Made by a program: the position numbers and the translations under genes. From a virus: a stretch of DNA of 64,000 nt. The stretch is from positions 31,796 to 95,795 of the IMG/VR virus record IMGVR_UViG_3300042197_000642. One strand, 5' to 3'. The notes beneath the pieces are model-generated. The model saw only the letters and a list, made by a program, of their open reading frames with translations. It was not told the DNA's origin and searched no databases. Positions 1 through 64,000 of this stretch are shown piece by piece (the stretch's first letter is position 1; every line of letters starts with the position of its first letter).

Positions 1-275
1 GATACTGTTGCAGCTTTTCTTCTTTGATCTAATAAGGTGTCTAAATAAAACTCTAATTTATCTGGAGCCTCTATTAAAGTGTAGTTAGGGTAGTTAGATC
101 TAATTGTTTCTAAACTTGGTGTTTCTCCATACTTTTTATAGTGGTCGCACACAAAAGTAAATAACTTCTTTTCATTTGGATCTGCAAACCAATTACTATT
201 TACGTTCTTTGTAAGAACATGCGCAAGAGACTTTTCTTGAATGATCTTACTTAAAAGTAATGATTCATTATTCAT
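1..275 (-). CDS. DnaB-like replicative helicase, N-terminal part (cut by window edge)
   Basis: The ATG at 275 overlaps the stop of the upstream gene (ATGA), and the frame stays open for 91 codons to the window edge. The peptide reads like the DnaB N-terminal primase-interaction domain: a short helix, then a NEKKLFTFVCDHYKKYGETP stretch equivalent to the usual 'H..IF..I..L...G..PD' pattern, then helices ending LDTLLDQRRKAA. The RecA-like motor with its Walker motifs would lie outside the window. The gene directly follows a DnaC-like loader gene in the same operon, which supports a helicase role. Family assignment rests on this pattern and context. Confidence 0.7.
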   Translation of the reverse strand, partial: MNNESLLLSKIIQEKSLAHVLTKNVNSNWFADPNEKKLFTFVCDHYKKYGETPSLETIRSNYPNYTLIEAPDKLEFYLDTLLDQRRKAATV

Positions 276-679
276 AATTGCGAAAAGTCCATTCCCCAGT
301 GCCCATATCTCAATAAGCGAGTCGGTAAATCTAGCACACCTATAACCTCTGGCCTATAAGGCAACTCTTGAACTAGATGGTCAATTGCCTCATAAGCTGT
401 AAAATACCTAAATGGATTAGTTCCTTTTTTATCTAATTTATTAATTAAATCTTCTAATTGTTCCTCTGTATGAGAAAAAGAAATAAGTTCTAAAGTATAT
501 CCAACACGCTGAGAAAAGACGTAAAGACGGCTTAAAGTAGACCTATTAAAGGTTTCTACCTTTTTTGAAACAGGAATGATTTTAAATTGTTTCTTGACCT
601 GCACATCAATGTCAATAAACGTGTCAACAACAACGATTACTCTTTTTGGTAATTCGTTGCTTATGTCCCCCTTAAGCAT
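272..679 (-). CDS. Hypothetical protein in replication operon
   Basis: A 135-residue protein between the SWIM-type protein and the DnaB-like helicase, joined to the helicase by an ATGA overlap. It has alternating beta/alpha predicted character (RVIVVVDTFIDID near residues 13-25, a second hydrophobic strand near GYTLELISF) and ends in a conserved-looking aromatic tail (RYGHWGMDF). The VVVDTFIDID strand ending in acidic residues could be a metal or nucleotide site of a HAD- or Toprim-like fold, but I cannot identify the family. No membrane segment or signal peptide is visible. Confidence 0.6.
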   Translation of the reverse strand: MLKGDISNELPKRVIVVVDTFIDIDVQVKKQFKIIPVSKKVETFNRSTLSRLYVFSQRVGYTLELISFSHTEEQLEDLINKLDKKGTNPFRYFTAYEAIDHLVQELPYRPEVIGVLDLPTRLLRYGHWGMDFSQL

Positions 680-682
680 TAT

Positions 683-997
683 TTATAAAACCTCTATTTT
701 TCCATACCTTATAACAAAGTCTCTAAAAGTAGAATTAGATTCTTGTGCTTTTTCTGCATCTTCTCTAGATGCTTTTGTTGAGATTTCTAAAGGGTAAGTA
801 CCGCCGTTTGTTTCTATACGAGCTTTTACAAACTTAACATGTTTACAAAAGTTACGACCACGGAAACCAGCGCATGTGCAATAAAGGTTATCTTCTTTAT
901 CAGTACTTACTTCAAAAATGCTTGGTCCAGGAGTTTGCTGTTGAGTTAGAAAAACTTGAATAAGTCTTAACTCTTCTGACACGAAGGCCTCTTTCAT
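683..997 (-). CDS. SWIM-type zinc-finger protein
   Basis: A 104-residue protein with a clear SWIM zinc-finger signature CxCx8CxH (C40, C42, C51, H53; YCTCAGFRGRNFCKHV). SWIM domains bind zinc and usually support DNA or protein binding. It lies between the DnaC-like ATPase gene (ATGA overlap at 994-997) and the helicase gene, so a role in replication or recombination is likely. The protein is little more than the finger with short flanks. Target unknown. Confidence 0.75.
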   Translation of the reverse strand: MKEAFVSEELRLIQVFLTQQQTPGPSIFEVSTDKEDNLYCTCAGFRGRNFCKHVKFVKARIETNGGTYPLEISTKASREDAEKAQESNSTFRDFVIRYGKIEVL

Positions 998-1689
998 AGT
1001 TTACGAAGGTCTCCTTTCTGGCTATCCCATCGTATCTCAGCAAAAGCTTCTTTTGCAAAGCTTGCTGTTGATTCACCGTATTCGGATGGCCAAGCAGAAA
1101 GACCGTAGTTAGTGGTAACTATGGTAGGCAATCCTTTTGAATGGCGTGTGCGCAACACATGATGAAACATGTTTTTCTGCCAACCCGATGCCGAAGTGTG
1201 TTCTTTTCCTAAATCATCAATTACTAAGATCCTTATGTTGTAGCCATCGTCTTTAGCCTCACCAAATATGCCGGCAAGTAATAGGTTATCTTCTGAATTT
1301 GGGTCTGATTCCATGGTTCGACCTTTTAAGTCTAACAATTCAGCAAAAGTAATAAAATGCACAGGTCGGACTAAAACTGACCCAGACTTAGAGGCAAAGT
1401 TCTCCATTGAGAAGGTTCTAATCATGTCCTGTATCGCAGCTGCTGCTATGGTGGTTTTGCCATGTCCGGGGTGGCCTGAAATTAATAACCCTTTGCCACT
1501 AGAAGCCTTTCCAGAGGCTCGAATGATGTCTCCCTTGACCACATCCTCAATCCAGCCTCTAATGCGGTTTAAACCGGTTTTAGAGGCATCCTGGCAGTCG
1601 TCTAAAGTCCACCCTAGGTATTGATTTGGAATACCAGCGATTTGCAGCCACGTACGGCGTCTTATAGGTAAATCCGTTGGGGTGTACAC
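994..1689 (-). CDS. DnaC-like helicase loader / AAA+ ATPase
   Basis: A 231-residue AAA+ ATPase of the DnaC/IstB type. Walker A is at residues 72-79 (GHPGHGKT) and Walker B at about 154-159 (ILVIDD), followed by LGKEHTSASGW as in DnaC proteins. The region near TRHSKGLPTIVTTNYGL is the sensor 1 / arginine-finger part. It would load the DnaB-like helicase encoded two genes downstream. Length matches DnaC-type loaders. It starts one base after the stop of the winged-helix gene and overlaps the SWIM gene at its end. Confidence 0.85.
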   Translation of the reverse strand: MYTPTDLPIRRRTWLQIAGIPNQYLGWTLDDCQDASKTGLNRIRGWIEDVVKGDIIRASGKASSGKGLLISGHPGHGKTTIAAAAIQDMIRTFSMENFASKSGSVLVRPVHFITFAELLDLKGRTMESDPNSEDNLLLAGIFGEAKDDGYNIRILVIDDLGKEHTSASGWQKNMFHHVLRTRHSKGLPTIVTTNYGLSAWPSEYGESTASFAKEAFAEIRWDSQKGDLRKL

Positions 1690-2562
1690 CTACAATCCCC
1701 TTTCGGTCCAGTATTTATCATCTTCTTCTTCAGCAGACTCTTGGATTGACCTTGAGGCTATTGATCCGAGCCTAGCATCACTTAGAAGCATTGGGAACAT
1801 CTTTAAGAAAAGACGCCATAGGTGCTCTGGCTCTGAGTACTTTGATAAGTCTATGCGTAGAAAGAATCTTTCCATAACCTGCATCTCGATCTCGCCATTG
1901 GTTCCATATTTGTTTCTAGTGTTCCCCATAGCCTTTACAAATTGGCTAGCGTTAACGTTCCAAGGCTTGATATGCATGGTCCAAATGCGATTTGAGAACT
2001 CCTGACAGACGTGCTTAGGCTTCCATTGGCTAACTGGAATCTCGCTTCTGTATAGGTTGTTTTTTTCAACCTTTTGAGCCTTTTGCTCTTCATACTTTTC
2101 TTTGCTTTTACGTAAAGCTTTCTCAGACTCCTTAAGATACTCGTCTTTATCTATAGAGTTCTCGGAACTAAATAAGTTGTCCCAACCTCCCATACTTACC
2201 TCCAATACTTTTGTTTCTTCTTTCTCTCGAACTTCAGTTCGAGTATTTGCAAAACTATTAATACAATTAGTAATTAAGCTATAAGGATTATTAGCTAATT
2301 GGCTATTGGGCTTGCACTGCTGTAAAGGGAGTGCGGTTTCAGCACTCCCAGAATAGCACTCCACAACCTCAGATATTGTAATTAGGTTACTACCAAACCT
2401 TCTAGTAGTAGTCTTTATTAATCCTAAAGTTCTAAGTTCTTTTAGGGCAGCTAGCATACCCCTTCTACCATCTTTAAATACCTCAGCCAACCTATCAGCC
2501 GATATTGGGATGTTAGTTGCAACTAAGTACATGTATATCCCAAATGCCTTACCTGAAATCAC
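1690..2562 (-). CDS. Winged-helix replication protein, candidate replication initiator
   Basis: A 290-residue protein. Residues 1-70 form a MarR/RepA-like winged helix: the segment ISADRLAEVFKDGRRGMLAA is a helix-turn-helix and is followed by a basic wing (IKTTTRRFGSN). The middle is charged and coiled (residues about 125-180). The C-terminal third is helical, with a W-rich patch (SQWKPKHVCQEFSNRIW). This architecture matches phage primosome or DnaD-type initiators that sit directly before a DnaC-like loader. Start overlaps the previous stop (ATGA). Confidence 0.6.
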   Translation of the reverse strand: MISGKAFGIYMYLVATNIPISADRLAEVFKDGRRGMLAALKELRTLGLIKTTTRRFGSNLITISEVVECYSGSAETALPLQQCKPNSQLANNPYSLITNCINSFANTRTEVREKEETKVLEVSMGGWDNLFSSENSIDKDEYLKESEKALRKSKEKYEEQKAQKVEKNNLYRSEIPVSQWKPKHVCQEFSNRIWTMHIKPWNVNASQFVKAMGNTRNKYGTNGEIEMQVMERFFLRIDLSKYSEPEHLWRLFLKMFPMLLSDARLGSIASRSIQESAEEEDDKYWTERGL

Positions 2563-3209
2563 TTGCCCTTGTCCTTCTTCATTTCTTTGACTACTTCTCT
2601 AGCAATAACTTTTGCAAGTAAGGTTATGGACTCTGCTATAGTGAACGTGTCATCATCTACCTCTTCAAACTCTTCATCTGAAGGCTCTTCTTCATCTTCC
2701 TCATTTTCTTCAAATAACGAAGGATGATCTGATTTAGCAGTCGTGCTTTCTACTTCTGGCATCTTTGGTGTTTCAACCTTTTGTATATCTTTAGAAGCCT
2801 CAATTTTCGTAAGGCCGTCAGTTAAATCAAACGCAGGAATACCTGCTTCAGATACATAACCAATGATGTTAGCGGTTTCCATATCTTCATCAGACCAAAG
2901 CATAAAAACGGTAGAGTCAGAGCCCTTAAAGGATGAAATAGCATCTTTTATTGGATTGTCTGAATGACTAACTGTTGCTTGTGGTAAACCTTCTGATATA
3001 AAGCCTTCATTAGCAAATACTAATAAATCTTTATTATTATCTTTTGCAAACTGAGCTGCAAAAACTTGCCCTTGACTTGCTTGTCTATTAAATGCTAATA
3101 CAATTACGTACTTATCTTTTTTATTAAAAAAGTAGTCGTCTAGTAAAGCATCTACATTTGCTCTGCTGGTTTCTCCAGATCCCAGAACTAGTATATGTTT
3201 TGTTGGCAT
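2559..3209 (-). CDS. Hypothetical protein with Rossmann-like N-terminus and acidic C-terminus
   Basis: I place the start at the ATG at 3209, which follows a strong ribosome-binding site (AAGGGAGG), rather than the in-frame GTG 30 bases upstream. The N-terminus (KHILVLGSGETSRANVDALL) resembles a nucleotide-binding strand-loop-helix, with further beta strands (VIVLAFNRQ, DSTVFMLWSDED). After residue 150 comes a strongly acidic linker (EENEEDEEEPSDEEFEEVDD) and a short amphipathic C-terminal helix. Family not recognised. Conserved neighbours suggest a DNA-metabolism function. Confidence 0.6.
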   Translation of the reverse strand: MPTKHILVLGSGETSRANVDALLDDYFFNKKDKYVIVLAFNRQASQGQVFAAQFAKDNNKDLLVFANEGFISEGLPQATVSHSDNPIKDAISSFKGSDSTVFMLWSDEDMETANIIGYVSEAGIPAFDLTDGLTKIEASKDIQKVETPKMPEVESTTAKSDHPSLFEENEEDEEEPSDEEFEEVDDDTFTIAESITLLAKVIAREVVKEMKKDKGK

Positions 3210-3240
3210 ATGCCCTCCCTTAGAGGGAATAGCATACACA

Positions 3241-3528
3241 TTATTCTCTATCTGGTTTAACAGCCCTAACTATGGCGGGTTGGTATGTCGAAATACGAGA
3301 CCCAATAGCTACAAGCAAGGCTGAGACAAAAGCCCCCGCCACCGTATAAATTACGAATACACGAATTGATTCAATACCTAGTAGCCATGCGCCGCCAGAT
3401 GATAAGCCTAACGCTGTCAAAGCTTTAATTAGCCTAAGGTTAATATAGTTTTCTATTATTTCAAATATCTGATCTAGTACTGCAAGCCAAAATGAAGCAA
3501 AACATGCAATAAGAATTAAGTCCAGCAT
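3241..3528 (-). CDS. Small membrane protein
   Basis: A 95-residue protein with three probable membrane segments (LDLILIACFASFWLAVLD at the N-terminus, ALTALGLSSGGAWLLGI in the middle and VFVIYTVAGAFVSALLVAIG near residue 70) and a basic tail. It lies between the last baseplate/fibre gene and the replication genes. A TATACT box precedes it at about 3531-3536. It could be a holin or an inner-membrane accessory protein; nothing diagnostic is visible. Confidence 0.55.
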   Translation of the reverse strand: MLDLILIACFASFWLAVLDQIFEIIENYINLRLIKALTALGLSSGGAWLLGIESIRVFVIYTVAGAFVSALLVAIGSRISTYQPAIVRAVKPDRE

Positions 3529-3541
3529 AGCTGGAAGTATA

Positions 3542-6019
3542 CTACGTTTTTGGCTGAGCTAAGTAAATAGTAAAAGTTGTGCCTGATGTCAAAAACTCGG
3601 GTAAAGCAGTTTTTAATCTAGATTCAATTGCTACTCTATTGGTGTATAGGTGGGATCTCGCACCATTAGCTATTCCGCCTTCCCAATACAGCTCTTCATC
3701 AGTTGCTGGGCCTTGGTTACCATCAAAGTACGGAAGCAAAAATGGAGTGTTTTCAAGCAATGCGTGGTCTATTGCCAACTCTGCCCCAGGTGTAGCGGGA
3801 ATCCATAAAAACTCCACTTTTGCATTAACTGCATTTTCTGGAGATATTCCAGTTACATAAACTCTAGTCCAGTCTGTAGTTATATTAGTGCTAACTCCTA
3901 TAGATTCATTAATTAAAATATCATTAGAGTCATACCAATATATAGTGCAGATACCTGTTTGGCTACCGCTGTAAGATTTTGTATATATGCTAAAAGTGTA
4001 AGAGGAACCGGGATAATATATAGGAATTAAAACAGATGTCCCTGTAGTTGATTCTACGTTTACTGGCGTAGTAGAGGGTGCTGTAAGTTTTATTACTGAT
4101 CCAGATTTAGCAACCGTTCCAGATACAGTTGTTAATGGTACATTTCCAGTTGTTAAACTAAAAGTAATAGTATTTTCAGTAACTACAGACACAGTGTGTT
4201 GTCCGTCTACTGTCACGTTAATGCCACTTACATTTATAACATCTCCAACTTTAATTTCATGACGTAAAGTAGTGTTTAACTCAACTAAATTAGTTTGTAT
4301 AAAGTAAGAATTAACCTGATATGTTGGATCGTCTGGATCCGGGGTTTCAGCGTCTGTAACGTATGTAGCGTTTAAGATGTTCCAAGGCGCTAAAGATCCA
4401 GCAAAATTTGGATTTATTAACTCATTAATTCTACTTGCTTTTAAAGTAATATGTAAGTTTCTAGCTTCATCAAACTCGGTAACTGCAGCAGATTGCTCAA
4501 ACTGAGCTGCGTCAAAATAATGGTGCTCTCCGCTTGCGGCGTTTGCTACAGAAGCAATAGAAATGATAGGAACAGCATAATAAGCAGTAGCTGGAGCAGT
4601 TCCAGTTACAGTAGGTCTTACCGTAAAGATTCCAGTGTTTCCATTTGGCGTAGCGGTTCCGTTAGTTGTAGAAATAGACGTACCAAATCGGTTATACCAA
4701 TGAATACTTAATGTAACACTTCTAGAGGTAGAGCCAACTGAATAAATGCTAAATGTGTAAGGCAGACCAGCTGTTACTGGTATGCCTGAGCCAATAGGAT
4801 CTGACTCAGCAGCAGAAATAGATACTGTTCCAGCACTGGCGCTTGAGTTAGAGATCCTTAATATTCCACTTTGTTTATTTGGATATCCATTAATAGTAGT
4901 TGGTTCATCCCAAGGAACTGGAAAAGACGATAATACACCTGTTGTTTCTGTTGTAGCAATATCATAAAACGTTTTAGCAAACGACACGGTGTTTGTAGTT
5001 ACAGCCGTTAAAGTGACTGGAGAAGTTGTATTTATTAATGGTATAGGTGACCCTGAAATGTTTACTTGGTCTCCAATACTGTAACCGTGTGCGGTATCTA
5101 AAGTTATAATTAATACGTTTGAGGCTACTTGGTAGTGGGTAACATTGCATGTAGTAAGTGCTTTTAAGACAGCATTAGACTTGCTTTCCCAAAGACCTGT
5201 AGACTCTTCAAAAGAAGAAGAATTGTAATCAAGCATTAAGTTATGGCTCACTACAATACCGTTAACCCCAGGGTTTGGTAAAGACGTATCTGGGTCAGGT
5301 ACCGCGTATCCGCTAAACGCTTTTATAAATTCTCTAATACCTTGATTACTACCTTTTTCTTTGTATAACTGAACAGCGTCACGTACAAGGACTCTAGACT
5401 GTTGTAATCCAATTTCTGGTTCAAACTTTAATCCAAACTCTTCTAAAAGAGTAGGGAGTATTGCACCGTTACTAACACTTAAATCGTATCTTTTTGTTGA
5501 GTTTTCTATAAAAGTTCTATATTTATCTAACTCAAACCCAAAAATACTTAAAAACTTATACAAACTTTGATTTGTTTCGTTACTTTTAGCCGAAGACAAA
5601 CTTGTATATTTATAAGGTTCTGGAATGTATTTATATAATAAATTAGCAGTTTTAAAGTCTTTTACTGCTAAAGCTGATACGTCACCTGCTTTAACCCAAA
5701 CATATTGTGAAATATCATAAACAAATAAAGAATAATAATAGAATCTTCCAGTAATTATATCGTTGTCGTCTAATAAAGAAGCAGGATCAAATCCGTAATA
5801 TCTGTCTAAAAGTTCTTTTCCTTCAAAAGCACTAGTAGGAAATCCATAAGTTCCTCTAACTAAACGAATTCTATTCCAAGAGCCGCTAGGGCTAGTCCAA
5901 TTTAACTTTATTTGCCCATGACCATACGGTACTGCTGTAAAATCAGTTACAATATAATCAACTAAAGCTGGTTGACCATAAAATGCTGAACCGTAATAAT
6001 TAATACCGTAACGGGACAT
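3542..6019 (-). CDS. Baseplate/tail protein (P2 gpI / TIGR02242-like) with C-terminal beta modules
   Basis: An 825-residue protein. Residues about 1-270 contain the tail-protein domain seen next to gpJ in many contractile tails: a Tyr/Gly-rich start, then ILPTLLEEFGLKF and VRDAVQLYKEKGSNQGIREF, the usual TIGR02242 hallmark. The rest is beta-rich. It has at least two copies of a beta module found in other virion genes here (starting near THYQVASNVLIITLD and near NSYFIQTNLVELN), alternating with carbohydrate-binding-like jelly-roll segments (PYTFSIYSVGS, SYTFSIYTKSY). It follows gpJ and a short tail gene in the operon. Likely baseplate periphery with receptor-binding or decoration domains. Confidence 0.75.
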   Translation of the reverse strand: MSRYGINYYGSAFYGQPALVDYIVTDFTAVPYGHGQIKLNWTSPSGSWNRIRLVRGTYGFPTSAFEGKELLDRYYGFDPASLLDDNDIITGRFYYYSLFVYDISQYVWVKAGDVSALAVKDFKTANLLYKYIPEPYKYTSLSSAKSNETNQSLYKFLSIFGFELDKYRTFIENSTKRYDLSVSNGAILPTLLEEFGLKFEPEIGLQQSRVLVRDAVQLYKEKGSNQGIREFIKAFSGYAVPDPDTSLPNPGVNGIVVSHNLMLDYNSSSFEESTGLWESKSNAVLKALTTCNVTHYQVASNVLIITLDTAHGYSIGDQVNISGSPIPLINTTSPVTLTAVTTNTVSFAKTFYDIATTETTGVLSSFPVPWDEPTTINGYPNKQSGILRISNSSASAGTVSISAAESDPIGSGIPVTAGLPYTFSIYSVGSTSRSVTLSIHWYNRFGTSISTTNGTATPNGNTGIFTVRPTVTGTAPATAYYAVPIISIASVANAASGEHHYFDAAQFEQSAAVTEFDEARNLHITLKASRINELINPNFAGSLAPWNILNATYVTDAETPDPDDPTYQVNSYFIQTNLVELNTTLRHEIKVGDVINVSGINVTVDGQHTVSVVTENTITFSLTTGNVPLTTVSGTVAKSGSVIKLTAPSTTPVNVESTTGTSVLIPIYYPGSSYTFSIYTKSYSGSQTGICTIYWYDSNDILINESIGVSTNITTDWTRVYVTGISPENAVNAKVEFLWIPATPGAELAIDHALLENTPFLLPYFDGNQGPATDEELYWEGGIANGARSHLYTNRVAIESRLKTALPEFLTSGTTFTIYLAQPKT

Positions 6020-6023
6020 TTAA

Positions 6024-6500
6024 TTACTCAAATGCTAATAAAGCGTTAACGTTGTCTACTTCTTGAGAGGTAGGGGATACTAAAGCACCACTTGCGTTAA
6101 TATAAGTAGTTGGTGTATTAGATCCGCTAGGGCGCCATTCTTGCAAATTAGCAGTTTGTCCAACTTTAGCTTTAACAATTATTCCTATGTTATCGTTAGC
6201 AGCTGGAGTAATAAGATTTTGAGAGTCTGCTGACTTCTTTAAATATTGAGTGTGAGTGTCTGCAACAATGCCGGTTTCAATGTTAGCTAGTCTAGCTCCT
6301 ACAGTTGAAAACGTTTGAGAAGACGCACTAAAAGAGCCAACTGAAGACGGTGTTGTTGAAACATTTGGATTAACACCAAGCACTGACTCAATTGCTAATA
6401 CTTCTTCTTGTAATGTGTTAGGGTGCGAAGCATCAATAACGTCTGTAACGTTAGTTTTAGACGTAAAGACCTTAACCGAACCTGGATAACTTGCTGCCAT
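6024..6500 (-). CDS. Short tail-fibre/baseplate attachment protein
   Basis: A 158-residue protein. The N-terminus (NVTDVIDASHPNTLQEEVLA) and the following IESVLGVNP resemble the N-terminal module of many phage fibre proteins ('D.I.A..VN.LQ.EI.AIE..LG'). A short repeat-poor beta tail follows (GIIVKAKVGQTANLQEW, resembling fibre shaft ends). It lies between gpJ and the TIGR02242-like tail gene. It is probably a fibre anchor or small fibre; the exact position in the particle is not known. Confidence 0.6.
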   Translation of the reverse strand: MAASYPGSVKVFTSKTNVTDVIDASHPNTLQEEVLAIESVLGVNPNVSTTPSSVGSFSASSQTFSTVGARLANIETGIVADTHTQYLKKSADSQNLITPAANDNIGIIVKAKVGQTANLQEWRPSGSNTPTTYINASGALVSPTSQEVDNVNALLAFE

Positions 6501-6502
6501 GA

Positions 6503-8197
6503 TTAACCTGCTATTCCGCCTGAGGCATTGATTGTAAGTACTCCTACTTCAGGTAGCTCATTAAACTCGCAGGTTACATCGGATATAACCACGCCAGTTG
6601 CTGTTCCTGAAGGAGAAACCGCTGTTGATGGTACGTTAGTAGCTGTTAAATTATATGAAAATGTATTTGAACTTGTTGCAGTAATATAGTATCTACCATT
6701 AAACACAGTATCAACACCAGTAATGCTTACAGTTTCTCCAACTAAAAAGTTATGAGCAACACTAGTAGTAAGAGTAGCCACTCCTGTAGTTAAAACTTTA
6801 TTAGTTATAGAAGAAGTTTTAACCGCTGTTTGTTTTGATAATAAAACTGGTGTTACTTGTAAAACACCGCTTATGCTTGATACCGTTTCTAAAACATCAC
6901 TTAGTTTAATGGTATCGCCAAACACAACATTGTCTATATCTAATAGTAAATTTAAATCATTTTCTATTTGAGTTCTAATTGCAGAAGTCTTATACTGAGG
7001 GGCAACCGTTACGTCTACCGTTATATCAATTTTTGCATAAGATGGTGGTTGCACTGTTACAGTAGTATTTGGAGGACATTTATCTATATAGTACTCTAAT
7101 AATCTATTAGCAATTGTATTAAATATAGCTGTCGGATTTAGTGAACCATCAATACCACGATCACCAAATAAAGAAATATATACAGTTACATTAGAATAAA
7201 CATTTGCTTTAGCAACAGCTTTTGATATACCTGTTACTTGCAAGGCTAAGCTTGCGTAATCTGCTAAAGATACCGCTCTGTTTAATGCTTTTAAACTAGC
7301 AGGAGCATTAATTCTAATTGAGTCTGTAGACTCTTCGTCAGCCCCCGCTACAGCCGCAGACTGATTATTAACCGATAATCCTGCATTTGAGTTAGTAACA
7401 ATATAAGTAAGGGTATTAGCAGAAACGTTTCCTGAATCTCCACCGCCAACTCTGTAAGACGCATATATTTCCGCACCAGAAGGCGGTATTCTTCCACTAA
7501 CGTTGTCGCCAAAAGACACATAAGTAATACCATCAGCATCTGTGTTTATAACAAATACTGGGTCACTTCCAGCGTAATCAATTATATAAGGAACTTGATT
7601 ATAGGTAATTCCGTTAACACTTATTGAGACGCTACTTTCAATAATTGAAGTTTCTGAAAGTTCAAAAGTTTGACCAGAAGCTCCGTTTGAAGTGCCAATT
7701 AATTCATCAAATATACTTTCGCCTTGAGTGGCGACAACTGTTGCGCTTCCGTTTACTGTTCCTACTTTAGCTGGAACAGATATAGATGCAGCGGTTTCAA
7801 ATATGATTTGCGTAGACTCTCCATTAACTATAGAAGTAGTTGCTACTTGAGTAAGGGCGGGTACAGTTATTGTACCCGAACTACTATTTTGAAAAGTTAA
7901 CTCAACAAGAGCTGCTGTTTTTTGTGTTGGTACATACCCTAATAGCGATGCAATTTGCAATACGCTGTTTCTTTGACTTGCTGTAGTAATAAAAGACTCA
8001 TTAGTAGATCTATCAATATTGTAATTAAGTAAGTCGCCTACGTAAGAAAACAATTCTAATAAAACAATACCAAAGTCTGCAGCATTTCGTGAGGACCACT
8101 CTGGGGCATAGAGCGGGATTAAATCAAGCAAATCTTGTCTAATAGACGTGTAGTCTCTAGATGTATAATTTACTTGAGGAATAAAATTAGTACTCAC
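6503..8197 (-). CDS. Baseplate J-like wedge protein
   Basis: A 564-residue member of the baseplate J / T4 gp6 family. The N-terminus (VNYTSRDYTSIRQDLLDLIP, then NAADFGIVLLELFSYVGDLL) is the classic gpJ opening, followed by the GYVPTQKTAA insert and the central DGITYVSFGD motif. The conserved C-terminal wedge part runs to about residue 450. After that is an extra beta module (from about SITNKVLTTGVATLTT) shared with other virion proteins in this window and not normal for gpJ. Overlaps the gp25-like gene start by 11 bases. Confidence 0.9.
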   Translation of the reverse strand: MSTNFIPQVNYTSRDYTSIRQDLLDLIPLYAPEWSSRNAADFGIVLLELFSYVGDLLNYNIDRSTNESFITTASQRNSVLQIASLLGYVPTQKTAALVELTFQNSSSGTITVPALTQVATTSIVNGESTQIIFETAASISVPAKVGTVNGSATVVATQGESIFDELIGTSNGASGQTFELSETSIIESSVSISVNGITYNQVPYIIDYAGSDPVFVINTDADGITYVSFGDNVSGRIPPSGAEIYASYRVGGGDSGNVSANTLTYIVTNSNAGLSVNNQSAAVAGADEESTDSIRINAPASLKALNRAVSLADYASLALQVTGISKAVAKANVYSNVTVYISLFGDRGIDGSLNPTAIFNTIANRLLEYYIDKCPPNTTVTVQPPSYAKIDITVDVTVAPQYKTSAIRTQIENDLNLLLDIDNVVFGDTIKLSDVLETVSSISGVLQVTPVLLSKQTAVKTSSITNKVLTTGVATLTTSVAHNFLVGETVSITGVDTVFNGRYYITATSSNTFSYNLTATNVPSTAVSPSGTATGVVISDVTCEFNELPEVGVLTINASGGIAG

Positions 8198-8594
8198 TTA
8201 GTCCCTCCAAAATAGCGTCTCCACTTCTTGTAAACAAACCATACTTTATACTTACTACATCATCTTCATTTGTTGGAAGTTTGTAAGTTACAGTAAACTC
8301 AAGTGTACCATCTTCTGGTTTTAAAACTTCTACTTTGTTTAACACTAAATCGGGAAGCCACTTAGAAAACCCGGCTCTTACCTCTGAAACAACTATAGAT
8401 TCGGCTTCTGATTCAGTTTCAAAAACGGAAGTTCTGGCTGCAGTTCCAAATGTAGGTACCATAACCCTTTCGTTGTATAGGCTCATAATTACACTTATGA
8501 CCCTATCTTGGTATATCTTTTTGTAATCTGTTGTATACCCAACTTCACCTGCAGCGGTAAAAGTAAAAGGCAAAGCAATGCATCTTTGCGACAT
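8187..8594 (-). CDS. Baseplate wedge protein, gp25/W-like
   Basis: A 135-residue gp25-like protein: YQDRVISVIMSLYNERVMVP, then TFGTAARTSVFE (the P.FGs.l...lfe motif), and a C-terminal beta hairpin (LEFTVTYKL). It nucleates sheath assembly at the baseplate. The gene sits between gp5-like and gpJ genes as in other contractile systems and overlaps both neighbours. Confidence 0.88.
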   Translation of the reverse strand: MSQRCIALPFTFTAAGEVGYTTDYKKIYQDRVISVIMSLYNERVMVPTFGTAARTSVFETESEAESIVVSEVRAGFSKWLPDLVLNKVEVLKPEDGTLEFTVTYKLPTNEDDVVSIKYGLFTRSGDAILEGLSEY

Positions 8595-9277
8595 TACTCA
8601 GCTCCTATCCATACGGGAAAGTTAGGGTCTCCTGCTATAAACATTACCCAAACTATGGTTCCTGGTTGTGGTTTCCATTTTCCTATTAAGTTTATAGTAG
8701 CAATAATTCCTGGAGTTGCCGGCCCAATCCCTGCATTATCATGGCTTAAAAAGGTGTTGCTGTTACTTGCAGACGAGACAAATTGTATGTAATCCCCAGC
8801 ATCTAAGTCTAAAATTAATGATACGGTCATCGTTATTTCAGCGCCGCTTCCGGCTAATGTAATTTTGGTGTTGCTATCTGGAATGTCTATTCCGTTCTTT
8901 CTGTACCACATATTAGCAGTTCCAGTATTAGCGCTTGATTTAGTAAACATGCAAGAAAACTGAGCAAAGTAATCTCCTGTCTCTTCTACATAAATACGAG
9001 TTCCATCTAAGTAAGTTTTACTAGTGTCAAGCTCAAACCAGTTATTAACTACTGTAGGAGTATTAACCCCAATAGCTTGGTCTGCTATTGTGTAAAAAGT
9101 TCCATAAGGGTATTTAGACTGTCCAATACTTCCACTAGATGCCCTGACCCAATCAGTTACATTGTTGCCAAACAGTTGAGGAACTTTAATTCTTACACGC
9201 CCTTGACTTTCGGGGTCGTTAGAGTCAACAACTAAACCTTCGTATAATCCGTAATACCTGCGATCTGCATCTATCAT
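8594..9277 (-). CDS. Baseplate hub/spike protein with gp5-type OB fold carrying an inserted beta domain
   Basis: Start set at the ATG at 9277, which overlaps the stop of the upstream gpD-like gene (ATGA); the longer frame to 9364 lies inside that gene. The OB-fold signature is split. YGLYEGLVVDSNDPESQGRV and VKVP-like strands lie at the start (about residues 8-40). The closing strands PQPGTIVWVMFIAGDPNFPV are at the very end. Between them, about residues 75-200 form a separate jelly-roll-like segment (MWYRKNGIDIPDSNTKI, LDAGDYIQFVSSASNS) resembling C1q/TNF-like phage fibre heads. No lysozyme domain or long spike helix is present. Confidence 0.8.
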   Translation of the reverse strand: MIDADRRYYGLYEGLVVDSNDPESQGRVRIKVPQLFGNNVTDWVRASSGSIGQSKYPYGTFYTIADQAIGVNTPTVVNNWFELDTSKTYLDGTRIYVEETGDYFAQFSCMFTKSSANTGTANMWYRKNGIDIPDSNTKITLAGSGAEITMTVSLILDLDAGDYIQFVSSASNSNTFLSHDNAGIGPATPGIIATINLIGKWKPQPGTIVWVMFIAGDPNFPVWIGAE

Positions 9278-10599
9278 TTTTTCAATAACCTTTTTATTAC
9301 AACCGGTGGTTTGTAGGAACTTGTAGGTTGAACTACTCTTAAGTCTCTTAAAGTACTGCTCCATTTAGGAGACATTGTTTGAGCCTTTTTATTATTTAGT
9401 TTGTTTAAAGATGAGTTAGATGTCTTTTTATAAAAACCGCTAACTTTTAATTTAGTTTTGTTTTTAGTTTTTGTGTTTCTAACATTTGGTTTTATAATTC
9501 TTTTTTCCTCAGAACTTGGGTTTTCAATTAATCCGAATCGATCCCAGTTGTTAGACTTTCCTAGAGCGTCAATACCTAATTCTAAAACTGTTGTATATAC
9601 TAAAGTGTTTATTCCTGTTCTTTCAATCTTATGTTCTAGCGATAAGATTACCCAGTACCCGCTATATTCAGAACCAACGCCAGAAAGGTATATAGGTAAA
9701 TCTGGTCTAAGATCTGGACTTCCTATTACTTCCGCATAACCTCGGTATCCAAAGCGTTGTCTTTCTTCAGCAGCTTTTGTTTCCCACATAGCAACTTCAG
9801 AGTTAGAAACTACTGTATTAACAGAAAATCTATCAAACTGTTCGGGAACAACATTCTTTCTAGAAGACCTTTTACTTTTTTGTTTTACATACTGAAGTTC
9901 AATTTTAGAAAACCTATCAACTCCGGCATAAGATAACGCAGATTTAGCATCATCTTCTTCATCTCCAAATTGTAGACTTTCTCCAATAATAGGTCTAAAA
10001 CTATAAGTGTCTGTTCCTCCTAAAGTTTCAACAGTGCTCATAGTAAATCTTTTTGCATAAGCTCTATTTTCAGAATAGTCTTTTGATAATGGATAGAAGT
10101 ATAAAGACGTGTTTTCTGCTCTTAAGGTATATCCTATTTTTTTAGCTAACCACACAAGCAATTGCCAGTCAGTTCTTCCGGCTTGAGCTATTTGAGAAAA
10201 CACTCTTTTATGAGGTTCAACAAAGTAAGAAAACTCATATTTACGAGCAATCTTTTTAAGAACTTGGTCTGCAGTTACATTTGTATAAATAGTTTGAGAT
10301 GTATTTTTCATAACGTAAGACGCTCCAATAATATGTACTTCTACACTTCGCTCTCCTGGAGAATATATTGGTTTTATATGATGTACATACCCGTTAAACG
10401 TTTTAGTAGATGAACCAAGAGTATTTAAAGTAATTACTACTGGAGACATAGGTTTTACGTCGTAATAGTCTACTTCCCAATCTTTAAATAATATTATTGT
10501 GTATTCATGCTCATATCTTGCTTGTTTTAAATTAAACTCGTATACTAAACTAGGTCCTGACACACTATATGGAAAGTCTACAGTTACATATTTAAACAT
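9274..10599 (-). CDS. Baseplate hub protein, gpD/gp27-like
   Basis: A 441-residue hub protein of the late-control D type. Features are two beta barrels, the helical part NVTADQVLKKIARKYEF, and the motif AGRTDWQLLVWLAKKIGYTL, which is diagnostic ('qe.esDweFl.RLa...gy'). The last 80 residues are Lys/Arg/Ser-rich and look like a flexible tail. It forms the trimeric hub between tube and spike. Gene order (LysM-type protein, hub, spike, gp25, J) is the standard contractile-tail order. Confidence 0.85.
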   Translation of the reverse strand: MFKYVTVDFPYSVSGPSLVYEFNLKQARYEHEYTIILFKDWEVDYYDVKPMSPVVITLNTLGSSTKTFNGYVHHIKPIYSPGERSVEVHIIGASYVMKNTSQTIYTNVTADQVLKKIARKYEFSYFVEPHKRVFSQIAQAGRTDWQLLVWLAKKIGYTLRAENTSLYFYPLSKDYSENRAYAKRFTMSTVETLGGTDTYSFRPIIGESLQFGDEEDDAKSALSYAGVDRFSKIELQYVKQKSKRSSRKNVVPEQFDRFSVNTVVSNSEVAMWETKAAEERQRFGYRGYAEVIGSPDLRPDLPIYLSGVGSEYSGYWVILSLEHKIERTGINTLVYTTVLELGIDALGKSNNWDRFGLIENPSSEEKRIIKPNVRNTKTKNKTKLKVSGFYKKTSNSSLNKLNNKKAQTMSPKWSSTLRDLRVVQPTSSYKPPVVIKRLLKK

Positions 10600-10876
10600 T
10601 TAACAAAATCTTTACTTTAGTACCCGCAGGTATAGTTAAAGTGTCTTTAATTTGAGGATTAAGCTCTGGTATTAACCACCATAATTTAGGGCTTTTATAA
10701 AATCTATTAGCTATTTGGTCTAACCTTTCGTCTTCTACCACAGTATGTTCTAAGTATTGAATAATTCCAAATGTAGAAAACTCATAGAAAACTACCGGTA
10801 ACGCATCTCCATTAACCTCAGTAGTAACAAAATCTACCAATGCGTTATCGTATCTAGACCCTCTATAAATTGCCAT
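10592..10876 (-). CDS. LysM-type tail protein (gpX/gp53-like)
   Basis: A 94-residue protein whose C-terminal half is a LysM-like fold (TVVEDERLDQIANRFYKSPK, then LWWLIPELN and PAGTKVKILL). The WWLI..LN pattern is typical of P2 gpX and T4 gp53-related baseplate proteins. It usually binds the hub or baseplate rather than free peptidoglycan. Overlaps the gpD-like start by 8 bases. Confidence 0.8.
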   Translation of the reverse strand: MAIYRGSRYDNALVDFVTTEVNGDALPVVFYEFSTFGIIQYLEHTVVEDERLDQIANRFYKSPKLWWLIPELNPQIKDTLTIPAGTKVKILLNV

Positions 10877-10891
10877 ATGTAACTCTCTTTT

Positions 10892-12076
10892 CTACTCTTT
10901 GTTTTCTAGACCAAAACCTGTGTAAATCCACAAATCAAAAGCAAGTTCTGTTCTTAATGGAATCATATTAGTATTAAAAGCAGTGTGTTTAATTGAAACC
11001 GATTGCAACCAACCTACATAAGATAATGGCTTTAAAGATGTTGAAGAGGGCCCAAATTCAACTGCAGTTAACGCAGGATACAAATAACCCAAATCATAAG
11101 TTTCTCTACCTAACGGATTGACTGGTTGTTTATTTTCAAGTAGAGTACCAGCGTTTATCATTCTAAAAATGTATTCAATATCATGCATTGTGCCGTATTC
11201 CATTAAGTTTTTTAACTTTTTACCAAATGGCGTTCCAGTGTCTGAGTTTAATCCTTGTTTGTAGTAACCTTTATAATTTGTTTCTAGTTGGCTTTGATCA
11301 CCGTTATTTTCAATGTAAGACCTATAAATAGCCGCAAAGTCATTTGTTCTATCTATCATTAAACTAAAGGTTAAATGCTCTTGGCTTGGAAAAATACCAG
11401 CCACAGCCCTAAATCGGTCTCCCGCGTCTGGAACAATGTCCATTTTTGTTGCAACTTGAAGTTGAATCTCCTGTGGATTCCATAAGAATTGAAAACCGGC
11501 TGGCTTATAAAACGTTATTGCATTTCTTGCCTGATCGCCTCCTCCTAAGTTTTCTGTACTTTTAAGTTGGTTTTCTCTAGTTCTTGCAGTTTGGCCACTT
11601 GGCAGACTGCGACCACCTTCAGTGTTTGTGTTGGGTGTTTGAGTATTAGACGTTGTACTTTCTTCTACCCCAGCAATGTCAGAGTACAGCCACATTTTTC
11701 CTCTACGTCTAGAGTGGGCTGCTGTAACATCTGAAAGGTTATCTAAATTACTTGGGTTTAAAGGTAAACTCCATTCGTGTGGAGGTAAATTAAACTCAAC
11801 ACCATCTGTTGTAAGCTTTCCTTCAGATTGAGGGTATTCTTTTTTAAGACCTCTTACATATTTTCTATTTCTTACTTTTTCATCAATAGGTTTATCTGGT
11901 AACGGTAGATTAAAGTTATTAGTAAAGTTGTCAGGACGTAAAGGTTGAAACGCTGGCACTTGAACAAGAGTTGGTACACCGTTTATTAATACAGTTGTAG
12001 TTGTTGTTGGGGCTTGGAAACTTGATTTAACTGATTTACTAATATTTCTATTTGTGTTAGATGGTCCGACACCCAT
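10892..12076 (-). CDS. Tail tube-initiator-type / contractile injection system tube protein
   Basis: A 394-residue protein. The segment FYKPAGFQFLWNPQEIQLQV resembles the 'F.FNPe.' opening of tube-initiator or LysM-associated baseplate proteins found between tape measure and gpX/gpD genes. It has a disordered N-terminal 130 residues rich in Asn, Pro and Lys, then a beta-rich domain (HLTFSLMIDRTND; YLYPALTAVEFGP; VSIKHTAFNTNMIPLR). Assignment is by position and the NPxE-type motif. The stop codon of the tape measure gene overlaps its start region. Confidence 0.6.
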   Translation of the reverse strand: MGVGPSNTNRNISKSVKSSFQAPTTTTTVLINGVPTLVQVPAFQPLRPDNFTNNFNLPLPDKPIDEKVRNRKYVRGLKKEYPQSEGKLTTDGVEFNLPPHEWSLPLNPSNLDNLSDVTAAHSRRRGKMWLYSDIAGVEESTTSNTQTPNTNTEGGRSLPSGQTARTRENQLKSTENLGGGDQARNAITFYKPAGFQFLWNPQEIQLQVATKMDIVPDAGDRFRAVAGIFPSQEHLTFSLMIDRTNDFAAIYRSYIENNGDQSQLETNYKGYYKQGLNSDTGTPFGKKLKNLMEYGTMHDIEYIFRMINAGTLLENKQPVNPLGRETYDLGYLYPALTAVEFGPSSTSLKPLSYVGWLQSVSIKHTAFNTNMIPLRTELAFDLWIYTGFGLENKE

Positions 12077-14061
12077 TATTGTGTCCTCGCTTTGCTCTGT
12101 AATGCTTTATCATTTAAAGATCTTTCAAGGTCATTAGCTAAAGACTTACCATCAAAAGAAGACCCTTTAGGTATAATGATTTCTACTTTTACTCCACCAT
12201 AATTAATTACACTACCAGAAGCTGATCCAGACATGCTTCTAAACAAATTTGGAAATATAGAGGTTAATCTAGAAAAGAAACCACCTCCGCTATCAGAATC
12301 TGAGCTTCTAACCGTATTTACAACAGAATTACCAGAAGATGTGTTTAGTCCAAGCTTTTTAGAAGTATTCCACCAAGCATCCCAATCGGTTCCTTGGTTT
12401 GACATTTCATAACCAATCATTGCATTTTTTAATGGATCATAAAGAATATCATTACTAGAAAGACCAAACTTCTTTCTACGAGCTGGCCCTAAGTCTCCAA
12501 GCATATTAATTTGAAATAAACCGTATGATAAATCTCCAGTACTTGCATCTGGGTTTAACTCACCAGGTTTTCTTGCAGACTCTTGTCCAATAACTCTCAT
12601 AGCTGTTCCAATTTGGCTTCCTTTAAAACCAACATGGGCTAATATTTCTTTAACTTTTGCAGAATTCATTCTTCCTTCAGAATCTAAATCTTTATTAGAC
12701 CATTCAGGGTGTGGGTGTTGGTGGACGTAACCGCCTTCGTGTCTAGCTCCTGCCATACGTAAATCATTATTAGAAACAACATACCCAGAAGCATTTGGAA
12801 TAAATAACTCAGGACCAGCTTCTCCTACAAGATAAGCATTTTTAGAATTAGCAGAGCCGCCTTTAGCTCTAGGCGCTATGCTATCAGTAACACCCGCAAG
12901 CACTGCTGGTAGAGTAGCAAACCCAAGCAAGGCATTTAATCTTGCTAAACTTTCAGCAAGAACTCCTGCAGCTTCATTAGCTTTTGATAATCCATATGTT
13001 TCAGCTCTAGCTGTTGATTGAACCATGCCCATATCAGCAGCAGCACGGTTTGAGGCGCTAAGCATTCCTTCTGTAGTAAATCCAAGTTTTAATAAATTTG
13101 ATTTAGTGCTTACATCGTAAGCTGAAGCTCCGCCAGACATTGCTTTTGCTATTAAAATTGAAGCAATAATGTTACGAGCTAGTGAGTCGTCGCCAATAAG
13201 TTGATTTAATAAAGAATCAAGTGATCGACCTGGAAGTAAGCCACGTTGTATATCTTCTTTAGTTATAGGACTACTACCTATTTTTTGACTATTTATTCTG
13301 TTCCAAATTTGATCTGCTATTGTTCTAGGATCTTTTGGTCTTCCAGTTTCTGGGTCTGTAACAGAAAGGCCCATCATTCTTGCTCTATTTTGGTTTGAAG
13401 GTTGCATAATCGAATTAAATAAAGATGTTGCTGTTTTTTCAAAACCAGCTCCTGGAACTAGATTTGACATAGCTCCAGCACCTTGTAAAAAGGAACTAGC
13501 GTTTACATCACCCATAATGCCAAAGTTACTTCTGTAAGATAACTGGCCAATACCAGCGTACACATCCATTGGGTTAGTTATTGTTGAGTTTCGTGCTATC
13601 TCTCTTGTGAATTGGCTAGCCGCGTTGTATCGTCCTGTAAGGCCAGTTCCGTCAACATCTCTAGCAGGCATAGTCATTCCAAACAAGCCAGGTTGACCTT
13701 GCGCACCTGGTGAAAACATTCCGGCTAACCTAGTATTTGAATAATTAACAAAGTTAGCCTGAGTAGCGCCCGGCATTAAAGACATCGCTCCAGCAAGGCC
13801 TGAGACAGCTAACCCAGTAAATGAAGGTCTTCCGTTTTGGCTACCACCATTTGCAAATGGCGGATTAACTACATTTTGCGCTCCGTATGGTGGCACGCCT
13901 GCGCCACCATCAGTTTGAGTTAAATTAGTAAAGGTAGGCTTAGGCATAACAGTGTTAGAGCTGTTAACAATTGCTCCACCACTGCCCCCTCCACCAACGT
14001 CTTGTAGGCCAGCTTTAACTGCGTTAGCAATTAAACGTCCTAAATCATTGACGTTTGCCAT
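12076..14061 (-). CDS. Tape measure protein with lysozyme-like transglycosylase domain
   Basis: A 661-residue protein preceded by a strong GGAGG site 4 bases from ATG. It has a Gly/Asn-rich N-terminus, a long Ala-rich helical middle, the tape-measure hallmark YLVGEAGPELFIP, then a muramidase/lytic transglycosylase domain at about residues 445-565. The domain shows a catalytic-type Glu in RVIGQES followed by DLSYGLFQINMLGDLGPARR. The C-terminal 95 residues are amphipathic. By the usual 1.5 angstrom per residue rule the tail would be near 100 nm (inference). The enzyme domain is closely related to the free exported lysozyme at 44808-45386. It directly follows the chaperone pair. Confidence 0.85.
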   Translation of the reverse strand: MANVNDLGRLIANAVKAGLQDVGGGGSGGAIVNSSNTVMPKPTFTNLTQTDGGAGVPPYGAQNVVNPPFANGGSQNGRPSFTGLAVSGLAGAMSLMPGATQANFVNYSNTRLAGMFSPGAQGQPGLFGMTMPARDVDGTGLTGRYNAASQFTREIARNSTITNPMDVYAGIGQLSYRSNFGIMGDVNASSFLQGAGAMSNLVPGAGFEKTATSLFNSIMQPSNQNRARMMGLSVTDPETGRPKDPRTIADQIWNRINSQKIGSSPITKEDIQRGLLPGRSLDSLLNQLIGDDSLARNIIASILIAKAMSGGASAYDVSTKSNLLKLGFTTEGMLSASNRAAADMGMVQSTARAETYGLSKANEAAGVLAESLARLNALLGFATLPAVLAGVTDSIAPRAKGGSANSKNAYLVGEAGPELFIPNASGYVVSNNDLRMAGARHEGGYVHQHPHPEWSNKDLDSEGRMNSAKVKEILAHVGFKGSQIGTAMRVIGQESARKPGELNPDASTGDLSYGLFQINMLGDLGPARRKKFGLSSNDILYDPLKNAMIGYEMSNQGTDWDAWWNTSKKLGLNTSSGNSVVNTVRSSDSDSGGGFFSRLTSIFPNLFRSMSGSASGSVINYGGVKVEIIIPKGSSFDGKSLANDLERSLNDKALQSKARTQ

Positions 14062-14069
14062 GTCACCTC

Positions 14070-14219
14070 CTACTTACGCTTTGCTCGGTCTAACCAATTA
14101 AATCTATCTCTTCTAGATAGTCCTCGTATATCTGACAAAGACCATCCAGTAAATATTCTGGACAATACCTCGTATTGATCCATTAAATCTCTATAGTTGT
14201 TTTCACTATACTCGAAACA
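14070..14219 (-). CDS. Frameshift extension of the tail-assembly chaperone (+1 frame)
   Basis: This frame is open from about 14219 to a TAG at 14070-14072 and has a coding look (RDLMDQYEVLSRIFTGWSLS, then DIRGLSRRDRFNW) but no upstream start codon or ribosome site of its own; its only ATG (14183) lacks a Shine-Dalgarno sequence. It lies in the +1 frame relative to the preceding chaperone gene. Entry is possible at TTG-TTT-CGA (14212-14220): a +1 slip of tRNA-Phe from TTT to TTC gives ...ADLF-EYSENN... and adds 47 residues, making a 311-residue fusion. This matches gpG/gpGT-type pairs placed just before tape measure genes. Confidence 0.65.
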   Translation of the reverse strand, partial: CFEYSENNYRDLMDQYEVLSRIFTGWSLSDIRGLSRRDRFNWLDRAKRK

Positions 14220-15006
14220 AGTCGGCCAGGTTCAACGGAAGACTCATCTTTTCTCCGCATGCCTCACAGACCTTTTTCACCTCCCCAAGGCGTGGACCTG
14301 GAAGGTTGTTCATTATGTTATTTAATAGAGTTTCTCTATCAATAATTCCTAGTTTAAGTACAGTAGAAGCTCCAGCAGATGGAGTACCGTTTATAGATAG
14401 TAGGCATCCTGCAATAATAATTGTGTTTAATTCAGCAGTAGTCTTATCCAAGTTCTCCATAATCTTTCTTTGTAAAGCACCATTTGGAAGAGTGATTACG
14501 GCAATCTTTTCATCTTTAAGCTCTACGGTCCAAGTTCTTCCATTAGACTCATCAAACTCTTTTATTGGAACGTCATCTACTAAATGAATAGACACATCTT
14601 TTGTGTCATTACAGCTTCCACAAGTTACGTTTAAATTAATTGTTTCTCCAAACGTTACTCGTCTAATACCAAGAAGAATAGCGTCTCTATCTCCAGACAC
14701 TAAAGAGTCTAAATCTTCTTTAGTTACTGAGGTATCTCCTAAAGATACAAGTCCTCTTTGTAGTATGACATTTAATGCTTTTCCAGAAGATCCGGCTTTA
14801 GATATAGCCTCTTCGTCTACACCATTTAATTCTCTAACTTCAGCTATTTTAATTACTTCTCCTGTTTTATTAAGAAACCCAGTAACTAAAGATACTTCGT
14901 TTTTGGCAGGGGCCCGCGTGTTAATAACAGAGGCGGGCTCCTCCATAGCTTTACTTGCAAATCTTGATACCAATTCTGCATCGGTTATGATCTGAGGTTG
15001 TGTCAC
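14206..15006 (-). CDS. Tail assembly chaperone (T4 gp26/baseplate-family-like, G component)
   Basis: A 266-residue protein between tube and tape measure genes. It contains a zinc-ribbon-like pair CGSC near the middle and CEAC near the C-terminus, and helical regions (LQRKIMENLDKTTAELNTII) as in T4_baseplate-family chaperones of myophages. The stop TAG (14206-14208) follows LADLFRV. A +1 frameshift near this stop would produce a longer form, the typical arrangement for proteins that coat the tape measure during assembly. Confidence 0.7.
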   Translation of the reverse strand: MTQPQIITDAELVSRFASKAMEEPASVINTRAPAKNEVSLVTGFLNKTGEVIKIAEVRELNGVDEEAISKAGSSGKALNVILQRGLVSLGDTSVTKEDLDSLVSGDRDAILLGIRRVTFGETINLNVTCGSCNDTKDVSIHLVDDVPIKEFDESNGRTWTVELKDEKIAVITLPNGALQRKIMENLDKTTAELNTIIIAGCLLSINGTPSAGASTVLKLGIIDRETLLNNIMNNLPGPRLGEVKKVCEACGEKMSLPLNLADLFRV

Positions 15007-15034
15007 CTTTTATACTCCTTATATATTAATTAGA

Positions 15035-15673
15035 TTACTTTATTGGGGTAAAGTCGTTCTTTACAAAGAATGCTGACAAGCCCTCATGGACTAGCGTCAT
15101 ATTCTCAAATAAGATTTCCCCAGCTCCTGCGTTTAAGTCAGAATAGTTTAATGAACTAATCCAAGCGTTATGTACTTTAAATCCAACACGAGGAACATCG
15201 TCTACAGCATTTAATGCGGTTACAGAGTTTCCTGCGTTTGGGTGATCTAACACGTATAGATTTACATCTACACGGAAGCTCTTGTTAGGGCCTGTAGCTA
15301 AACCATTTCCAGCAGCTGCTGCAAATAGACCACGTACCCAAGTCATTGCTTGATCATTTCCGTACATAACACCTCTTTGGAAACTGACTGGTGAAAATGT
15401 AGTCATTCCAGGAATTTGATGTACGGTTGTGTTGTATCCGCCTTCACGGTATGTGAGGGCTTGAATGTTTGTAGATAAACCAGCTACAGATGTAAAACCA
15501 CCAAACCAACCGGTTGATTTACCGGATACTGGTGGCGTTTTTGAAGCTGAGGCGCTAGTGATACGACTATCAAACGCACCCCCATCAACTGCATTGAACT
15601 CCGCATAGAAGCGAAAGCTTCTAATTGGGTCAGTAGCAATGCTGGAGAATCTATTGATTATGCTTTCAGTCAT
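15035..15673 (-). CDS. Tail tube protein (gp19-like)
   Basis: A 212-residue protein of the T4 gp19 tube family: DPIRSFRFYAEFNAVDGG at the start, the central ALTYREGGYNTTVHQIPG motif ('yReGg....h.lPG'), PVSFQRGVMYGNDQAM, and a C-terminal beta strand (EGLSAFF). Placed directly after the sheath gene. It polymerises into the rigid inner tube. Confidence 0.92.
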   Translation of the reverse strand: MTESIINRFSSIATDPIRSFRFYAEFNAVDGGAFDSRITSASASKTPPVSGKSTGWFGGFTSVAGLSTNIQALTYREGGYNTTVHQIPGMTTFSPVSFQRGVMYGNDQAMTWVRGLFAAAAGNGLATGPNKSFRVDVNLYVLDHPNAGNSVTALNAVDDVPRVGFKVHNAWISSLNYSDLNAGAGEILFENMTLVHEGLSAFFVKNDFTPIK

Positions 15674-15687
15674 TGGTTGTTTTCTCC

Positions 15688-17178
15688 TTACGCCGTAGTG
15701 ACGGTGGTTCCGCCATCATACTGACCAATTTTAATGATTACGAACTCAGCTGGTCGCTGTAATGCTACACCAATCTCTATATTAACTTCTCCGTTATCAA
15801 TAGAAGTTTGTGAGTTTGTAGTTGCGTCACACTTAACAAAGAAAGCTGCATCTGGTGAAGAACCGGCTAACCCGCCTTGTCCCCAGAACTGTGTTAAGAA
15901 TGAAGCACAAGTATTAGTAATTTGACGCCACAATCTAGAGTCGTTTGGCTCAAAGACTGCAAACTTAGTTAAGTCACTTAATGATTTGCTTAAGTAAATT
16001 AAAGTTCTACGAACTGGAATGTATTTGTCAACATAACCTGGCTTTAAGGTTTTAGCACCCATTACAACGATACCAGCGCCTGGTATTGCTCTAATAGCAT
16101 TAACTGGTGCTGCGGCTGAGTTTAAACTATCTAATTCAGAATTAGATAATGGGTTAACTCCAGTAGACCCAGCAATACGAGCGCTTAATCCCGCTGGAGC
16201 TTTAAATACACCTCGTGAAGCATCAGTTGAAGCGTATAAACCAGCAACTGCAGCTCCTACGTTACCTGAAGTTGACGCATTTGCAATAATTGGATCTGGT
16301 ATTCCAATATTTGGATAGTAAACAGCTGCGTAAGAGCTAGATGTGTAAGATGCTGCTCTAGTTAATTGATTTGCAACTGTATCGTTTAATCCATCAATAA
16401 TTAAGAAACCATCTTTTCTTTCTTCGCAATACTGGATTAAAGTATTTACAGTAGAGGCATCTACATATCCTGGAGCATTAAACAATAAAGAAGATTGAAT
16501 TAAATCAAACTCTTCAAAAGAAGCTAATACGTTAGCTCCAGTTATTGCAGATCCATTTAAACCACCAGTTAATGGTTGATTAGTAATAACAGCTGGGTTT
16601 TTAGTAGCTCCTGTACTTGAAGAAGCAGAATCAATTAAAAGAAGATAATTTGATTTGCTGTTAATAAAGTTAGGCGCGTATCTAGCATCTGGATATGACA
16701 TAGTTAAATCTGTATATCTTTCAACAATATTAACAGGGTCTGTGCCACCAAAGTAAACTGTTAAATCAAAAAGCCCTGTAGTTGATGAGTTAGATACACT
16801 TATGTTTATGCTATTACCCCAAGTTCCACTGTTTTTAGCATTAACTACCATTGTGTCATCTGGAGTTGACGCTCTATCTAATAAAGTTCTAGCAGCCGGG
16901 GCAGCGCCAGATCCAATAGTTCTATTTACATAGCAAGCTCCTCCACCATTTTGGAAGAATAGATTTACTGCTATATGTAGGTTTAAATTGCTTGAATTCT
17001 CTAAATAAGTTCCATAGAGATTTACAAACTGAGTCCAAGACGTTATTAATGTTGGAACGCCTGGACCTCTAACGGCACTTCCAACAAACGCAGCTATAGT
17101 GTTTGCGTTTGGTCCAACTACTGATTGGACTGGGTTTAGCGTTTCTTCAACGTATACACCCGGACGTAGGTATGTCAT
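15688..17178 (-). CDS. Tail sheath protein
   Basis: A 496-residue contractile sheath protein. The N-terminus TYLRPGVYVEETLNPVQSVV is diagnostic, followed by AAFVGSAVRGPG. The C-terminal conserved domain includes ARTL-like VRRTLIYLSKSLSDLTKFAV, then EPNDSRLWRQITNTCASFL, and closes with PAEFVIIKIGQ. It surrounds the tube and contracts on infection. Good ribosome site (AAAGGAGA) before the ATG. Confidence 0.95.
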   Translation of the reverse strand: MTYLRPGVYVEETLNPVQSVVGPNANTIAAFVGSAVRGPGVPTLITSWTQFVNLYGTYLENSSNLNLHIAVNLFFQNGGGACYVNRTIGSGAAPAARTLLDRASTPDDTMVVNAKNSGTWGNSINISVSNSSTTGLFDLTVYFGGTDPVNIVERYTDLTMSYPDARYAPNFINSKSNYLLLIDSASSSTGATKNPAVITNQPLTGGLNGSAITGANVLASFEEFDLIQSSLLFNAPGYVDASTVNTLIQYCEERKDGFLIIDGLNDTVANQLTRAASYTSSSYAAVYYPNIGIPDPIIANASTSGNVGAAVAGLYASTDASRGVFKAPAGLSARIAGSTGVNPLSNSELDSLNSAAAPVNAIRAIPGAGIVVMGAKTLKPGYVDKYIPVRRTLIYLSKSLSDLTKFAVFEPNDSRLWRQITNTCASFLTQFWGQGGLAGSSPDAAFFVKCDATTNSQTSIDNGEVNIEIGVALQRPAEFVIIKIGQYDGGTTVTTA

Positions 17179-17193
17179 TTTGTCTCCTTTTCG

Positions 17194-17829
17194 TTATACC
17201 TGGATAGTTGTAGTGATCGGAGTTAGGTCGGTAGGGATATGAGTCGGGTTTGTGTTGATGTTTACCTGCTCTACTCGTCTAGATATCTCCTCAGCATAGT
17301 TTGGAGGCATCTCAGACACGATGAGTAAGGTAAACACTGTTCTAAATAAACGACGACCATCTTCAATGGTGTCTTTCTTTTTAATTTCTTCTAAAAACAT
17401 ATGACGCCATACACTGTCAGTTTCTGTTTCATTAGATACTAATATGTAACCAAACTTTCCTGGAAAATCTTGTAAAAACTGATGTGTTATTTCCCTTTCA
17501 TGGCGTGGATGTCGAGAATATGCAGTTACTTGATATATTAAATCGTATGCAACTGGAAAATGGTATTTATAGCTTGTTATTGAGTCCCCAGTGGTTGTTC
17601 CAGCAAAATCATTATCATATAAATAACCATAAGCCTGACGTTGGTCATCAGGTTCAATTCCTATTAAATCAATAGTCATAAATGGAAAAGTCTGTTGCCT
17701 TAACTCAACGTCTGGGTAGCCAAACCATACCGGCACAGTTCGAGTTGCATTCTTTTCATCTGTTACTTCAAAACTTTGTAAGTAAGATTTTAATGCCGTG
17801 TCTTCGGCAATCATCATTTTTAAAGTCAT
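17194..17829 (-). CDS. Tail terminator / neck protein
   Basis: A 211-residue protein immediately upstream of the sheath gene. It has an alpha/beta character with VWFGYPDVELRQQTFPFMTI and a central YDLIYQVTAYSRH strand, typical of tail-completion (gp15/gpU-like) proteins. Last residues are Thr/Pro-rich. Assigned by position and overall pattern, not a specific motif. Overlaps the preceding gene by 4 bases. Confidence 0.55.
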   Translation of the reverse strand: MTLKMMIAEDTALKSYLQSFEVTDEKNATRTVPVWFGYPDVELRQQTFPFMTIDLIGIEPDDQRQAYGYLYDNDFAGTTTGDSITSYKYHFPVAYDLIYQVTAYSRHPRHEREITHQFLQDFPGKFGYILVSNETETDSVWRHMFLEEIKKKDTIEDGRRLFRTVFTLLIVSEMPPNYAEEISRRVEQVNINTNPTHIPTDLTPITTTIQV

Positions 17830-18149
17830 AGCGCTAGCAGAGCTCCTAACGGATTTTCATTTATTTCTCTATGAACAATGTCTGTAGCTTTTCTTTCTAA
17901 ATTCCTTTTAAAGTGTCTAATTACAGAGGAAGGAGGCTGGTTTTGATTTCCATATTCTACAAGCTCAACCTCATCAGATAGCGACTCTGGGTAGTGCACA
18001 TCTATTACTTTTCCGGTTACTCTCACAGATAAAACATCAATCAAATGCTCAGGCCAGCCTTGAGTAGAGGCTAAGGCTTTAAGCTCAATAGTTAATTCGT
18101 CTTCAATAGACGTAGATACGGTGGAAGTAAAGTTATTTGCGTTTTCCAC
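17826..18149 (-). CDS. Hypothetical neck-region protein
   Basis: A 107-residue protein between a tiny structural-region gene and the tail terminator candidate. Mixed alpha/beta (LIDVLSVRVTGKVIDVHYPE), with a basic helix RHFKRNLERKATDIVHREIN. Likely a head-tail joining component by position. Overlaps the upstream small gene by 17 bases and the downstream gene by ATGA. Confidence 0.55.
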   Translation of the reverse strand: MENANNFTSTVSTSIEDELTIELKALASTQGWPEHLIDVLSVRVTGKVIDVHYPESLSDEVELVEYGNQNQPPSSVIRHFKRNLERKATDIVHREINENPLGALLAL

Positions 18150-18294
18150 GTTTTAGCGCTTTCCTAAATCCATATACCGCCACTGCAGCTGCTAAGACTC
18201 TTGCGCCCGTAGATTTACCACCTTGTTGTGCCGCTCGGATCATTGCATCCATAAAGTCATCCGATGACGGTCCATCAACCCGATTAGAGGGCAT
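18133..18294 (-). CDS. Small basic protein, 53 aa
   Basis: Short gene starting at ATG 18294 after GAAGGAGA and ending TAA at 18133. The protein reads MPSNRVDGPSSDDFMDAMIR at its start and has an Ala-rich middle and a basic end (ALKRGKRK). It overlaps the next gene by 17 bases, suggesting translational coupling. Function unknown; it lies with head-tail joining genes. Confidence 0.55.
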   Translation of the reverse strand: MPSNRVDGPSSDDFMDAMIRAAQQGGKSTGARVLAAAVAVYGFRKALKRGKRK

Positions 18295-18382
18295 AGCAAG
18301 TCTCCTTCTGGAGTGGCAAAGTAAAGCGCATTTGTCTTACCGTAGAAACCGCATGGCTTCTACATACACAGGATAAAGCAAA

Positions 18383-18402
18383 AGGCCCCCTTGCGGGGGC
18401 CT
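18383..18402 (-). terminator. Intrinsic terminator
   Basis: A perfect 8-bp stem AGGCCCCC / GGGGGCCT with loop TTGC. Read on the minus strand it is followed by TTTTGCTTT, so it would stop transcription from the small cysteine/lysine genes before the neck and tail genes. Confidence 0.8.
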
Positions 18403-18442
18403 AAAGACTAATCTTTCTTTGACTTCTTTTCTTTCTTTTCTT

Positions 18443-18583
18443 TTACTTTTTCTTTCTTACCATAGAAGACTTCTTCTTATTTGCAGGAGCACCCTTCTTT
18501 GCAGCAAACTTCTTGTTCGCTGCCTTCAGAGTCTTCATCCCGTGCTTGTCTTTTGGACGACCACAACCGCAAGTCGCGCACAT
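18443..18583 (-). CDS. MCATCGCG-type small Cys/Lys-rich protein (copy 3)
   Basis: A 46-residue protein opening MCATCGCGRPKDKHGMKTLK and ending in a Lys-rich tail (MVRKKK). It is the last of three adjacent genes whose products share the same start (MCA-T/M-CGC) and joined by TAATG stop/start overlaps. The CxxCxC cluster could bind zinc or another metal, and the lysine tail nucleic acid. Family not recognised. Confidence 0.65.
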   Translation of the reverse strand: MCATCGCGRPKDKHGMKTLKAANKKFAAKKGAPANKKKSSMVRKKK

Positions 18584-18720
18584 TACTTCTTCTTTTTCTT
18601 CTTGGCTTTACAATTTTTGCAAGTACAATTCTTACCTTTGGTGCATTTAGAAGTATTTGCTGCTGGAGCCTTTTTTGCAACCTTTTTAATGTTTCCCATA
18701 CAGCCGCAAGTAGCGCACAT
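18583..18720 (-). CDS. MCATCGCM-type small Cys/Lys-rich protein (copy 2)
   Basis: A 45-residue protein with two cysteine clusters: MCATCGCM at the start and CTKGKNCTCKNC at residues 26-37, followed by six lysines. The ATG at 18720 overlaps the stop of copy 1 and its own stop (18583-18585) overlaps the next ATG. It is probably a metal-binding mini-protein. The second cluster is absent from its two neighbours. Confidence 0.65.
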   Translation of the reverse strand: MCATCGCMGNIKKVAKKAPAANTSKCTKGKNCTCKNCKAKKKKKK

Positions 18721-18908
18721 TATTTCTTCTTCTTTCCACGTAGGGCAGCAAAATCAGAGCCCTCTAACTTGCCGTCTTTGTCTACATCTAACTTCTTTTG
18801 CTTAGACGACATGCCTTTTGAAGCAGACTTCTTAGCAGCTTTCTTCTTAGGTCCTTTGCCAAATCCTGGTTGACCTTTCTTTTTACCACAGCCACACATT
18901 GCGCACAT
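18720..18908 (-). CDS. MCAMCGCG-type small protein with EF-hand-like loop (copy 1)
   Basis: A 62-residue protein. It starts MCAMCGCGKKKGQPG, has a Lys-rich linker (GPKKKAAKKSASKG), and then a canonical EF-hand/dockerin calcium loop DVDKDGKLEGSD (Asp at loop positions 1, 3, 5 and 12, Gly at 6). It ends GKKKK. Combination of a Cys cluster, basic tail and one Ca-binding loop in a small head-region protein is unusual. Function unknown. Confidence 0.7.
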   Translation of the reverse strand: MCAMCGCGKKKGQPGFGKGPKKKAAKKSASKGMSSKQKKLDVDKDGKLEGSDFAALRGKKKK

Positions 18909-18910
18909 AG

Positions 18911-19081
18911 TTACTTTCCTGTTCTCTTGTATCGGATAGTTGCTTTTGGTTTTCTAACGATTCCACCTTTTTTACGGCGAACCTTTGCTCCACCTGTATC
19001 GTACTTACTTCCGGTTAGAGCAATACTGACTGCCTTAGTAGGTTGTTTACCCACTGATTGACCAATTCGTTTTTTAGCCAT
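18911..19081 (-). CDS. Small very basic protein, 56 aa
   Basis: Open from ATG 19081 to TAA 18911. The protein begins MAKKRIGQSVGKQPTKAV and is rich in Lys/Arg/Gly throughout (KVRRKKGGIVRKPK). It may bind DNA or RNA or sit inside the capsid. No family recognised. It lies 10 bases after the preceding structural gene and just before the three MCATCGC genes. Confidence 0.6.
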   Translation of the reverse strand: MAKKRIGQSVGKQPTKAVSIALTGSKYDTGGAKVRRKKGGIVRKPKATIRYKRTGK

Positions 19082-19091
19082 TGTAACCTTT

Positions 19092-19604
19092 CTAAACTTG
19101 TGCGTAACTTAAAAACTGAGCGTCATTAACCATTTCATCAGGCATTACCTGTTGCATATCAACTGTAACAATAGTATATCTTTCAGAAACAATACCGGCG
19201 TTCTGAACTTTAAATGGACGGTATACCTGTCCTTTCCAGATCACACGGTCTCGTGTAGTTGCGTCTGTTGATGCAATAATTCCAGGGTTCATGCGCTCTA
19301 AGTCGTCTACGTTCATTGTTAGATGTAAAGTATCAGTATTGTAGAAACCGCGATCACTTTGTAAGACTTGACCTTGTGTAATAGTAGCTCTAATTACTGG
19401 AACTTTAACTGGAGATTTCCATACACGACCAGCTCCTACAGCCTCAACATCATAAAGAGAATCTTTTGTAGAAACGTCAGGCCTGTACACCCACCAGTCT
19501 GCCACAGTACCAGCAGGATTAGTTAAGTCTGAGGTAATACCATCACTAATTGAATCTAATTCAAAATCAGAATCAAAACGACCACCAGGGGTGTACCCAC
19601 GCAT
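19092..19604 (-). CDS. Structural-region hypothetical protein (head completion type)
   Basis: A 170-residue beta-rich protein: VWKSPVKVPVIRATITQGQ, TLHLTMNVDDLERM and VIWKGQVYRPFKVQNAG, then SERYTIVTVDMQQVMP. The 'I.Y.G..Y.v....g...er....v....' C-terminal pattern is reminiscent of head-tail connector or head-closure (gp16/FII-like) proteins. Start overlaps the glycosyltransferase stop. Identification is tentative. Confidence 0.55.
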   Translation of the reverse strand: MRGYTPGGRFDSDFELDSISDGITSDLTNPAGTVADWWVYRPDVSTKDSLYDVEAVGAGRVWKSPVKVPVIRATITQGQVLQSDRGFYNTDTLHLTMNVDDLERMNPGIIASTDATTRDRVIWKGQVYRPFKVQNAGIVSERYTIVTVDMQQVMPDEMVNDAQFLSYAQV

Positions 19605-20668
19605 TAAATCTCCTCAGCAGTATAGAACTCTAGGTTACGCTTTAATCTTTCATCTGTGGGGTTGAGCTCAATTGCTTTTTTACCGTACTCTAAAGCTTTG
19701 TTTCTATTACCTAAATGGTATTGGCTTAGCGCAGCAAAGTCGTATGGGTTTGGCCCCCAAGCAAACTCTTCACATAAATAGTCTAAAGGTTTTTCTTTAA
19801 TACTTAACGCGGCTTCAGCCATCTTAAGACAAGAACCCCAAATCTCTTCTTTGTAATAAAGTTCCGACAACTCTACTAAAGCTTCTCTTCTTGTTGGGTC
19901 TTCATTATGCGCTTTTAGTAACCACTCTTCTTTTACCGTAAAATTATCATCCATTTTTGCTATGTACCTCATAGAAGCGGCTCGTTCAGGTTTCCATACA
20001 GCTGTTTGTAAACTTAAATGCCTTTTAAACTCTTTTGTTGATTCTTCGTATTGACCATAGAAATATAGCTCTCTTGCATAATAAAATGCATTTCTATCAT
20101 TAAATGGGTTTTCTATAGTAGACACCTTTAGTAAAGGAAGGTACTGACTTCTAGGTTTTGAGTTATCAGCTTTATGATGTATTTCTAGCTCAGTCCACTC
20201 TTGGGTTTCTACAAAACCATGTGCGGGCGCTACTACTTCATGCACTGGATGCTTCCAAATATAACCAAATCTAGTATGTATCTTTTCTCCACTAAACTGA
20301 AGTCCCGGACTTCCATCTTGATTAAAGTTCCAAGTAAACTTGTATCTTGGTCTTGTAATATTTAACTTAAATACTTTTTCTAACTCCGGTCTCCAACCAT
20401 CTACCAATAGCTCATCCATGTCCAAAGCAATACAATAATCAATATCATTAGGTAAAACGGCTAAAGATACGTTTCTAGCAACATCAAATCGCCATGGGTT
20501 TATAAAAGATTTAACTACAACTATTCCTAAGGATTCTGCAATTTCAACTGTTTTGTCTGTAGAACCTGTATCTAGTATTAAATGATAATCTGCATCTTTT
20601 GAAGACTCATACCAACGTTTAACAAATTGCTCTTCATTTAGAGCTATGGTGTATACGGCTATCTTCAC
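19604..20668 (-). CDS. Glycosyltransferase family 2 with C-terminal TPR-like repeats
   Basis: A 354-residue protein. The N-terminal 130 residues are GT-A type: KIAVYTIALNEEQFVKRWYE, LILDTGSTDKTVEIAESLG, and a DxD metal site in YCIALDMDELLVDGWRPELE. Residues about 190-345 are helical repeats (ALVELSELYYKEEIWGS; LSQYHLGNRNKALEYGKKAI) of TPR type. Such enzymes transfer sugars to proteins or surface glycans. Here, placed between fibre and tail genes, it may glycosylate virion proteins or alter the host surface (inference). Confidence 0.85.
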   Translation of the reverse strand: MKIAVYTIALNEEQFVKRWYESSKDADYHLILDTGSTDKTVEIAESLGIVVVKSFINPWRFDVARNVSLAVLPNDIDYCIALDMDELLVDGWRPELEKVFKLNITRPRYKFTWNFNQDGSPGLQFSGEKIHTRFGYIWKHPVHEVVAPAHGFVETQEWTELEIHHKADNSKPRSQYLPLLKVSTIENPFNDRNAFYYARELYFYGQYEESTKEFKRHLSLQTAVWKPERAASMRYIAKMDDNFTVKEEWLLKAHNEDPTRREALVELSELYYKEEIWGSCLKMAEAALSIKEKPLDYLCEEFAWGPNPYDFAALSQYHLGNRNKALEYGKKAIELNPTDERLKRNLEFYTAEEI

Positions 20669-20686
20669 GCCGTAAAGTCTATCAGG

Positions 20687-20833
20687 CTATTCTTCTAAGG
20701 ATGCTAACTCTTCGTTAGCCGCAGATGGGCTTACGTGGTCGTACCCAATGATTTCATTTGTTTCGCTATCACGAACCTCAAATACCTCGACGCCACTTGG
20801 CTCTACTCTAATACTTGTTTTTATTACTGACAT
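20687..20833 (-). CDS. Small hypothetical protein, 48 aa
   Basis: ATG at 20833 overlaps the stop of the upstream fibre gene (TAATG). The protein runs MSVIKTSIRVEPSGVEVFEV and ends ANEELASLEE. It is acidic with a beta hairpin look. It lies between a collagen-like fibre gene and the glycosyltransferase. Function unknown. Confidence 0.5.
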   Translation of the reverse strand: MSVIKTSIRVEPSGVEVFEVRDSETNEIIGYDHVSPSAANEELASLEE

Positions 20834-21666
20834 TATGAGAACCTTCCCCAGAAAGCCGTTTGACCGGCGGTTGGTGTTATTGTTGTTGGTAGGTCAGATT
20901 GAGATGATGCAAAAGAACGAAGTATTGGGTTTAAGCTAACCATAGAAACTGGGATTAAACCCGCACCAGCTAAGTAAGCGTTTCCAGGAGTACCACCTAC
21001 AACAATGATACCTAGGGCGTATCTAAGACCACGTTGAATAGTGTAAGCGGATGGAAAGCCTCCGGTAGTATTAAATGATCTAGTGTAAAGAGTATTTACT
21101 GCACTAAAAATAGTAGTGTCGTTTGCGGTACGTGCTACCAGTGTTAGCTGACCTGTTGTTTCATTTACTGTGTACAAACCAAATCTAATTAGAGATGCAC
21201 CTGTCGTTACGACACCAGCTGAAGACACGCTAATATTGCTTACGTTTACTGTGTTCATATGAGTAAAGTATGTAAAATATGCAGTTCCAGATGTAATAAG
21301 AGCGTTACCAGTAGAGTATCTTGGAGTTACATCTACCGCATCGATTCCGTATCCAAGGTTATCTTCTAAGTTTTCTGTTACCACATAGTGTTCATCAAGC
21401 GTTGTTTTTAAAGCATTTACGTCTAAGGCAACTGTTTGTGTTGGGCTATCGTATGTAATTGGTGAAGTTGCTACTGCTATCCCAGCGGGTCCAGTAGGGC
21501 CAGTTGGTCCGGTTGGACCTGTATCACCTATGTCGCCTTGAGGACCTGTTGGTCCAACTGCGCTTGTACGAACAAGACGCCAAGCAGTTCCAGTCCATTG
21601 GTATGTTTGACCTAAATAAGAGTACGTCTGACCACTCGTCGGTGAACTTGGAAAATCAATAGGCAT
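20833..21666 (-). CDS. Collagen-like fibre protein, short shaft
   Basis: A 277-residue protein. The N-terminal anchor MPIDFPSSPTSGQTYSYLGQ (then TYQWTGTAWRLV) is nearly the same as in the gene at 23344-23634. A short Gly-Pro-Thr shaft follows (residues about 37-62), and then a beta head (GNALITSGTAYFTYFTHMNT; LRYALGIIVVGGTPGNAY). A likely virion fibre or decoration protein. Ribosome site AAGGAG precedes the ATG. Confidence 0.7.
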   Translation of the reverse strand: MPIDFPSSPTSGQTYSYLGQTYQWTGTAWRLVRTSAVGPTGPQGDIGDTGPTGPTGPTGPAGIAVATSPITYDSPTQTVALDVNALKTTLDEHYVVTENLEDNLGYGIDAVDVTPRYSTGNALITSGTAYFTYFTHMNTVNVSNISVSSAGVVTTGASLIRFGLYTVNETTGQLTLVARTANDTTIFSAVNTLYTRSFNTTGGFPSAYTIQRGLRYALGIIVVGGTPGNAYLAGAGLIPVSMVSLNPILRSFASSQSDLPTTITPTAGQTAFWGRFS

Positions 21667-21676
21667 TTATATCTCC

Positions 21677-23343
<1,667 letters not shown>

Positions 23344-23344
<1 letters not shown>

Positions 23345-23634
23345 TAGTCGTTTACCCCTCCACAATCAACTGGGTCTAACCCACCGTATTCACTAGTTGG
23401 CGTTCCAGCATCTACGTTTTGAAACAATGGACCTTGTGCTCCAGTTGGACCAGTTACTCCTTGAGAGCCCGTAGGCCCAGTAGGTCCCTGAGTTCCTTGT
23501 GGACCGGTTGGTCCTGTAGGACCGACAACTTGTGTGGTTTTAATTAACCAAACACTGCCATCCCAATACCATGTATGGGTGCCAACAGTAAACTCTTCAT
23601 TTAGTGCTGGACTATTTGGAAAGTCTATTGGCAT
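23344..23634 (-). CDS. Small collagen-like fibre protein
   Basis: A 96-residue protein. It has the anchor [20 protein letters not shown] (then [13 protein letters not shown]), shared with the 20833-21666 gene, followed by about 36 residues of Gly-Pro-Thr repeats and a short non-repetitive end ([14 protein letters not shown]). It may be a truncated fibre or a linker partner of the next, longer collagen-like protein, to which it is coupled by TAATG. Confidence 0.65.
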
Positions 23635-23652
23635 CGTAATCCTTTAAACAAC

Positions 23653-23677
23653 TAAGGGGAGGAAAGTCCTCCCCTTA
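23653..23677 (-). terminator. Hairpin, probable transcription terminator or attenuator
   Basis: A perfect 11-bp stem TAAGGGGAGGA / TCCTCCCCTTA with loop AAG lies after the stop of the 550-residue fibre gene. On the minus strand it is followed by GTTGTTTAAAG, a weak U-tract, so it may only attenuate. Confidence 0.6.
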
Positions 23678-23693
23678 ATTATAAGCCCATTAT

Positions 23694-25346
23694 TTAGTTA
23701 ACGTAGCCGAAGGTACGTTGCTCTTCAGGATATGGCCTTAAGTAGGTTAGAGTTGGCATGTAATGACCGTTTCTATCCTTACCACCAAATCCAAATCTTC
23801 TGTTTATAAGAATTACTGGCGCTTGTCCAGGAATATCAAAAACTTGCCAGGCTTCAAATAAACTTTGATCTGGGTATTCTGGCTCTAAACAATAGAAGTT
23901 TGAGTAGTACCACTCATCGCTTTTACCAATAAGTGCTGAGTTCCAAACTCGGTATTGTTTCCAAGAAGAAGATCCTCCGGAAAGATCCCAGTTTGTTTCT
24001 CTCTGTATATTTCCAAACTCCGCAAGGTTGAATGCTTTACCAGTATTAGTCTTGTTGTTAGTAATACGAGCACGGATATCTGCGTTACGCCATGATCCAT
24101 TCCAACGACCTGAAAGGTTAGTTGCTTTGATGTAGAAGTTCCAGAATTGGTTCTCTTGGTCATCAGTAACAGCAGCAAACTGAATACGAGAGTCATCTTT
24201 CATATTAGTTGGAGTTGTTTTTGCTGCATGTGCAATCTGCTCATCATCTGATAATGCAACTTCGTATAGAAGGAACTGTTCAATAGCACCTTCCCAATGG
24301 TTTCCTGGGGTTGCGTCATGCCCTAAGTGTAAGGTGGAGAAAGAGCCACCAGGAGCAGCGTTTGAGCCTGAAGCTGTTGTTACTACAGCTGCACCATTAA
24401 TTGAATAAAACAATTTAATATTAGTTTTACTCATTGTAAAGCCAACCCATAGGTAATCACCTGGGTTTAGATTTACACCGCTTGCGTTAATAGTTCCACC
24501 AGAAGCAGCTAAGCTTAAAGTAGTTGTAGACTTTGAGTAAGTAAGTGTTGCTGTACTAACTCCGGTCATTGCAAATATAGTAGTAATAGGTGCGCCAGTT
24601 TGACCACCAGAACCTACTCTTGTCCAGAAATTACCTGAAATAGGTACTGGCAATTCAATTGAGCTACCGTGTCCTAAAGTTAAGTTATAAGTTAATTGTC
24701 CGGCACCATAAGTATAAGTTGTGGTTGTACTGTTTTCGTCATTAAAATCAAGGGCTGTACGAGTTGAGTTAATTAACTCTGCCTGTGACCAGTAGACCTC
24801 AACACCATTTTGAGTTACAGTACCATCACCAACAACAAGTACAACTTTTCTAAAGTTAGAGCCGGCAAATGTGCTAGTAACATTAATACGTTTTGTTACG
24901 TTTGCGTCTAACGAAATGTTACCGCTATCTGCTGTGTCAAGTACGGTAGTTCCACCGGCGTCAGTTCCTAAAATACGGATAGACACTGTTGTAGCTACGT
25001 TAGATGTTACATAAACTGAAGCTGATGTAGAGAACGCAGAGCCTAAGTTAATAACATCAGATGTTAAAAGGCCTTGAACTGAGGTTGTTAGAAAACGTGC
25101 TGAGTAGTAACCAGATACTCCGCGCTTACCTTGAGTAACCCAGAATGAACCACCAGAGGCTGTCCAGTATGAACCGTTACGGAAAGCTCCGTTTTGCAGA
25201 TAATCGGTGCGGCTAAGCATGGTAACAACACCAGCGTTAAATTTACATGGAAGCATGTTCACACGGGTTGCTGTAGTGGCTTGTGCTTGTCGGTAAAACT
25301 CTACCGGGTACACCCGCATAGTGTTATTTAGGGTACCTTGAGACAT
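23694..25346 (-). CDS. Fibre/receptor-binding protein with LamG-like domain
   Basis: A 550-residue beta-rich protein. The central part shows a concanavalin/LamG-like pattern ending GAIEQFLLYEVALSDDEQI (the typical 'G.i.ev.iYnraLs..Ei' end of LamG modules). The first part (YLQNGAFRNGSYWTASGGS) resembles a carbohydrate-binding module ('N..F..g...W'). The C-terminus is Trp/Tyr-rich (SRFGFGG-like NRRFGFGGKDRNGHYMP). Probably adheres to cell-surface glycans. Confidence 0.65.
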   Translation of the reverse strand: MSQGTLNNTMRVYPVEFYRQAQATTATRVNMLPCKFNAGVVTMLSRTDYLQNGAFRNGSYWTASGGSFWVTQGKRGVSGYYSARFLTTSVQGLLTSDVINLGSAFSTSASVYVTSNVATTVSIRILGTDAGGTTVLDTADSGNISLDANVTKRINVTSTFAGSNFRKVVLVVGDGTVTQNGVEVYWSQAELINSTRTALDFNDENSTTTTYTYGAGQLTYNLTLGHGSSIELPVPISGNFWTRVGSGGQTGAPITTIFAMTGVSTATLTYSKSTTTLSLAASGGTINASGVNLNPGDYLWVGFTMSKTNIKLFYSINGAAVVTTASGSNAAPGGSFSTLHLGHDATPGNHWEGAIEQFLLYEVALSDDEQIAHAAKTTPTNMKDDSRIQFAAVTDDQENQFWNFYIKATNLSGRWNGSWRNADIRARITNNKTNTGKAFNLAEFGNIQRETNWDLSGGSSSWKQYRVWNSALIGKSDEWYYSNFYCLEPEYPDQSLFEAWQVFDIPGQAPVILINRRFGFGGKDRNGHYMPTLTYLRPYPEEQRTFGYVN

Positions 25347-25756
25347 TAGTTACTCTCCTCTTCTTTAGGGTACTTCTCTTTAACTGCTTTAATTCTAGCG
25401 TCAATTTCTTTAATTGGCTTGTCATTTCCTTGACGAGCATCATAAAGGGCTGCTAGTTGGTCTGCAGCTGACGGGTACTCCAGAATTCTATCGTTTATAA
25501 TCATTTGACCTTTTATTGCTTCTTTTGCTGCTTTTTGGTCTTCAGTCTCTTCAATGTTATAAACTGTAACTGTGATCTCTGGGTCTGTTGGTTCGCCTTG
25601 GAATCCGTATTCACTAGTAACGTTTAGCTCAACGTTCTCTGGTGTTTCTACGTCTTCTGGCTTTTCGCTGTAGATTACTTCTAAAACAGGAGCCTCTACT
25701 ACCTCAGGGGCTGGCACAATTGGTGCATCTAATTCATTGTTAATATCTTCTGACAT
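25346..25756 (-). CDS. Acidic protein, candidate fibre-assembly chaperone
   Basis: A 136-residue acidic protein: Pro/Glu-rich N-terminus (APIVPAPEVVEAPVLEVIYS), and helical C-terminus (DQKAAKEAIKGQMIINDRIL; IDARIKAVKEKYPKEEE). It is sandwiched between two fibre genes and overlaps the next start (TAATG-type). Small acidic proteins in this position often help fibre folding; that role is inferred only. Confidence 0.55.
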   Translation of the reverse strand: MSEDINNELDAPIVPAPEVVEAPVLEVIYSEKPEDVETPENVELNVTSEYGFQGEPTDPEITVTVYNIEETEDQKAAKEAIKGQMIINDRILEYPSAADQLAALYDARQGNDKPIKEIDARIKAVKEKYPKEEESN

Positions 25757-25764
25757 ATTTCCTC

Positions 25765-26511
25765 CTATTTAATTCCGTATATAGCAACCCAAGATTGCGG
25801 GTGCAAATACCCAGATTCAGCTTGAATCCAAATTCTATGAATAGGCCTTGAATTTCTGTTTGAGTCACCTTCGTTAGCTTGGTTCCAACCATAACCATAA
25901 GATTGGTAGCCTATCTCTTCTTGGGTTCTCCAACCTATCCAGTGATGTACGTTTTGTTCTCTACTATAGCCAGGTATATGAATTTCGGTATAGCCTGAGT
26001 TGTAGTTATCAGGGCTATAATATCTACCTATGTAATACCTATCAGCGTTATCTACGTTTTGAGTAGACGTACCCGTGTAAGCCCAACGACTATAATGTCC
26101 AGTGTTACCGCTTCCACTATAGTTATTAAAGCGCATAGAAACCCAGTTAGGGTAAGTACCGCGTTCTCCATAAAACTCACCTTTAATTACTAATGTTCTA
26201 TAAGTTTGTGGAATAAAGTTAAACTCCAACTGATGCATGTTATGGCCATCATTAGTTCCGTTTGCTAATCTGTAACCAGCACGGTTGTCAGTATCTAACT
26301 TCATACTATTTTTTGGATCCCACATAGCTAACAATACGTAATCTTTAGCCTGCCAAGCAAATTGTTTTTCATACGCTTGTTGTTGAGTTTCAGGATACTT
26401 TGGGTCAAGACTTTGCCATGAGTAGTCACCATCTTGGCTTGAGTTCTTTACCAATACATCCCAACGTTTACCGCCGTGCTTTATTGGATCTGGATTAAAC
26501 GTATTAGCCAT
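25765..26511 (-). CDS. Fibre-associated protein, Trp/Tyr-rich
   Basis: Start set at ATG 26511, 2 bases after the upstream gene (TAACATG), giving 248 residues. The protein is rich in Tyr, Trp, Asn and Gly (QLEFNFIPQTYRTLVIKGEF; YYSPDNYNSGYTEIHIPGYS; HPQSWVAIYGIK) and predicted all-beta. It lies directly after two related receptor-binding-like genes and may be a fibre tip. Family not recognised. Confidence 0.55.
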   Translation of the reverse strand: MANTFNPDPIKHGGKRWDVLVKNSSQDGDYSWQSLDPKYPETQQQAYEKQFAWQAKDYVLLAMWDPKNSMKLDTDNRAGYRLANGTNDGHNMHQLEFNFIPQTYRTLVIKGEFYGERGTYPNWVSMRFNNYSGSGNTGHYSRWAYTGTSTQNVDNADRYYIGRYYSPDNYNSGYTEIHIPGYSREQNVHHWIGWRTQEEIGYQSYGYGWNQANEGDSNRNSRPIHRIWIQAESGYLHPQSWVAIYGIK

Positions 26512-26512
26512 G

Positions 26513-27574
26513 TTATGCGACCTCCGCGCCAAATAGATTAAAGTTAATTTCACCAGAGTCTGCCGCTACATACAATTTATCTCCAGCTGACAAGGTGATT
26601 CCTTGTCCAAGTGTACGGCTTTGACGAGGGGATACCTGCTCATCAAATGCAATAAAGTGGTCTAGTGATAGGTTTTCAAATGATGTTCCAGATGGAAGAA
26701 TTGCAATTCTGTATGGAGAGTTAATTTTTCCTGCATTTGTTACAACAATAGAAGAAACCATTGTTGAAGTCGAGGCTGGAACTGTGTATAGAAGTGTTTG
26801 AGGGCCAGCAAATGAACGGCCTGTATATGACTTATTTACATCTCCCAAGAAGCCATTACGACGCTTATCAAATGGAGCAAGATATGTCATGTCCGGAACA
26901 TCTGGGTTAAATGGAGCCTCAGCATACTCTCTGTAACGGCCAAAATATAAATCATCAAACATATGATAGATATTATCTGCTGATGTTTTATAGAAAGCAA
27001 AACTTACATATGAAGTACGACCATCTGTAGTCATTGTAGTAAATATTCTTTGCCATTTATTAGTACCACCAGTATTAGCGTAATCTGCAGAGAAATCAAG
27101 ATCATTGCCAGTAACATATCTGTAATCTTCATCCCATTGATGAATACGGAAACGGTAGGTAGATGCTGTGTTAGAACTCCAACGCATTAAACTAAATCCA
27201 TAGTTGTATTGCTGCTGAGCAGATACTGGAACTAGATCCTCTGGATATGGGCAAAGCGTAGTTTGGTTTACGCCTCTAAATGGATCCCATCCGGTATACA
27301 AAGCAACAGCACGAGAGTCATCAGCTGAAAATTGTGCACATATATCACTTCCCCAAGTATTTGGGTAAATAGCAGGCTCACTAGTTGAGCTGTTTAGTAA
27401 CGCCTCACTTAAATAATATCTAATGTATGGAGTTGAGTTTCTTGAGTCAGTCGTCATTTTCCAACCTTCAATTGAACGTTGTTCAAAAGACGGGTTCTTA
27501 ACGTAGTTAATGATTTCAGGAGGACGAGCTGCAGAAGGTCTTACCTGTGCTAATGATTTATAATTAAATGCCAT
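26513..27574 (-). CDS. Receptor-binding-like virion protein, paralogue A
   Basis: A 353-residue paralogue of the next gene upstream. N-terminus QVRPSAARPPEIINYVKNPS leads into a carbohydrate-binding-module-like jelly roll (NPSFEQRSIEGW). The C-terminal third is nearly identical in both copies: FDKRRNGFLGDVNKSYTGRS, LLYTVPASTSTMVSSIVVTN, and LSAGDKLYVAADSGEINF. The variable middle and conserved end suggest a conserved attachment/trimer domain and a diverging ligand domain. Confidence 0.6.
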   Translation of the reverse strand: MAFNYKSLAQVRPSAARPPEIINYVKNPSFEQRSIEGWKMTTDSRNSTPYIRYYLSEALLNSSTSEPAIYPNTWGSDICAQFSADDSRAVALYTGWDPFRGVNQTTLCPYPEDLVPVSAQQQYNYGFSLMRWSSNTASTYRFRIHQWDEDYRYVTGNDLDFSADYANTGGTNKWQRIFTTMTTDGRTSYVSFAFYKTSADNIYHMFDDLYFGRYREYAEAPFNPDVPDMTYLAPFDKRRNGFLGDVNKSYTGRSFAGPQTLLYTVPASTSTMVSSIVVTNAGKINSPYRIAILPSGTSFENLSLDHFIAFDEQVSPRQSRTLGQGITLSAGDKLYVAADSGEINFNLFGAEVA

Positions 27575-27575
27575 G

Positions 27576-28643
27576 TTAGCTTATCTCCGCTCCAAATAGT
27601 TTGAAGTTTACTTCTCCGCTATCTGCGGCTACATACAACTTATCTCCAGCAGAAAGAGTCATTCCTTGAATCAAAGTTTGACTATTTTGAGGCTTTAACA
27701 TCTCATCAAATCTTAAAAAGTGCTTTAAGGAAAGGTCATTAAGAGTTTCTCCAGATTTAATTAACGCGACTCTTTGTGGAGTTACTATTTTTCCAACATT
27801 AGTAGAAATCAAACTTGAAACAGTAGTTTGAGTTGCGTTAGGAGTTGTATATAACAAAGATAATGGACCAGCATAAGAACGGCCTGTATATGAATTTCCA
27901 GGATCTCCTAAATATCCGTTGCGACGCTTATCAAATGGATAAAGATATGTACAATCAATTGACCCATCTAAGCTAAATGGAGCTTCTGCGTACTCTTTGT
28001 ACTCACCAAAGTAAATATCAGTAATGTAAGGAGATGCGCCGTTTCCGTTAGTAGTTTGAATACTTATGCTAACCCACATACAATCTTGCTGCAGTTCAAT
28101 AGTAGAAAAGTATCTTTCAAACTTTGATGCGCCACCGTTCCACGCACCGTTGTTACCAGGGTTGTGGTTCCAATCGTTCCAAGTAATCCAACGCTTATCT
28201 CCATCATACTGGTACAAACGATACTGTATGTTGTTTGTACTTGAAGTTACCGGCATTTGACTCCAAGCAATATTATATTGTTTATAAGGATTTACTGGAA
28301 TTAAATTATGAGGTTGGTTTGCTGTATTGCTAGTTCGATGGGACATATCATATGGCTCTGACATGTAAATTCCCATTGAAATATCAGCTTCTGAAGTCCA
28401 ACGAAGAACGTTTTTGCTACCCCAAGTTGCTGGGTAAGACTGTGGCTCACCACTAACAGTGTCTAGAAGTTGCTCTACCGGATAAATGTTTTGATACCAA
28501 TGGTATCGTCGGTCAGATGCCCATGTATACCAATTATCAAGACCACGCTCAGTAAATGATGGATTTTTAATCCAGTTAAACACTTCAGTCTTTTTAGCCG
28601 CAGTTGGACGGACTGAGCCTAACATCTTATATACTTGAGGCAT
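27576..28643 (-). CDS. Receptor-binding-like virion protein, paralogue B
   Basis: A 355-residue tandem paralogue of the 26513-27574 product. Shared blocks: SVRPTAAKKTEVFNWIKNPS, FDKRRNGYLGDPGNSYTGRS, and the C-terminus LSAGDKLYVAADSGEVNFKL. The segment between residues about 30 and 210 differs more (YQNIYPVEQLLDTVSGEPQS, ITWNDWNHNPGNNGAW). The two genes are separated by one base and very probably arose by duplication. Confidence 0.6.
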   Translation of the reverse strand: MPQVYKMLGSVRPTAAKKTEVFNWIKNPSFTERGLDNWYTWASDRRYHWYQNIYPVEQLLDTVSGEPQSYPATWGSKNVLRWTSEADISMGIYMSEPYDMSHRTSNTANQPHNLIPVNPYKQYNIAWSQMPVTSSTNNIQYRLYQYDGDKRWITWNDWNHNPGNNGAWNGGASKFERYFSTIELQQDCMWVSISIQTTNGNGASPYITDIYFGEYKEYAEAPFSLDGSIDCTYLYPFDKRRNGYLGDPGNSYTGRSYAGPLSLLYTTPNATQTTVSSLISTNVGKIVTPQRVALIKSGETLNDLSLKHFLRFDEMLKPQNSQTLIQGMTLSAGDKLYVAADSGEVNFKLFGAEIS

Positions 28644-28696
28644 TATTTACCCTTTTCTTCCGAAGTAACTATATCACACAGATTCTTGTTCATGGG

Positions 28697-31600
28697 TTAT
28701 AACGCCGCCATCATGAATGGGTGAGCAAATGTTACGTTATCTACATAATCTTTTCTAGTAGCGTGTGAGGCTGCGGTTGGAAGCGCATTTGTAATTGAAA
28801 CAAATGGAGCGCTTGCACTAGTTGAAGCTGCAAGGGTTGTAACCTCTGTAGCTCCAGCTTTAAAGGCATCAAAAGTAACACCAGCAAAGTTAATTGTTCC
28901 ACCAGTTGGGCGTGTATCTAACTCTGAGAATAGTTTCCACTTACCATCAGTATTATCTTTAGCAAGGCCTGCGTACTTTGGACGATATACGTTTGTAGCG
29001 TTTGCAGCACCTGATAAACCGGTTAAAGTAGTATCAGCAGTTGTTAAGTTAACTGTAATAGATGATGTTCCAACAGCTGCTACGGCATACGTACCATTAA
29101 AGGTTCCGTTTACGCCAGTAATAACTACAGAGTCGTTTACACGGAACTTCTCTTCAGGGAGAACTCCACCTGGGTAAGTAAGTGCAAATGTTGCTAAGTT
29201 ACTCGATACAGAAACTGCTGTAACTGTCGCAGTTGGGTCAATTGTTGTTACAAGTGCATATTCTGCAACTAAACCAAGCTCAAAGTTATTCTGTGGATTA
29301 TCGGCACCTACGAAGATAAGCGGGTCAGTAACAGACAAGTTAGCGGTGCTAACAGTTGTACCAGAACCACCGAATGAAATGGTACCTTGGATGTAGACGT
29401 CACCTTGAATACCTACACCACCAACAACGGTTAATGCACCAGTAGTTGGGCTAATAGAAGCGGTTGGAATCTCAATGTGTATGTTTAAGTCTGGCGTAAT
29501 AACCATTTGAGTGTTATCAGAAGACAGACCGCCAGCAGCAAATACAATTTTGTTTTCAGTTCCGCGACCACCAGTTGCGAATACTAAATTACCGCTACCT
29601 GTAGTTCCTTGTGGTGCATCCATAAAGATGTAACCATCGTTACCACCTGTAATTGTAAACTCTGGATCAGCAAAGTTCTCTGAAGTAATACCCATATCAA
29701 TATAACCAGAGAAGTCATCACCATTGTTTGCATATGCAATAAAGTCAGATGAAGAGTTAGGATCTGTACCAATGTTTTGTACTACTAATTGAGCATAGTC
29801 ATCTGCGTCAGCGACAAACACAGCCATTGGATTAGTAAATCCAGGAACTTGAGAAGCAGTTCCTGAAGCAACTACTGTGTTAGCTACTAGAGATCCAGTG
29901 CTTGAATACGTAAATGTTGTAGCAGTAGGTACATCTATAACTTCAATTTCACCATCAAATGTTGCATCACCAATTGCTACAGTAACTAGCATAAATGGAG
30001 CAAAGTTGTGCGCTGCTGTTGTAGTTAAGGTAGCAACGTTAGATGCATCTCTTGATTTAAAGCTAACAGTCTTTACGTTTGTACCAACGTTTTCTGCTTG
30101 CTCTGGTGCGTCAGCTCCTACAAATAGGGCGTCACGAGCAATAATTCCACCAGACTCAACGCTTAGGTCACCCGCCATAAACATATCACCTTGTACACCA
30201 ACGCCTCCAACAATTGTTAGGGCACCGGTAGATGGTGAAGTGGATGGAGTAGCAATCTCAATATGTACATTTTGATCTGGCATAATAGTTACTTGTTCAT
30301 TACCAGAAGAAAAACCACCAGCAGCAAATACGATAGCATTTCGTTCTCCGCCATCACCAGTTGCTAGAACTAAATCACCATTTCCATATCCTTGCACCGC
30401 TTGACCAGATAAGCCTGAGGCTGCAGCAATGTTTGCATTTGTTTTTGCATAGGTAAATGTTGTTGTTGTTGGGGTTCCAGTAATAGTGTAGGTTCCGTTA
30501 TAAGCAGACGCTAAACCAGTAATAACAACTGGTAACCCAGATTTAAATCCATGAGCTGCGCTTGTAGTAAGGGTTACTACGTTTGAATTAAGTACTGAGT
30601 TTGTTACTGTTCTAGTTTTAGATGGGACACCCTGTACAAAGATATAACCATCGTTTGGACCAGTAATTCCAAAAGTCTCGGAATCAAACATGCTGTTGGC
30701 GATACCTACATCAATAAAGCCTTCGTCATTGTTTCCTTGGTCACTGTAAACAATTATGTCAGCTGAAGACTCAGTTCCTTGTCCTTCATTTTTATAAGCA
30801 ATTTGAGTATAGTTAGTTGAAGTGTCAACAAATACCGCAGTTGCATCGGTTAAACCAGCATCTGTTTCAAACTCTTCTGCTGAATCGGCAACAGTAGCTG
30901 AGTCGCTTACATAAAGTTTGTTTACCTCATAGCCCCAGAATGGATCTGTACCATCAGTTCCAAGAATCTTTCCAGCATTACCAACTTGACCAGGTAAGTA
31001 ATCTGCTCCTTGAGCAAATAAATCCCACTTAGTAGAATCAGCGGCAATACTTGCGCCTGAAGTAAAGTCCTGGTTTGCAATGTAAGTGTCAACACCGTCA
31101 AATGCTAAATCTCCAGTTAAATAAGGAGTGCTAGCTGTAAAGTCTCCAGTAACACGTATACCACCATTAAAAGCTTGCCACTTTGCTTCAGCAAGATCTG
31201 CAGAAAACGTTCCAGATGATATGTGCGCTAGTAAAGCTATATAAGTTTTACCGCCACGATTTACAACGTCATTTGGGTAGTACTGAGTTGTGCCAGCCCA
31301 TTCACTTCTATAAGATATACCACCACTAAATGCTTGCCAATAGGTTGTATTTGTAGGTACGTTTCCTGTTGTTTCTAAAATACATGTAAAAGTGTTTGCG
31401 CCGTAAGCTACAACATCTCCAGGAACATAATTAGTTCCGTTATTGTAAACACCAGATGCAGCAATACCATCAACAAACTTATCCCAATAAGTTGTATTAG
31501 TTGGTAAGTTACCCGCACCATCAACTTTAGCAATATAAGCTTTTCCGCCGTATTTTACAACGTCATTCTTTTGATAAGTTGTAGAACCGTTGTAAGAACC

Positions 31601-31945
31601 TTCGTATTGAATACCATCAACAAACTGTGACCAGTATGTAGCATTTGGTGGAGTAATGTTTACGCTGTTTGCAATAGCAATATAAACTTTACCACCATGC
31701 GCAACACCATCACCAACTTGATAGCTAGTTCCTGAAACATATGGTCCTTCAAAGTTAATGCCTCTTAGCATTAATGACCAGTAAGCTACATCAGTTGGTA
31801 GGTTACCAGCAGCTGAAATTACGGAAATGTAAACGTATACGTTACCGCCATACTTTACAACATCGTTAACTTCATATGTAGTTGAGTTGTTATACTCACC
31901 GGCAAAAAAGAAACGCAGTTTGCCTAAATCAATAAGTTGCGGCAT
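28697..31945 (-). CDS. Giant tail fibre with carbohydrate-binding repeats
   Basis: A 1082-residue fibre. Residues 1-310 hold six to seven repeats of about 47 residues of the CBM5/12-like type (GEYNNSTTYEVNDVVKYGGN; YNGSTTYQKNDVVKYGGKAY; NLPTNTTYWDKF). Then come two copies of the shared beta module (from SVLNSNVVTLTTSAAHGF and from SRDASNVATLTTTAAHNF) and two near-identical blocks of about 120 residues (NDGYIFVQG / NDGYIFMDA, VFAAGGFSSGNEQ / VFAAGGLSSDNTQ). The C-terminus is short and ends FAHPFMMAAL. The CBM-like repeats suggest glycan contact. Confidence 0.75.
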   Translation of the reverse strand: MPQLIDLGKLRFFFAGEYNNSTTYEVNDVVKYGGNVYVYISVISAAGNLPTDVAYWSLMLRGINFEGPYVSGTSYQVGDGVAHGGKVYIAIANSVNITPPNATYWSQFVDGIQYEGSYNGSTTYQKNDVVKYGGKAYIAKVDGAGNLPTNTTYWDKFVDGIAASGVYNNGTNYVPGDVVAYGANTFTCILETTGNVPTNTTYWQAFSGGISYRSEWAGTTQYYPNDVVNRGGKTYIALLAHISSGTFSADLAEAKWQAFNGGIRVTGDFTASTPYLTGDLAFDGVDTYIANQDFTSGASIAADSTKWDLFAQGADYLPGQVGNAGKILGTDGTDPFWGYEVNKLYVSDSATVADSAEEFETDAGLTDATAVFVDTSTNYTQIAYKNEGQGTESSADIIVYSDQGNNDEGFIDVGIANSMFDSETFGITGPNDGYIFVQGVPSKTRTVTNSVLNSNVVTLTTSAAHGFKSGLPVVITGLASAYNGTYTITGTPTTTTFTYAKTNANIAAASGLSGQAVQGYGNGDLVLATGDGGERNAIVFAAGGFSSGNEQVTIMPDQNVHIEIATPSTSPSTGALTIVGGVGVQGDMFMAGDLSVESGGIIARDALFVGADAPEQAENVGTNVKTVSFKSRDASNVATLTTTAAHNFAPFMLVTVAIGDATFDGEIEVIDVPTATTFTYSSTGSLVANTVVASGTASQVPGFTNPMAVFVADADDYAQLVVQNIGTDPNSSSDFIAYANNGDDFSGYIDMGITSENFADPEFTITGGNDGYIFMDAPQGTTGSGNLVFATGGRGTENKIVFAAGGLSSDNTQMVITPDLNIHIEIPTASISPTTGALTVVGGVGIQGDVYIQGTISFGGSGTTVSTANLSVTDPLIFVGADNPQNNFELGLVAEYALVTTIDPTATVTAVSVSSNLATFALTYPGGVLPEEKFRVNDSVVITGVNGTFNGTYAVAAVGTSSITVNLTTADTTLTGLSGAANATNVYRPKYAGLAKDNTDGKWKLFSELDTRPTGGTINFAGVTFDAFKAGATEVTTLAASTSASAPFVSITNALPTAASHATRKDYVDNVTFAHPFMMAAL

Positions 31946-32229
31946 TACCTAACCTCCGTAAGCAGGTGAGACTTGTTGGAACTATTCCACTGAAAAGATA
32001 AATCACGTTTTGTCCAAACCCACTGTTTATAATCATTTGAACTAACAGATGTTTCAGTAGGTAGAGTCACAGGTGATCCGTCATTTATCTCTTCTACTGT
32101 AAGTTTAGCAGTAATAGGGTTATATTTGAACCCGTAAAAGGTCTGATCGCTAACATCATTTATATTAAAAGTATCGACATTTCCCACTAAATCATTGGCA
32201 CCTGGCTCGGGCTTAGCAAATCCTGGCAT
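31945..32229 (-). CDS. Small virion-region protein
   Basis: A 94-residue protein between two fibre genes (one-base overlap with the giant fibre start). It has beta-type segments (FYGFKYNPITAKLTVEEIND; QWVWTKRDLSFQW). Small proteins like this commonly join fibre segments. Not recognised. Confidence 0.5.
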   Translation of the reverse strand: MPGFAKPEPGANDLVGNVDTFNINDVSDQTFYGFKYNPITAKLTVEEINDGSPVTLPTETSVSSNDYKQWVWTKRDLSFQWNSSNKSHLLTEVR

Positions 32230-32237
32230 TTACTCTC

Positions 32238-32585
32238 CTATACGATTTCTTCTTGCAAGATACCGTTTACATAAAACGCTAGATCGGTGTTTCCTGCAAC
32301 CTTTAGTACATCTGTAGGTTTCATTGAAAATCTAAACGTTTCATATGTATTGTATCCAGAAATAGATAAGTTGTAAGCAAGAAAACAATCAGTTAAAGTT
32401 GAACTATCTACCCATATAGAAAAGTTAGCTGTAGTAGCAGATTTATTAGTTACTATTACTGAAGCAAGAGGATAGTAAACTCCTCCTACTTGTAAAGTAG
32501 AAACTGATAACAAAGTAACAGCTCCTGATTGATACGTAGAATCAGTAGTTAAGACCGTGCTTGCTAAAGGTTCAATTATTGCCAT
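32238..32585 (-). CDS. Small beta-sandwich virion protein
   Basis: A 115-residue protein with alternating strands (YYPLASVIVTNKSATTANFS, then IWVDSSTLTD, FRFSMKPTDVLKVAGN). It resembles the 110-residue product at 49413-49745 in length and pattern ('v.vsN.s...atv.v....L..Gd...a...'), suggesting a duplicated capsid/fibre-decoration fold. No catalytic motif. Confidence 0.5.
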   Translation of the reverse strand: MAIIEPLASTVLTTDSTYQSGAVTLLSVSTLQVGGVYYPLASVIVTNKSATTANFSIWVDSSTLTDCFLAYNLSISGYNTYETFRFSMKPTDVLKVAGNTDLAFYVNGILQEEIV

Positions 32586-32586
32586 G

Positions 32587-34209
<1,623 letters not shown>

Positions 34210-34212
34210 TTA

Positions 34213-35268
34213 TTATTGAGATATTTCTCGCTCAGTAAATACTTGACCTTTCATATATGTTTGGACAAGCGTTGGGTCTGCAGTAGTTGTAGCTTGTAAA
34301 TCCCAGAATCCACGAACAGGTAAGTACTTAGTTTGAGTTGCTGTTAATTTAAGTTTAATCTTTCCTGCAGCTGCATCAGTTTTTGTTATATCAAACTCAG
34401 CCCATAAAGATGGTGAGCTTGGATAGGTTCTAACCTGAGCTTTAAATGTGTAAGTAGTAACATCAAATGGAAAATCAAATATACCTTCCCAAGTATCTCC
34501 CTGGTATATAACAATGTCATAAATTGGAATATTAGAAATAATAGGGGTTCGACCGGTCATATCAGTTGCTATGTAAACTCTTTCTGGGCGACGTGAGTCA
34601 TCAATTTCTTGAGGTATGTATATAGGAATAAGTTTGTTAGTTGTACGGCTAACTCGACGTAGTTGTCCAACTTCAATGCGCCATAGGCCAATGTTTAAAG
34701 CAGAACATAGAGCTTTGTACTGTTCCATACGTTGTTCAATTAATGATATTAATTGGTGGTAGCGCTCAGAACGGGGAATAGTAACTCCGTCTGGAGCAAA
34801 TATGTTGATATCGTAGGCTGCATCGGTAGACAAGGCCCATAAAGCTTCAACAGTAGAAAGAATAGTAAGTGGGTACTCTTCTACGGGTGGAAGAAGGGCA
34901 ACTGTCATTTGGCGACCAAAGCCATCGGTTCTATTAAAAGTATGCTGCTCAACAGCAATGTTTACAAAGTTTGTAATGTCAGCATCACTAAAGTATCTAA
35001 ATACGTTTCCTACTACTGAGATATTAGCGTTGAGAGCTGGAGGGTTCGTAAAGTGAACAACGCCAAAGTTTGCCTCTATTGTGTATCCAGAAGGTTGAGC
35101 TATTGGAGTTCCATTTACAGTAACTAATAGAGTTGAGGTATCTACAGGCTTCACGCCAAGAGTAAATGACTTTGTGCTTCCGTCACCAATAAAGGTTTTA
35201 GTAAACTGACGGGGTTGGTCGTTTAACTCTGTGCGGACTTTAGCCACTAAATCAGCAATAACAGCCAC
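34213..35268 (-). CDS. Structural protein, head/fibre junction type
   Basis: A 351-residue protein at the boundary between head and fibre genes. The first 100 residues are beta-rich with a hairpin module (TFIGDGSTKSFTLGVKPVDT; LLVTVNGTPIAQPSGY; GVVHFTNPPALNANISVVGN), the middle is helical (LSTVEALWALSTDAAYDINI; LIEQRMEQYKALCSALNIG), and the end contains IVIYQGDTWEGIFDFPF, a motif of phage upper-baseplate/fibre N-terminal domains. Could be a neck or whisker protein. Confidence 0.55.
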   Translation of the reverse strand: MAVIADLVAKVRTELNDQPRQFTKTFIGDGSTKSFTLGVKPVDTSTLLVTVNGTPIAQPSGYTIEANFGVVHFTNPPALNANISVVGNVFRYFSDADITNFVNIAVEQHTFNRTDGFGRQMTVALLPPVEEYPLTILSTVEALWALSTDAAYDINIFAPDGVTIPRSERYHQLISLIEQRMEQYKALCSALNIGLWRIEVGQLRRVSRTTNKLIPIYIPQEIDDSRRPERVYIATDMTGRTPIISNIPIYDIVIYQGDTWEGIFDFPFDVTTYTFKAQVRTYPSSPSLWAEFDITKTDAAAGKIKLKLTATQTKYLPVRGFWDLQATTTADPTLVQTYMKGQVFTEREISQ

Positions 35269-35339
35269 ATTTACTCCTCAACATTCAACTATCTAATGAT
35301 GACAAGATGTTGCCAAAAAGTCAGCCTATAAAACGAAAA

Positions 35340-35360
35340 CAGCGGGCTTTTTGCCCGCTG
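35340..35360 (-). terminator. Intrinsic terminator
   Basis: An 8-bp stem CAGCGGGC / GCCCGCTG with a five-base loop. On the minus strand it is followed by TTTTCGTTTT. It ends the head operon after the 35379-35750 gene. Confidence 0.85.
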
Positions 35361-35378
35361 CTCCGCTAAGATTAACTT

Positions 35379-35750
35379 TTAAAGAACGTTTGCTAGATAA
35401 CCCTTTTCTTTTAAGTGCGCAGCAACTTCTTTAGTTACTGAGTACTTTTGACCAGCTTTAAAGCTGTAGGTGTTACCTGCTCCAAAAGTCATAGATTCGA
35501 TAGTGTCAACAGTTCTAATAACTACAGTCTCTTCACCATCTTTTGCTAATCTCTTAACTTCGTCTACCACTACGGTGACTGGGCGATTTGGTTTTGTAGC
35601 ATCTAAGACTTCTGTTTCTAATTTAATTTGAGCTTCAGCAGTAGCCATTGACATTTCATTGGCTCTATTTTGCTGTTCTTCAATAAACTGCTCAGCGAGA
35701 GCTTCTCTTTGACGACCAGTAAAGTCGTTTGGTTTTGATTGTCTTGCCAT
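35379..35750 (-). CDS. Small head-module protein
   Basis: A 123-residue protein directly downstream of the major capsid gene. A helical, Glu/Gln-rich N-terminus (REALAEQFIEEQQNRANEMS) is followed by a beta domain (TVDTIESMTFGAGNTYSFKA, then GQKYSVTKEVAAHL). The C-terminal 'f.aG..Y.v....a..L...G' pattern is found in actinophage proteins next to the capsid gene. Possibly a head-decoration or completion protein. Confidence 0.55.
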   Translation of the reverse strand: MARQSKPNDFTGRQREALAEQFIEEQQNRANEMSMATAEAQIKLETEVLDATKPNRPVTVVVDEVKRLAKDGEETVVIRTVDTIESMTFGAGNTYSFKAGQKYSVTKEVAAHLKEKGYLANVL

Positions 35751-35787
35751 TTATTTCCTCCGGTTTAATGACTGGGTGTTTGTGTTG

Positions 35788-35813
35788 GGCGGGAAGTTTC
35801 AAGGCTTCCCGCC
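35788..35813. other. GC-rich hairpin next to a single 11-mer
   Basis: A 9-bp perfect stem GGCGGGAAG / CTTCCCGCC lies between the capsid gene stop and the next gene. No U-tract follows on the minus strand, so it looks more like an mRNA-stability or attenuator element than a classic terminator. An exact GTTTGTGTTGG 11-mer (35778-35788) abuts it. Confidence 0.5.
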
Positions 35814-35840
35814 TCAACTATCTTACATATTAAATTGTTA

Positions 35841-36926
35841 TTAGTTAGTTTCTGCAATAACAACAGCTTGATCAGTGATTAGACCAAGACCGAAGATTGA
35901 GTACCAAGCTAATGCATGCTCACGACCAAAGTCTAGAATACCGCCATCACGGAGTTCTACTGGAAGTGAAATTGCGTGACCGAATGCGTTATCTCCAATG
36001 AAGATAGCGTCATAACGATCTGATCCACCGTTACCTGTGAATTCAGCTGGTGAAATGTATCCACCACCTGCGGTAACTGTTGGAGTTACAGCTGTATCAG
36101 TTGTGTATGAAGTACCAGCTCCGCCAACAACCTTGCGAACTTGTGTTGTCTCGATGAATACTGTGTCGTATAGACGACCAATTTCACCAAGCATAAAGTT
36201 ACCAGGTGCAGCGTATTTAGTTACTTCAATAAACTCAGCAGTATCGCGTAGTTTACGGCTTTGATGTGGGTGCACGAAAGCAACATAAGTCTCACCCAAA
36301 CGTGGGATGTTCTTAGTTGATAGTGTCTCTGCTGCGTCCTTAACAGTACGTGGTGTCAAGTTAAACGCACCTGTCATAGAAGCACGGTTTGTTCCATTTG
36401 TACCTGAAGCGTACTGGTTAAATGTACCAGTTCCGTTGGTAATGGTTTGCATTGTTGTGCGGTCTTCACCATAAATGGTTGAAGTTGCAGAGTACAGTGT
36501 GTCACGGCTCAACTTATCTAGATAAAGAGCCATGTTACGTCCTAGAAGACGTGAAGCTGATGCCATTACATCATCAAATGATGCATTTAACAAAAGCTCA
36601 GAAACCGCAAGAGCATATCCATGCTCTGATACGGTAATGCTAAACTGTTGTGCAGTTAGCGCATTAGTTTGCATACGAACACCTTCGACTAGCGCTGTTG
36701 CGAAGCCTAAGTTGTTGTAACGCATGAAGTTAATTTGTAAACCAGGAGCAACACCAAGTTCAGTCTTCTTGACTGCAAATTGCTCGAAGCGAAGGATAGG
36801 CATAGCCTGGAAAAGGATTTCCTTTGACCAGATTGTCTGGATCGCTTGAGTTAACTGTGTGTTGGTACCTGAGTAGGCTGTAGGGGCCGCGGCAAGATTG
36901 CCTGTACCCGTAATACCAGATGCCAT
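35841..36926 (-). CDS. Major capsid protein (N4-gp56-like family)
   Basis: A 361-residue capsid protein with the HK97-fold N4-gp56 pattern: TIWSKEILFQAMPILRFEQF at the start, GLQINFMRYNNLG, the helix RLLGRNMALYLDKLSRDTLY, and late strands (AIFIGDNAFGHAISLPVELR). It follows the scaffold and portal genes and has a strong ribosome site (AAGGAGAAATAACTA). Family known from many environmental phages. Confidence 0.88.
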   Translation of the reverse strand: MASGITGTGNLAAAPTAYSGTNTQLTQAIQTIWSKEILFQAMPILRFEQFAVKKTELGVAPGLQINFMRYNNLGFATALVEGVRMQTNALTAQQFSITVSEHGYALAVSELLLNASFDDVMASASRLLGRNMALYLDKLSRDTLYSATSTIYGEDRTTMQTITNGTGTFNQYASGTNGTNRASMTGAFNLTPRTVKDAAETLSTKNIPRLGETYVAFVHPHQSRKLRDTAEFIEVTKYAAPGNFMLGEIGRLYDTVFIETTQVRKVVGGAGTSYTTDTAVTPTVTAGGGYISPAEFTGNGGSDRYDAIFIGDNAFGHAISLPVELRDGGILDFGREHALAWYSIFGLGLITDQAVVIAETN

Positions 36927-36964
36927 TTAGTTATTTCTCCTTATTTGGAATTGGGGGTTTTTAA

Positions 36965-37744
36965 TTACCCGAACAGTCCCTTTGAACGCCCTTGAGCCTG
37001 TGGGCTCAACAAACGTTGGCGGTACTTAGCGTATTCGTTCATCGGCATAGCTGAAATTTCTTCAGCTGTTAACGTTCTTTGCTCCGAGTTAGTTTCCAAC
37101 GGTCCGGCTGACGGAGACGTAATTCTTGTTCCCGTCATTTCTTTCCGAGCATTCTGCATTGCAGATTGCGCAGAGTCTAGAATTCGTGCAGAGCGTTCCT
37201 TCAAACCTTCGATGCTTGCTTCAACCTCTTCTTTGGTATTACCACTTACTAGGTCTAGCAATTCGGGAATGATAGTTTCGCGCTCTTCGTCTAATCGAGT
37301 TTGTCGATAAGACTGTAGATCAGCGAAGTTTCTTTCACGTTCCAGAAGAGCGAAGGCGCGTTCACGTTCTTGACGCTCACGCTCCAACTGCTCTTGCCAA
37401 TCTGCTTCTTTCTTTTGAAGCAATTGGCGAACATCCATGTCGGCTTCTAAAGCTTCTTGTTCTAAAGCTGCTTTTTTAGCTTCCTCTTCAGCTACGCGTA
37501 AAGCTTCTGCTTCACGGTCTTTCTTTAAAGAGTCTAGTTCTTCTTTTAGTTTCTCTATTTGAGGATAAAGTTTTTCTTTTTCTTGGCTACGAACTTTAGC
37601 CAAGTCATCCTCTGTATAAAACTTAGAAGAGTTCTTAGGAGTTGGTGCGTCAGCGACAAGTGTCTCTGAAACTGCACTTTCAACAACTGGAACTACTCCT
37701 GCTTCGGCTGCAAAAGCCTCGGCACTTGCTGATGTTGTTTCCAT
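36965..37744 (-). CDS. Capsid scaffolding protein
   Basis: A 259-residue protein that is almost wholly coiled coil from residue 45 to 200 (KLYPQIEKLKEELDSLKKDR; KEADWQEQLERERQERERAF). An Ala/Val/Glu-rich start precedes it and a short C-terminal helix follows (SAMPMNEYAKYRQRLLSPQA), the usual capsid-binding end. Position between portal and capsid genes confirms the scaffold role. Confidence 0.85.
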   Translation of the reverse strand: METTSASAEAFAAEAGVVPVVESAVSETLVADAPTPKNSSKFYTEDDLAKVRSQEKEKLYPQIEKLKEELDSLKKDREAEALRVAEEEAKKAALEQEALEADMDVRQLLQKKEADWQEQLERERQERERAFALLERERNFADLQSYRQTRLDEERETIIPELLDLVSGNTKEEVEASIEGLKERSARILDSAQSAMQNARKEMTGTRITSPSAGPLETNSEQRTLTAEEISAMPMNEYAKYRQRLLSPQAQGRSKGLFG

Positions 37745-37848
37745 AGGTATCCTTTACATTCTCTGGGTCTTTATCCGATATGTGAGCACAAATGACCAAA
37801 CGGTGTTTATATTCTTACGGTTTTACACCTTTTTGTCAGTGTAAACGA

Positions 37849-39561
37849 TTACCTTTGATAATCTTCAGGTACCTTTCTCTGTGGTAGCACTGTTCCGTAA
37901 GCTTCGGTTACTAACTTGTTTCTTAAGTCAGCCTCACCCATGTCTGCTTGCATTAGGGCGTCATCAATTTGAGCAATAGGCTGTCCAGCCATTGCTTCTC
38001 CATTTGGACCGGCAACCGCGGTTGCTGGTGTAAATCCTTTACCATCTGGGGATGGTGTGGTTCCGGTCAAATCTGCAATTTCTTGTTCAATTTGAGTTTG
38101 TAATAGTTTTAACGCACCATCAGCCGTTGCATCGTCTAATAGCTCTTGTCTAATCTCATTAAGTTTATCTGTTGGGAATTCCTCACCTAAAGTACGCAAT
38201 GCGCCTTCTTTAGACTCTAACCCAAGTGAAAGCATAGACTGAACCTCATTAAGAGCAATTAACTTGTCTAAAGGTAGAGGTTGTGGAAACTGAACATATG
38301 TACGATAAGTTAAAGGGTCATTTGGATCTAGTCGATCTATCTGACCTTTCTTTAACTTAGGGTTAATTGTTGGGTTCCAAACAAGCATTTCTGGTTCTTT
38401 TACTGCAAGACTTAAAATAATAAGTTCGTTAATGCGTTCTAATCCACGAGCGTACTGAACAATCTTTTGATGATAACGATTCATCAAAGGTTGAAACTGA
38501 ATAGCTAGCGCTACACCTGATGTATTTGAAATAGGTTGAGCTTGTCCTAAGGCTGTTTCAGGAACACCAATCATTTCATGCATTGACTTTTTAAGAGTAG
38601 CTAAGAAATCCATAGCACCTTTTAGACCCTGACCGCCACCTTCTAAGTTTTCAACTCTAGCGTCTTTAGGCAGACCACCCCATACTTTGTTAGCACCTTT
38701 TTCTAGTTGTGATGCTTTCGCTCCAATGATGACAGTAACCGGCGCGGCATGGTAATTAACAATATCAGCAATGTCAGTAGCAGTTTCATTGTAAGAGCGG
38801 TTAAGAGAAATAATGTCATGGCAATCACTAAGGCCCCAAGGAGAACCACTGACACGCACATTTGGAATATGAACAATGGGAATAGTGCCAAGCGGATTAG
38901 GGCGGGAATCGATAAGCTCATCATTAATGTACTCCTCAATAATGTCATCAGTTAAGATTTCTGTATAAGTAAATACTTGACGAGTACCTTCAAGAGAAGT
39001 GCCCCAAAATCGATATTTAAGTTTAAAACGAATAAGGCGTTCACGATCGTGTGGATGAAACTCTGGAAAACAAAAAGAAGAATTAAGAGGAAGAATACGT
39101 ACACGGCCAGAGTGTTGACGGCCAGATGGATCAACCCAAGCTTCTTCATAAGCAATCTTTACAAAACAGTCACCAGATACAGCGCCTTGTTGCCCCATTT
39201 CCCAAAGAACTGTTGCTTTATTGTTATCTACTTCCCATACTCTTTCAAGTAAGTCTGGAACAATTGCTTCAGTTTCTCTTGGACTTCTAAATCCTACACC
39301 CTTACTAAAAGTAAAGTTAATAACAAAGTCTGTAAATGCACGATAATAATTAAATGCCATTTGAGACTCACCAACTTGGCGTCGATAAGAATAGTGATGA
39401 CCTAGGTACATAGCCCAGTTTAAAGAATAGCGGTTTAAACGAGGACCATGGACTTCAAACTCTTCGTCTGCTAACTCCACCAAACCAAGTGGTGAAATAG
39501 AAATAGTTAAATCAGATGAGGCTGCTCTATACGAAGGTGGTGAGAAGTCTATAGATGCCAT
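37849..39561 (-). CDS. Portal protein
   Basis: A 570-residue portal of the SPP1 gp6-like/actinophage type. It has HHYSYRRQVGESQMAFNYYR near the start, the central SRPNPLGTIPIVHIPN-type strand, LNRSYNETATDIADIVNYHA (clip/stem helices) and EMIGVPETALGQAQPISNTS, the diagnostic portal loop. The C-terminal 100 residues are charged. It forms the dodecameric DNA gate. Next to terminase and scaffold genes. Confidence 0.9.
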   Translation of the reverse strand: MASIDFSPPSYRAASSDLTISISPLGLVELADEEFEVHGPRLNRYSLNWAMYLGHHYSYRRQVGESQMAFNYYRAFTDFVINFTFSKGVGFRSPRETEAIVPDLLERVWEVDNNKATVLWEMGQQGAVSGDCFVKIAYEEAWVDPSGRQHSGRVRILPLNSSFCFPEFHPHDRERLIRFKLKYRFWGTSLEGTRQVFTYTEILTDDIIEEYINDELIDSRPNPLGTIPIVHIPNVRVSGSPWGLSDCHDIISLNRSYNETATDIADIVNYHAAPVTVIIGAKASQLEKGANKVWGGLPKDARVENLEGGGQGLKGAMDFLATLKKSMHEMIGVPETALGQAQPISNTSGVALAIQFQPLMNRYHQKIVQYARGLERINELIILSLAVKEPEMLVWNPTINPKLKKGQIDRLDPNDPLTYRTYVQFPQPLPLDKLIALNEVQSMLSLGLESKEGALRTLGEEFPTDKLNEIRQELLDDATADGALKLLQTQIEQEIADLTGTTPSPDGKGFTPATAVAGPNGEAMAGQPIAQIDDALMQADMGEADLRNKLVTEAYGTVLPQRKVPEDYQR

Positions 39562-39613
39562 CTAGTAATTCCTCTCATTCAAAAACACTGTCAAATCCTA
39601 CCACTTAATGTGG

Positions 39614-39928
39614 CTATTTTGATTTAGTTACTGGCTTAGTGACTTTTTTCTTAACGTCTCTAACGATGCTTTTTTTACTTTCTTTTTCTTTCTTTTCTTT
39701 AGCCTCTTCGGCAACATCTCTATTTCGTGGATCAATATCTTTTTTAGATGCAACGAACTTGCCACCCATTTGTGAGTAGTGTGTGCGAACCCAGTGTGCT
39801 GCTGCTGGAGATGGATATTTAGAAAACTTAGACCTAGCTTGTACAGTAACCATATTCCAAAGTCGAGGATTGGCAGGGTACTCTTGACCCTCGTCCTCTT
39901 TTACTTCTTTACCTTTAATTAATGCCAT
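39614..39928 (-). CDS. Small conserved phage protein with Lys-rich tail
   Basis: A 104-residue protein. The central part (NPRLWNMVTVQARSKFSKYP, then SPAAAHWVRTHYSQMGGKFV) is a motif I associate with small proteins of aquatic phages of unknown function. The C-terminal 35 residues are alternating Glu/Lys then Lys-rich (VKKKVTKPVTKSK). It lies between terminase and portal genes, so it may be a minor head or internal protein. Confidence 0.6.
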   Translation of the reverse strand: MALIKGKEVKEDEGQEYPANPRLWNMVTVQARSKFSKYPSPAAAHWVRTHYSQMGGKFVASKKDIDPRNRDVAEEAKEKKEKESKKSIVRDVKKKVTKPVTKSK

Positions 39929-39953
39929 GAATATTCCTTATAAAAGGTTCTTG

Positions 39954-39986
39954 CCCCCGCTGTTGTTTAAATGTGCAACGCGGGGG
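39954..39986. other. Intergenic GC-rich hairpin
   Basis: Outer stem CCCCCGC / GCGGGGG and inner GTTG / CAAC separated by one bulged base. On the minus strand no U-tract follows, so it is a structural mRNA element or weak terminator between 40005-40412 and 39614-39928. Confidence 0.5.
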
Positions 39987-40004
39987 TAAGAGACTTTTAG
40001 TAAA

Positions 40005-40412
40005 TTAGTCCTGTACGACTGATGGGTTTGAACGAGCTTGACGAGATCCATCACGGAATTCTCTTTCAAACTTGTTGTCACCGTGATCAGCAAAACCACC
40101 TTTTGAGAAGTCACCTAACATTGCAGGTGCTTCTACCCATGCTGCAGAACCTACGTGAGCACGCTCACGCATTGTTTCTTCAGCTGGTTTTGTGTGTACA
40201 GCTTTGTTACGGTTTGGACGGCCTGCTGCAGGTTCATAACCTTGCATCGCACCAGTTTCAAACTCTTGAGGGACATCTGTATCTGTTGCTACACCCTCTT
40301 CAAAACGCAATGGTCCACGTTGTCCTGGGACAGCGCCTGCCATTTTACGATCGTATACGTTGCCAACACGCTCAGGAAGCTGAGGTGCTGGACCGATTGT
40401 TGATTCAGCCAT
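40005..40412 (-). CDS. Hypothetical head-module protein
   Basis: Start set at ATG 40412, preceded by ATAAGGAGTC; the longer frame to 40529 runs into the terminase gene. A 135-residue hydrophilic protein, Pro/Gly/Arg-rich, with little predicted structure (MAESTIGPAPQLPERVGNVY; PGQRGPLRFEEGVATDTDVP; KFEREFRDGSRQARSNPS). Probably a disordered structural or internal protein. A TATACT box sits at about 40482-40487. Confidence 0.6.
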   Translation of the reverse strand: MAESTIGPAPQLPERVGNVYDRKMAGAVPGQRGPLRFEEGVATDTDVPQEFETGAMQGYEPAAGRPNRNKAVHTKPAEETMRERAHVGSAAWVEAPAMLGDFSKGGFADHGDNKFEREFRDGSRQARSNPSVVQD

Positions 40413-40494
40413 TAATGACTCCTTATAAATTGAGATTGAGGACCTCAAGTACAGTGTTCTAGTTTTTCCCCCAAATGTCAGTATAAAGTATACT

Positions 40495-42069
40495 TTATTT
40501 ATAAAATGGAGATGACGTAACCTCAACACTAGGCATTGTCATATCCATAGTTAAAACTACTGCTATAGCTAGGCTATCTGCATAATCATCATGAGCATGT
40601 GCCTCTTCTGGGGCATGGGCTAAAAAGTTAGGCCCCTGAAACTTAGTTTCAAGATCCGCCATCTGTTGGTAAAACCGCTTCCAAGTTCTTAACCTTCTAG
40701 TCTTAGCGTGAGCGGGCCACCCAATCATTTTTCTATCAATTAAAGCTTTTAAATGTTTCCACCTTTTTGATTGTGCGGATTGACTACTCTCTAGAGCGTG
40801 TACTTCAGATCCCGGTAATAGAAGTTTTAATCTTTGAGCTACGGCATCACCTACACCATTAGCGTCTACACCTACAGATAGAACATCGTAATTACTTAAA
40901 AAAGTAGTAATTTGAAAATACTGATCTTCCCAATCATCTCCTTGTATCTCTAACCAGTTTAAAACTCTATGATCAAAATAGCCAAACTCATCAGGCCTAT
41001 CCCAGTCTACCCAAAGAACTGTTACTACTGTTGAGTCTATTTTTCTAGCAGGATCTATACCAACTACAACTGGGGAACGGTGCCAGGCTTTTACTACTTC
41101 TTGCGAGGTGTCACCTAGCTCATCTAATATAGATGATGTAATAAACATACCTCGTTCAAGAAGCCACTTACAGTTGTAAGACATCTGAAACTCATCAGAG
41201 TCCTCCCCAATACGAAGCATCTCTTTTCTTATAAACTTACCGTAGTTTTCATTTACTTTAGCTACGTCTCGCCAATCCCATTCAAAATGGTTTTGTCTAG
41301 TTCCCCTACTAGTCTGTCTACGTTTGTTTAATTGAATAGACCTGTAAAAGTTGTTTTTGCTAGTAGTTGGGGTTCCGGTTTTAACCATAGTTCCTGAGTA
41401 GTATGCAAGCATAGGAGATATAGATTTAGATACAACAAAGTCGTCTGCTTCTTGGCACTCGTCAATAACTACTAAATGAAAAGACTTGGATTCAATCTTT
41501 GCGCGAGGGTTAGCTGTCATCATCATTAAAGTAGAACCAGAGTTCTTAAGTTTAATTTGTCGTGTAACTCCAGGGACTTTTCCTAAAGAGTCATCAATCT
41601 CTGGGTCACCTAAAATCTCTAATGCCCGTTCACTAGTAAGTCTACTAATTGTTCTACCAAATAGTGTTTCTACTTGCCCCTCAACTGGAGCAAACATACC
41701 AACCCATAATCCATCTTTAAACTTACCTAATAAATCTGGGTACATCTTTGCAAGTCGTGGTAGCAAAACCATTAATGTTGCAACAGTATTAGCAATAGTT
41801 TCAGATTTACCAGACTGACGAGCTGCAAGAGCAGTAACTTCTTCACCGTCATTAATAATTATAGATTCCATTATACGTCTAGATAAAGGTTCTTGATATG
41901 AGTGTAGTTCATGCCCAACTAATGCTGTCATAAATGTTACGCATCGGTCTACTAGTTTTTTGACAAACTCTTTAGAAAGCTCGTCGAGTTCATCTACCTC
42001 TTCTTCTTCTAAAAAAGGTACTTCATCTTCTAGTAGCTCATCTTCTTCATAAAATACTTGTTCTGACAT
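40495..42069 (-). CDS. terL: Terminase large subunit
   Basis: A 524-residue packaging ATPase/nuclease. Walker A-type ARQSGKSE at residues 83-90, Walker B LVVIDE at 199-204 followed by CQEADDF, and the coupling motif KTGTPTTSKNNFY. The RNase H-like nuclease shows Asp in VVGIDPARKIDSTVV, a second acidic site in LSVGVDANGVGDA, and the final AHDDYADSLAIAVV. It has an acidic N-terminal 30 residues. No small terminase subunit is obvious nearby. Confidence 0.93.
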   Translation of the reverse strand: MSEQVFYEEDELLEDEVPFLEEEEVDELDELSKEFVKKLVDRCVTFMTALVGHELHSYQEPLSRRIMESIIINDGEEVTALAARQSGKSETIANTVATLMVLLPRLAKMYPDLLGKFKDGLWVGMFAPVEGQVETLFGRTISRLTSERALEILGDPEIDDSLGKVPGVTRQIKLKNSGSTLMMMTANPRAKIESKSFHLVVIDECQEADDFVVSKSISPMLAYYSGTMVKTGTPTTSKNNFYRSIQLNKRRQTSRGTRQNHFEWDWRDVAKVNENYGKFIRKEMLRIGEDSDEFQMSYNCKWLLERGMFITSSILDELGDTSQEVVKAWHRSPVVVGIDPARKIDSTVVTVLWVDWDRPDEFGYFDHRVLNWLEIQGDDWEDQYFQITTFLSNYDVLSVGVDANGVGDAVAQRLKLLLPGSEVHALESSQSAQSKRWKHLKALIDRKMIGWPAHAKTRRLRTWKRFYQQMADLETKFQGPNFLAHAPEEAHAHDDYADSLAIAVVLTMDMTMPSVEVTSSPFYK

Positions 42070-42096
42070 ACGTTCCTAGTCTAGATTAAAACGGAA

Positions 42097-42119
42097 AGCC
42101 TGGGTATTCAACCCAGGCT
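42097..42119 (-). terminator. Intrinsic terminator
   Basis: A perfect 9-bp stem AGCCTGGGT / ACCCAGGCT with loop ATTCA. On the minus strand it is followed by TTCCGTTTTAATC. It separates the accessory genes (42184-44620) from the terminase operon. Confidence 0.8.
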
Positions 42120-42183
42120 GGCCGCTGCCACACGGGAGAGAAGGAAGAGAGGCAAGTAAAGTATAGTACATAAAGTTTAAAAC

Positions 42184-42429
42184 CTATAAAGTGGTTGTCT
42201 TCCTCTTATGAATTTCATAAACAACTGCATGCAAAACCTCTGCTCCGTCTAAAGCTTCATTTAAATAGACTTTTTCACTTGATTTTGCAAATCTAGAAAG
42301 ATTACGATTTATCTCAGTAAGTGCCTGGTCTAGCCACATCTCTAGGTCTGCTGTAGGTATTTTAGAAACTCTTTTTGCTACTTTATTTGAAAAAGGTCTT
42401 TCTTGTGGTTTTCTCTTAAAAAGATTCAT
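42184..42429 (-). CDS. Small hypothetical protein, 81 aa
   Basis: Basic N-terminus (MNLFKRKPQERPFSNKVAKR) and a helical remainder (LEMWLDQALTEINRNLSRFA, then AEVLHAVVYEIHKRK). Start overlaps the previous gene by 14 bases. Small helical protein in the place where small terminase might occur, but no DNA-binding helix-turn-helix is clear. Confidence 0.5.
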   Translation of the reverse strand: MNLFKRKPQERPFSNKVAKRVSKIPTADLEMWLDQALTEINRNLSRFAKSSEKVYLNEALDGAEVLHAVVYEIHKRKTTTL

Positions 42430-42709
42430 CGTAGCTTCCTTTATCTGGAGTCCATGCAGTTCTAGCCCGCAATGCCTTTTTCATTAATAAATCTATATCT
42501 TCATCTGTTAATAATTTAGGGTCTGCAACAGTTTTAAATAAAATACCTAAGTAAATGCTTTTGTTTGTGTAGGGCATTCTAAAGACAAGACATTTACCAC
42601 TTCTGTATGGCATTTCAGTTTCTTGGGTTGTGCCCTTTTCAATTATTGGTAAAAACTTCTTATGCCAGTATTTAAGAGTTCCGCCGTATAGTGATCCAAA
42701 TGTTACCAA
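42416..42709 (-). CDS. Small hypothetical protein, 97 aa
   Basis: Contains RMPYTNKSIYLGILFKTVAD, a beta-strand region, and a C-terminal helix (LLTDEDIDLLMKKALRARTA). Basic overall. Not recognised; part of the tightly packed accessory operon. Confidence 0.5.
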   Translation of the reverse strand: MVTFGSLYGGTLKYWHKKFLPIIEKGTTQETEMPYRSGKCLVFRMPYTNKSIYLGILFKTVADPKLLTDEDIDLLMKKALRARTAWTPDKGSYDESF

Positions 42710-42712
42710 GAG

Positions 42713-43300
42713 TTATTCCATCTCCTTAGAAAGGGTTTCCATAAACCCTTTAACTTTCTGTATTCTAGCGGATATTGTTGCTTGATGGTTTAACTGAACC
42801 CTATATGAGCGCTCCATGCTCTTAACCTCAGCAGGTCCCATGTCGTTCCATATGTCTAATCCAGAAGACTTTAGGTATTTACCGGTTGAATCGCTATTCT
42901 TTAGCCCATTCCACATATCCTCAGACACGCCTCGGTATTCCCACCAAGTGTTGTCTCTAAACACAACAGTTAGAGTTTTTGAGTCTCTTTCATATCCAAT
43001 AGATAAAGCCCTAGGGCGTTTAAAGTTACTGGTTGGAGCATCAAGGGCTTCTACATCTTTTGGTTGAATAACCTCGTAGTCACCAGAATCTCTTTCTGTA
43101 TTATCTTGTATTTCATTCCTAAAGCCATCTATATCGGCTTTAGTTGGTGGTGCAGAGTCTGCCATTGATACCTTGGTAGGCAGATCTGCTACGCGCTCGC
43201 TCATACGCATAGCTAAATTTAAAATACGGTTTTCGTTATCTAACCGTTGAGAGACCTTCTTTACAGAAGCTCTTTTGTTTTTATTATAATTCTTGGCCAC
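42713..43300 (-). CDS. KTSC-domain protein
   Basis: A 195-residue protein with a KTSC domain at about residues 96-150: RALSIGYERDSKTLTVVFRD, then NTWWEYRGVSEDMWNGLKNS and DSTGKYLKSS ('S.a....Yd....L.v.F..g..y.Y..V....w......S.G.yl'). KTSC domains are named for lysyl-tRNA-synthetase C-terminal fusions and are common in phages. The N-terminus is basic and disordered. Overlaps the next gene by 17 bases. Confidence 0.7.
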   Translation of the reverse strand: MAKNYNKNKRASVKKVSQRLDNENRILNLAMRMSERVADLPTKVSMADSAPPTKADIDGFRNEIQDNTERDSGDYEVIQPKDVEALDAPTSNFKRPRALSIGYERDSKTLTVVFRDNTWWEYRGVSEDMWNGLKNSDSTGKYLKSSGLDIWNDMGPAEVKSMERSYRVQLNHQATISARIQKVKGFMETLSKEME

Positions 43301-43565
43301 TTGTGTCTCCGCAAGTATGATCTTTAGTTTGAGTACTTAATACCCTTTCAAGGCATGTCCCACAGACTAACACCCGTACTTCAGAGAAGTTATTTTGCGC
43401 AGTTGCCCCTTTAGGAAAGTTACTACCATCTTCTGAAAACTCTGGTTCGTAATCTGATACAGATCTAATTTCATCAAATAGTTCTTGAGGAAATGGGCCT
43501 TTAGGTTCTGTTGCTGTTGAAGGAACCGGGTGAGGCTGGATAGCCTTCACCCGGATAAGCTTCAT
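43284..43565 (-). CDS. Small zinc-ribbon-like protein
   Basis: A 93-residue protein whose C-terminal end carries a Cys/His set (VLVCGTCLERVLSTQTKDHT, C..C then H-x-C), probably one zinc knuckle. The N-terminal part is Pro-rich. Possibly a regulator or adapter. Its start and stop are shared with both neighbours. Confidence 0.55.
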   Translation of the reverse strand: MKLIRVKAIQPHPVPSTATEPKGPFPQELFDEIRSVSDYEPEFSEDGSNFPKGATAQNNFSEVRVLVCGTCLERVLSTQTKDHTCGDTSGQEL

Positions 43566-43768
43566 TATTCTTCCTCTGCTACTTTAGTTTCCTCTTTTGG
43601 CTCTTTCTTTGCAGACTTCTTTGGTGTTGCTTCACGTAATGGGAAGTCACCCCGAGCAGCACGATCTCTTAGCCATGTAGGTAAACAAGTAGCACAGTAA
43701 TCAACTGGATTTACTCCAGGATCAGCGCATGTATAGTCCGCTTTATTTTTACAGTTAACACAGGTCAT
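43565..43768 (-). CDS. Small zinc-finger protein with Lys/Glu tail
   Basis: A 67-residue protein. MTCVNCKNKADYTCADPGVN gives CxxC plus Cys, then YCATCLPTWL gives another CxxC: a two-knuckle B-box or zinc-ribbon arrangement. The last 25 residues are Lys/Glu-rich. Role unknown. Confidence 0.6.
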   Translation of the reverse strand: MTCVNCKNKADYTCADPGVNPVDYCATCLPTWLRDRAARGDFPLREATPKKSAKKEPKEETKVAEEE

Positions 43769-43775
43769 TTAATTA

Positions 43776-44057
43776 TTATTTCTTTTTTGCTTTCTTTGCT
43801 GCTTCGGCAGATAATTTCTTTCCAGCCTCTTTAGCAACAGTTTCAGCAATTCTGCCAAATGCAGGATCTTTTTTATTTAACCAACGAAGCGCTGTTGGGA
43901 TAATGGATGCCCATAGAGCATTGGCTACTAGTAACCATTCTCCTGAACCAAATTCAAGTGGACTGGCAATTCCGCTTGTTTGAGTAACAATCATTACTGC
44001 ACCAATTACCTGACCAAGCAGGTTTCGTACATATGATTCTATTGCGGCTTTATTCAT
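43776..44057 (-). CDS. Holin-like membrane protein
   Basis: A 93-residue protein with two membrane segments: LGQVIGAVMIVTQTSGI (about residues 14-30) and WLLVANALWASIIPTALRWL (40-59), followed by a short loop and a basic tail (EAAKKAKKK). This two-span layout with a 'A....P.alR.lnkkDpafg' motif is what r1t-type actinophage holins and related proteins look like. It is far from the CHAP endolysin. Confidence 0.6.
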   Translation of the reverse strand: MNKAAIESYVRNLLGQVIGAVMIVTQTSGIASPLEFGSGEWLLVANALWASIIPTALRWLNKKDPAFGRIAETVAKEAGKKLSAEAAKKAKKK

Positions 44058-44077
44058 TGTTTCTCCTTAGAGTTGTA

Positions 44078-44293
44078 TTACTGAGAATATTCAGTCATAA
44101 CAGCAGGTGACTTAGGGGTATCTGTCATCTTTTTAGTTGCAGCACCCATAACATCCATACCTGCTTTAAAAGCCATTCCTTGTACAACGCGTTTGCCAAC
44201 TTTAGATCGAGCAGCACGAGTAGTAGTAGCTAGGAGGCGTGGTCCAACAACTCGGGCAGCGGCTCCAACTGCAGCAGCAATAGGAAAAGGCAT
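44078..44293 (-). CDS. Small Ala/Arg-rich protein
   Basis: A 71-residue protein, with an Ala-rich hydrophobic start (FPIAAAVGAAARVVGPRLLA) and basic centre (TTRAARSKVGKRVV). It may associate with membrane or DNA. Not recognised. A CTGACA sequence lies upstream. Confidence 0.5.
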   Translation of the reverse strand: MPFPIAAAVGAAARVVGPRLLATTTRAARSKVGKRVVQGMAFKAGMDVMGAATKKMTDTPKSPAVMTEYSQ

Positions 44294-44329
44294 GGTTATA
44301 GTGTGGCAAGGTCTGACTTAAATGTCAGC

Positions 44330-44620
44330 CTAATCTACCGATTCTTTAATATGTTGGTTGAAGCTGCCGCGTAATTCGGCTATATTTTCTTTAACTTCTG
44401 TAATGTCGACCCTTAACCAACCAATTTCTTTTTGTATCTGATTGATGGTGTCCTTGATACTAGAGCCTCCATTGGGCTTCAGCTCTGATAGCTCATTCTT
44501 TCGTATGTCGGCTATTTCTTTACGTAAGAACGCTCGGGCTATCCAACTTATAATCCCAAAAGCAATAACTAAAAGTCCTATAAGATAGGTAACAATCTGT
44601 AATGTCTCTGCAGTAAACAT
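44330..44620 (-). CDS. Membrane-anchored coiled-coil protein
   Basis: A 96-residue protein. One N-terminal membrane segment (LQIVTYLIGLLVIAFGIISW) is followed by a basic patch and a coiled coil (TINQIQKEIGWLRVDITEVK, then ENIAELRGSFNQHI). This resembles hemolysin XhlA-type and spanin-like accessory lysis proteins. First gene of the accessory minus-strand operon after the divergent intergenic region. Confidence 0.6.
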   Translation of the reverse strand: MFTAETLQIVTYLIGLLVIAFGIISWIARAFLRKEIADIRKNELSELKPNGGSSIKDTINQIQKEIGWLRVDITEVKENIAELRGSFNQHIKESVD

Positions 44621-44684
44621 TTAGTCTCCATTAAGTGTTTAATTCGTATATTAGTATTTGTTTTCCGTATATGAGACACGAATC

Positions 44685-44725
44685 TATAAAGTATACGCTT
44701 AATTCAATGTTTTATGTCAGGTTAA
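44685..44725 (-). promoter_or_regulatory. Candidate minus-strand promoter
   Basis: Read on the minus strand: CTGACA, 19 bases, then TATACT followed by TTATAG. It would drive the 44620-42184 accessory operon. The same TATACT box occurs before other minus-strand operons in this window. Confidence 0.35.
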
Positions 44726-44747
44726 ACTAAATTAATTGTAATTGAAC

Positions 44748-44790
44748 TTGACACATAGTGTATCTCTAGTGTTGTCTAGTATATGCACCA
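44748..44790 (+). promoter_or_regulatory. Candidate plus-strand promoter for lysozyme/WhiB pair
   Basis: TTGACA at 44748-44753 lies 55 bases before the lysozyme ATG in an AT-rich divergent intergenic region. No well-spaced -10 box follows; weak options are TCTAGT (44765) paired with TTGAAC (44742). WhiB-type regulation is possible. Confidence 0.3.
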
Positions 44791-44807
44791 ACTGAAAAGG
44801 AGCAGAA

Positions 44808-45386
44808 ATGCTAAATATCAGAAGGAGGTTTTCTATTATGGTGGTTGCAGCAATATTTGCTGGGCATTGCACACCAGCCATTGGGCTGGAAGCACCTATC
44901 GTAGAGAAAACCCAAGGCGAAATCGCCAAGAATCCTTTAGAGCTATACGCTCTTAAGAAAAAGCTAAATGACGATGAGTTAATTGGCTTACTGCAAGAAG
45001 TTGGGTTTAAGGGAAAGTCCCTTAAAATGGCTTATGCAGTTGCAAAAAAGGAGTCCAACGGACGCCCCAAAGCGCATAATGATAATGTAAAAACTGGAGA
45101 CAACTCCTATGGTATATTTCAAATTAATATGCTTGGAGAACTTGGAGAACAACGTAGAAAAAAGTATGGTTTGTCCAGCAACCGTGATTTATTTAACCCT
45201 GTCACTAATGCACAAATTGCTTACCACATGAGTAATAAAGGTAAAGTTTGGACTGCATGGAAAGTGGCATATGGAAAAAACAATGGACCTCGGTTTGAGA
45301 TGTTCTATAAGAACATCCTTACAGACGTTTGTATTGCACCGCTAACCCCGCTTAAATCGGAGAATCGAAAGGATAACTTAACTTAA
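44808..45386 (+). CDS. Exported lysozyme/lytic transglycosylase-like enzyme
   Basis: A 192-residue protein with a signal peptide (basic MLNIRRRF, hydrophobic SIMVVAAIFAGHC) and an enzyme domain at about residues 60-165: AYAVAKKESNGRP (catalytic-type Glu), NSYGIFQINMLGELGEQRRK, KYGLSSNRDLFNP, then MSNKGKVWTAW. The domain is a close relative of the one inside the tape measure protein. It lies on the strand opposite to its surroundings and is coupled to a WhiB-like gene (TAATG). Could be a host-secreted cell-wall enzyme active during infection. RBS AAAAGGAG. Confidence 0.75.
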   Translation: MLNIRRRFSIMVVAAIFAGHCTPAIGLEAPIVEKTQGEIAKNPLELYALKKKLNDDELIGLLQEVGFKGKSLKMAYAVAKKESNGRPKAHNDNVKTGDNSYGIFQINMLGELGEQRRKKYGLSSNRDLFNPVTNAQIAYHMSNKGKVWTAWKVAYGKNNGPRFEMFYKNILTDVCIAPLTPLKSENRKDNLT

Positions 45387-45673
45387 TGAAGACTATAGCC
45401 CCGTATTTTGATGGAACTCAGTTGTGTGCCCAGACAGATCCGGAGCTCTTCTTCCCCTCTAGTCCTGTATTGACAGTTAAACATAAGCGTTTAACTAAAC
45501 CAATATGCGATGCCTGCCACTTTAAGTCAGAGTGTTTAGATTACGCTGTGACAACTAATGTGTCTGGTATTTGGGCTAATACGAGCGATAACGATAGGCG
45601 ATTAATACGTAGGAAGCGTGGCTTGCCTGCACCGTCAACCGTTGGTTCACTAATAACTAAACTAGTGAGCTAA
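45386..45673 (+). CDS. whiB: WhiB-like transcription regulator
   Basis: A 95-residue WhiB-family protein. Four conserved cysteines occur in the order C14, C41-x2-C44-x5-C50 (CDACHFKSEC), which bind a 4Fe-4S cluster, followed by the turn GIWANTSDNDRRLI, matching 'GiWgG.te.eRr', and a basic tail. WhiB proteins bind the principal sigma factor and are restricted to actinobacteria and their phages, so this gene is strong evidence for the host group. Could switch host or phage promoters. Confidence 0.9.
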   Translation: MKTIAPYFDGTQLCAQTDPELFFPSSPVLTVKHKRLTKPICDACHFKSECLDYAVTTNVSGIWANTSDNDRRLIRRKRGLPAPSTVGSLITKLVS

Positions 45674-45688
45674 GCTTTTATAAATGCC

Positions 45689-45714
45689 AAAGGCCGGGAG
45701 CAATCCCGGCCTTT
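45689..45714. terminator. Bidirectional terminator
   Basis: An 11-bp perfect stem AAAGGCCGGGA / TCCCGGCCTTT with loop GCAA, between the convergent WhiB gene and the minus-strand gene at 45733-46461. T-rich flanks occur on both sides (GTGCTTTTT on plus). Confidence 0.85.
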
Positions 45715-45732
45715 GTGCTTTTTGAGTGTGAC

Positions 45733-46461
45733 TTAAGAAGCGAAGTAAGGTGCAATTGTAATTGTTGCAGTTGAAGCAACTGAACCTGCTCCTGCTGCTG
45801 TTGACTGAGTTTTAATAGTTCCAGCCTTAGCCATAACCTTTGCTGTACCTGTATCTGCGGTAGACGCAATATTATCATTGGTCTTAGCAAATGTGAAGGT
45901 GTTAGTTGCAGCTCCTGTAATAGTGTATGTACCGTTTAGTACTGTAGTAGTTAAGCCAGCAATAACAACTGATTGACCTGTGGCATAGCCATGTGCATTA
46001 GCTGTAATTGTTGCAACGTTGTCAGTTAGAGCTACGTTGCTAATTGCTGGGGTTACTGCTGAAGATGTAGTAATGTTAGCTGTTTCGTAACCAGCGTCAC
46101 GAAGAGCATCAAGTGCCAAAGCTGTGGTTAGTCCAATAACGTTTGGTACGTTGATATAAGCAACACCTGAGATGTAAGCGCCATCTCCTGAAGCATTGGC
46201 TGGGAATCCAGCATAAGCAGCCTCAGCTACTGCGTGGTTTGAAAGTGTTGGGTTCAAGCGTGAGCTTGGGTATACAGTGTATCCGCCCCATCCGTAGTTC
46301 TGTGAAGCGTTTGCCGCTACAGCTACAGTTGAAGGTGCGGTTGTGTAATCTGCCGTTGTTGTACGTTCGTCGTTTGGTTGCATTGGGAAGTTGCCCCATA
46401 CAAAGTCAACGAATACGTTACCAGCGGTATCAAGAAGATTACCGTTGTTATTTGTTGCCAT
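45733..46461 (-). CDS. Virion protein with PASTA domain and shared beta module
   Basis: A 242-residue protein. Residues 105-128 (VPNVIGLTTALALDALRDAG) match the first part of a PASTA domain. Residues 139-209 are the beta module found in three other virion genes here (NVATITANAHGYATGQSVVI, then NGTYTITGAATNTFTFAKT). The N-terminus is Asn/Gly-rich and resembles capsid-associated or fibre proteins. PASTA domains bind muropeptides, so contact with the cell wall is possible. Confidence 0.65.
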   Translation of the reverse strand: MATNNNGNLLDTAGNVFVDFVWGNFPMQPNDERTTTADYTTAPSTVAVAANASQNYGWGGYTVYPSSRLNPTLSNHAVAEAAYAGFPANASGDGAYISGVAYINVPNVIGLTTALALDALRDAGYETANITTSSAVTPAISNVALTDNVATITANAHGYATGQSVVIAGLTTTVLNGTYTITGAATNTFTFAKTNDNIASTADTGTAKVMAKAGTIKTQSTAAGAGSVASTATITIAPYFAS

Positions 46462-46536
46462 TATTTACCTTTTCTCTAGAGTGGGTATGCGCCTGATCGG
46501 GGCGCCCTACTAGTATCTAAGAGGATTTGAGGTATG

Positions 46537-46698
46537 TCAGCGCTTATTAAAGGGTTTAAACAGCCTTTTTACAAAGTCTTTAATAGAGTGCCACTTGGCT
46601 TCTATTTTTCTTTCTAGTTCAGCTTCATGAGTTTCTTCATAGTGATCTGACCCAAAGTAAGGACCACTCATTTGTTTATAGTGGTGGTGAGGAGACAT
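46537..46698 (-). CDS. Small protein, 53 aa
   Basis: ATG 46698 to TGA 46537. The protein opens MSPHHHYKQMSGPYFGSDHY and has an amphipathic basic helix (AELERKIEAKWHSIKDFVKR). The GPYFG motif resembles repeats in the nearby Hint-domain virion protein. Function unknown. Confidence 0.5.
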   Translation of the reverse strand: MSPHHHYKQMSGPYFGSDHYEETHEAELERKIEAKWHSIKDFVKRLFKPFNKR

Positions 46699-46701
46699 AA
46701 T

Positions 46702-47445
46702 TTAATTATAATTCTTTTTGACCCATTTTAACTTTTTATAAGCTCCATAAAATGGAAAATCTTTAGGTCTATATGTAGCGTTGTTCATAGAACGCCTAAC
46801 ATGTTGCTGATGAGGCGTAGGCATCTCAAACTCACTAAACCAATTTACCCTTTGTATTGGAATAACTTGAATAAAAGGAGTTCCTTTAGGAACAATTCCG
46901 CTATAACCTTTCTTTACAAAAAAAGGCATACGACCACTAATAGTTGCTACATCTGAATCTATAATTCCAGATGGTGTGTAGTAAGGTAGCTCAAACCGAT
47001 TCATTGGTTGAGTTACTAGCAAACTCCATCCAGGAGGAGCTTCCATACCCCAAATAGTTTGCCAATGAAAGTGGTTTTCCCAGTAGCCTTCTGGAACGTG
47101 AAATCCCGCCATCTTTTCTCTTATTTGTAAAAAAGGTTTATAAGCCTCTTCTGAAACAATAATAGTACAACCTTTTTTAGTAGATATAATTTCTATATCG
47201 CATGGAAGCGGAAATAAATAACCTGAGGTCATGGCATCAAAAAAAGGTATACATGATTTAAACCCGATTGGTATTGTATGACCCTGCTCATGAATTTTAA
47301 CAAGATCTTCATTTTTTACTTTATGGGTAAAGAAGTCTGCTTCTCTGTACCATTGAGGCATTGAACTAGCCGCGGGTACTGGTTTTGAAGAGTCGTCAGT
47401 TAAACATATTTCTTGATCAGCGATGAACTTTATAGTTACATCCAT
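46702..47445 (-). CDS. Conserved phage protein of unknown function (DUF6065-like)
   Basis: A 247-residue protein of the type often seen beside 2-oxoglutarate oxygenase genes in aquatic phages: MPQWYREADFFTHK near the start, APPGWSLLVTQPMNRFELPY in the middle, IPKGTPFIQVIPIQR-like motif near residue 195 (VPKGTPFIQVIPIQRVNW). The pattern suggests a beta-barrel cupin-like fold. I recall such proteins as DUF6065; the number should be checked. Last residues are basic. Confidence 0.6.
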   Translation of the reverse strand: MDVTIKFIADQEICLTDDSSKPVPAASSMPQWYREADFFTHKVKNEDLVKIHEQGHTIPIGFKSCIPFFDAMTSGYLFPLPCDIEIISTKKGCTIIVSEEAYKPFLQIREKMAGFHVPEGYWENHFHWQTIWGMEAPPGWSLLVTQPMNRFELPYYTPSGIIDSDVATISGRMPFFVKKGYSGIVPKGTPFIQVIPIQRVNWFSEFEMPTPHQQHVRRSMNNATYRPKDFPFYGAYKKLKWVKKNYN

Positions 47446-47448
47446 TTT

Positions 47449-48084
47449 TTAATAATCTTTTCTTCTAATATTCTTTTCGTGGTACCTATCGGTGTAATCA
47501 AACATTGTTACGGCAGAATACTTAATGCCACCAGATACCGGCATAGCCCTATGGCGATATATGTAGTTTGATGGGAATAAGAAATGGTCTCCTCTTTTAG
47601 GTTTTACCGTTAGATCAAACTCTTCAAACCAAAGTTCTCCACCCTCATAATCATCGTTTAAGTACAAAACAGATGAAAGAGTACATGTAAATGTAGGACC
47701 ATGATCTGGATGAGTATTAAAGAACTCACCTTCCCCATATCTAACAAAGTTTATAACTTGTTGCCACTCACATCGTAACTTGTGAATCGGCTCGTAATGG
47801 TTTTTGCACTCATGAAGAATAGAGTTAACTGGGTTCCAAATAGCTGCTAAGTCTTTGTTTTTTGAGTTTATAGGCCAGCAGTCTAATTTACCTATTTTAA
47901 AATCTACACATTTTCTGTGTTGTATAAGCTCTTCTGCATCACCAACTCTTGCTCTATTCCATTTACGAAAGGGTGTACTTCCATCTAAAGACGACTCAAG
48001 CATACTTGGAATATCTAAGTCTGCAGGAATAGTGTTTTTATACAAGTATATTCCTACTGCTAGTTTTTCAAATTCGTAATTCAT
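47449..48084 (-). CDS. 2-oxoglutarate/Fe(II)-dependent oxygenase (P4H-like)
   Basis: A 211-residue P4H-type oxygenase. Iron ligands H125 and D127 (NTHPDHG) and H178 (YRHRA), with a basic residue K188 (GIKYSAV) to hold 2-oxoglutarate. SSVLYLNDDYEGGELWFEEF is the family core. Such enzymes hydroxylate proteins or nucleic-acid bases. It lies directly upstream of a DUF6065-like gene. Confidence 0.8.
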   Translation of the reverse strand: MNYEFEKLAVGIYLYKNTIPADLDIPSMLESSLDGSTPFRKWNRARVGDAEELIQHRKCVDFKIGKLDCWPINSKNKDLAAIWNPVNSILHECKNHYEPIHKLRCEWQQVINFVRYGEGEFFNTHPDHGPTFTCTLSSVLYLNDDYEGGELWFEEFDLTVKPKRGDHFLFPSNYIYRHRAMPVSGGIKYSAVTMFDYTDRYHEKNIRRKDY

Positions 48085-48123
48085 GTTCTGCTCCCAATTG
48101 TGTTAGTAGTTGTTTCCCTCTAC

Positions 48124-49269
48124 TTACTTGTTATGTGACAATAAGTTTTCAGTAAAGTAAACGTCGTACGGTTCAACAGAAATATCATACACGGTTACCC
48201 CATCTTTTTCAAAAGTACGAAGAGTATCTTCCACAGGTACAAAGGTAGGAATACCATCTAAATGAGGCTCAATGTTGTCTGTATTGGCCTTTAGAGCTAA
48301 TACTTCGTCATTAGTAGTTATAAATTGAGCTTGAACAAACTCATATTCATTGTTCCTTTTTACTAACACTAAATGTTCAGGCGTGTAAAACACACCGTTT
48401 ATTCTTAATAACTCATAAGCTTTAAAGTTACGTATATTAGTAATATTAGTTTCTTTTATACCTTTTATAGTAAAAGTACTACTTAACCAATAATGAACAT
48501 TAATTTTATCCTCATCAAGATCAATTTCTTCAACATCAATAGATATTAACTTATCTGCTATTGTCAAGTCTTGAGCAGCTTTAGCTGGACCATTTGAAGT
48601 AAATACTTTTGTAGTACCAAGCATGCAAACGATTCCACCGGGACCAAAGTATGGTCCAAAAGATGGAGGTGGAACATAGAAGTCACCAAACGAAGGACCA
48701 AACGATGGTCCAACTGGAGGAGGAGGTGGGGGAGGTGTGTACCCAGGAGATGCTCCAGAGAATGAAGGACCAGGATTGTTTGCATCAGGCGCAAAGTAAG
48801 GTGGAACGTATGGACCAACGCCGAAGTAAGGACCAGGAGGTGGGTTGCTTCCATCAAAGTAAGGTTCAATAAATTGAAAAAATGGACCAAACGAAGGGCC
48901 AAATGAAGGACCGAAGGAAGGACCTGCAGCTTGATACGTAATAGTGTTTAGTTGAATGTTTTGAGTTGGATGTACTAAGTCATCTGCTTGTGGTGTTGTA
49001 GAGGCAACATACCCGCCAGAAAACGATTGGTAGGTTGTGTCATTAGATGTAGTATTTGATTTTGTTACAGTAAACCCTAAACCAGTTAACGTAGCCGCAG
49101 CGGTGTCATAAGCTTGACCAACTACATTTGGTACTCTTTTTGCAGCAAGTCTCCAAGTACCGTCTTGTTTTACCCATAAAGCATCAACGGTTCGCCAAGT
49201 GTTCCCAACTTTGGTATAGACTTTAGCTACAGTTCGCCAAATATTGGAGATCCGATAGATTATAGACAT
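48124..49269 (-). CDS. Virion protein with PASTA, Phe/Pro/Gly repeats and C-terminal Hint domain
   Basis: A 381-residue mosaic. Residues 1-40 hold W-turn repeats (NIWRTVAKVYTKVGNTWRTV). Residues 46-102 resemble a PASTA domain (VPNVVGQAYDTAAATLTGLG). Residues 115-213 are Phe/Pro/Gly-rich (GPSFGPSFG, GPYFG, P7 run). Residues 215-381 form an intein/Hedgehog-type Hint domain. It has C215 (IVCMLGTTKVFTSNGPAKAA), block B TPEH with H299, block F VYDISVEPYDVYFTENLL, and terminal SHNK with H379 and N380. All cleavage residues are present but only one residue follows the HN pair, so ordinary splicing is impossible. Confidence 0.8.
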   Translation of the reverse strand: MSIIYRISNIWRTVAKVYTKVGNTWRTVDALWVKQDGTWRLAAKRVPNVVGQAYDTAAATLTGLGFTVTKSNTTSNDTTYQSFSGGYVASTTPQADDLVHPTQNIQLNTITYQAAGPSFGPSFGPSFGPFFQFIEPYFDGSNPPPGPYFGVGPYVPPYFAPDANNPGPSFSGASPGYTPPPPPPPVGPSFGPSFGDFYVPPPSFGPYFGPGGIVCMLGTTKVFTSNGPAKAAQDLTIADKLISIDVEEIDLDEDKINVHYWLSSTFTIKGIKETNITNIRNFKAYELLRINGVFYTPEHLVLVKRNNEYEFVQAQFITTNDEVLALKANTDNIEPHLDGIPTFVPVEDTLRTFEKDGVTVYDISVEPYDVYFTENLLSHNK

Positions 49270-49284
49270 TAAATCTCCTAAAGG

Positions 49285-49413
49285 TTATACGTATTTAATC
49301 CAGATATCGCCATCTATGCCGTTAGCTGATTGTGGATCAGTAGTTGCGGTTAATATATTAGTTCGTCCTTGGTTGTTTACTCCAAAGATAATTGGACCAG
49401 TTACTTCAGTCAT
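49285..49413 (-). CDS. Small virion-region protein, 42 aa
   Basis: ATG 49413 overlaps the upstream stop (TAATG); stop at 49285. Begins MTEVTGPIIFGVNNQGRTNI and ends GIDGDIWIKYV. The 'GD.WI.Y' ending is common in fibre anchor modules. Probably a small virion part. Confidence 0.5.
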   Translation of the reverse strand: MTEVTGPIIFGVNNQGRTNILTATTDPQSANGIDGDIWIKYV

Positions 49414-49745
49414 TAAGCTACCTCGACTCCTGAAACAAGAATATTTAACACAGCCGATGTTCCGGCTTTAGCAACAATAAAGTCTCCTGCTTCTAAAACT
49501 TGACTACATTTAAAAGTAAGAGTTGAATAACCAGCAATAGTAATTTGGCAAAGTATTTCGTTGGTTTGCGCCACACTCGCTCCGGAAGGAACAAGGTTTA
49601 CAGTTACTGTAGCAGCGGTGTTACTAGTATTACTAACTAGTATTTCTTTAATTACAGTTTTAACACCACTAGAGGTATAAAGTGTTGAATTTGTGGTTGC
49701 AAGCTGAGTGATGGACCCTAGTCGTCTAGGTGTGTAGGTTGCCAT
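49413..49745 (-). CDS. Small beta-sandwich virion protein
   Basis: A 110-residue protein (KEILVSNTSNTAATVTVNLV; YSTLTFKCSQVLEAGDFIVA) of the jelly-roll pattern common in phage fibre and capsid decoration proteins. It resembles the 115-residue product at 32238-32585. Ribosome site GAAAGGAAAT before ATG. Confidence 0.55.
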   Translation of the reverse strand: MATYTPRRLGSITQLATTNSTLYTSSGVKTVIKEILVSNTSNTAATVTVNLVPSGASVAQTNEILCQITIAGYSTLTFKCSQVLEAGDFIVAKAGTSAVLNILVSGVEVA

Positions 49746-49784
49746 TTATTTCCTTTCTAACTGCCTTATAGTACCGTATAAAAG

Positions 49785-49943
49785 CTAATTATAGCCGTGC
49801 CAACCACGCCCAGGGTTCATATAGGAGTTAACGCTTGGGCGCTCCTCCTTGTTTATATATAAACGGCGCATCCCAAACCTAGAGTCTTTTATATTAATTA
49901 GTTTGTGTTGGGTAAGCCCTTTAAACTCTTTTAACCTACTCAA
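49785..49943 (-). CDS. Possible small basic protein with TTG start, 52 aa
   Basis: A frame starting TTG at 49943, overlapping the previous stop, with AGGTGGAG upstream, and ending TAG at 49785. It reads LSRLKEFKGLTQHKLINIKD and ends MNPGRGWHGYN. Alternative ATG inside at about 49871. An exact 11-mer GTTTGTGTTGG (49900-49910) falls within it, so it could be non-coding regulatory DNA instead. Confidence 0.35.
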   Translation of the reverse strand: MSRLKEFKGLTQHKLINIKDSRFGMRRLYINKEERPSVNSYMNPGRGWHGYN

Positions 49944-50143
49944 ATGCTCCACCTGTTCCATTGAGCTGTGTCTGACTTTACCCCAACAACGGCGCCTTTA
50001 GCCCGAGTTAGGGCATCACGAAACTGTCTAGGATTCATTTTCTTTTCTTGAGCACGCATTTGTGCTAAAGATTGAGTAGCGTAGTCCTCTTTAGGACTTA
50101 GGCTTCTTTTGAGTTGACGCTTGTTGCCAGGTCTTTTTGCCAC
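49940..50143 (-). CDS. Small basic hypothetical protein, 67 aa
   Basis: Basic, helical protein (MAKRPGNKRQLKRSLSPKED; LAQMRAQEKKMNPRQFRDAL) ending AQWNRWSI. It overlaps the upstream gene by 53 bases in another frame. Function unknown. Confidence 0.5.
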   Translation of the reverse strand: MAKRPGNKRQLKRSLSPKEDYATQSLAQMRAQEKKMNPRQFRDALTRAKGAVVGVKSDTAQWNRWSI

Positions 50144-50597
50144 TACCTTCAGCCTTCTGTTTAGGTTCTTTAGGCTCTGAATACTTTACAGCCCCTAAAG
50201 TTGTTTTTATTTCGCTGATACCTTGACCTTTTAAAGATCCAGCAGAGTTAACCATTGCTTCATGAGATTTAATGTTAGAGCGCAGCTTAGTACGTTCGGA
50301 ATGAGAAGTTTCTTTTCTTTTTAGTTTAGAAGCGTGTTCAGCTCCTTTTTGTCTTCTGCCTTCTTTAAGCTCTTCCATTTTGTTAGAAACCCAAGCTGAA
50401 TGAAGCTCACTTTGTTGATGGTGCTCGTGCTCAGCTCTCATAAGATTTAACTTATTTTGGTAGTCTTGCTCAGACATGCCTGAACCACCTAATGTCTTTT
50501 TTGCTAAAGCACCTAAAGCTACGGCTGCTACTTTTCTGCGCATGCTTCCGCCTCCACCGGTGTGTTTAGCTTTACTGATATGTTCCCAAGTAGGCAT
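50091..50597 (-). CDS. Basic, helical hypothetical protein
   Basis: A 168-residue protein rich in Lys, His and Glu. N-terminal small hydrophobic stretch (RKVAAVALGALAKKTLGGSG), then long helices (LNLMRAEHEHHQQSELHSAW; KMEELKEGRRQKGAEHASKL), and a Lys/Pro-rich end. Possibly a virion-internal DNA-binding protein. Not recognised. Confidence 0.5.
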   Translation of the reverse strand: MPTWEHISKAKHTGGGGSMRRKVAAVALGALAKKTLGGSGMSEQDYQNKLNLMRAEHEHHQQSELHSAWVSNKMEELKEGRRQKGAEHASKLKRKETSHSERTKLRSNIKSHEAMVNSAGSLKGQGISEIKTTLGAVKYSEPKEPKQKAEGSGKKTWQQASTQKKPKS

Positions 50598-50638
50598 AGA
50601 TTAATTCTCTAACAATAACGGGGTTTAGTCCGTCTATT

Positions 50639-50881
50639 CTAACTATCTTTTAGTCTACCTAAGTTGGTTTTAGACTGTTTTATCATTTTACGTCTAGTAG
50701 CCCTATTAAATGAGGTAAAGGATGGCACCTCTGATAAAGGGGTTATATCTTTAAAGTATTGTTTCAAAAACTCAACATCTTCATCTTTTACAATTAAAGA
50801 AAACCCAGTATCAATAGGCTCTTCTGGGATAGGTGAGCCTTCAAGCTCTTCTTTAGTTACGTGTACTCTTGGGTCTTGCAT
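50639..50881 (-). CDS. Small hypothetical protein, 80 aa
   Basis: An 80-residue mixed-charge protein (SLIVKDEDVEFLKQYFKDIT; FNRATRRKMIKQSKTNLGR). The C-terminal basic helix FNRATRRKMIK resembles short motifs found in several phage proteins after head genes. Unknown function. Confidence 0.5.
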   Translation of the reverse strand: MQDPRVHVTKEELEGSPIPEEPIDTGFSLIVKDEDVEFLKQYFKDITPLSEVPSFTSFNRATRRKMIKQSKTNLGRLKDS

Positions 50882-50907
50882 AAGAGAACAATATCATAAA
50901 GAAAAGG

Positions 50908-50994
50908 TTACAGCCCTAAAGCATCATACTCGTCTATAGAGTCATCTATAGTTCTATCGTGCTCTTTAGCGCACTGACCACATGCTTTACACAT
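50908..50994 (-). CDS. Cysteine mini-protein, 28 aa
   Basis: A 28-codon frame with MCKACGQCAKEHDRTIDDSI and an acidic end (DEYDALGL). It begins one base after the CHAP gene stop. The CxxCxxC set resembles the MCATCGC genes at 18.4-18.9 kb. Too short for firm calling. Confidence 0.4.
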   Translation of the reverse strand: MCKACGQCAKEHDRTIDDSIDEYDALGL

Positions 50995-50995
50995 G

Positions 50996-51556
50996 TTATT
51001 TACCGCAGGTTGGACAAACTTCCGATGCTTTAGCTTTCGCTGGGGCGGCCCCTGCTCCTTTAAACTTTGGACGACCAAACCCTACAATTGATATTTGTAT
51101 TTTCTTTGGGTTCTTCTTGTAAGCACGAAGCTTCTTGCAGACCTCGCCACCATTTCTTTGACTACCTTTTGCATCTCCAGATGTATTACCTTCAATGCAC
51201 CAAACCGTTCCGTCTTCATTGTCTTTAATAACAATACCAACATGGCTAATGCGATCTACACCATCTGCTGGAAAGTCAAAGTAAGCAATATCTCCTGGCT
51301 CTGGATCAGCAAGGTCACCATCAATCCAAGCATTTTTCTTTTTAAATGCAGCAGCACCGCCTGGAGTATAAACAGTATTTGGTACTTTTACTCCCGCTTC
51401 ATTTGCACACCACATTACAAAAGATCCGCACCAAGGCTGGAAATTAGCCTTGGTAAACGCACCATACTTAGTTTCATTGTCTTTAGGACCTTCTACGGTT
51501 CCAACTTCAGCTTTTGCAACTTCAACAAGTCGCTCTGCTGTGCCTTGATTAGCCAT
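50996..51556 (-). CDS. CHAP-domain endolysin
   Basis: A 186-residue CHAP amidase/peptidase: catalytic C43 in FQPWCGSFVMWCANEAG, H105 in RISHVGIVI, and E122 in CIEGNTS, with PEPGDIAYFDFP before the histidine. It would cut peptidoglycan cross-links at lysis. The C-terminus ends in a small CPTCGK knuckle after an Ala/Lys linker, possibly a short cell-wall or zinc motif. No signal peptide, consistent with holin-dependent release; holin candidates follow directly. Confidence 0.88.
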   Translation of the reverse strand: MANQGTAERLVEVAKAEVGTVEGPKDNETKYGAFTKANFQPWCGSFVMWCANEAGVKVPNTVYTPGGAAAFKKKNAWIDGDLADPEPGDIAYFDFPADGVDRISHVGIVIKDNEDGTVWCIEGNTSGDAKGSQRNGGEVCKKLRAYKKNPKKIQISIVGFGRPKFKGAGAAPAKAKASEVCPTCGK

Positions 51557-51558
51557 AG

Positions 51559-51969
51559 TTATTCTTTATCCCAATCTGTGTCAACTGGTTGCTCAGCTGG
51601 CATTTGACCATCTGGCTTTGCTAGTCGACGGGCTTTAGCCTCATCAATCTCTGCTTCTAGTTTCTTATCAGCTTGGGTATTCTTAGCATCCATTTCTTTG
51701 TTTGCTAATTGTGCAGACATAACGTCTTTAGCACCTGACTGGCCAATGAGTAAACCAGCAAGCGTTCCTGTAATAAATGTAGCTACGCTACCCAATACGT
51801 TAAAGAACATCTTATCGTTCTCTGATTGGGCACCAATTGGTTGAGTTACAAATAAAAGACCATAGAGGATTCCTATGGAAGTTAAAAATAAGATTGATCC
51901 TAAAGTTATGCCAAGAATGAATTTTAATCTGGCGTCTAGGTCAGCTGGTGAAAGGCGTTGTTTACTCAT
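51559..51969 (-). CDS. Holin candidate with two membrane spans
   Basis: A 136-residue protein with two membrane segments (FILGITLGSILFLTSIGILY, GLLFV and FFNVLGSVATFITGTLAGLL) and a long charged C-terminal helix (KEMDAKNTQADKKLEAEIDE). It lies next to the CHAP endolysin and the lipoprotein gene. Good holin candidate, though similar proteins may serve other membrane roles. Confidence 0.6.
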   Translation of the reverse strand: MSKQRLSPADLDARLKFILGITLGSILFLTSIGILYGLLFVTQPIGAQSENDKMFFNVLGSVATFITGTLAGLLIGQSGAKDVMSAQLANKEMDAKNTQADKKLEAEIDEAKARRLAKPDGQMPAEQPVDTDWDKE

Positions 51970-52159
51970 TTGATGTTCCTTCTTTTAGTCCTGGCACTAA
52001 GTCTACAGCACAAGTACCGCTAGCGACGCAAATAGGCGCTTTACACTCTGCGTTTTCCCAATTAGCTGGGTCTTGGCATGGGTATCGATAAGTCCCATCG
52101 TATCCGCATCCTGATAATAAGAGAGTTGATAGTGCTAGAAGTAGTATTCCTTTTTTCAT
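51962..52159 (-). CDS. Small lipoprotein
   Basis: Start set at ATG 52159 (AAA repeats follow), giving 65 residues: MKKGILLLALSTLLLSGCGY is a signal peptide with lipobox LSGC. The mature part has four more cysteines (RYPCQDPANWENAEC; CKAPICVASGTCAV), likely disulfide-bonded. Could be a spanin-like or superinfection-exclusion lipoprotein. Overlaps the holin candidate by 8 bases. Confidence 0.7.
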   Translation of the reverse strand: MKKGILLLALSTLLLSGCGYDGTYRYPCQDPANWENAECKAPICVASGTCAVDLVPGLKEGTSNE

Positions 52160-52169
52160 AGAAACTAGT

Positions 52170-52319
52170 TTAGTCGTCTTTTGGGTTTCGTAAAGGATAA
52201 GTAACAAGCCAAGCAACTAAAGTTCCAACAGTTGCCCATCCAACTACAGTTTTGGCACTGCCATCAAGCACAACCCAAGCAATAAACATGCCTAGCAGGG
52301 TCCATAACTGGTCCGCCAT
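52170..52319 (-). CDS. Small membrane protein, 49 aa
   Basis: Reads MADQLWTLLGMFIAWVVLDG, then a second hydrophobic segment (TVVGWATVGTLVAWLVTYPL) and a charged end (RNPKDD). A TTG at 52340 with AGGAGA upstream is an alternative start. Two-span size and position between exported proteins and endolysin suggest a holin/antiholin role. Confidence 0.55.
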   Translation of the reverse strand: MADQLWTLLGMFIAWVVLDGSAKTVVGWATVGTLVAWLVTYPLRNPKDD

Positions 52320-52336
52320 GTCTCTAAATAGGTTTT

Positions 52337-54295
52337 TCAAGGTTTACGTCTCCTAACGGCCTTACTATCTCCAGAAGGGGCTCCCCCTCCAGAACTTCCT
52401 CCACCTGTAGGTGTACTACCAGTTGTAGCAATACCTACAGCGTTTAGTGCAGCACCACTTGCAATGATTGCGGCAACTACCATTTTTTCAGCTTCTTCAC
52501 GTTCTTCAGGGGACATGTCCGCACCTATACTTCCAAGTGCTTGTAAAGCTTGCCCTGGATCGCTAAATATTGCGCCAATTAATTCTGCAGGATTTTCTAA
52601 TAAAACAAGAGCTGCGGCAACTTCTGCTGTAATTATAACTTGATTACCGTTTTCATCCTGCCTAACCTCGACAGGCGTACTTGGTGGAAGATCTGAGTAT
52701 TCAAGTCCTGCTTCAGCAATTGCTTCAGCAGTAACGGCTTCACCATCTGCCGCTTCAATAAGCGCATCAGCAATTACTTCTTTTTCTTCACTAGTAAGTT
52801 CACCATCCGCTAACGCTTCCTCAACGGCTTCATCAACAGCCTCTTCTGGTGTGGTAGGCTCTGAGGATGGTTCTTCTGACTGACTTTCTTGCTCTTGGTT
52901 GTCTGACTCTTGCTGCTCTTCTTCTCCTGAGGTTTGTTCCTCTTCAGAAGTCTGATCCTCTGTTGCTTCGTCTGTTTGTTCGGAGTCTTCCTGTTGTGGT
53001 TGGTCTTCTGTGGGTTCTGATGGCTCTTCTGTATCAGTTTCAGTAGGAGTTTCTGGCTCAGTAGGTGCATCTGGCGTTACAGGATCAAACGTAATGTTTG
53101 AATAAAAAGGTGCTGGAGCTGGTATAACTCTTGCTTCTTCTATAACTGTTTTTGCAGATTCAACAGCAGCAACGGCTAACTCAACTTTGTTATCCATTAC
53201 AACAATAGCGGCATCTAAAGCGCTTTCAGCATTTGTTAAGTTTGTTTGAGCTGTAACTAAAGTGTTTTGTGCAACTGTTACTACCCCTTGTTGGGTATTA
53301 ATTGCTTGTTGTTTATTAGATGATGTATAAACTGTTTGTTGTTCCAGAACACCATCCTGTCTAACACCTGTCCTTGGCCCACCATATACGTTTAGATTTC
53401 CATCAATGGTTCCAGTACCAGTCCATTCACCTGTACTTGGGTTTACTGTCATATCCCATGAGATATAGGTAAGGGGACCATTGTTGTCTCCAAACCTATG
53501 AAGAGTCCAGTCAATACCTAAAGTGGTTTCGGTTGTAGTAACAACAACAGAAGCGCCAGCCCCTGCGCTCATGTAGTCAGATTGAAATATGTAAATTCCA
53601 TCTTGAGTTTGGTTAGGCCAATCCCAATAAGTCCAATCAGGCCCACCAAATGAAATAGTTGCTTTGGAGCTCACGTATATTTGACTTGCATTACCTTGAC
53701 CTTCAAAAACAGTATCTCCCATTTTAATATCAAATGGGGTTTGAATCTTGGTTGCAGCATCCCACATTGCGGGAAGAGTAGTAGTTGTTACCGTTGGGGT
53801 TTCTGGTGCAACTGGGGCAACATACCCATCGGTTGTGTAGTTCATGCTTCCTAATGGGGCGTTTTGAATATCAGTTAATTCTTGTTGTTCTGCGGTTAGT
53901 GTTGTCTGAGCAACAACAACAATTGCTTCTTTATCTTCAACTACTGCAATAGCATCGTTTACATCTTCAATAGCAACTTCAGCCTCTGTAATAGCAACAC
54001 TAGCTGTGCTAATTGCCTCTTGCACTTCTGGTTCAGAAGAGACAGCTTCAGAAGAAGGGATTACAACAGTAGTTAATTCGGTAGATGTAGCGGTTAGGGT
54101 TTCCTGTGCAGCAGTTACAGCTTGCTCTGGAGTGACGGGTTGTACCTGTACTTGTTCTGAGCTAGAAGGAACCTCGTTTGCATAAGAATAAGACATGCCA
54201 AAGACTAGGAATAGGATGACTATTCCTCCACATAGTAGAAGTCTTCCAGTATTAAATAAGCCAGATAATGCTGCGAATATACGCAGTTTTTTCAA
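52337..54295 (-). CDS. Large exported protein with acidic repeat region
   Basis: A 652-residue protein. N-terminal signal anchor (FNTGRLLLCGGIVILFLVFG then MSYSYANE). Next an Ala/Thr/Val/Glu-rich helical region (VTAAQETLTATSTELTTVVI; VAITEAEVAIEDVNDAIAVV), a central globular beta domain (DTVFEGQGNASQIYVSSKAT; PDWTYWDWPN; GIDWTLHRFGDNNG), another helical stretch, then a long Glu/Gln/Ser/Thr/Pro-rich low-complexity segment (about residues 425-505) and an Ala-rich helical end. The C-terminus is Gly/Ser-rich. Large exported or surface protein of unknown role, the largest non-virion-looking gene here. Confidence 0.6.
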   Translation of the reverse strand: MKKLRIFAALSGLFNTGRLLLCGGIVILFLVFGMSYSYANEVPSSSEQVQVQPVTPEQAVTAAQETLTATSTELTTVVIPSSEAVSSEPEVQEAISTASVAITEAEVAIEDVNDAIAVVEDKEAIVVVAQTTLTAEQQELTDIQNAPLGSMNYTTDGYVAPVAPETPTVTTTTLPAMWDAATKIQTPFDIKMGDTVFEGQGNASQIYVSSKATISFGGPDWTYWDWPNQTQDGIYIFQSDYMSAGAGASVVVTTTETTLGIDWTLHRFGDNNGPLTYISWDMTVNPSTGEWTGTGTIDGNLNVYGGPRTGVRQDGVLEQQTVYTSSNKQQAINTQQGVVTVAQNTLVTAQTNLTNAESALDAAIVVMDNKVELAVAAVESAKTVIEEARVIPAPAPFYSNITFDPVTPDAPTEPETPTETDTEEPSEPTEDQPQQEDSEQTDEATEDQTSEEEQTSGEEEQQESDNQEQESQSEEPSSEPTTPEEAVDEAVEEALADGELTSEEKEVIADALIEAADGEAVTAEAIAEAGLEYSDLPPSTPVEVRQDENGNQVIITAEVAAALVLLENPAELIGAIFSDPGQALQALGSIGADMSPEEREEAEKMVVAAIIASGAALNAVGIATTGSTPTGGGSSGGGAPSGDSKAVRRRKP

Positions 54296-54328
54296 TTACT
54301 CTCCCTGTAATTAGATACAGTTAGTATA

Positions 54329-54520
54329 CTAAATAAGTAAATTATCTGGGTCGTAAATAGACAATGCTATTTCTTTAAGTGTCTTGTGTGCTCTTGCGTG
54401 ATGACCACAAAACATTAATTGGCCGTTCATAAATGTAGCAATAACTTTAGCTGCAGCATTGCATTTGTCGCAACGGTCGTTACTAGTGAGGCTAGCGTCC
54501 TCAAGTACGATCGTGTTCAT
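54329..54520 (-). CDS. DUF7455-like zinc protein
   Basis: Start at ATG 54520, giving 63 residues. The pattern DRCDKCNAAAKVIATFMNGQ then LMFCGHHARAH (CxxC ... C-x-HH) matches the small actinobacterial zinc-binding family DUF7455, usually encoded near principal sigma factors in hosts. In phages it may help host takeover; that is inference. Confidence 0.7.
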   Translation of the reverse strand: MNTIVLEDASLTSNDRCDKCNAAAKVIATFMNGQLMFCGHHARAHKTLKEIALSIYDPDNLLI

Positions 54521-54521
54521 G

Positions 54522-54689
54522 CTATTTTCTTGCTTTCTTGTTTTCTTTAGCCCACTCTGACTCGTAATAACGAGACATTTCATCAATAGTTTCTGGAGTG
54601 GCGTACCACTCTTCTGGCCAATCTAAATAAACAGGTTTTTTATTATATTTACGATTGCTGTCGTTAGCTCTGTTTTTTGGGGCACCCAT
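54522..54689 (-). CDS. Small conserved-looking protein, 55 aa
   Basis: Reads MGAPKNRANDSNRKYNKKPV and YLDWPEEWYATPETIDEMSR. Basic start and aromatic/acidic middle. Overlaps neither neighbour's active motif; stop at 54522 is two bases before the next start. Unknown. Confidence 0.5.
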   Translation of the reverse strand: MGAPKNRANDSNRKYNKKPVYLDWPEEWYATPETIDEMSRYYESEWAKENKKARK

Positions 54690-54691
54690 AA

Positions 54692-54946
54692 TTAACGTTT
54701 CTTTTTGGTGGCTTTCTTCTTAGCTGTCTTTTTAACAGCTTTCTTTGCAGACTTCTTAGCAATCTTCTTAACTGCTTTCTTCTTTGTTACTTTCATTTCT
54801 CGTGATGTCCCTTCAAATATCCAACCATCGTTATCTCTATCAATTGGTAGTTTCTTTGGTCGCTTGTTCTCAATTACTACATTTACAGTAATAATAACCG
54901 CCATTAGTCCAAGAACTAGACCTACTATTAGAATACCATTTTCCAT
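54692..54946 (-). CDS. Membrane protein with histone H1-like Lys/Ala tail
   Basis: An 84-residue protein: one membrane span (ILIVGLVLGLMAVIITVNVV), an Asp/Gly loop of EF-hand type (DRDNDGWIFEG), then about 35 residues of KKA repeats (AVKKIAKKSAKKAVKKTAKK) resembling histone H1 tails. May hold nucleic acid near the membrane. Odd combination. Confidence 0.55.
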   Translation of the reverse strand: MENGILIVGLVLGLMAVIITVNVVIENKRPKKLPIDRDNDGWIFEGTSREMKVTKKKAVKKIAKKSAKKAVKKTAKKKATKKKR

Positions 54947-54947
54947 A

Positions 54948-55124
54948 TTACTTTCCTCCTAAATACTTCTTACGTCTTTCAGAAAAAGCTGCTTGGTTTT
55001 TGGCGGCTTCTTGTACTTCTGGACGTGCGCCCGCTAATGCTTCGGGTGACTTGCGAGCAAGGTGCACTTCCCACATAAATTCTTCATCACGTTTAGATTG
55101 TGCATCTTGCTGGCGATTAATCAT
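54948..55124 (-). CDS. Small hypothetical protein, 58 aa
   Basis: ATG 55124 overlaps the upstream stop (TAATG); ends AAGTAA at 54948. Helical (RDEEFMWEVHLARKSPEALA; NQAAFSERRKKYLGGK). Unknown function, part of a chain of coupled small genes. Confidence 0.5.
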   Translation of the reverse strand: MINRQQDAQSKRDEEFMWEVHLARKSPEALAGARPEVQEAAKNQAAFSERRKKYLGGK

Positions 55125-55354
55125 TATTTGTTTTTCATGTCCTTAAGCCAATGTTTTGCGTTTGCACCCATACGCATGCCTTTAGCACTAACGGGTAAAT
55201 CACCTAAGCTTTCGACTTCACTTACTTTTAAATCAGGGTTTAAACCAACAATATAACCACCGCTATCCGCTTCTGACTTTGTGTGTGCAGCCTCTTGTTT
55301 CTTAGCGCGGTCAAATAGTGGGAACTGGTCATCATTCTTACGATATATAGCCAT
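55124..55354 (-). CDS. Small hypothetical protein, 76 aa
   Basis: Mixed-charge protein (MAIYRKNDDQFPLFDRAKKQ; VSEVESLGDLPVSAKGMRMG) coupled to its downstream neighbour by TAATG. Two TATACTA boxes lie upstream at about 55370-55395. Unknown. Confidence 0.45.
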   Translation of the reverse strand: MAIYRKNDDQFPLFDRAKKQEAAHTKSEADSGGYIVGLNPDLKVSEVESLGDLPVSAKGMRMGANAKHWLKDMKNK

Positions 55355-55365
55355 TGTGCCTCATT

Positions 55366-55400
55366 CTTCTTGTTAATAGTATAAGAATACTAGTATAAGT
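55366..55400 (-). promoter_or_regulatory. Candidate minus-strand promoter with two TATACTA boxes
   Basis: On the minus strand the gap reads CTTATACTAGTATTCTTATACTATTAAC, with two TATACT -10-like boxes and no clear -35. It would drive the 55354 and following genes. Similar to other TATACT boxes in this window. Confidence 0.3.
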
Positions 55401-56221
55401 TACTGTTGGTATCTTAAGTAAGACCAAAGTCCTGTGAACTTTCGGTCTTGGGGCTTAAACCCAGCAGTTACTGCATGGTAAAGTTTAAACATATCTGGGC
55501 AAACAAGGTCTCCTTGTTGCCATTTATGCACAAGACGGTTATCTTCATCGTTGTAGACTTGATCTGTTATTTCCTGTAACAGAGTTCGATAAACATTATT
55601 TTCATCTTCTGTAGCAGGTCTTCCATCAAAAGAGGCTAACTCTATATTTTGTACTCTAATATGAGTCCTTAAGTCTGCTCTAATAGTAGGTGCTCCAGAC
55701 AACCAATGTGGTCTTACTATTTTTGTATCTGTTTTATTCCCATGTCTATCTCTATTTTTAAACACACATTTATTTAAAAAGTCTTGTTTTTCAGTAGATA
55801 AAGAAGAGTATAAATAGCAAGAGTCATAGAAGTAAGTTTTACCAGCCTCTTCTGAACATTTAAATATTAAGTTGTTCCAAGTTGAAAATATAATAGGTTC
55901 TGTAAAATAAGGATGTTCAACATGCCAACCTAAACCTATTTCATCTGGTCCTTTTTCTAAATGAAACCCATTAGTAGCGTGGTCTTCAGTGTACCTATAC
56001 TCTGTTTTTTCATCAGAGTTTGGATAAATGTACCCAGCATTTGTAACGGAAGAGAAGTAGTCACCTAAAGCAAATGAAAATATAGCTTGGTCTTCTTTGC
56101 TTAGGTTAGCCCCTCTAAATGCTACTACATGCTTATTTTCATACCCAGAAAAATGCAGAGGTATGCTGTCTAACATTTCTTCTAATGAAGATACGTAAAT
56201 TGGTTCGGTATAGTTTGCCAT
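55400..56221 (-). CDS. TauD/TfdA-like Fe(II)/2-oxoglutarate dioxygenase
   Basis: A 273-residue member of the TauD/clavaminate-synthase superfamily. Iron ligands H100 and E102 (GLGWHVEHPYF), distal H249 (LYHAVTAGF) and 2-oxoglutarate-binding R260 (PQDRKFTGLW). The HxE variant of the first motif is known from clavaminate synthase-type enzymes. Substrate unknown. Clustered with SpeD and other metabolic genes. Confidence 0.75.
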   Translation of the reverse strand: MANYTEPIYVSSLEEMLDSIPLHFSGYENKHVVAFRGANLSKEDQAIFSFALGDYFSSVTNAGYIYPNSDEKTEYRYTEDHATNGFHLEKGPDEIGLGWHVEHPYFTEPIIFSTWNNLIFKCSEEAGKTYFYDSCYLYSSLSTEKQDFLNKCVFKNRDRHGNKTDTKIVRPHWLSGAPTIRADLRTHIRVQNIELASFDGRPATEDENNVYRTLLQEITDQVYNDEDNRLVHKWQQGDLVCPDMFKLYHAVTAGFKPQDRKFTGLWSYLRYQQ

Positions 56222-56236
56222 GTGCTGCTCCTTTAG

Positions 56237-56527
56237 TTACTTTTCGTTCTCCCTTTTACCGGCACGGCGTTTGTTTTCTTTAGCCGTGTTCTTACCATGC
56301 TTCAATGCTCTTAGGTTACCTTTAGAGTCATTGTTGTGGTTGTTGTCCTTATGGTCAACATCCGTTCCTCGTGGTAGTTTTCCATTCTTTGATTCATAAT
56401 CGGCCCTAGCTTTATTCTTAGATGTAGTAACCCATTTACCGCCTACCTTTTTCTTGTAGACGTAGATTGGACGACCTCCATTCGCTTTGGAACCTTTGTA
56501 AGGGCCAAACTTCTTGGTCTCTGCCAT
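56237..56527 (-). CDS. HNH endonuclease
   Basis: A 96-residue HNH nuclease: DVDHKDNNHNNDSKGNLRAL then KHGKNT carries the H..N..N/H set ('vdHkdgn..nn...NL...t...N'). The N-terminus (GPYKGSKANGGRPIYVYKKK) is like an AP2-less DNA-binding lead. It may be a homing endonuclease or help packaging. Ends Lys/Arg-rich. Confidence 0.8.
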   Translation of the reverse strand: MAETKKFGPYKGSKANGGRPIYVYKKKVGGKWVTTSKNKARADYESKNGKLPRGTDVDHKDNNHNNDSKGNLRALKHGKNTAKENKRRAGKRENEK

Positions 56528-56619
56528 TATTGTCCTAACCTTATATACTTACAACCAACTCTTAAGTCATCTTCGTCAAGCCATTTGTCAAGATACCCTG
56601 CTTCAGAAGCGACTTCCAT
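56527..56619 (-). CDS. Possible 30-aa peptide
   Basis: MEVASEAGYLDKWLDEDDLR then VGCKYIRLGQ; ATG 56619, TAA overlapping the HNH start (TAATG). Coupling supports translation but length is marginal. Confidence 0.35.
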   Translation of the reverse strand: MEVASEAGYLDKWLDEDDLRVGCKYIRLGQ

Positions 56620-56621
56620 TA

Positions 56622-56786
56622 CTACTTCTTTTTCTTCTTTGCTGCGTTCATATTGTCAATTAGATTTGGATATGGACGCCCTGCCGCTTTAGCTCTTGCT
56701 TTAGCTGCAGCTTTCTTCTTTGGTGATAACTTCTTATCCTTACCTGTTGGATCTTTCTTTTCCCATACTGGTTTATCTTTTGCCAT
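56622..56786 (-). CDS. Small Lys-rich phage protein, 54 aa
   Basis: Begins MAKDKPVWEKKDPTGKDKKL, then basic Ala/Lys and the motif AAGRPYPNLIDNMNAAKKKKK, which I have seen in small proteins of aquatic phages. TAATG coupled to the upstream Arr-like gene. Probably a nucleic-acid-binding or internal protein. Confidence 0.55.
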   Translation of the reverse strand: MAKDKPVWEKKDPTGKDKKLSPKKKAAAKARAKAAGRPYPNLIDNMNAAKKKKK

Positions 56787-57082
56787 TATTCAACCTTTCT
56801 AAAGTCGTGCACAGCATCTACTGTAAATCCATGCGGGCTTTCAAAATGCATTTCTCCCTTTTTAGTACCATCTTGTTGTATAACATCATCAGGTTTAATA
56901 GCAGAAACTCTATATATCTTTACAGGAGCTTTTGGGTTTACTCCAATAGGAAGTTTGGTTTTACCGTACATTGCGGCTTGTTCTGGGTCGTTAGTAGCCC
57001 AAGCAGGTCCAGTAACTAGCCTATCTCCTAAAGAAGCTCTGGTACCGTGATAAAGTTCAAACTGATTTTCACTTGGATCCAT
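56786..57082 (-). CDS. Arr-like mono-ADP-ribosyltransferase
   Basis: Start set at ATG 57082, overlapping the upstream stop (TAATG); 98 residues. ELYHGTRASLGDRLVTGP matches the NAD-binding start of rifampin ADP-ribosyltransferase (Arr) family (YHGT.A.L..G..l.pG). It is followed by WATNDPEQAAMYG and VKIYRVSAIKPDDV, both in the Arr order. The C-terminal R/H contacts of Arr are only partly seen. Likely transfers ADP-ribose to a host protein or nucleic acid; true activity on rifampin not implied. Confidence 0.65.
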   Translation of the reverse strand: MDPSENQFELYHGTRASLGDRLVTGPAWATNDPEQAAMYGKTKLPIGVNPKAPVKIYRVSAIKPDDVIQQDGTKKGEMHFESPHGFTVDAVHDFRKVE

Positions 57083-57339
57083 TAGCAATCCCACTTTCTA
57101 AGCGCAAGCGCCTTACGTGTTGGTTTTCCATTCTTTTCCATTGGTCCAGGCATTCCACCCATACGTGCACAAAATGATTTACGACGAGATGCTGCTTTAG
57201 GAGACTTCTTTGCTTGTTTTGCAGAAACAGGTGGTTTTAAATTATGACCTTGTGCTTTTGCACTTGCACGGCCTTTAGCGTTTAATCCGCCCTCAGGGTT
57301 CTTACCTTCTTTGCGTTGCCACGCTGGTGATTTAGCCAT
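57082..57339 (-). CDS. DUF6321-like small basic protein
   Basis: An 85-residue protein with the conserved sequence type SPAWQRKEGKNPEGGLNAKG, RASAKAQGHNLKPPV, RRKSFCARMGGMPGP and PTRKALALRKWDC. I recall this family as DUF6321, widespread in aquatic phages, function unknown. Highly basic; perhaps a virion or nucleic-acid-binding protein. Confidence 0.7.
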   Translation of the reverse strand: MAKSPAWQRKEGKNPEGGLNAKGRASAKAQGHNLKPPVSAKQAKKSPKAASRRKSFCARMGGMPGPMEKNGKPTRKALALRKWDC

Positions 57340-57536
57340 TAGTGTGGGTTCTCCTTATGCCAATCTTTAACAGCTTTAATACCCTGTTTAACGGTCTTAG
57401 AGCCGCCTTTTTTAGTTAAGTTAATTTTATCGTATTTACCGGCTTTTGCCTTTGCTTCGTGGTCAACAATAATGTTGCCCTTTTTGTTCTTTTTTACGGT
57501 GTGTTTTACACCTTTAACTTTAATAGTTTTAGCCAT
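57339..57536 (-). CDS. Small basic protein, 65 aa
   Basis: Lys-rich beta/alpha protein (KTIKVKGVKHTVKKNKKGNI, then GIKAVKDWHKENPH). Both ends touch neighbours (TAATG overlap). Unknown; DNA-binding suggested by composition only. Confidence 0.5.
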   Translation of the reverse strand: MAKTIKVKGVKHTVKKNKKGNIIVDHEAKAKAGKYDKINLTKKGGSKTVKQGIKAVKDWHKENPH

Positions 57537-57673
57537 TATTTAGCAGCTTTCTTACCAGATGGAGGCCAGGTATCAAGAACTTCTCTTATTTTTCCATTTT
57601 TACCTAAGCGAACTATTTTTTTGTCTTTAATTTGAATAGGGTTAAATCCATCATGACGTATACGCTTAGACAT
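57536..57673 (-). CDS. Small basic protein, 45 aa
   Basis: ATG 57673 to TAA 57536; MSKRIRHDGFNPIQIKDKKI then NGKIREVLDTWPPSGKKAAK. It overlaps the SpeD gene's end by 8 bases and the next start by TAATG. Unknown. Confidence 0.5.
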   Translation of the reverse strand: MSKRIRHDGFNPIQIKDKKIVRLGKNGKIREVLDTWPPSGKKAAK

Positions 57674-58064
57674 AAGTTAGACCGTCCTCACTAGAGGTTT
57701 CTTTAACAAAACCTTTTTCTCTATCAAATAGAACATAGTCTATATCGATTACATTGAACGTTTCATAAAACATAGCAATAACAGCTTGTAAGTTAAGTCT
57801 ACCGCAAGTATATAAATCAAATTGGATTAATCCAGGATCTTCTTCATCCCAGATGTGAAAAGCAATATGACTAGTTTCTATCATTACGATAGCCGTTAAT
57901 CCACGATTACCTGGTTTATCAACATATGAAGCAAATGGACCTTTGATAATTTTCATATCAATGTTCTCAACAAGACGTGTTAAAAACCCAATTCCTTCTT
58001 CTTCAGAATTAATAGGATTTTTTACTCTAGCATTAACTAATAAATGCTTATGATAAAGAGTCAT
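57666..58064 (-). CDS. speD: S-adenosylmethionine decarboxylase (SpeD-like)
   Basis: A 132-residue AdoMet decarboxylase homologue. It has the pyruvoyl-forming serine S65 in TAIVMIETSHIAFHIW, with H66 and H70, and C87 in QFDLYTCGRL, matching the bacterial SpeD active site (E-S-H...H...C). The residue before the serine is Thr rather than Glu, and auto-cleavage may be affected. It makes the aminopropyl donor for spermidine/spermine. Known as an auxiliary metabolic gene in cyanophages. Confidence 0.8.
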   Translation of the reverse strand: MTLYHKHLLVNARVKNPINSEEEGIGFLTRLVENIDMKIIKGPFASYVDKPGNRGLTAIVMIETSHIAFHIWDEEDPGLIQFDLYTCGRLNLQAVIAMFYETFNVIDIDYVLFDREKGFVKETSSEDGLTYV

Positions 58065-58231
58065 CGTTCTGGCGTCCTAACTGCTCGATTAATTGCATCC
58101 GATGCTTGTTCAGCAACGTTGTATCTTTGGACGCTCATTCGAGGGCCGCTATACAGACCTAAATTTATCATACGAAACTGACGATTAATAGGTTGTTTAG
58201 AGTCTTGTTTTACTCGTTTCTTATTTGCCAT
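58061..58231 (-). CDS. Small basic protein, 56 aa
   Basis: MANKKRVKQDSKQPINRQFR, then LYSGPRMSVQRYNVAEQASD and RAVRTPER. ATGA overlap with speD and overlaps the next gene by 11 bases, so probably translated. Unknown. Confidence 0.5.
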   Translation of the reverse strand: MANKKRVKQDSKQPINRQFRMINLGLYSGPRMSVQRYNVAEQASDAINRAVRTPER

Positions 58232-58418
58232 CTGGGTTAGGAAACTTTCCGCTATTTCCTAAAGCGATAGCTTCATCAGCATGTTGACGAAATTCAGGTG
58301 TCTCTATTTCAGTGCTTTTAAACTGGCGACCTGCAATGCCTTTTTGCACAGGACCAAAAGGAGATTTTTTAGCCATCTTCTTTACTTGTGCTTCTGTGAA
58401 GCCTATAACTTTACCCAT
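58221..58418 (-). CDS. Small hypothetical protein, 65 aa
   Basis: MGKVIGFTEAQVKKMAKKSP, then GRQFKSTEIETPEFRQHADE. Basic start and acidic end. Unknown; part of the small-gene chain. Confidence 0.45.
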   Translation of the reverse strand: MGKVIGFTEAQVKKMAKKSPFGPVQKGIAGRQFKSTEIETPEFRQHADEAIALGNSGKFPNPDGK

Positions 58419-58429
58419 GAATATATTAT

Positions 58430-58690
58430 CTACTCTAGCTCTGGTTTATCGAAGGCTGAACTAGAATAGTATTCTTTATATGCAGTTGATAGTAGTGGAA
58501 CAATTTGAGAGATTTTTGTTGGGTGGTGGTCTGTAAAGTGGTCTATCCAACCTTTAATATGTGCAATACGGGGCGCACAGCCGTTATTAACATCCCTCTT
58601 GCATAGACGTGCAATATCGCCTACATCGTTTTGTTCATCGGTTTGACCAAACAACCAGGTAGTGAATAGCATGGTAGAAGGGTAAGACAT
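58430..58690 (-). CDS. Small helical protein (YozE SAM-like pattern)
   Basis: An 86-residue protein with FTTWLFGQTDEQNDVGDIAR and PRIAHIKGWIDHFTDHHP, which resembles YozE-type SAM-like helix bundles ('F..WL..q....d.vGDla.....D......i..yi.h'). Likely protein or DNA interaction. The last residues are acidic. Confidence 0.5.
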   Translation of the reverse strand: MSYPSTMLFTTWLFGQTDEQNDVGDIARLCKRDVNNGCAPRIAHIKGWIDHFTDHHPTKISQIVPLLSTAYKEYYSSSAFDKPELE

Positions 58691-58705
58691 CTTTAAAGTA
58701 ATGTC

Positions 58706-59332
58706 TTAATCTACTTTAATAAGATCTTTGTTACTGTTGTAGTACTCATCATGGAACTCTGGAACCACGACCTTAGAAGGAGTGTGGTGCCAGAAAGAAG
58801 ACAAGGTATACCTAATGGTTTTTTTAATTTCGGTTACCCCATGTTCATGAATCTCATCTCCTGGGTGAACGGCTAACATGCCAGCTTTAGGAGTTATGTA
58901 GTGATTAAACTTTGGATAGTAAGTTTGACCCCCTTCATAATCATCATTTAAATAGATTATCACTCCATATTTACGATGTGAGTTCCAAGAGTTTTCTTCC
59001 CCTAGACCCTTCATATCATCCCAGTGTGTAGGTTGAGATAGACCTACAGGCCACCTAACTAGATCTATGCTGTCTGGAAATGTAGGTAAATCTAGATCAT
59101 ATTGAGATACAAGTTTTTTTCTTATTCTAGGAAATATTTCATGCCTTATTAAGGAGTAAGCAGGTTTACTTACTAAACTTAATTGAGGAAGGTGTATTAC
59201 ACGTCCCTGCCAGAAAGGATGAGTATTCTCTAAATTCCACTGCTCTTCAGTTATAGATATAGCAGCATTAACTAATACGTAGGTTTCATCCTTAGATAAG
59301 AAGTCCTCTACAGTGGAGGCTTTAAACTCCAT
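58706..59332 (-). CDS. 2-oxoglutarate/Fe(II)-dependent oxygenase (P4H-like)
   Basis: A 208-residue P4H-type oxygenase: H103 and D105 (QPTHWDDMKG), strand VIIYLNDDYEGGQTYYPKF, distal H162 or H164 (GDEIHEHGV) and R174 (KTIRYTLSSFW). Related to the 47449-48084 enzyme in layout. Target unknown; could modify virion, host protein or nucleic acid. RBS AGGTAG just before ATG. Confidence 0.8.
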   Translation of the reverse strand: MEFKASTVEDFLSKDETYVLVNAAISITEEQWNLENTHPFWQGRVIHLPQLSLVSKPAYSLIRHEIFPRIRKKLVSQYDLDLPTFPDSIDLVRWPVGLSQPTHWDDMKGLGEENSWNSHRKYGVIIYLNDDYEGGQTYYPKFNHYITPKAGMLAVHPGDEIHEHGVTEIKKTIRYTLSSFWHHTPSKVVVPEFHDEYYNSNKDLIKVD

Positions 59333-59334
59333 GT

Positions 59335-59472
59335 CTACCTACAAGATGAGCAGTAGTTGTTAACCCGTATCTCTAAGGTAGTAACGCTAAATGTTCTAGC
59401 ACAATGAGCACATGTCACCATTACTAGTTTATTTCTAGACTTTACAATACCTCGTAATTTTGTTAAATTCAC
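59335..59472 (-). CDS. Small zinc-ribbon protein, 45 aa
   Basis: GTG start at 59472 (an internal ATG at 59421 is an alternative). The peptide has TCAHCARTF and YCSSCR, two CxxC pairs 17 residues apart, forming a zinc ribbon. Stop is 2 bases before the oxygenase ATG. Probably regulatory. Confidence 0.5.
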   Translation of the reverse strand: MNLTKLRGIVKSRNKLVMVTCAHCARTFSVTTLEIRVNNYCSSCR

Positions 59473-59513
59473 GGCGCAAGCTTATCAGATCCCGTCCGAT
59501 AGAGCAATAGGGG

Positions 59514-59690
59514 CTATCGTTTTAACCCTAGTCTAGTAGATATGAATTTAAAGGGAATCATTACTAAGCTCTTACCGCGCCAGGCAACCTCTACCACCAA
59601 ATAGCTCTTCTTTCCAATACCAGTCCATCTATAGTACCTAAAGATGCCAGTACGTCTATTGTGCTTTTCTACTATCGCTTCGATGTCCAT
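59514..59690 (-). CDS. Small basic protein, first gene of the minus-strand arm
   Basis: ATG 59690 to TAG 59514, 58 residues: MDIEAIVEKHNRRTGIFRYY, then YLVVEVAWRGKSLVMIPFKF. Beta-rich and basic, with weak GGTGG upstream. It fills most of the gap before the divergent promoter region. Unknown function; beta-barrel nucleic-acid binding is conceivable. Confidence 0.55.
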   Translation of the reverse strand: MDIEAIVEKHNRRTGIFRYYRWTGIGKKSYLVVEVAWRGKSLVMIPFKFISTRLGLKR

Positions 59691-59701
59691 CCCACCATTC
59701 T

Positions 59702-59730
59702 AGGCTACTGCCTCACTTTTTCACACTCAA
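59702..59730 (-). promoter_or_regulatory. Candidate divergent minus-strand promoter
   Basis: Read on the minus strand: TTGAGT (59730-59725), 17 bases, TAGCCT (59707-59702), ahead of the 59690 gene. Moderate match only. Confidence 0.35.
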
Positions 59731-59798
59731 TGATGGTTGTCGCCTGCCGCCCACGCGGTCGGGCGTGTCGTTTAACCCCTACCCCCTCTCACAGGTAT

Positions 59799-59836
59799 GT
59801 CCTATCCTTTACATGAGGAGTGCTTGCGCCTATACT
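59799..59836 (+). promoter_or_regulatory. Early-type promoter 1 with GTCCTATCCTT element
   Basis: GTCCTATCC overlaps a -35 TTTACA (59808-59813), 17 bases, then -10 TATACT (59831-59836), 43 bases before the first plus-strand ATG. The same upstream element GTCCTAYCCTT occurs at 60999, 62290 and 63663. CTCTCACAG lies just upstream, as at the other copies. Confidence 0.75.
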
Positions 59837-59878
59837 CTTACCATTCACCTAATCGGGTGGATATATAGGGGGTTATAT

Positions 59879-59992
59879 ATGATTACTAAGACATGCGAGT
59901 ATTGCTTCACCAATACCGCTTATGTATCTAAACAAGGCATACCTGCTATGTGCGATAGTTGCATCGCTAAGAATTGGCAGGTGGCACGATGA
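59879..59992 (+). CDS. Zinc-finger mini-protein, 37 aa
   Basis: Start set at ATG 59879 after AGGGGGTTATAT; the longer frame to 59765 crosses the promoter. MITKTCEYCFTNTAYVSKQG and CDSCIAKNW give two CxxC pairs (zinc ribbon). ATGA overlap with the next gene. First gene of the right-arm operon, probably regulatory. Confidence 0.65.
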   Translation: MITKTCEYCFTNTAYVSKQGIPAMCDSCIAKNWQVAR

Positions 59993-60171
59993 ACACCACT
60001 TTTACCATTCCACAGGTGGGAGATGTTATTACCACACAGCGCAACGGACTGACTGGAATAGTTAAAGAAGTTGTGGCTAATAGGACTGGCACTTACCGCA
60101 TTAGATACCAACACCCTACACAGGGCATGCTATGGACTACCTATGACCCACGCAAGGAGGTAAAGGCATGA
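59989..60171 (+). CDS. Small beta-barrel-like protein, 60 aa
   Basis: Start at ATG 59989 (ATGA overlap). FTIPQVGDVITTQRNGLTGI, VKEVVANRTGTYRIRYQ and LWTTYDPR suggest a small SH3-like/KOW-type barrel. It may bind nucleic acid or protein. Unknown. Confidence 0.6.
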   Translation: MNTTFTIPQVGDVITTQRNGLTGIVKEVVANRTGTYRIRYQHPTQGMLWTTYDPRKEVKA

Positions 60172-60446
60172 TGACTAGAAAGGACTTTCAGGCGATTGCT
60201 TCTATCCTTAAAACACCGCTTGAGTCTATCCGCAAGGCTAAACTCTATAACGACCTAGAGGATAAAGACCGCTCTTATCGTGATTGGTTAGATGGGCGAG
60301 GCATGATGATATATGAGTTAGTAGCTGAGTTCAGTTATTACTTTGAGCAAGTAAACCCTGCTTTCGATAGAGCGCGGTTTTATAAAGAATGTGGCATTGA
60401 GCCAAACTTTAAGGTAAACTCAGACAAACTACAGGGGGTAAAGTAA
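60168..60446 (+). CDS. Hypothetical protein, 92 aa
   Basis: An all-helical-looking protein (MTRKDFQAIASILKTPLESI; MIYELVAEFSYYFEQVNPAF, then FDRARFYKECGI). The pattern 'F...A..l........r.......la..f...Np.FD..rF...cg' is common in small actinophage and plasmid proteins of unknown function. ATGA overlap upstream, TAATG downstream. Confidence 0.65.
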   Translation: MMTRKDFQAIASILKTPLESIRKAKLYNDLEDKDRSYRDWLDGRGMMIYELVAEFSYYFEQVNPAFDRARFYKECGIEPNFKVNSDKLQGVK

Positions 60447-60625
60447 TGATGTTTTACAATGGCTTTAATCTGATGATAGACCTAATTATCGTGGGTCTAG
60501 CAGGATTAGCATGTAGGCACTACTGGCTCAGGGGTTATGGCGCTGGACAGTATGACCTTCAGGAACACTGGGATAATAAAGCCGATTACTGGCTGGCACA
60601 GGAGCGCGAACATGAAAACAATTAA
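60446..60625 (+). CDS. Small membrane protein, 59 aa
   Basis: ATG 60446 overlaps the upstream TAA. One membrane span (LMIDLIIVGLAGLACRHYWL), then an acidic/aromatic tail (DLQEHWDNKADYWLAQERE). Overlaps the next gene by 14 bases. Unknown. Confidence 0.55.
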   Translation: MMFYNGFNLMIDLIIVGLAGLACRHYWLRGYGAGQYDLQEHWDNKADYWLAQEREHENN

Positions 60626-60794
60626 CGCCAAGAAACTCAATGACCGCATGCTCAATGAATACATGAAAGATAAAGACCGCAGGTTTTGTCAGGACTGCCG
60701 AGTTCTAACAGATGTGTTAGATATGTGGGTTCAGTATTATGTCAATGGTCTTTACGGATACACATGTAATGACTGCGCCAAGCCTAAGACTTAG
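60612..60794 (+). CDS. Small zinc-binding protein, 60 aa
   Basis: Start at ATG 60612 after CAGGAG. CQDC (RRFCQDCRVL) and CNDC (YTCNDCAKP) form a zinc ribbon; between them lies an aromatic beta hairpin (DMWVQYYVNGLYGY). Last gene of the first right-arm operon. Confidence 0.65.
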   Translation: MKTINAKKLNDRMLNEYMKDKDRRFCQDCRVLTDVLDMWVQYYVNGLYGYTCNDCAKPKT

Positions 60795-60810
60795 CCCCCG
60801 CTAAGAAGGG

Positions 60811-60840
60811 GAGCGGGTCTTGACTTTTATTCACCCGCTC
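60811..60840 (+). other. Hairpin GAGCGGGT/ACCCGCTC
   Basis: An 8-bp stem with a 14-base loop just downstream of the zinc-protein gene; followed by TTCTATTCG. May act with the next hairpin in termination. Confidence 0.5.
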
Positions 60841-60852
60841 TTCTATTCGAGT

Positions 60853-60890
60853 TCCCGCGTTGCCTCCTATCGGCGCGGGAGCTTTTGTTT
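60853..60890 (+). terminator. Intrinsic terminator of first right-arm operon
   Basis: TCCCGCG / CGCGGGA stem followed by GCTTTTGTTT. It lies immediately before the first inverted 11-mer pair. Confidence 0.65.
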
Positions 60891-60948
60891 GTGTCGGGGT
60901 GGCTGGGTGGGGTGGGGGGCCGTGCAGCTAAGTGGCTCCAACACAAAC
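60887..60948. repeat. Inverted 11-mer pair 1 (GTTTGTGTYGG ... CCAACACAAAC)
   Basis: Left arm 60887-60897 is GTTTGTGTCGG (one base off), right arm 60938-60948 is CCAACACAAAC, spacer 40 bases, G-rich. It lies between terminator and promoter, as do pairs 2 and 3. Confidence 0.75.
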
Positions 60949-60998
60949 TCCCCCCGCGCTCGGGCGTGTCGTCCGGGATTGCCAGGGCTCACAGATTC

Positions 60999-61036
60999 GT
61001 CCTACCCTTGAGAGTTGAGAGTGCTAGGCATATTAT
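60999..61036 (+). promoter_or_regulatory. Early-type promoter 2 with GTCCTACCCTTG element
   Basis: GTCCTACCCTTG at 60999-61010; -35 TTGAGA (61008-61013), 17 bases, -10 TATTAT (61031-61036); 28 bases before the DUF932 ATG. GCTCACAG lies just upstream, as in promoter 1. Confidence 0.75.
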
Positions 61037-61064
61037 TAGCGCACCTACTACGAAGGGGGTTAAA

Positions 61065-62063
61065 ATGGCTCACAACTTAGAGAGATTCGGCTCTGATGTT
61101 GCTTTTGCTACGCGGGAGATTCCCGCATGGCATGGGCTAGGGCAAGTGTTCTCAGGTGAGGTATCTACATCTGAAATGCTAAGCCTTGCACACTTAAACG
61201 GATGGAATGTTCGTTTATCTCCACTATCTACAAGCGCACCAAGCGCTAAACCTTATTTTGAGGTTATCCGCACTAATCCATCAACTAACGCCGATGAGGT
61301 ATTGGCTGTAGTTGGTGACCGCTATCGTGTATTGCAGAATGAAGAATTGTTTCAATTCGGCGATGCAATTCTAGATGGTGGCGCACAATGGGAAACCGCA
61401 GGCTCAATTAAAAAGGGCACTACTGTATTCGGCTCATTACTTATCAATAGAGAATTCACCCTTGACCCACAAGGCGCAAGCGATACAACTAAAACTTATC
61501 TGCTAGTGAACTCTTCACATGATGGTTCTTGCTCCGTGCGTGCTAGTGTTACGCCTGTTAGAGTTGTTTGCCAGAATACGCTTAATCTAGCATTACGCTC
61601 TGTTAAGCAATCATTCACAATTCGCCACACCACTAACCTAACCCAGCGTGCAAGCCAAGCACGCCAAGCGCTAGGCTTAACATTCTCATACATGGATGAA
61701 TTCGAGGTATTAGCGGGTCAATTATTCGAGGCTAAAGTTAGCCAAGATGACTTTCGCAAGATGTTAGATGTCGTTTATCCAATCGACATTGCTAATGCTA
61801 AGCAATCTCAGATAACCAAGCGCGATAACAAGATCGATTTCTTGATGGCGCTATGGCTAAACTCTCCTACTATGGAGACAATCAAGGGCACCGCGTGGGG
61901 CGCACTTAACGCAATCACTGAGCGTTTGGATTACTTCCGCGATTCCCGCACATCTTCAAATGGCACTGAAGGTATTCAATCCGCAGCAAGCGGTTTCGAA
62001 CCAGCGATGAACGCTGAAAAAGCGCGGGTGTTAAATATCATCCGAGACAAGGTAGGTGTCTAA
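61065..62063 (+). CDS. DUF932/TIGR03299-family phage protein
   Basis: Start set at ATG 61065 after CGAAGGGGG; the longer frame crosses the repeat and promoter. A 332-residue protein with the family opening ERFGSDVAFATREIPAWHGL, FGDAILDGGAQWETAGSIKK in the centre, and VRVVCQNTLNLALRSVKQSF followed by IRHTTNLTQRASQARQALGL. This family is common in actinophages and plasmids and its role is unknown, perhaps DNA-related. It is a one-gene operon with its own promoter and terminator. Confidence 0.88.
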   Translation: MAHNLERFGSDVAFATREIPAWHGLGQVFSGEVSTSEMLSLAHLNGWNVRLSPLSTSAPSAKPYFEVIRTNPSTNADEVLAVVGDRYRVLQNEELFQFGDAILDGGAQWETAGSIKKGTTVFGSLLINREFTLDPQGASDTTKTYLLVNSSHDGSCSVRASVTPVRVVCQNTLNLALRSVKQSFTIRHTTNLTQRASQARQALGLTFSYMDEFEVLAGQLFEAKVSQDDFRKMLDVVYPIDIANAKQSQITKRDNKIDFLMALWLNSPTMETIKGTAWGALNAITERLDYFRDSRTSSNGTEGIQSAASGFEPAMNAEKARVLNIIRDKVGV

Positions 62064-62079
62064 CCTACAAAGCTTCAAA

Positions 62080-62106
62080 GCCTCCGCAGCCAGCGGGGGC
62101 TTTTTT
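62080..62106 (+). terminator. Intrinsic terminator
   Basis: GCCTCCGC / GCGGGGGC stem (one G-T pair), loop AGCCA, then six T. It ends the DUF932 transcript. The 62064-62359 gap otherwise holds only repeat pair 2 and promoter 3. Confidence 0.88.
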
Positions 62107-62121
62107 GCTTTATCCCGAATT

Positions 62122-62208
62122 GTTTGTGTTGGTGTCTTGGTTTTTGGTGGTTCCTTGGAATCTTGGATGGCGCAATGCAATGGAGCCAGTAAAGATTCCA
62201 ACACAAAC
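62122..62208. repeat. Inverted 11-mer pair 2
   Basis: GTTTGTGTTGG at 62122-62132 and CCAACACAAAC at 62198-62208, both exact, spacer 65 bases. Lies right after a terminator and before promoter 3. Confidence 0.8.
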
Positions 62209-62289
62209 ATTGGCTAATCTGATAGTCCCATTTGATTGTAGGAGAGAGAGTGCCGGCGCCTGGATCCAGATCTGACAGCTCTCAGCTGC

Positions 62290-62327
62290 GTCCTACCCTT
62301 GACTTTGAGAGTATTGAAGAGTTTAAT
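62290..62327 (+). promoter_or_regulatory. Early-type promoter 3 with GTCCTACCCTTG element
   Basis: GTCCTACCCTTG 62290-62301; -35 TTGACT (62299-62304), 17 bases, -10 TTTAAT (62322-62327). Upstream AGCTCTCAG (62266-62284 region) and GAGAGAGTGC are shared with promoter 4. Confidence 0.75.
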
Positions 62328-62359
62328 TCGTTTACCACTAATTGAAAGGGGGGCTAACT

Positions 62360-62524
62360 ATGGACGACCCACGTCTATGGATGGCAGAAGTATACCGAGC
62401 AGTAAGAAATCAACCCAACCTTAAAACCGAGTTCAACCAACAGATAAACAGTTGCGAAGGTCCTGACCACGCAATTCAAATCTGCAAGAAGTTCCTAATG
62501 CTTGCTTCCGTGAGCAAGGCTTAA
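62360..62524 (+). CDS. Small hypothetical protein, 54 aa
   Basis: Start at ATG 62360 after AAGGGGGG rather than the TTG at 62342. MDDPRLWMAEVYRAVRNQPN, then KTEFNQQINSCEGPDHAIQI. Helical, unknown. Followed one base later by the next small gene. Confidence 0.6.
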   Translation: MDDPRLWMAEVYRAVRNQPNLKTEFNQQINSCEGPDHAIQICKKFLMLASVSKA

Positions 62525-62525
62525 C

Positions 62526-62693
62526 ATGTGTAATTGTATAGTTCATCATCCAGATCTACAAAGCGAGGACTGGCAAATTGCTTTAAGTAATTTGCGTCAA
62601 ACTATTGACCATGGCGACGGTAATCTAATACCATTACTTGCAGAACAAGTGTTTGGCAATTGCCCTAGTAGAACGGATAAAGTAAATGGGTAA
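62526..62693 (+). CDS. Small hypothetical protein, 55 aa
   Basis: MCNCIVHHPDLQSEDWQIAL, then TIDHGDGNLIPLLAEQVFGN. CNC and HH near the start may bind metal. It overlaps the next gene by 8 bases. Unknown. Confidence 0.55.
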   Translation: MCNCIVHHPDLQSEDWQIALSNLRQTIDHGDGNLIPLLAEQVFGNCPSRTDKVNG

Positions 62694-62901
62694 AATGAAA
62701 GATATCGTAATGGATATCATGGCTTACGAGTCAGGGGAAATGAACGAGCAAGAAATCCTTGACTTCTTTCAGTATCTAGTAGATACTAAACTAGTATGGC
62801 AATTACAAGGACACTACGGAAGAACCGCTACCGCCCTAATAGAAACTGGAGCAATAAGTGATAACACTAACACACACAGTAACACTCAAGACAACGATTG
62901 A
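62686..62901 (+). CDS. Conserved small actinophage protein, 71 aa
   Basis: MKDIVMDIMAYESGEMNEQE, LDFFQYLVDTKLVWQLQGHY and GRTATALIETGAI form the pattern seen in many actinophages ('ImayE.G.l......lFq.LvdtG..W.LQG.YGR.A..Li..G.I'). I know the pattern, not the function. Ends in a disordered Asn/Thr-rich tail. Confidence 0.75.
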   Translation: MGKMKDIVMDIMAYESGEMNEQEILDFFQYLVDTKLVWQLQGHYGRTATALIETGAISDNTNTHSNTQDND

Positions 62902-63076
62902 CGAAACCAAAGCGCCTAAGGATATGCTTGAGCGTTTGTATAAAGTAGATAGCGAAGACTTGCCAAGACTTCTAAATGTTGTCTTCCTAGCAACAGCAGA
63001 GAAGTTAAAGGTGTTTGAGAAGATGAACGAGCACAACAGTTACGCAACTGTCGAGCCAGTATTGGAGACACTATGA
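62858..63076 (+). CDS. Small hypothetical protein, 72 aa
   Basis: GTG start at 62858 with GGAG upstream, overlapping the previous gene by 44 bases. LTHTVTLKTTIDETKAPKDM, then LPRLLNVVFLATAEKLKVFE. Alpha/beta. Coupled by ATGA to the next gene. Confidence 0.55.
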   Translation: MITLTHTVTLKTTIDETKAPKDMLERLYKVDSEDLPRLLNVVFLATAEKLKVFEKMNEHNSYATVEPVLETL

Positions 63077-63432
63077 ACCCTAAGTGCGCAGATATAATCG
63101 ACGCAGACATCAAGAACACCGAGGACTATCTCTCAGGCTTATTAGATAGGCTTGAGGGAGATACCTTAGATGATGAACGTGATGAGGTAGTAGCCCAACT
63201 GGACGAGTTCGCCGCGGGTGTAGAGAAGTACAATGTGATAAGACTAGTACTCTCAGGCGGAGGACCATCATCATTCATAGATGTTCTATATACACCGTAT
63301 GGTGATATTCAGAATATTGCATACCACTACCAAGATTGGTACGACGGAGCGGTCAAATTACTACCGAAGAGTTCCCCAATATGGCAATACGCAGAGGGTC
63401 AACTGGAGGGACACATAATCTTATCTACATAG
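63073..63432 (+). CDS. Hypothetical protein, 119 aa
   Basis: A 119-residue acidic protein: helical start (DTLDDERDEVVAQLDEFAAG) then beta hairpins (VIRLVLSGGGPSSFIDVLYT; GDIQNIAYHYQDWYDGAVKL). A conserved-looking GGGP loop and a DWYDGA turn. Common type in actinophage early regions, function unknown. Last gene before terminator 63469. Confidence 0.65.
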   Translation: MNPKCADIIDADIKNTEDYLSGLLDRLEGDTLDDERDEVVAQLDEFAAGVEKYNVIRLVLSGGGPSSFIDVLYTPYGDIQNIAYHYQDWYDGAVKLLPKSSPIWQYAEGQLEGHIILST

Positions 63433-63468
63433 GGTGGGTAAGCACGAGGCATAGTGGAGCCTCACAAG

Positions 63469-63498
63469 AAAGGCCGGCTACCTGTCAAGCCGGCCTTT
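63469..63498 (+). terminator. Intrinsic terminator
   Basis: An 11-bp perfect stem AAAGGCCGGCT / AGCCGGCCTTT, loop ACCTGTCA, followed by CGCTTTG. Ends the 62360-63432 transcript. Confidence 0.85.
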
Positions 63499-63526
63499 CG
63501 CTTTGTCAGGACTAGCAAGCGCGAGA

Positions 63527-63601
63527 GTTTGTGTTGGTTGCCGACCGCTTGCTGCGCTCGCTACCGGCTACCAATAGGGGAGGATAAAATCCAACACAAA
63601 C
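63527..63601. repeat. Inverted 11-mer pair 3
   Basis: GTTTGTGTTGG 63527-63537 and CCAACACAAAC 63591-63601, both exact, spacer 53 bases. Again between a terminator and promoter 4. Confidence 0.8.
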
Positions 63602-63662
63602 AAATGCTGAGATAGAGGTTTAAATTGGAGTATAGGGGGAGAGTGCGGCAGCTCTCAGGTTT

Positions 63663-63701
63663 GTCCTACCCTTGCTAATATCGTATTTGAGAGAGTAAAG
63701 T
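63663..63701 (+). promoter_or_regulatory. Early-type promoter 4 with GTCCTACCCTTG element
   Basis: GTCCTACCCTTG 63663-63674; -35 TTGCTA (63672-63677), 17-18 bases, -10 GTAAAG/TAAAGT (63695-63701). Upstream AGCTCTCAG and GGGAGAGTGC match promoter 3. Confidence 0.65.
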
Positions 63702-63721
63702 GCGCTAACGAAGGGAGAGTG

Positions 63722-64000
63722 TATGGACACACTACGCAAGAAAGAACTCTTTACGGAACTAATGACCGCTATGGAGTTGTATGACCTAAAGTCAGATGAG
63801 CCAGTAGTTTTATCACTACAAGGCTTATCAGATAGCGGATACCGCGAAGCGGTAATCGCACAAGCCGTTCATCAAAGTGATGAGTGGCAAGCCAACCTAT
63901 GTATGGGCATTACTCGTGCCTATATGGAAGGGATACATAACGATAGCAACCATGAACCTAATGCTGACCAACTATCAGGACTAGCACTCGCTATCTACCT
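63722..64000 (+). CDS. Hypothetical protein, N-terminal part (cut by window edge)
   Basis: ATG 63722 after AAGGGAGAGTGT; open to the window end. 93 residues are visible: MDTLRKKELFTELMTAMELY, PVVLSLQGLSDSGYREAVIA, then AYMEGIHNDSNHEPNADQLS. Helical; not recognised. First gene of the fourth right-arm operon. Confidence 0.6.

Follow-up and report, generated by a model that had tools for sequence, protein, structure and literature searches.

Inverted-arm elements with variable folding cores at the boundaries of gene units in an uncultured phage clade

Results

Intergenic gaps of the right arm and their paired arms

The DNA under study, hereafter the window, comprises 64,000 nucleotides and occupies positions 31796-95795 of a 95,795-base IMG/VR virus record. 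Towards its right end, rightward genes including a DUF932 gene are separated by three intergenic gaps, in each of which a terminator-like hairpin, a pair of inverted 11-base arms enclosing a core, and the promoter motif GTCCTACCCTTG follow one another (table 1). The inverted pairs, terminator-like hairpins and promoter motifs pointed out in an earlier sequence-only reading of this DNA are present in all three gaps: the arms GTTTGTGTTGG and CCAACACAAAC are exact in elements 2 and 3, and the left arm of element 1, GTTTGTGTCGG, carries one mismatch. Sixty dinucleotide shuffles of the window yielded no such pair (three observed), and apart from the two exact pairs and one unrelated repeat, the 64 kb contain no perfect 11-bp inverted repeat whose gap is 20-130 bases. 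The same reading had also placed a GAGAGTGC..CTCTCAG tract ahead of the promoter motif, which holds for gaps 2 and 3 but not for gap 1, where CTCACAG precedes the motif and GAGAGTGC follows it.

Table 1. Coordinates of the features described in the window (position 1 is its first base).
Position	Strand	Feature	Basis
59799..59836	+	promoter motif GTCCTATCC, TTTACA-17-TATACT, start of the rightward genes; without arms	motif scan
60849..60884	+	terminator-like hairpin ending the upstream rightward unit (gap 1); T tract enters the arm	hairpin prediction, sequence
60887..60948	+	element 1: arm 60887-60897 (GTTTGTGTCGG), 40-nt G-rich core, arm 60938-60948 (CCAACACAAAC)	sequence
60999..61036	+	GTCCTACCCTTG motif overlapping sigma-70-like promoter TTGAGA-17-TATTAT (61008-61036)	motif scan
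61065..62063	+	DUF932 gene, unit after element 1	PF06067, E=4e-52
62077..62103	+	terminator-like hairpin 3' of the DUF932 gene	hairpin prediction
62122..62208	+	element 2: arm 62122-62132, 65-nt core, arm 62198-62208; arms exact	sequence
62247..62301	+	AGAGTGC (62247), CTCTCAG (62279) and GTCCTACCCTTG (62290-62301), before the next gene	motif scan
62360..62524	+	small gene after element 2, without Pfam family	ORF, profile search
63468..63499	+	hairpin GAAAGGCCGGCT..AGCCGGCCTTTC, terminator of the second unit	sequence
63527..63601	+	element 3: arm 63527-63537, 53-nt core, arm 63591-63601; arms exact	sequence
63640..63674	+	AGAGTGC, CTCTCAG and GTCCTACCCTTG (63663-63674), before the gene starting at 63723	motif scan

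Beyond the window, the record contains a fourth pair at positions 1149/1212 (to 1222), in L001, ahead of a gene for an AAA_5 ATPase. The two ends of the record, ~127 bases each, are near-repeats of each other, so that the record is effectively circular and the rightward genes at its right end run on into its left end. The rightward genes start at the GTCCTATCC promoter, which is flanked by leftward genes on the opposite side; no arm lies near it at up to 2 mismatches, and the lack of an element at this first promoter counts against the boundary-element model discussed below. Solitary exact arms occur at window positions 11624, 21434, 35778 and 49901 and at record position 4992. A stoperator role for these was rejected, as several orthologous ones in relatives encode a conserved peptide and others lie inside long reading frames.

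Conservation and placement in related phages

A search of IMG/VR recovered some 105 different elements from approximately 40 contigs that are related and belong to one uncultured clade; in all of them the ends are GTTTGTG..CACAAAC, the arms measure 11 bp, the cores 37-120 nt and the whole element 59-142 bp. When 2.9 million viral contigs were scanned for the exact pattern (the two arms, each as a 10-base core, spaced 38-68 bases apart), 38 stretches were found, many with 2-4 pairs, against 2 for the reversed-arm control; relaxed patterns returned 51 and 41 stretches, some of them chance matches. The exact 11-mer was present in 134 copies in 18 records and the reversed 11-mer in none. Bacterial genomes contributed 17 scattered single matches and no multi-copy carrier, and a prophage or host origin was set aside on the grounds that these matches are single, scattered and chance-like. 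No exact arm was found in sister-clade loci with DUF932 (438 kb), no such element upstream of DUF932 in DUF932-bearing phages of other lineages, and neither an exact arm nor recurrent inverted arms in 75 kb of the isolated relative LuckySocke. As far as these collections show, the element is a feature of one uncultured clade.

This clade has no cultured member among 50,697 phage records searched at the DNA level. The closest phages, the Streptomyces phages BRock, LuckySocke and Alone3, share 53-55% identity with the record in the terminase and ~71% in the capsid; the portal is SPP1-like and the major head protein belongs to phrog_1357, and LuckySocke and BRock are the nearest isolates. The record of the window's own phage holds two matches to WhiB, a family matched only in Corynebacterium among 14 control genomes, and its host is therefore probably an actinobacterium. 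The phage records profiled gave no match to an integrase or resolvase, which suggests a purely lytic life style. N4-type hairpin promoters go with a giant virion RNA polymerase; among the reading frames of the window and L001, the largest measures 1082 aa.

Related phages keep both the arms and the order in which terminator, arm, spacer, arm and promoter follow one another, so that the refuting outcome named in the sequence-only reading (no conservation of arm pairs, or random positions relative to promoters) did not arise. A perfect hairpin stem (6 bp or longer) lies within 75 nt upstream of the first arm in 61 of the 81 non-redundant elements whose flanks were long enough, and within 75 nt downstream of the second arm in 10. 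The arm adjoins the T tract of the terminator in many elements, and no T run follows the second arm. Elements are situated between the terminator of one presumed early unit and the promoter of the next, in a conserved order that runs element, DUF932, element, optional single-gene unit, element, F4, element, F1-F15-F6, element, AAA_5 and VWA (F numbers denote gene clusters made in this analysis). The optional unit belongs to F14, F26 or F16, families that are mutually unrelated and that each follow their own element. The same boundaries carry elements across deep divergence (DUF932 identity 46-60%) with the arms nearly intact, and element 1 of the window shares its position and a similar core with the element at L034 117, upstream of DUF932.

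Further motifs accompany the elements. A DnaA-box-like TGTGGATAA lies just downstream in 34 of the 81 in one orientation and in 4 in the other, and CRP-type boxes adjoin 17 of the 81; as consensus matches only, both would fit a regulatory region. The distances between arms show no 10.5-bp helical phasing, a point against the boundary-element model discussed below, and a looping protein is neither supported nor contradicted. One class has a weak signal near 11.5 bp, which was set aside (p 0.007 without correction for the 11 periods tried).

Pairing and folding of the cores

The sequence-only reading saw conservation in the arms and their placement and not in the spacer sequences, but the relatives do not support an irrelevant spacer. 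Pairing at stem positions 12-18 was bimodal (n=105): 55 elements paired at all seven positions, so that the spacer perfectly extends the stem of the arms, one (element 2 of the window, at 62122) paired at 4/7, and 49 paired at 0-3/7, which equals chance expectation. Pairing ends at the arms in 50 of the 105 elements, those of the window included. A figure of 100% pairing, obtained with one chosen set of rows, was a product of row choice, the unselected value being 55/105, and the variable stems came out misaligned when one orthologous group was run through MAFFT and RNAalifold. Within the perfect-stem class, three to four pair types occupy each of positions 13-18, and the 385 outer-stem pairs comprise no G.T and no A.C. 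The arms themselves co-vary, GTTTGTGCTGG occurring together with CCAGCACAAAC, for example in the element at L019 3548, whose core otherwise nearly equals that of L007 9029.

Predicted folding extends to elements lacking the perfect stem. Over 85 non-redundant elements, inner cores folded better than their shuffled counterparts: the mean inner folding z was -5.4 in the 40 with a perfect stem and -2.0 in the 45 others, 22 of which are hairpin-rich with values below -1.5; in the drawn structures of many of these 45, the outer 8 bp of the arms enclose two or three hairpins. The window's own cores rank among the least structured (inner z -0.3, -1.5 and +1.9), so that folding at this locus is inferred from the relatives.

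Mismatch composition and the level of folding

Single mismatches embedded in paired hairpins were counted without an energy model, the logic being that folding of a sense RNA would tolerate G.U and not A.C. Terminators at the same loci contained 36 G.T against 5 A.C, and element hairpins 6 against 10 (Fisher p=0.0003); the 105 elements share ancestry and p values are accordingly optimistic, though the mismatch contrast is internal. The mismatches of element hairpins displayed no strand asymmetry. Pointing the other way, the sense strand of the perfect-stem elements folds slightly better with RNA parameters (p=0.004). Rfam returned no match in the window, and an Rfam family in the relatives was rejected, the Phe_leader and miRNA matches there falling on hairpins. 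Pairing of RNA arms had been one of the two mechanisms offered by the sequence-only reading; the absence of a G.U preference in the elements, next to the strong preference of the terminators at the same loci, speaks against it and suggests that folding at the DNA level is more likely.

Exchange of units and cores between boundaries

Around the F16 unit, which L066 has and L017 lacks, these two loci share 86-88% identity. On the left, their homology ends ~19 bases into the element and, on the right, it resumes 15 bases before the element end. The core of L017 matches neither of the two L066 cores and is related to those that precede DUF932 in L024 and L028. Units F14, F26 and F16 alternate between elements, each with its own element in front: F26 precedes DUF932 in L017, L038 and L039 but comes after it in L019 and L028, the L019 copy being carried by a core of the F14 type, and L038 possesses two elements whose related cores are in opposite orientation. 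At the level of sequence comparison, the L017/L066 pair shows exchange between boundaries; it does not thereby show the enzyme or the exact join, because variable cores break homology in any case. Tyrosine recombinases (PF00589) were absent from 11 records and present in all 14 controls, serine resolvases (PF00239) and Y1 transposases (PF01797) had no match in the 11 records, and endonuclease VII was found in one of the 11.

Discussion

The arms, their placement, the pairing of the cores and the turnover of cores and units are evident in the sequences compared here. As a plausible though still tentative explanation, we favor DNA-level boundary elements whose protein-bound arms would control early units and which would also serve as exchange points. 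The arm duplex would be the binding site of a putative protein, probably phage-encoded because the sister-clade loci examined lack the arms, and the core would need only to fold, as a cruciform or hairpin, to bring the two arms together. Such a bound structure might isolate the next promoter from the upstream unit and switch it in concert with the other early units; and since the same arms stand at every boundary, units and cores would be exchangeable there. What we infer in this proposal is that a protein binds, that the core folds inside the cell, and that expression is regulated and timed. For regulation we argue from position only, and a terminator on one side and a promoter on the other are features of any gap between tandem units.

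The strongest rival, although we regard it as unlikely, is a dedicated recombination site, that is, a folded element at which units are inserted, excised or swapped, in the manner of an integron attC or a dif module, with regulation secondary. The presence or absence of units with homology ending inside the element (L017/L066), the placement of F26 on either side of DUF932, the F14-type core found with F26 in L019, cores that shift position and are once inverted, pairing at the DNA level, lengths of 59-142 bp and the flanking of every unit by inverted arms would all suit such a site. It is opposed by the lack of PF00589, PF00239 and PF01797 matches in the 11 records and by the L017 core, which, being unlike both L066 cores, is not explained by simple unit excision; moreover, a variable core alone breaks homology, and the main gene order is mostly stable. 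A more specific form, in which folded fixed-arm DNA sites delimit early promoter-gene-terminator cassettes and some factor inserts, removes or inverts cores and units, would amount to an integron-like phage cassette system without tyrosine recombinases, and appears to us quite doubtful.

Three further explanations are less probable still. Selfish hairpin repeats would be mobile palindromes that lodge behind terminators and are of no use to the phage, comparable to MITEs or to mitochondrial repetitive hairpin-forming elements. They could account for the inverted ends, the variability of the cores, the multiple copies in one genome and the cores common to different sites; the persistence of nearly intact arms at the same boundaries across the DUF932 divergence noted above, the lack of a multi-copy carrier among bacterial genomes and the lack of a Y1 transposase make this improbable. 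Hardly more credible is an RNA element, formed at the arms when transcripts read through and serving as a backup terminator or RNase III site. That the arm adjoins the T tract in many elements, and that perfect-stem elements fold slightly better in the sense than in the antisense direction, would be in keeping with it, but G.U is not preferred over A.C as it is in the terminators at the same loci, G.U is missing from all 385 outer-stem pairs against 9% in the terminator hairpins, the second arm lacks a T run, and no Rfam family applies. Very improbable, lastly, is single-strand replication initiation, in which the hairpins would load a primase or primosome onto one of the strands. Folds with several hairpins above a short closing stem and the downstream DnaA-box-like motif would agree with it, but it does not readily account for four to six copies, one for each early unit, and the mismatches lack strand asymmetry.

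Comparison of the proposed boundary elements with known systems places them near several and within none. Integron attC sites end in RYYYAAC..GTTRRRY and are acted on by the tyrosine recombinase IntI; the present elements resemble them in having conserved ends, a variable core with probable DNA-level folding, a similar length and a location between units, but differ in their ends (GTTTGTG..CACAAAC, not RYYYAAC..GTTRRRY in that order), in the lack of PF00589 in 11 records and in units that carry promoters. Stoperators of cluster A mycobacteriophages, single asymmetric sites in one orientation to transcription to which the phage repressor binds, had been suggested as a loose analogue; apart from being short repeated intergenic phage sites they are a poor match to inverted pairs, and the solitary copies in this record are partly coding coincidences. 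PeSL cassettes of T4-type phages (Arbiol 2010, Comeau 2014, as cited in PMC4503421) are intergenic, consist of a terminator and an early promoter, and are tied to the shuffling of single-gene modules. A PeSL is a promoter with a terminator stem-loop. The upstream terminators in 61/81 and the promoter-like sites in the window recall this arrangement, here with putative early timing; the extra element with fixed inverted arms and a swappable folded core is not known to be part of PeSLs, and the present phages, with an SPP1-like portal and a phrog_1357 major head protein, are not of the T4 type.

The ESAS of cluster K mycobacteriophages is a closer published analogue than the stoperators. It is an imperfect 17-bp inverted repeat, with a spacer mostly of 4-13 bp, that lies beside the 13-bp SAS at the start codon (PMC3203893). 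Both systems involve variable-spacer inverted repeats in intergenic positions of the non-structural half of actinophage genomes, at a subset of genes, but the elements described here have 11-bp arms and 37-120 nt cores and lie far upstream, behind terminators, and neither core folding nor unit exchange is described for ESAS in the available part of that paper (PMC3203893). The inverted repeats of clusters EG and O, likewise short dyad repeats in several copies per actinophage genome, those of EG upstream of genes, are compact palindromes with 2-3 bp between half sites (PMC7302621, PMC4351075). The present element is a member of neither ESAS nor PeSL, which are the nearest known systems. It is not described in the literature searched, which took in few subscription papers, and the arm string gave unrelated matches only, among the matches listed.

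Small early genes are where phages differ most, and little is understood of how they are acquired, lost and kept in check. A boundary element of this kind, conserved, with its arms fixed and its folding core replaceable, would give both turnover and control a concrete and testable mechanism, and the phages that bear it appear in many metagenome assemblies. In addition, the contrast in mismatches between elements and terminators offers a simple and reusable test to tell DNA-level from RNA-level folding. Together, these observations suggest that the boundary elements partition and reshuffle viral genes in a manner not yet described.

Consensus-like sites adjoining the elements

Within 0-60 nt past the second arm, a consensus match to the DnaA box (TGTGGATAA) was found in the sense orientation in 34 of the 81 non-redundant elements with sufficient flank and in the reverse orientation in four, with carriers including the IMG/VR contig stretches L005, L007, L017-L019 and L038, among others; the window's own elements bear no such match in this interval. 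Directly 3' of the second arm, 17 of the 81 display a CRP/GlxR-type consensus match (TGTGRNNNNNNYCACA), as at L061, L074, L081, L024 and L005 (10749 region). A parS-like GTTTCACGTGAAAC adjoins the element in 3/81, for example in L028 (near 2199) and L006 (near 2339). Several perfect-stem elements (L007, L019, L017, L038, L036 and L005) also share a recurrent unpaired stretch of ~16 nt, ATAAAGCnnnnAATA, adjoining the inner hairpin.

Matches to the WhiB family in the record
Feature	Record	Window
WhiB-family match 1	21544-21768	
WhiB-family match 2	77214-77396	45419-45601

Single arms and sister-clade loci

Exact solitary arms occur at window positions 35778 and 49901, each in a gap separating leftward genes, the former flanked by a hairpin on one side and, on the other, by the ribosome site belonging to the gene that follows the capsid gene. 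L174, L177 and L179 carry a one-arm form, GTTTGTGTTGGCCCGCCCACCCCG, after terminators, the second arm being missing. The arms are absent from the sister clade (L107-L127), many of whose loci present at the equivalent place, ~150 nt upstream of DUF932, a different inverted repeat, GGGGTTATCCACAG..CTGTGGAAAACCCC, accompanied by a CRP-like palindrome.
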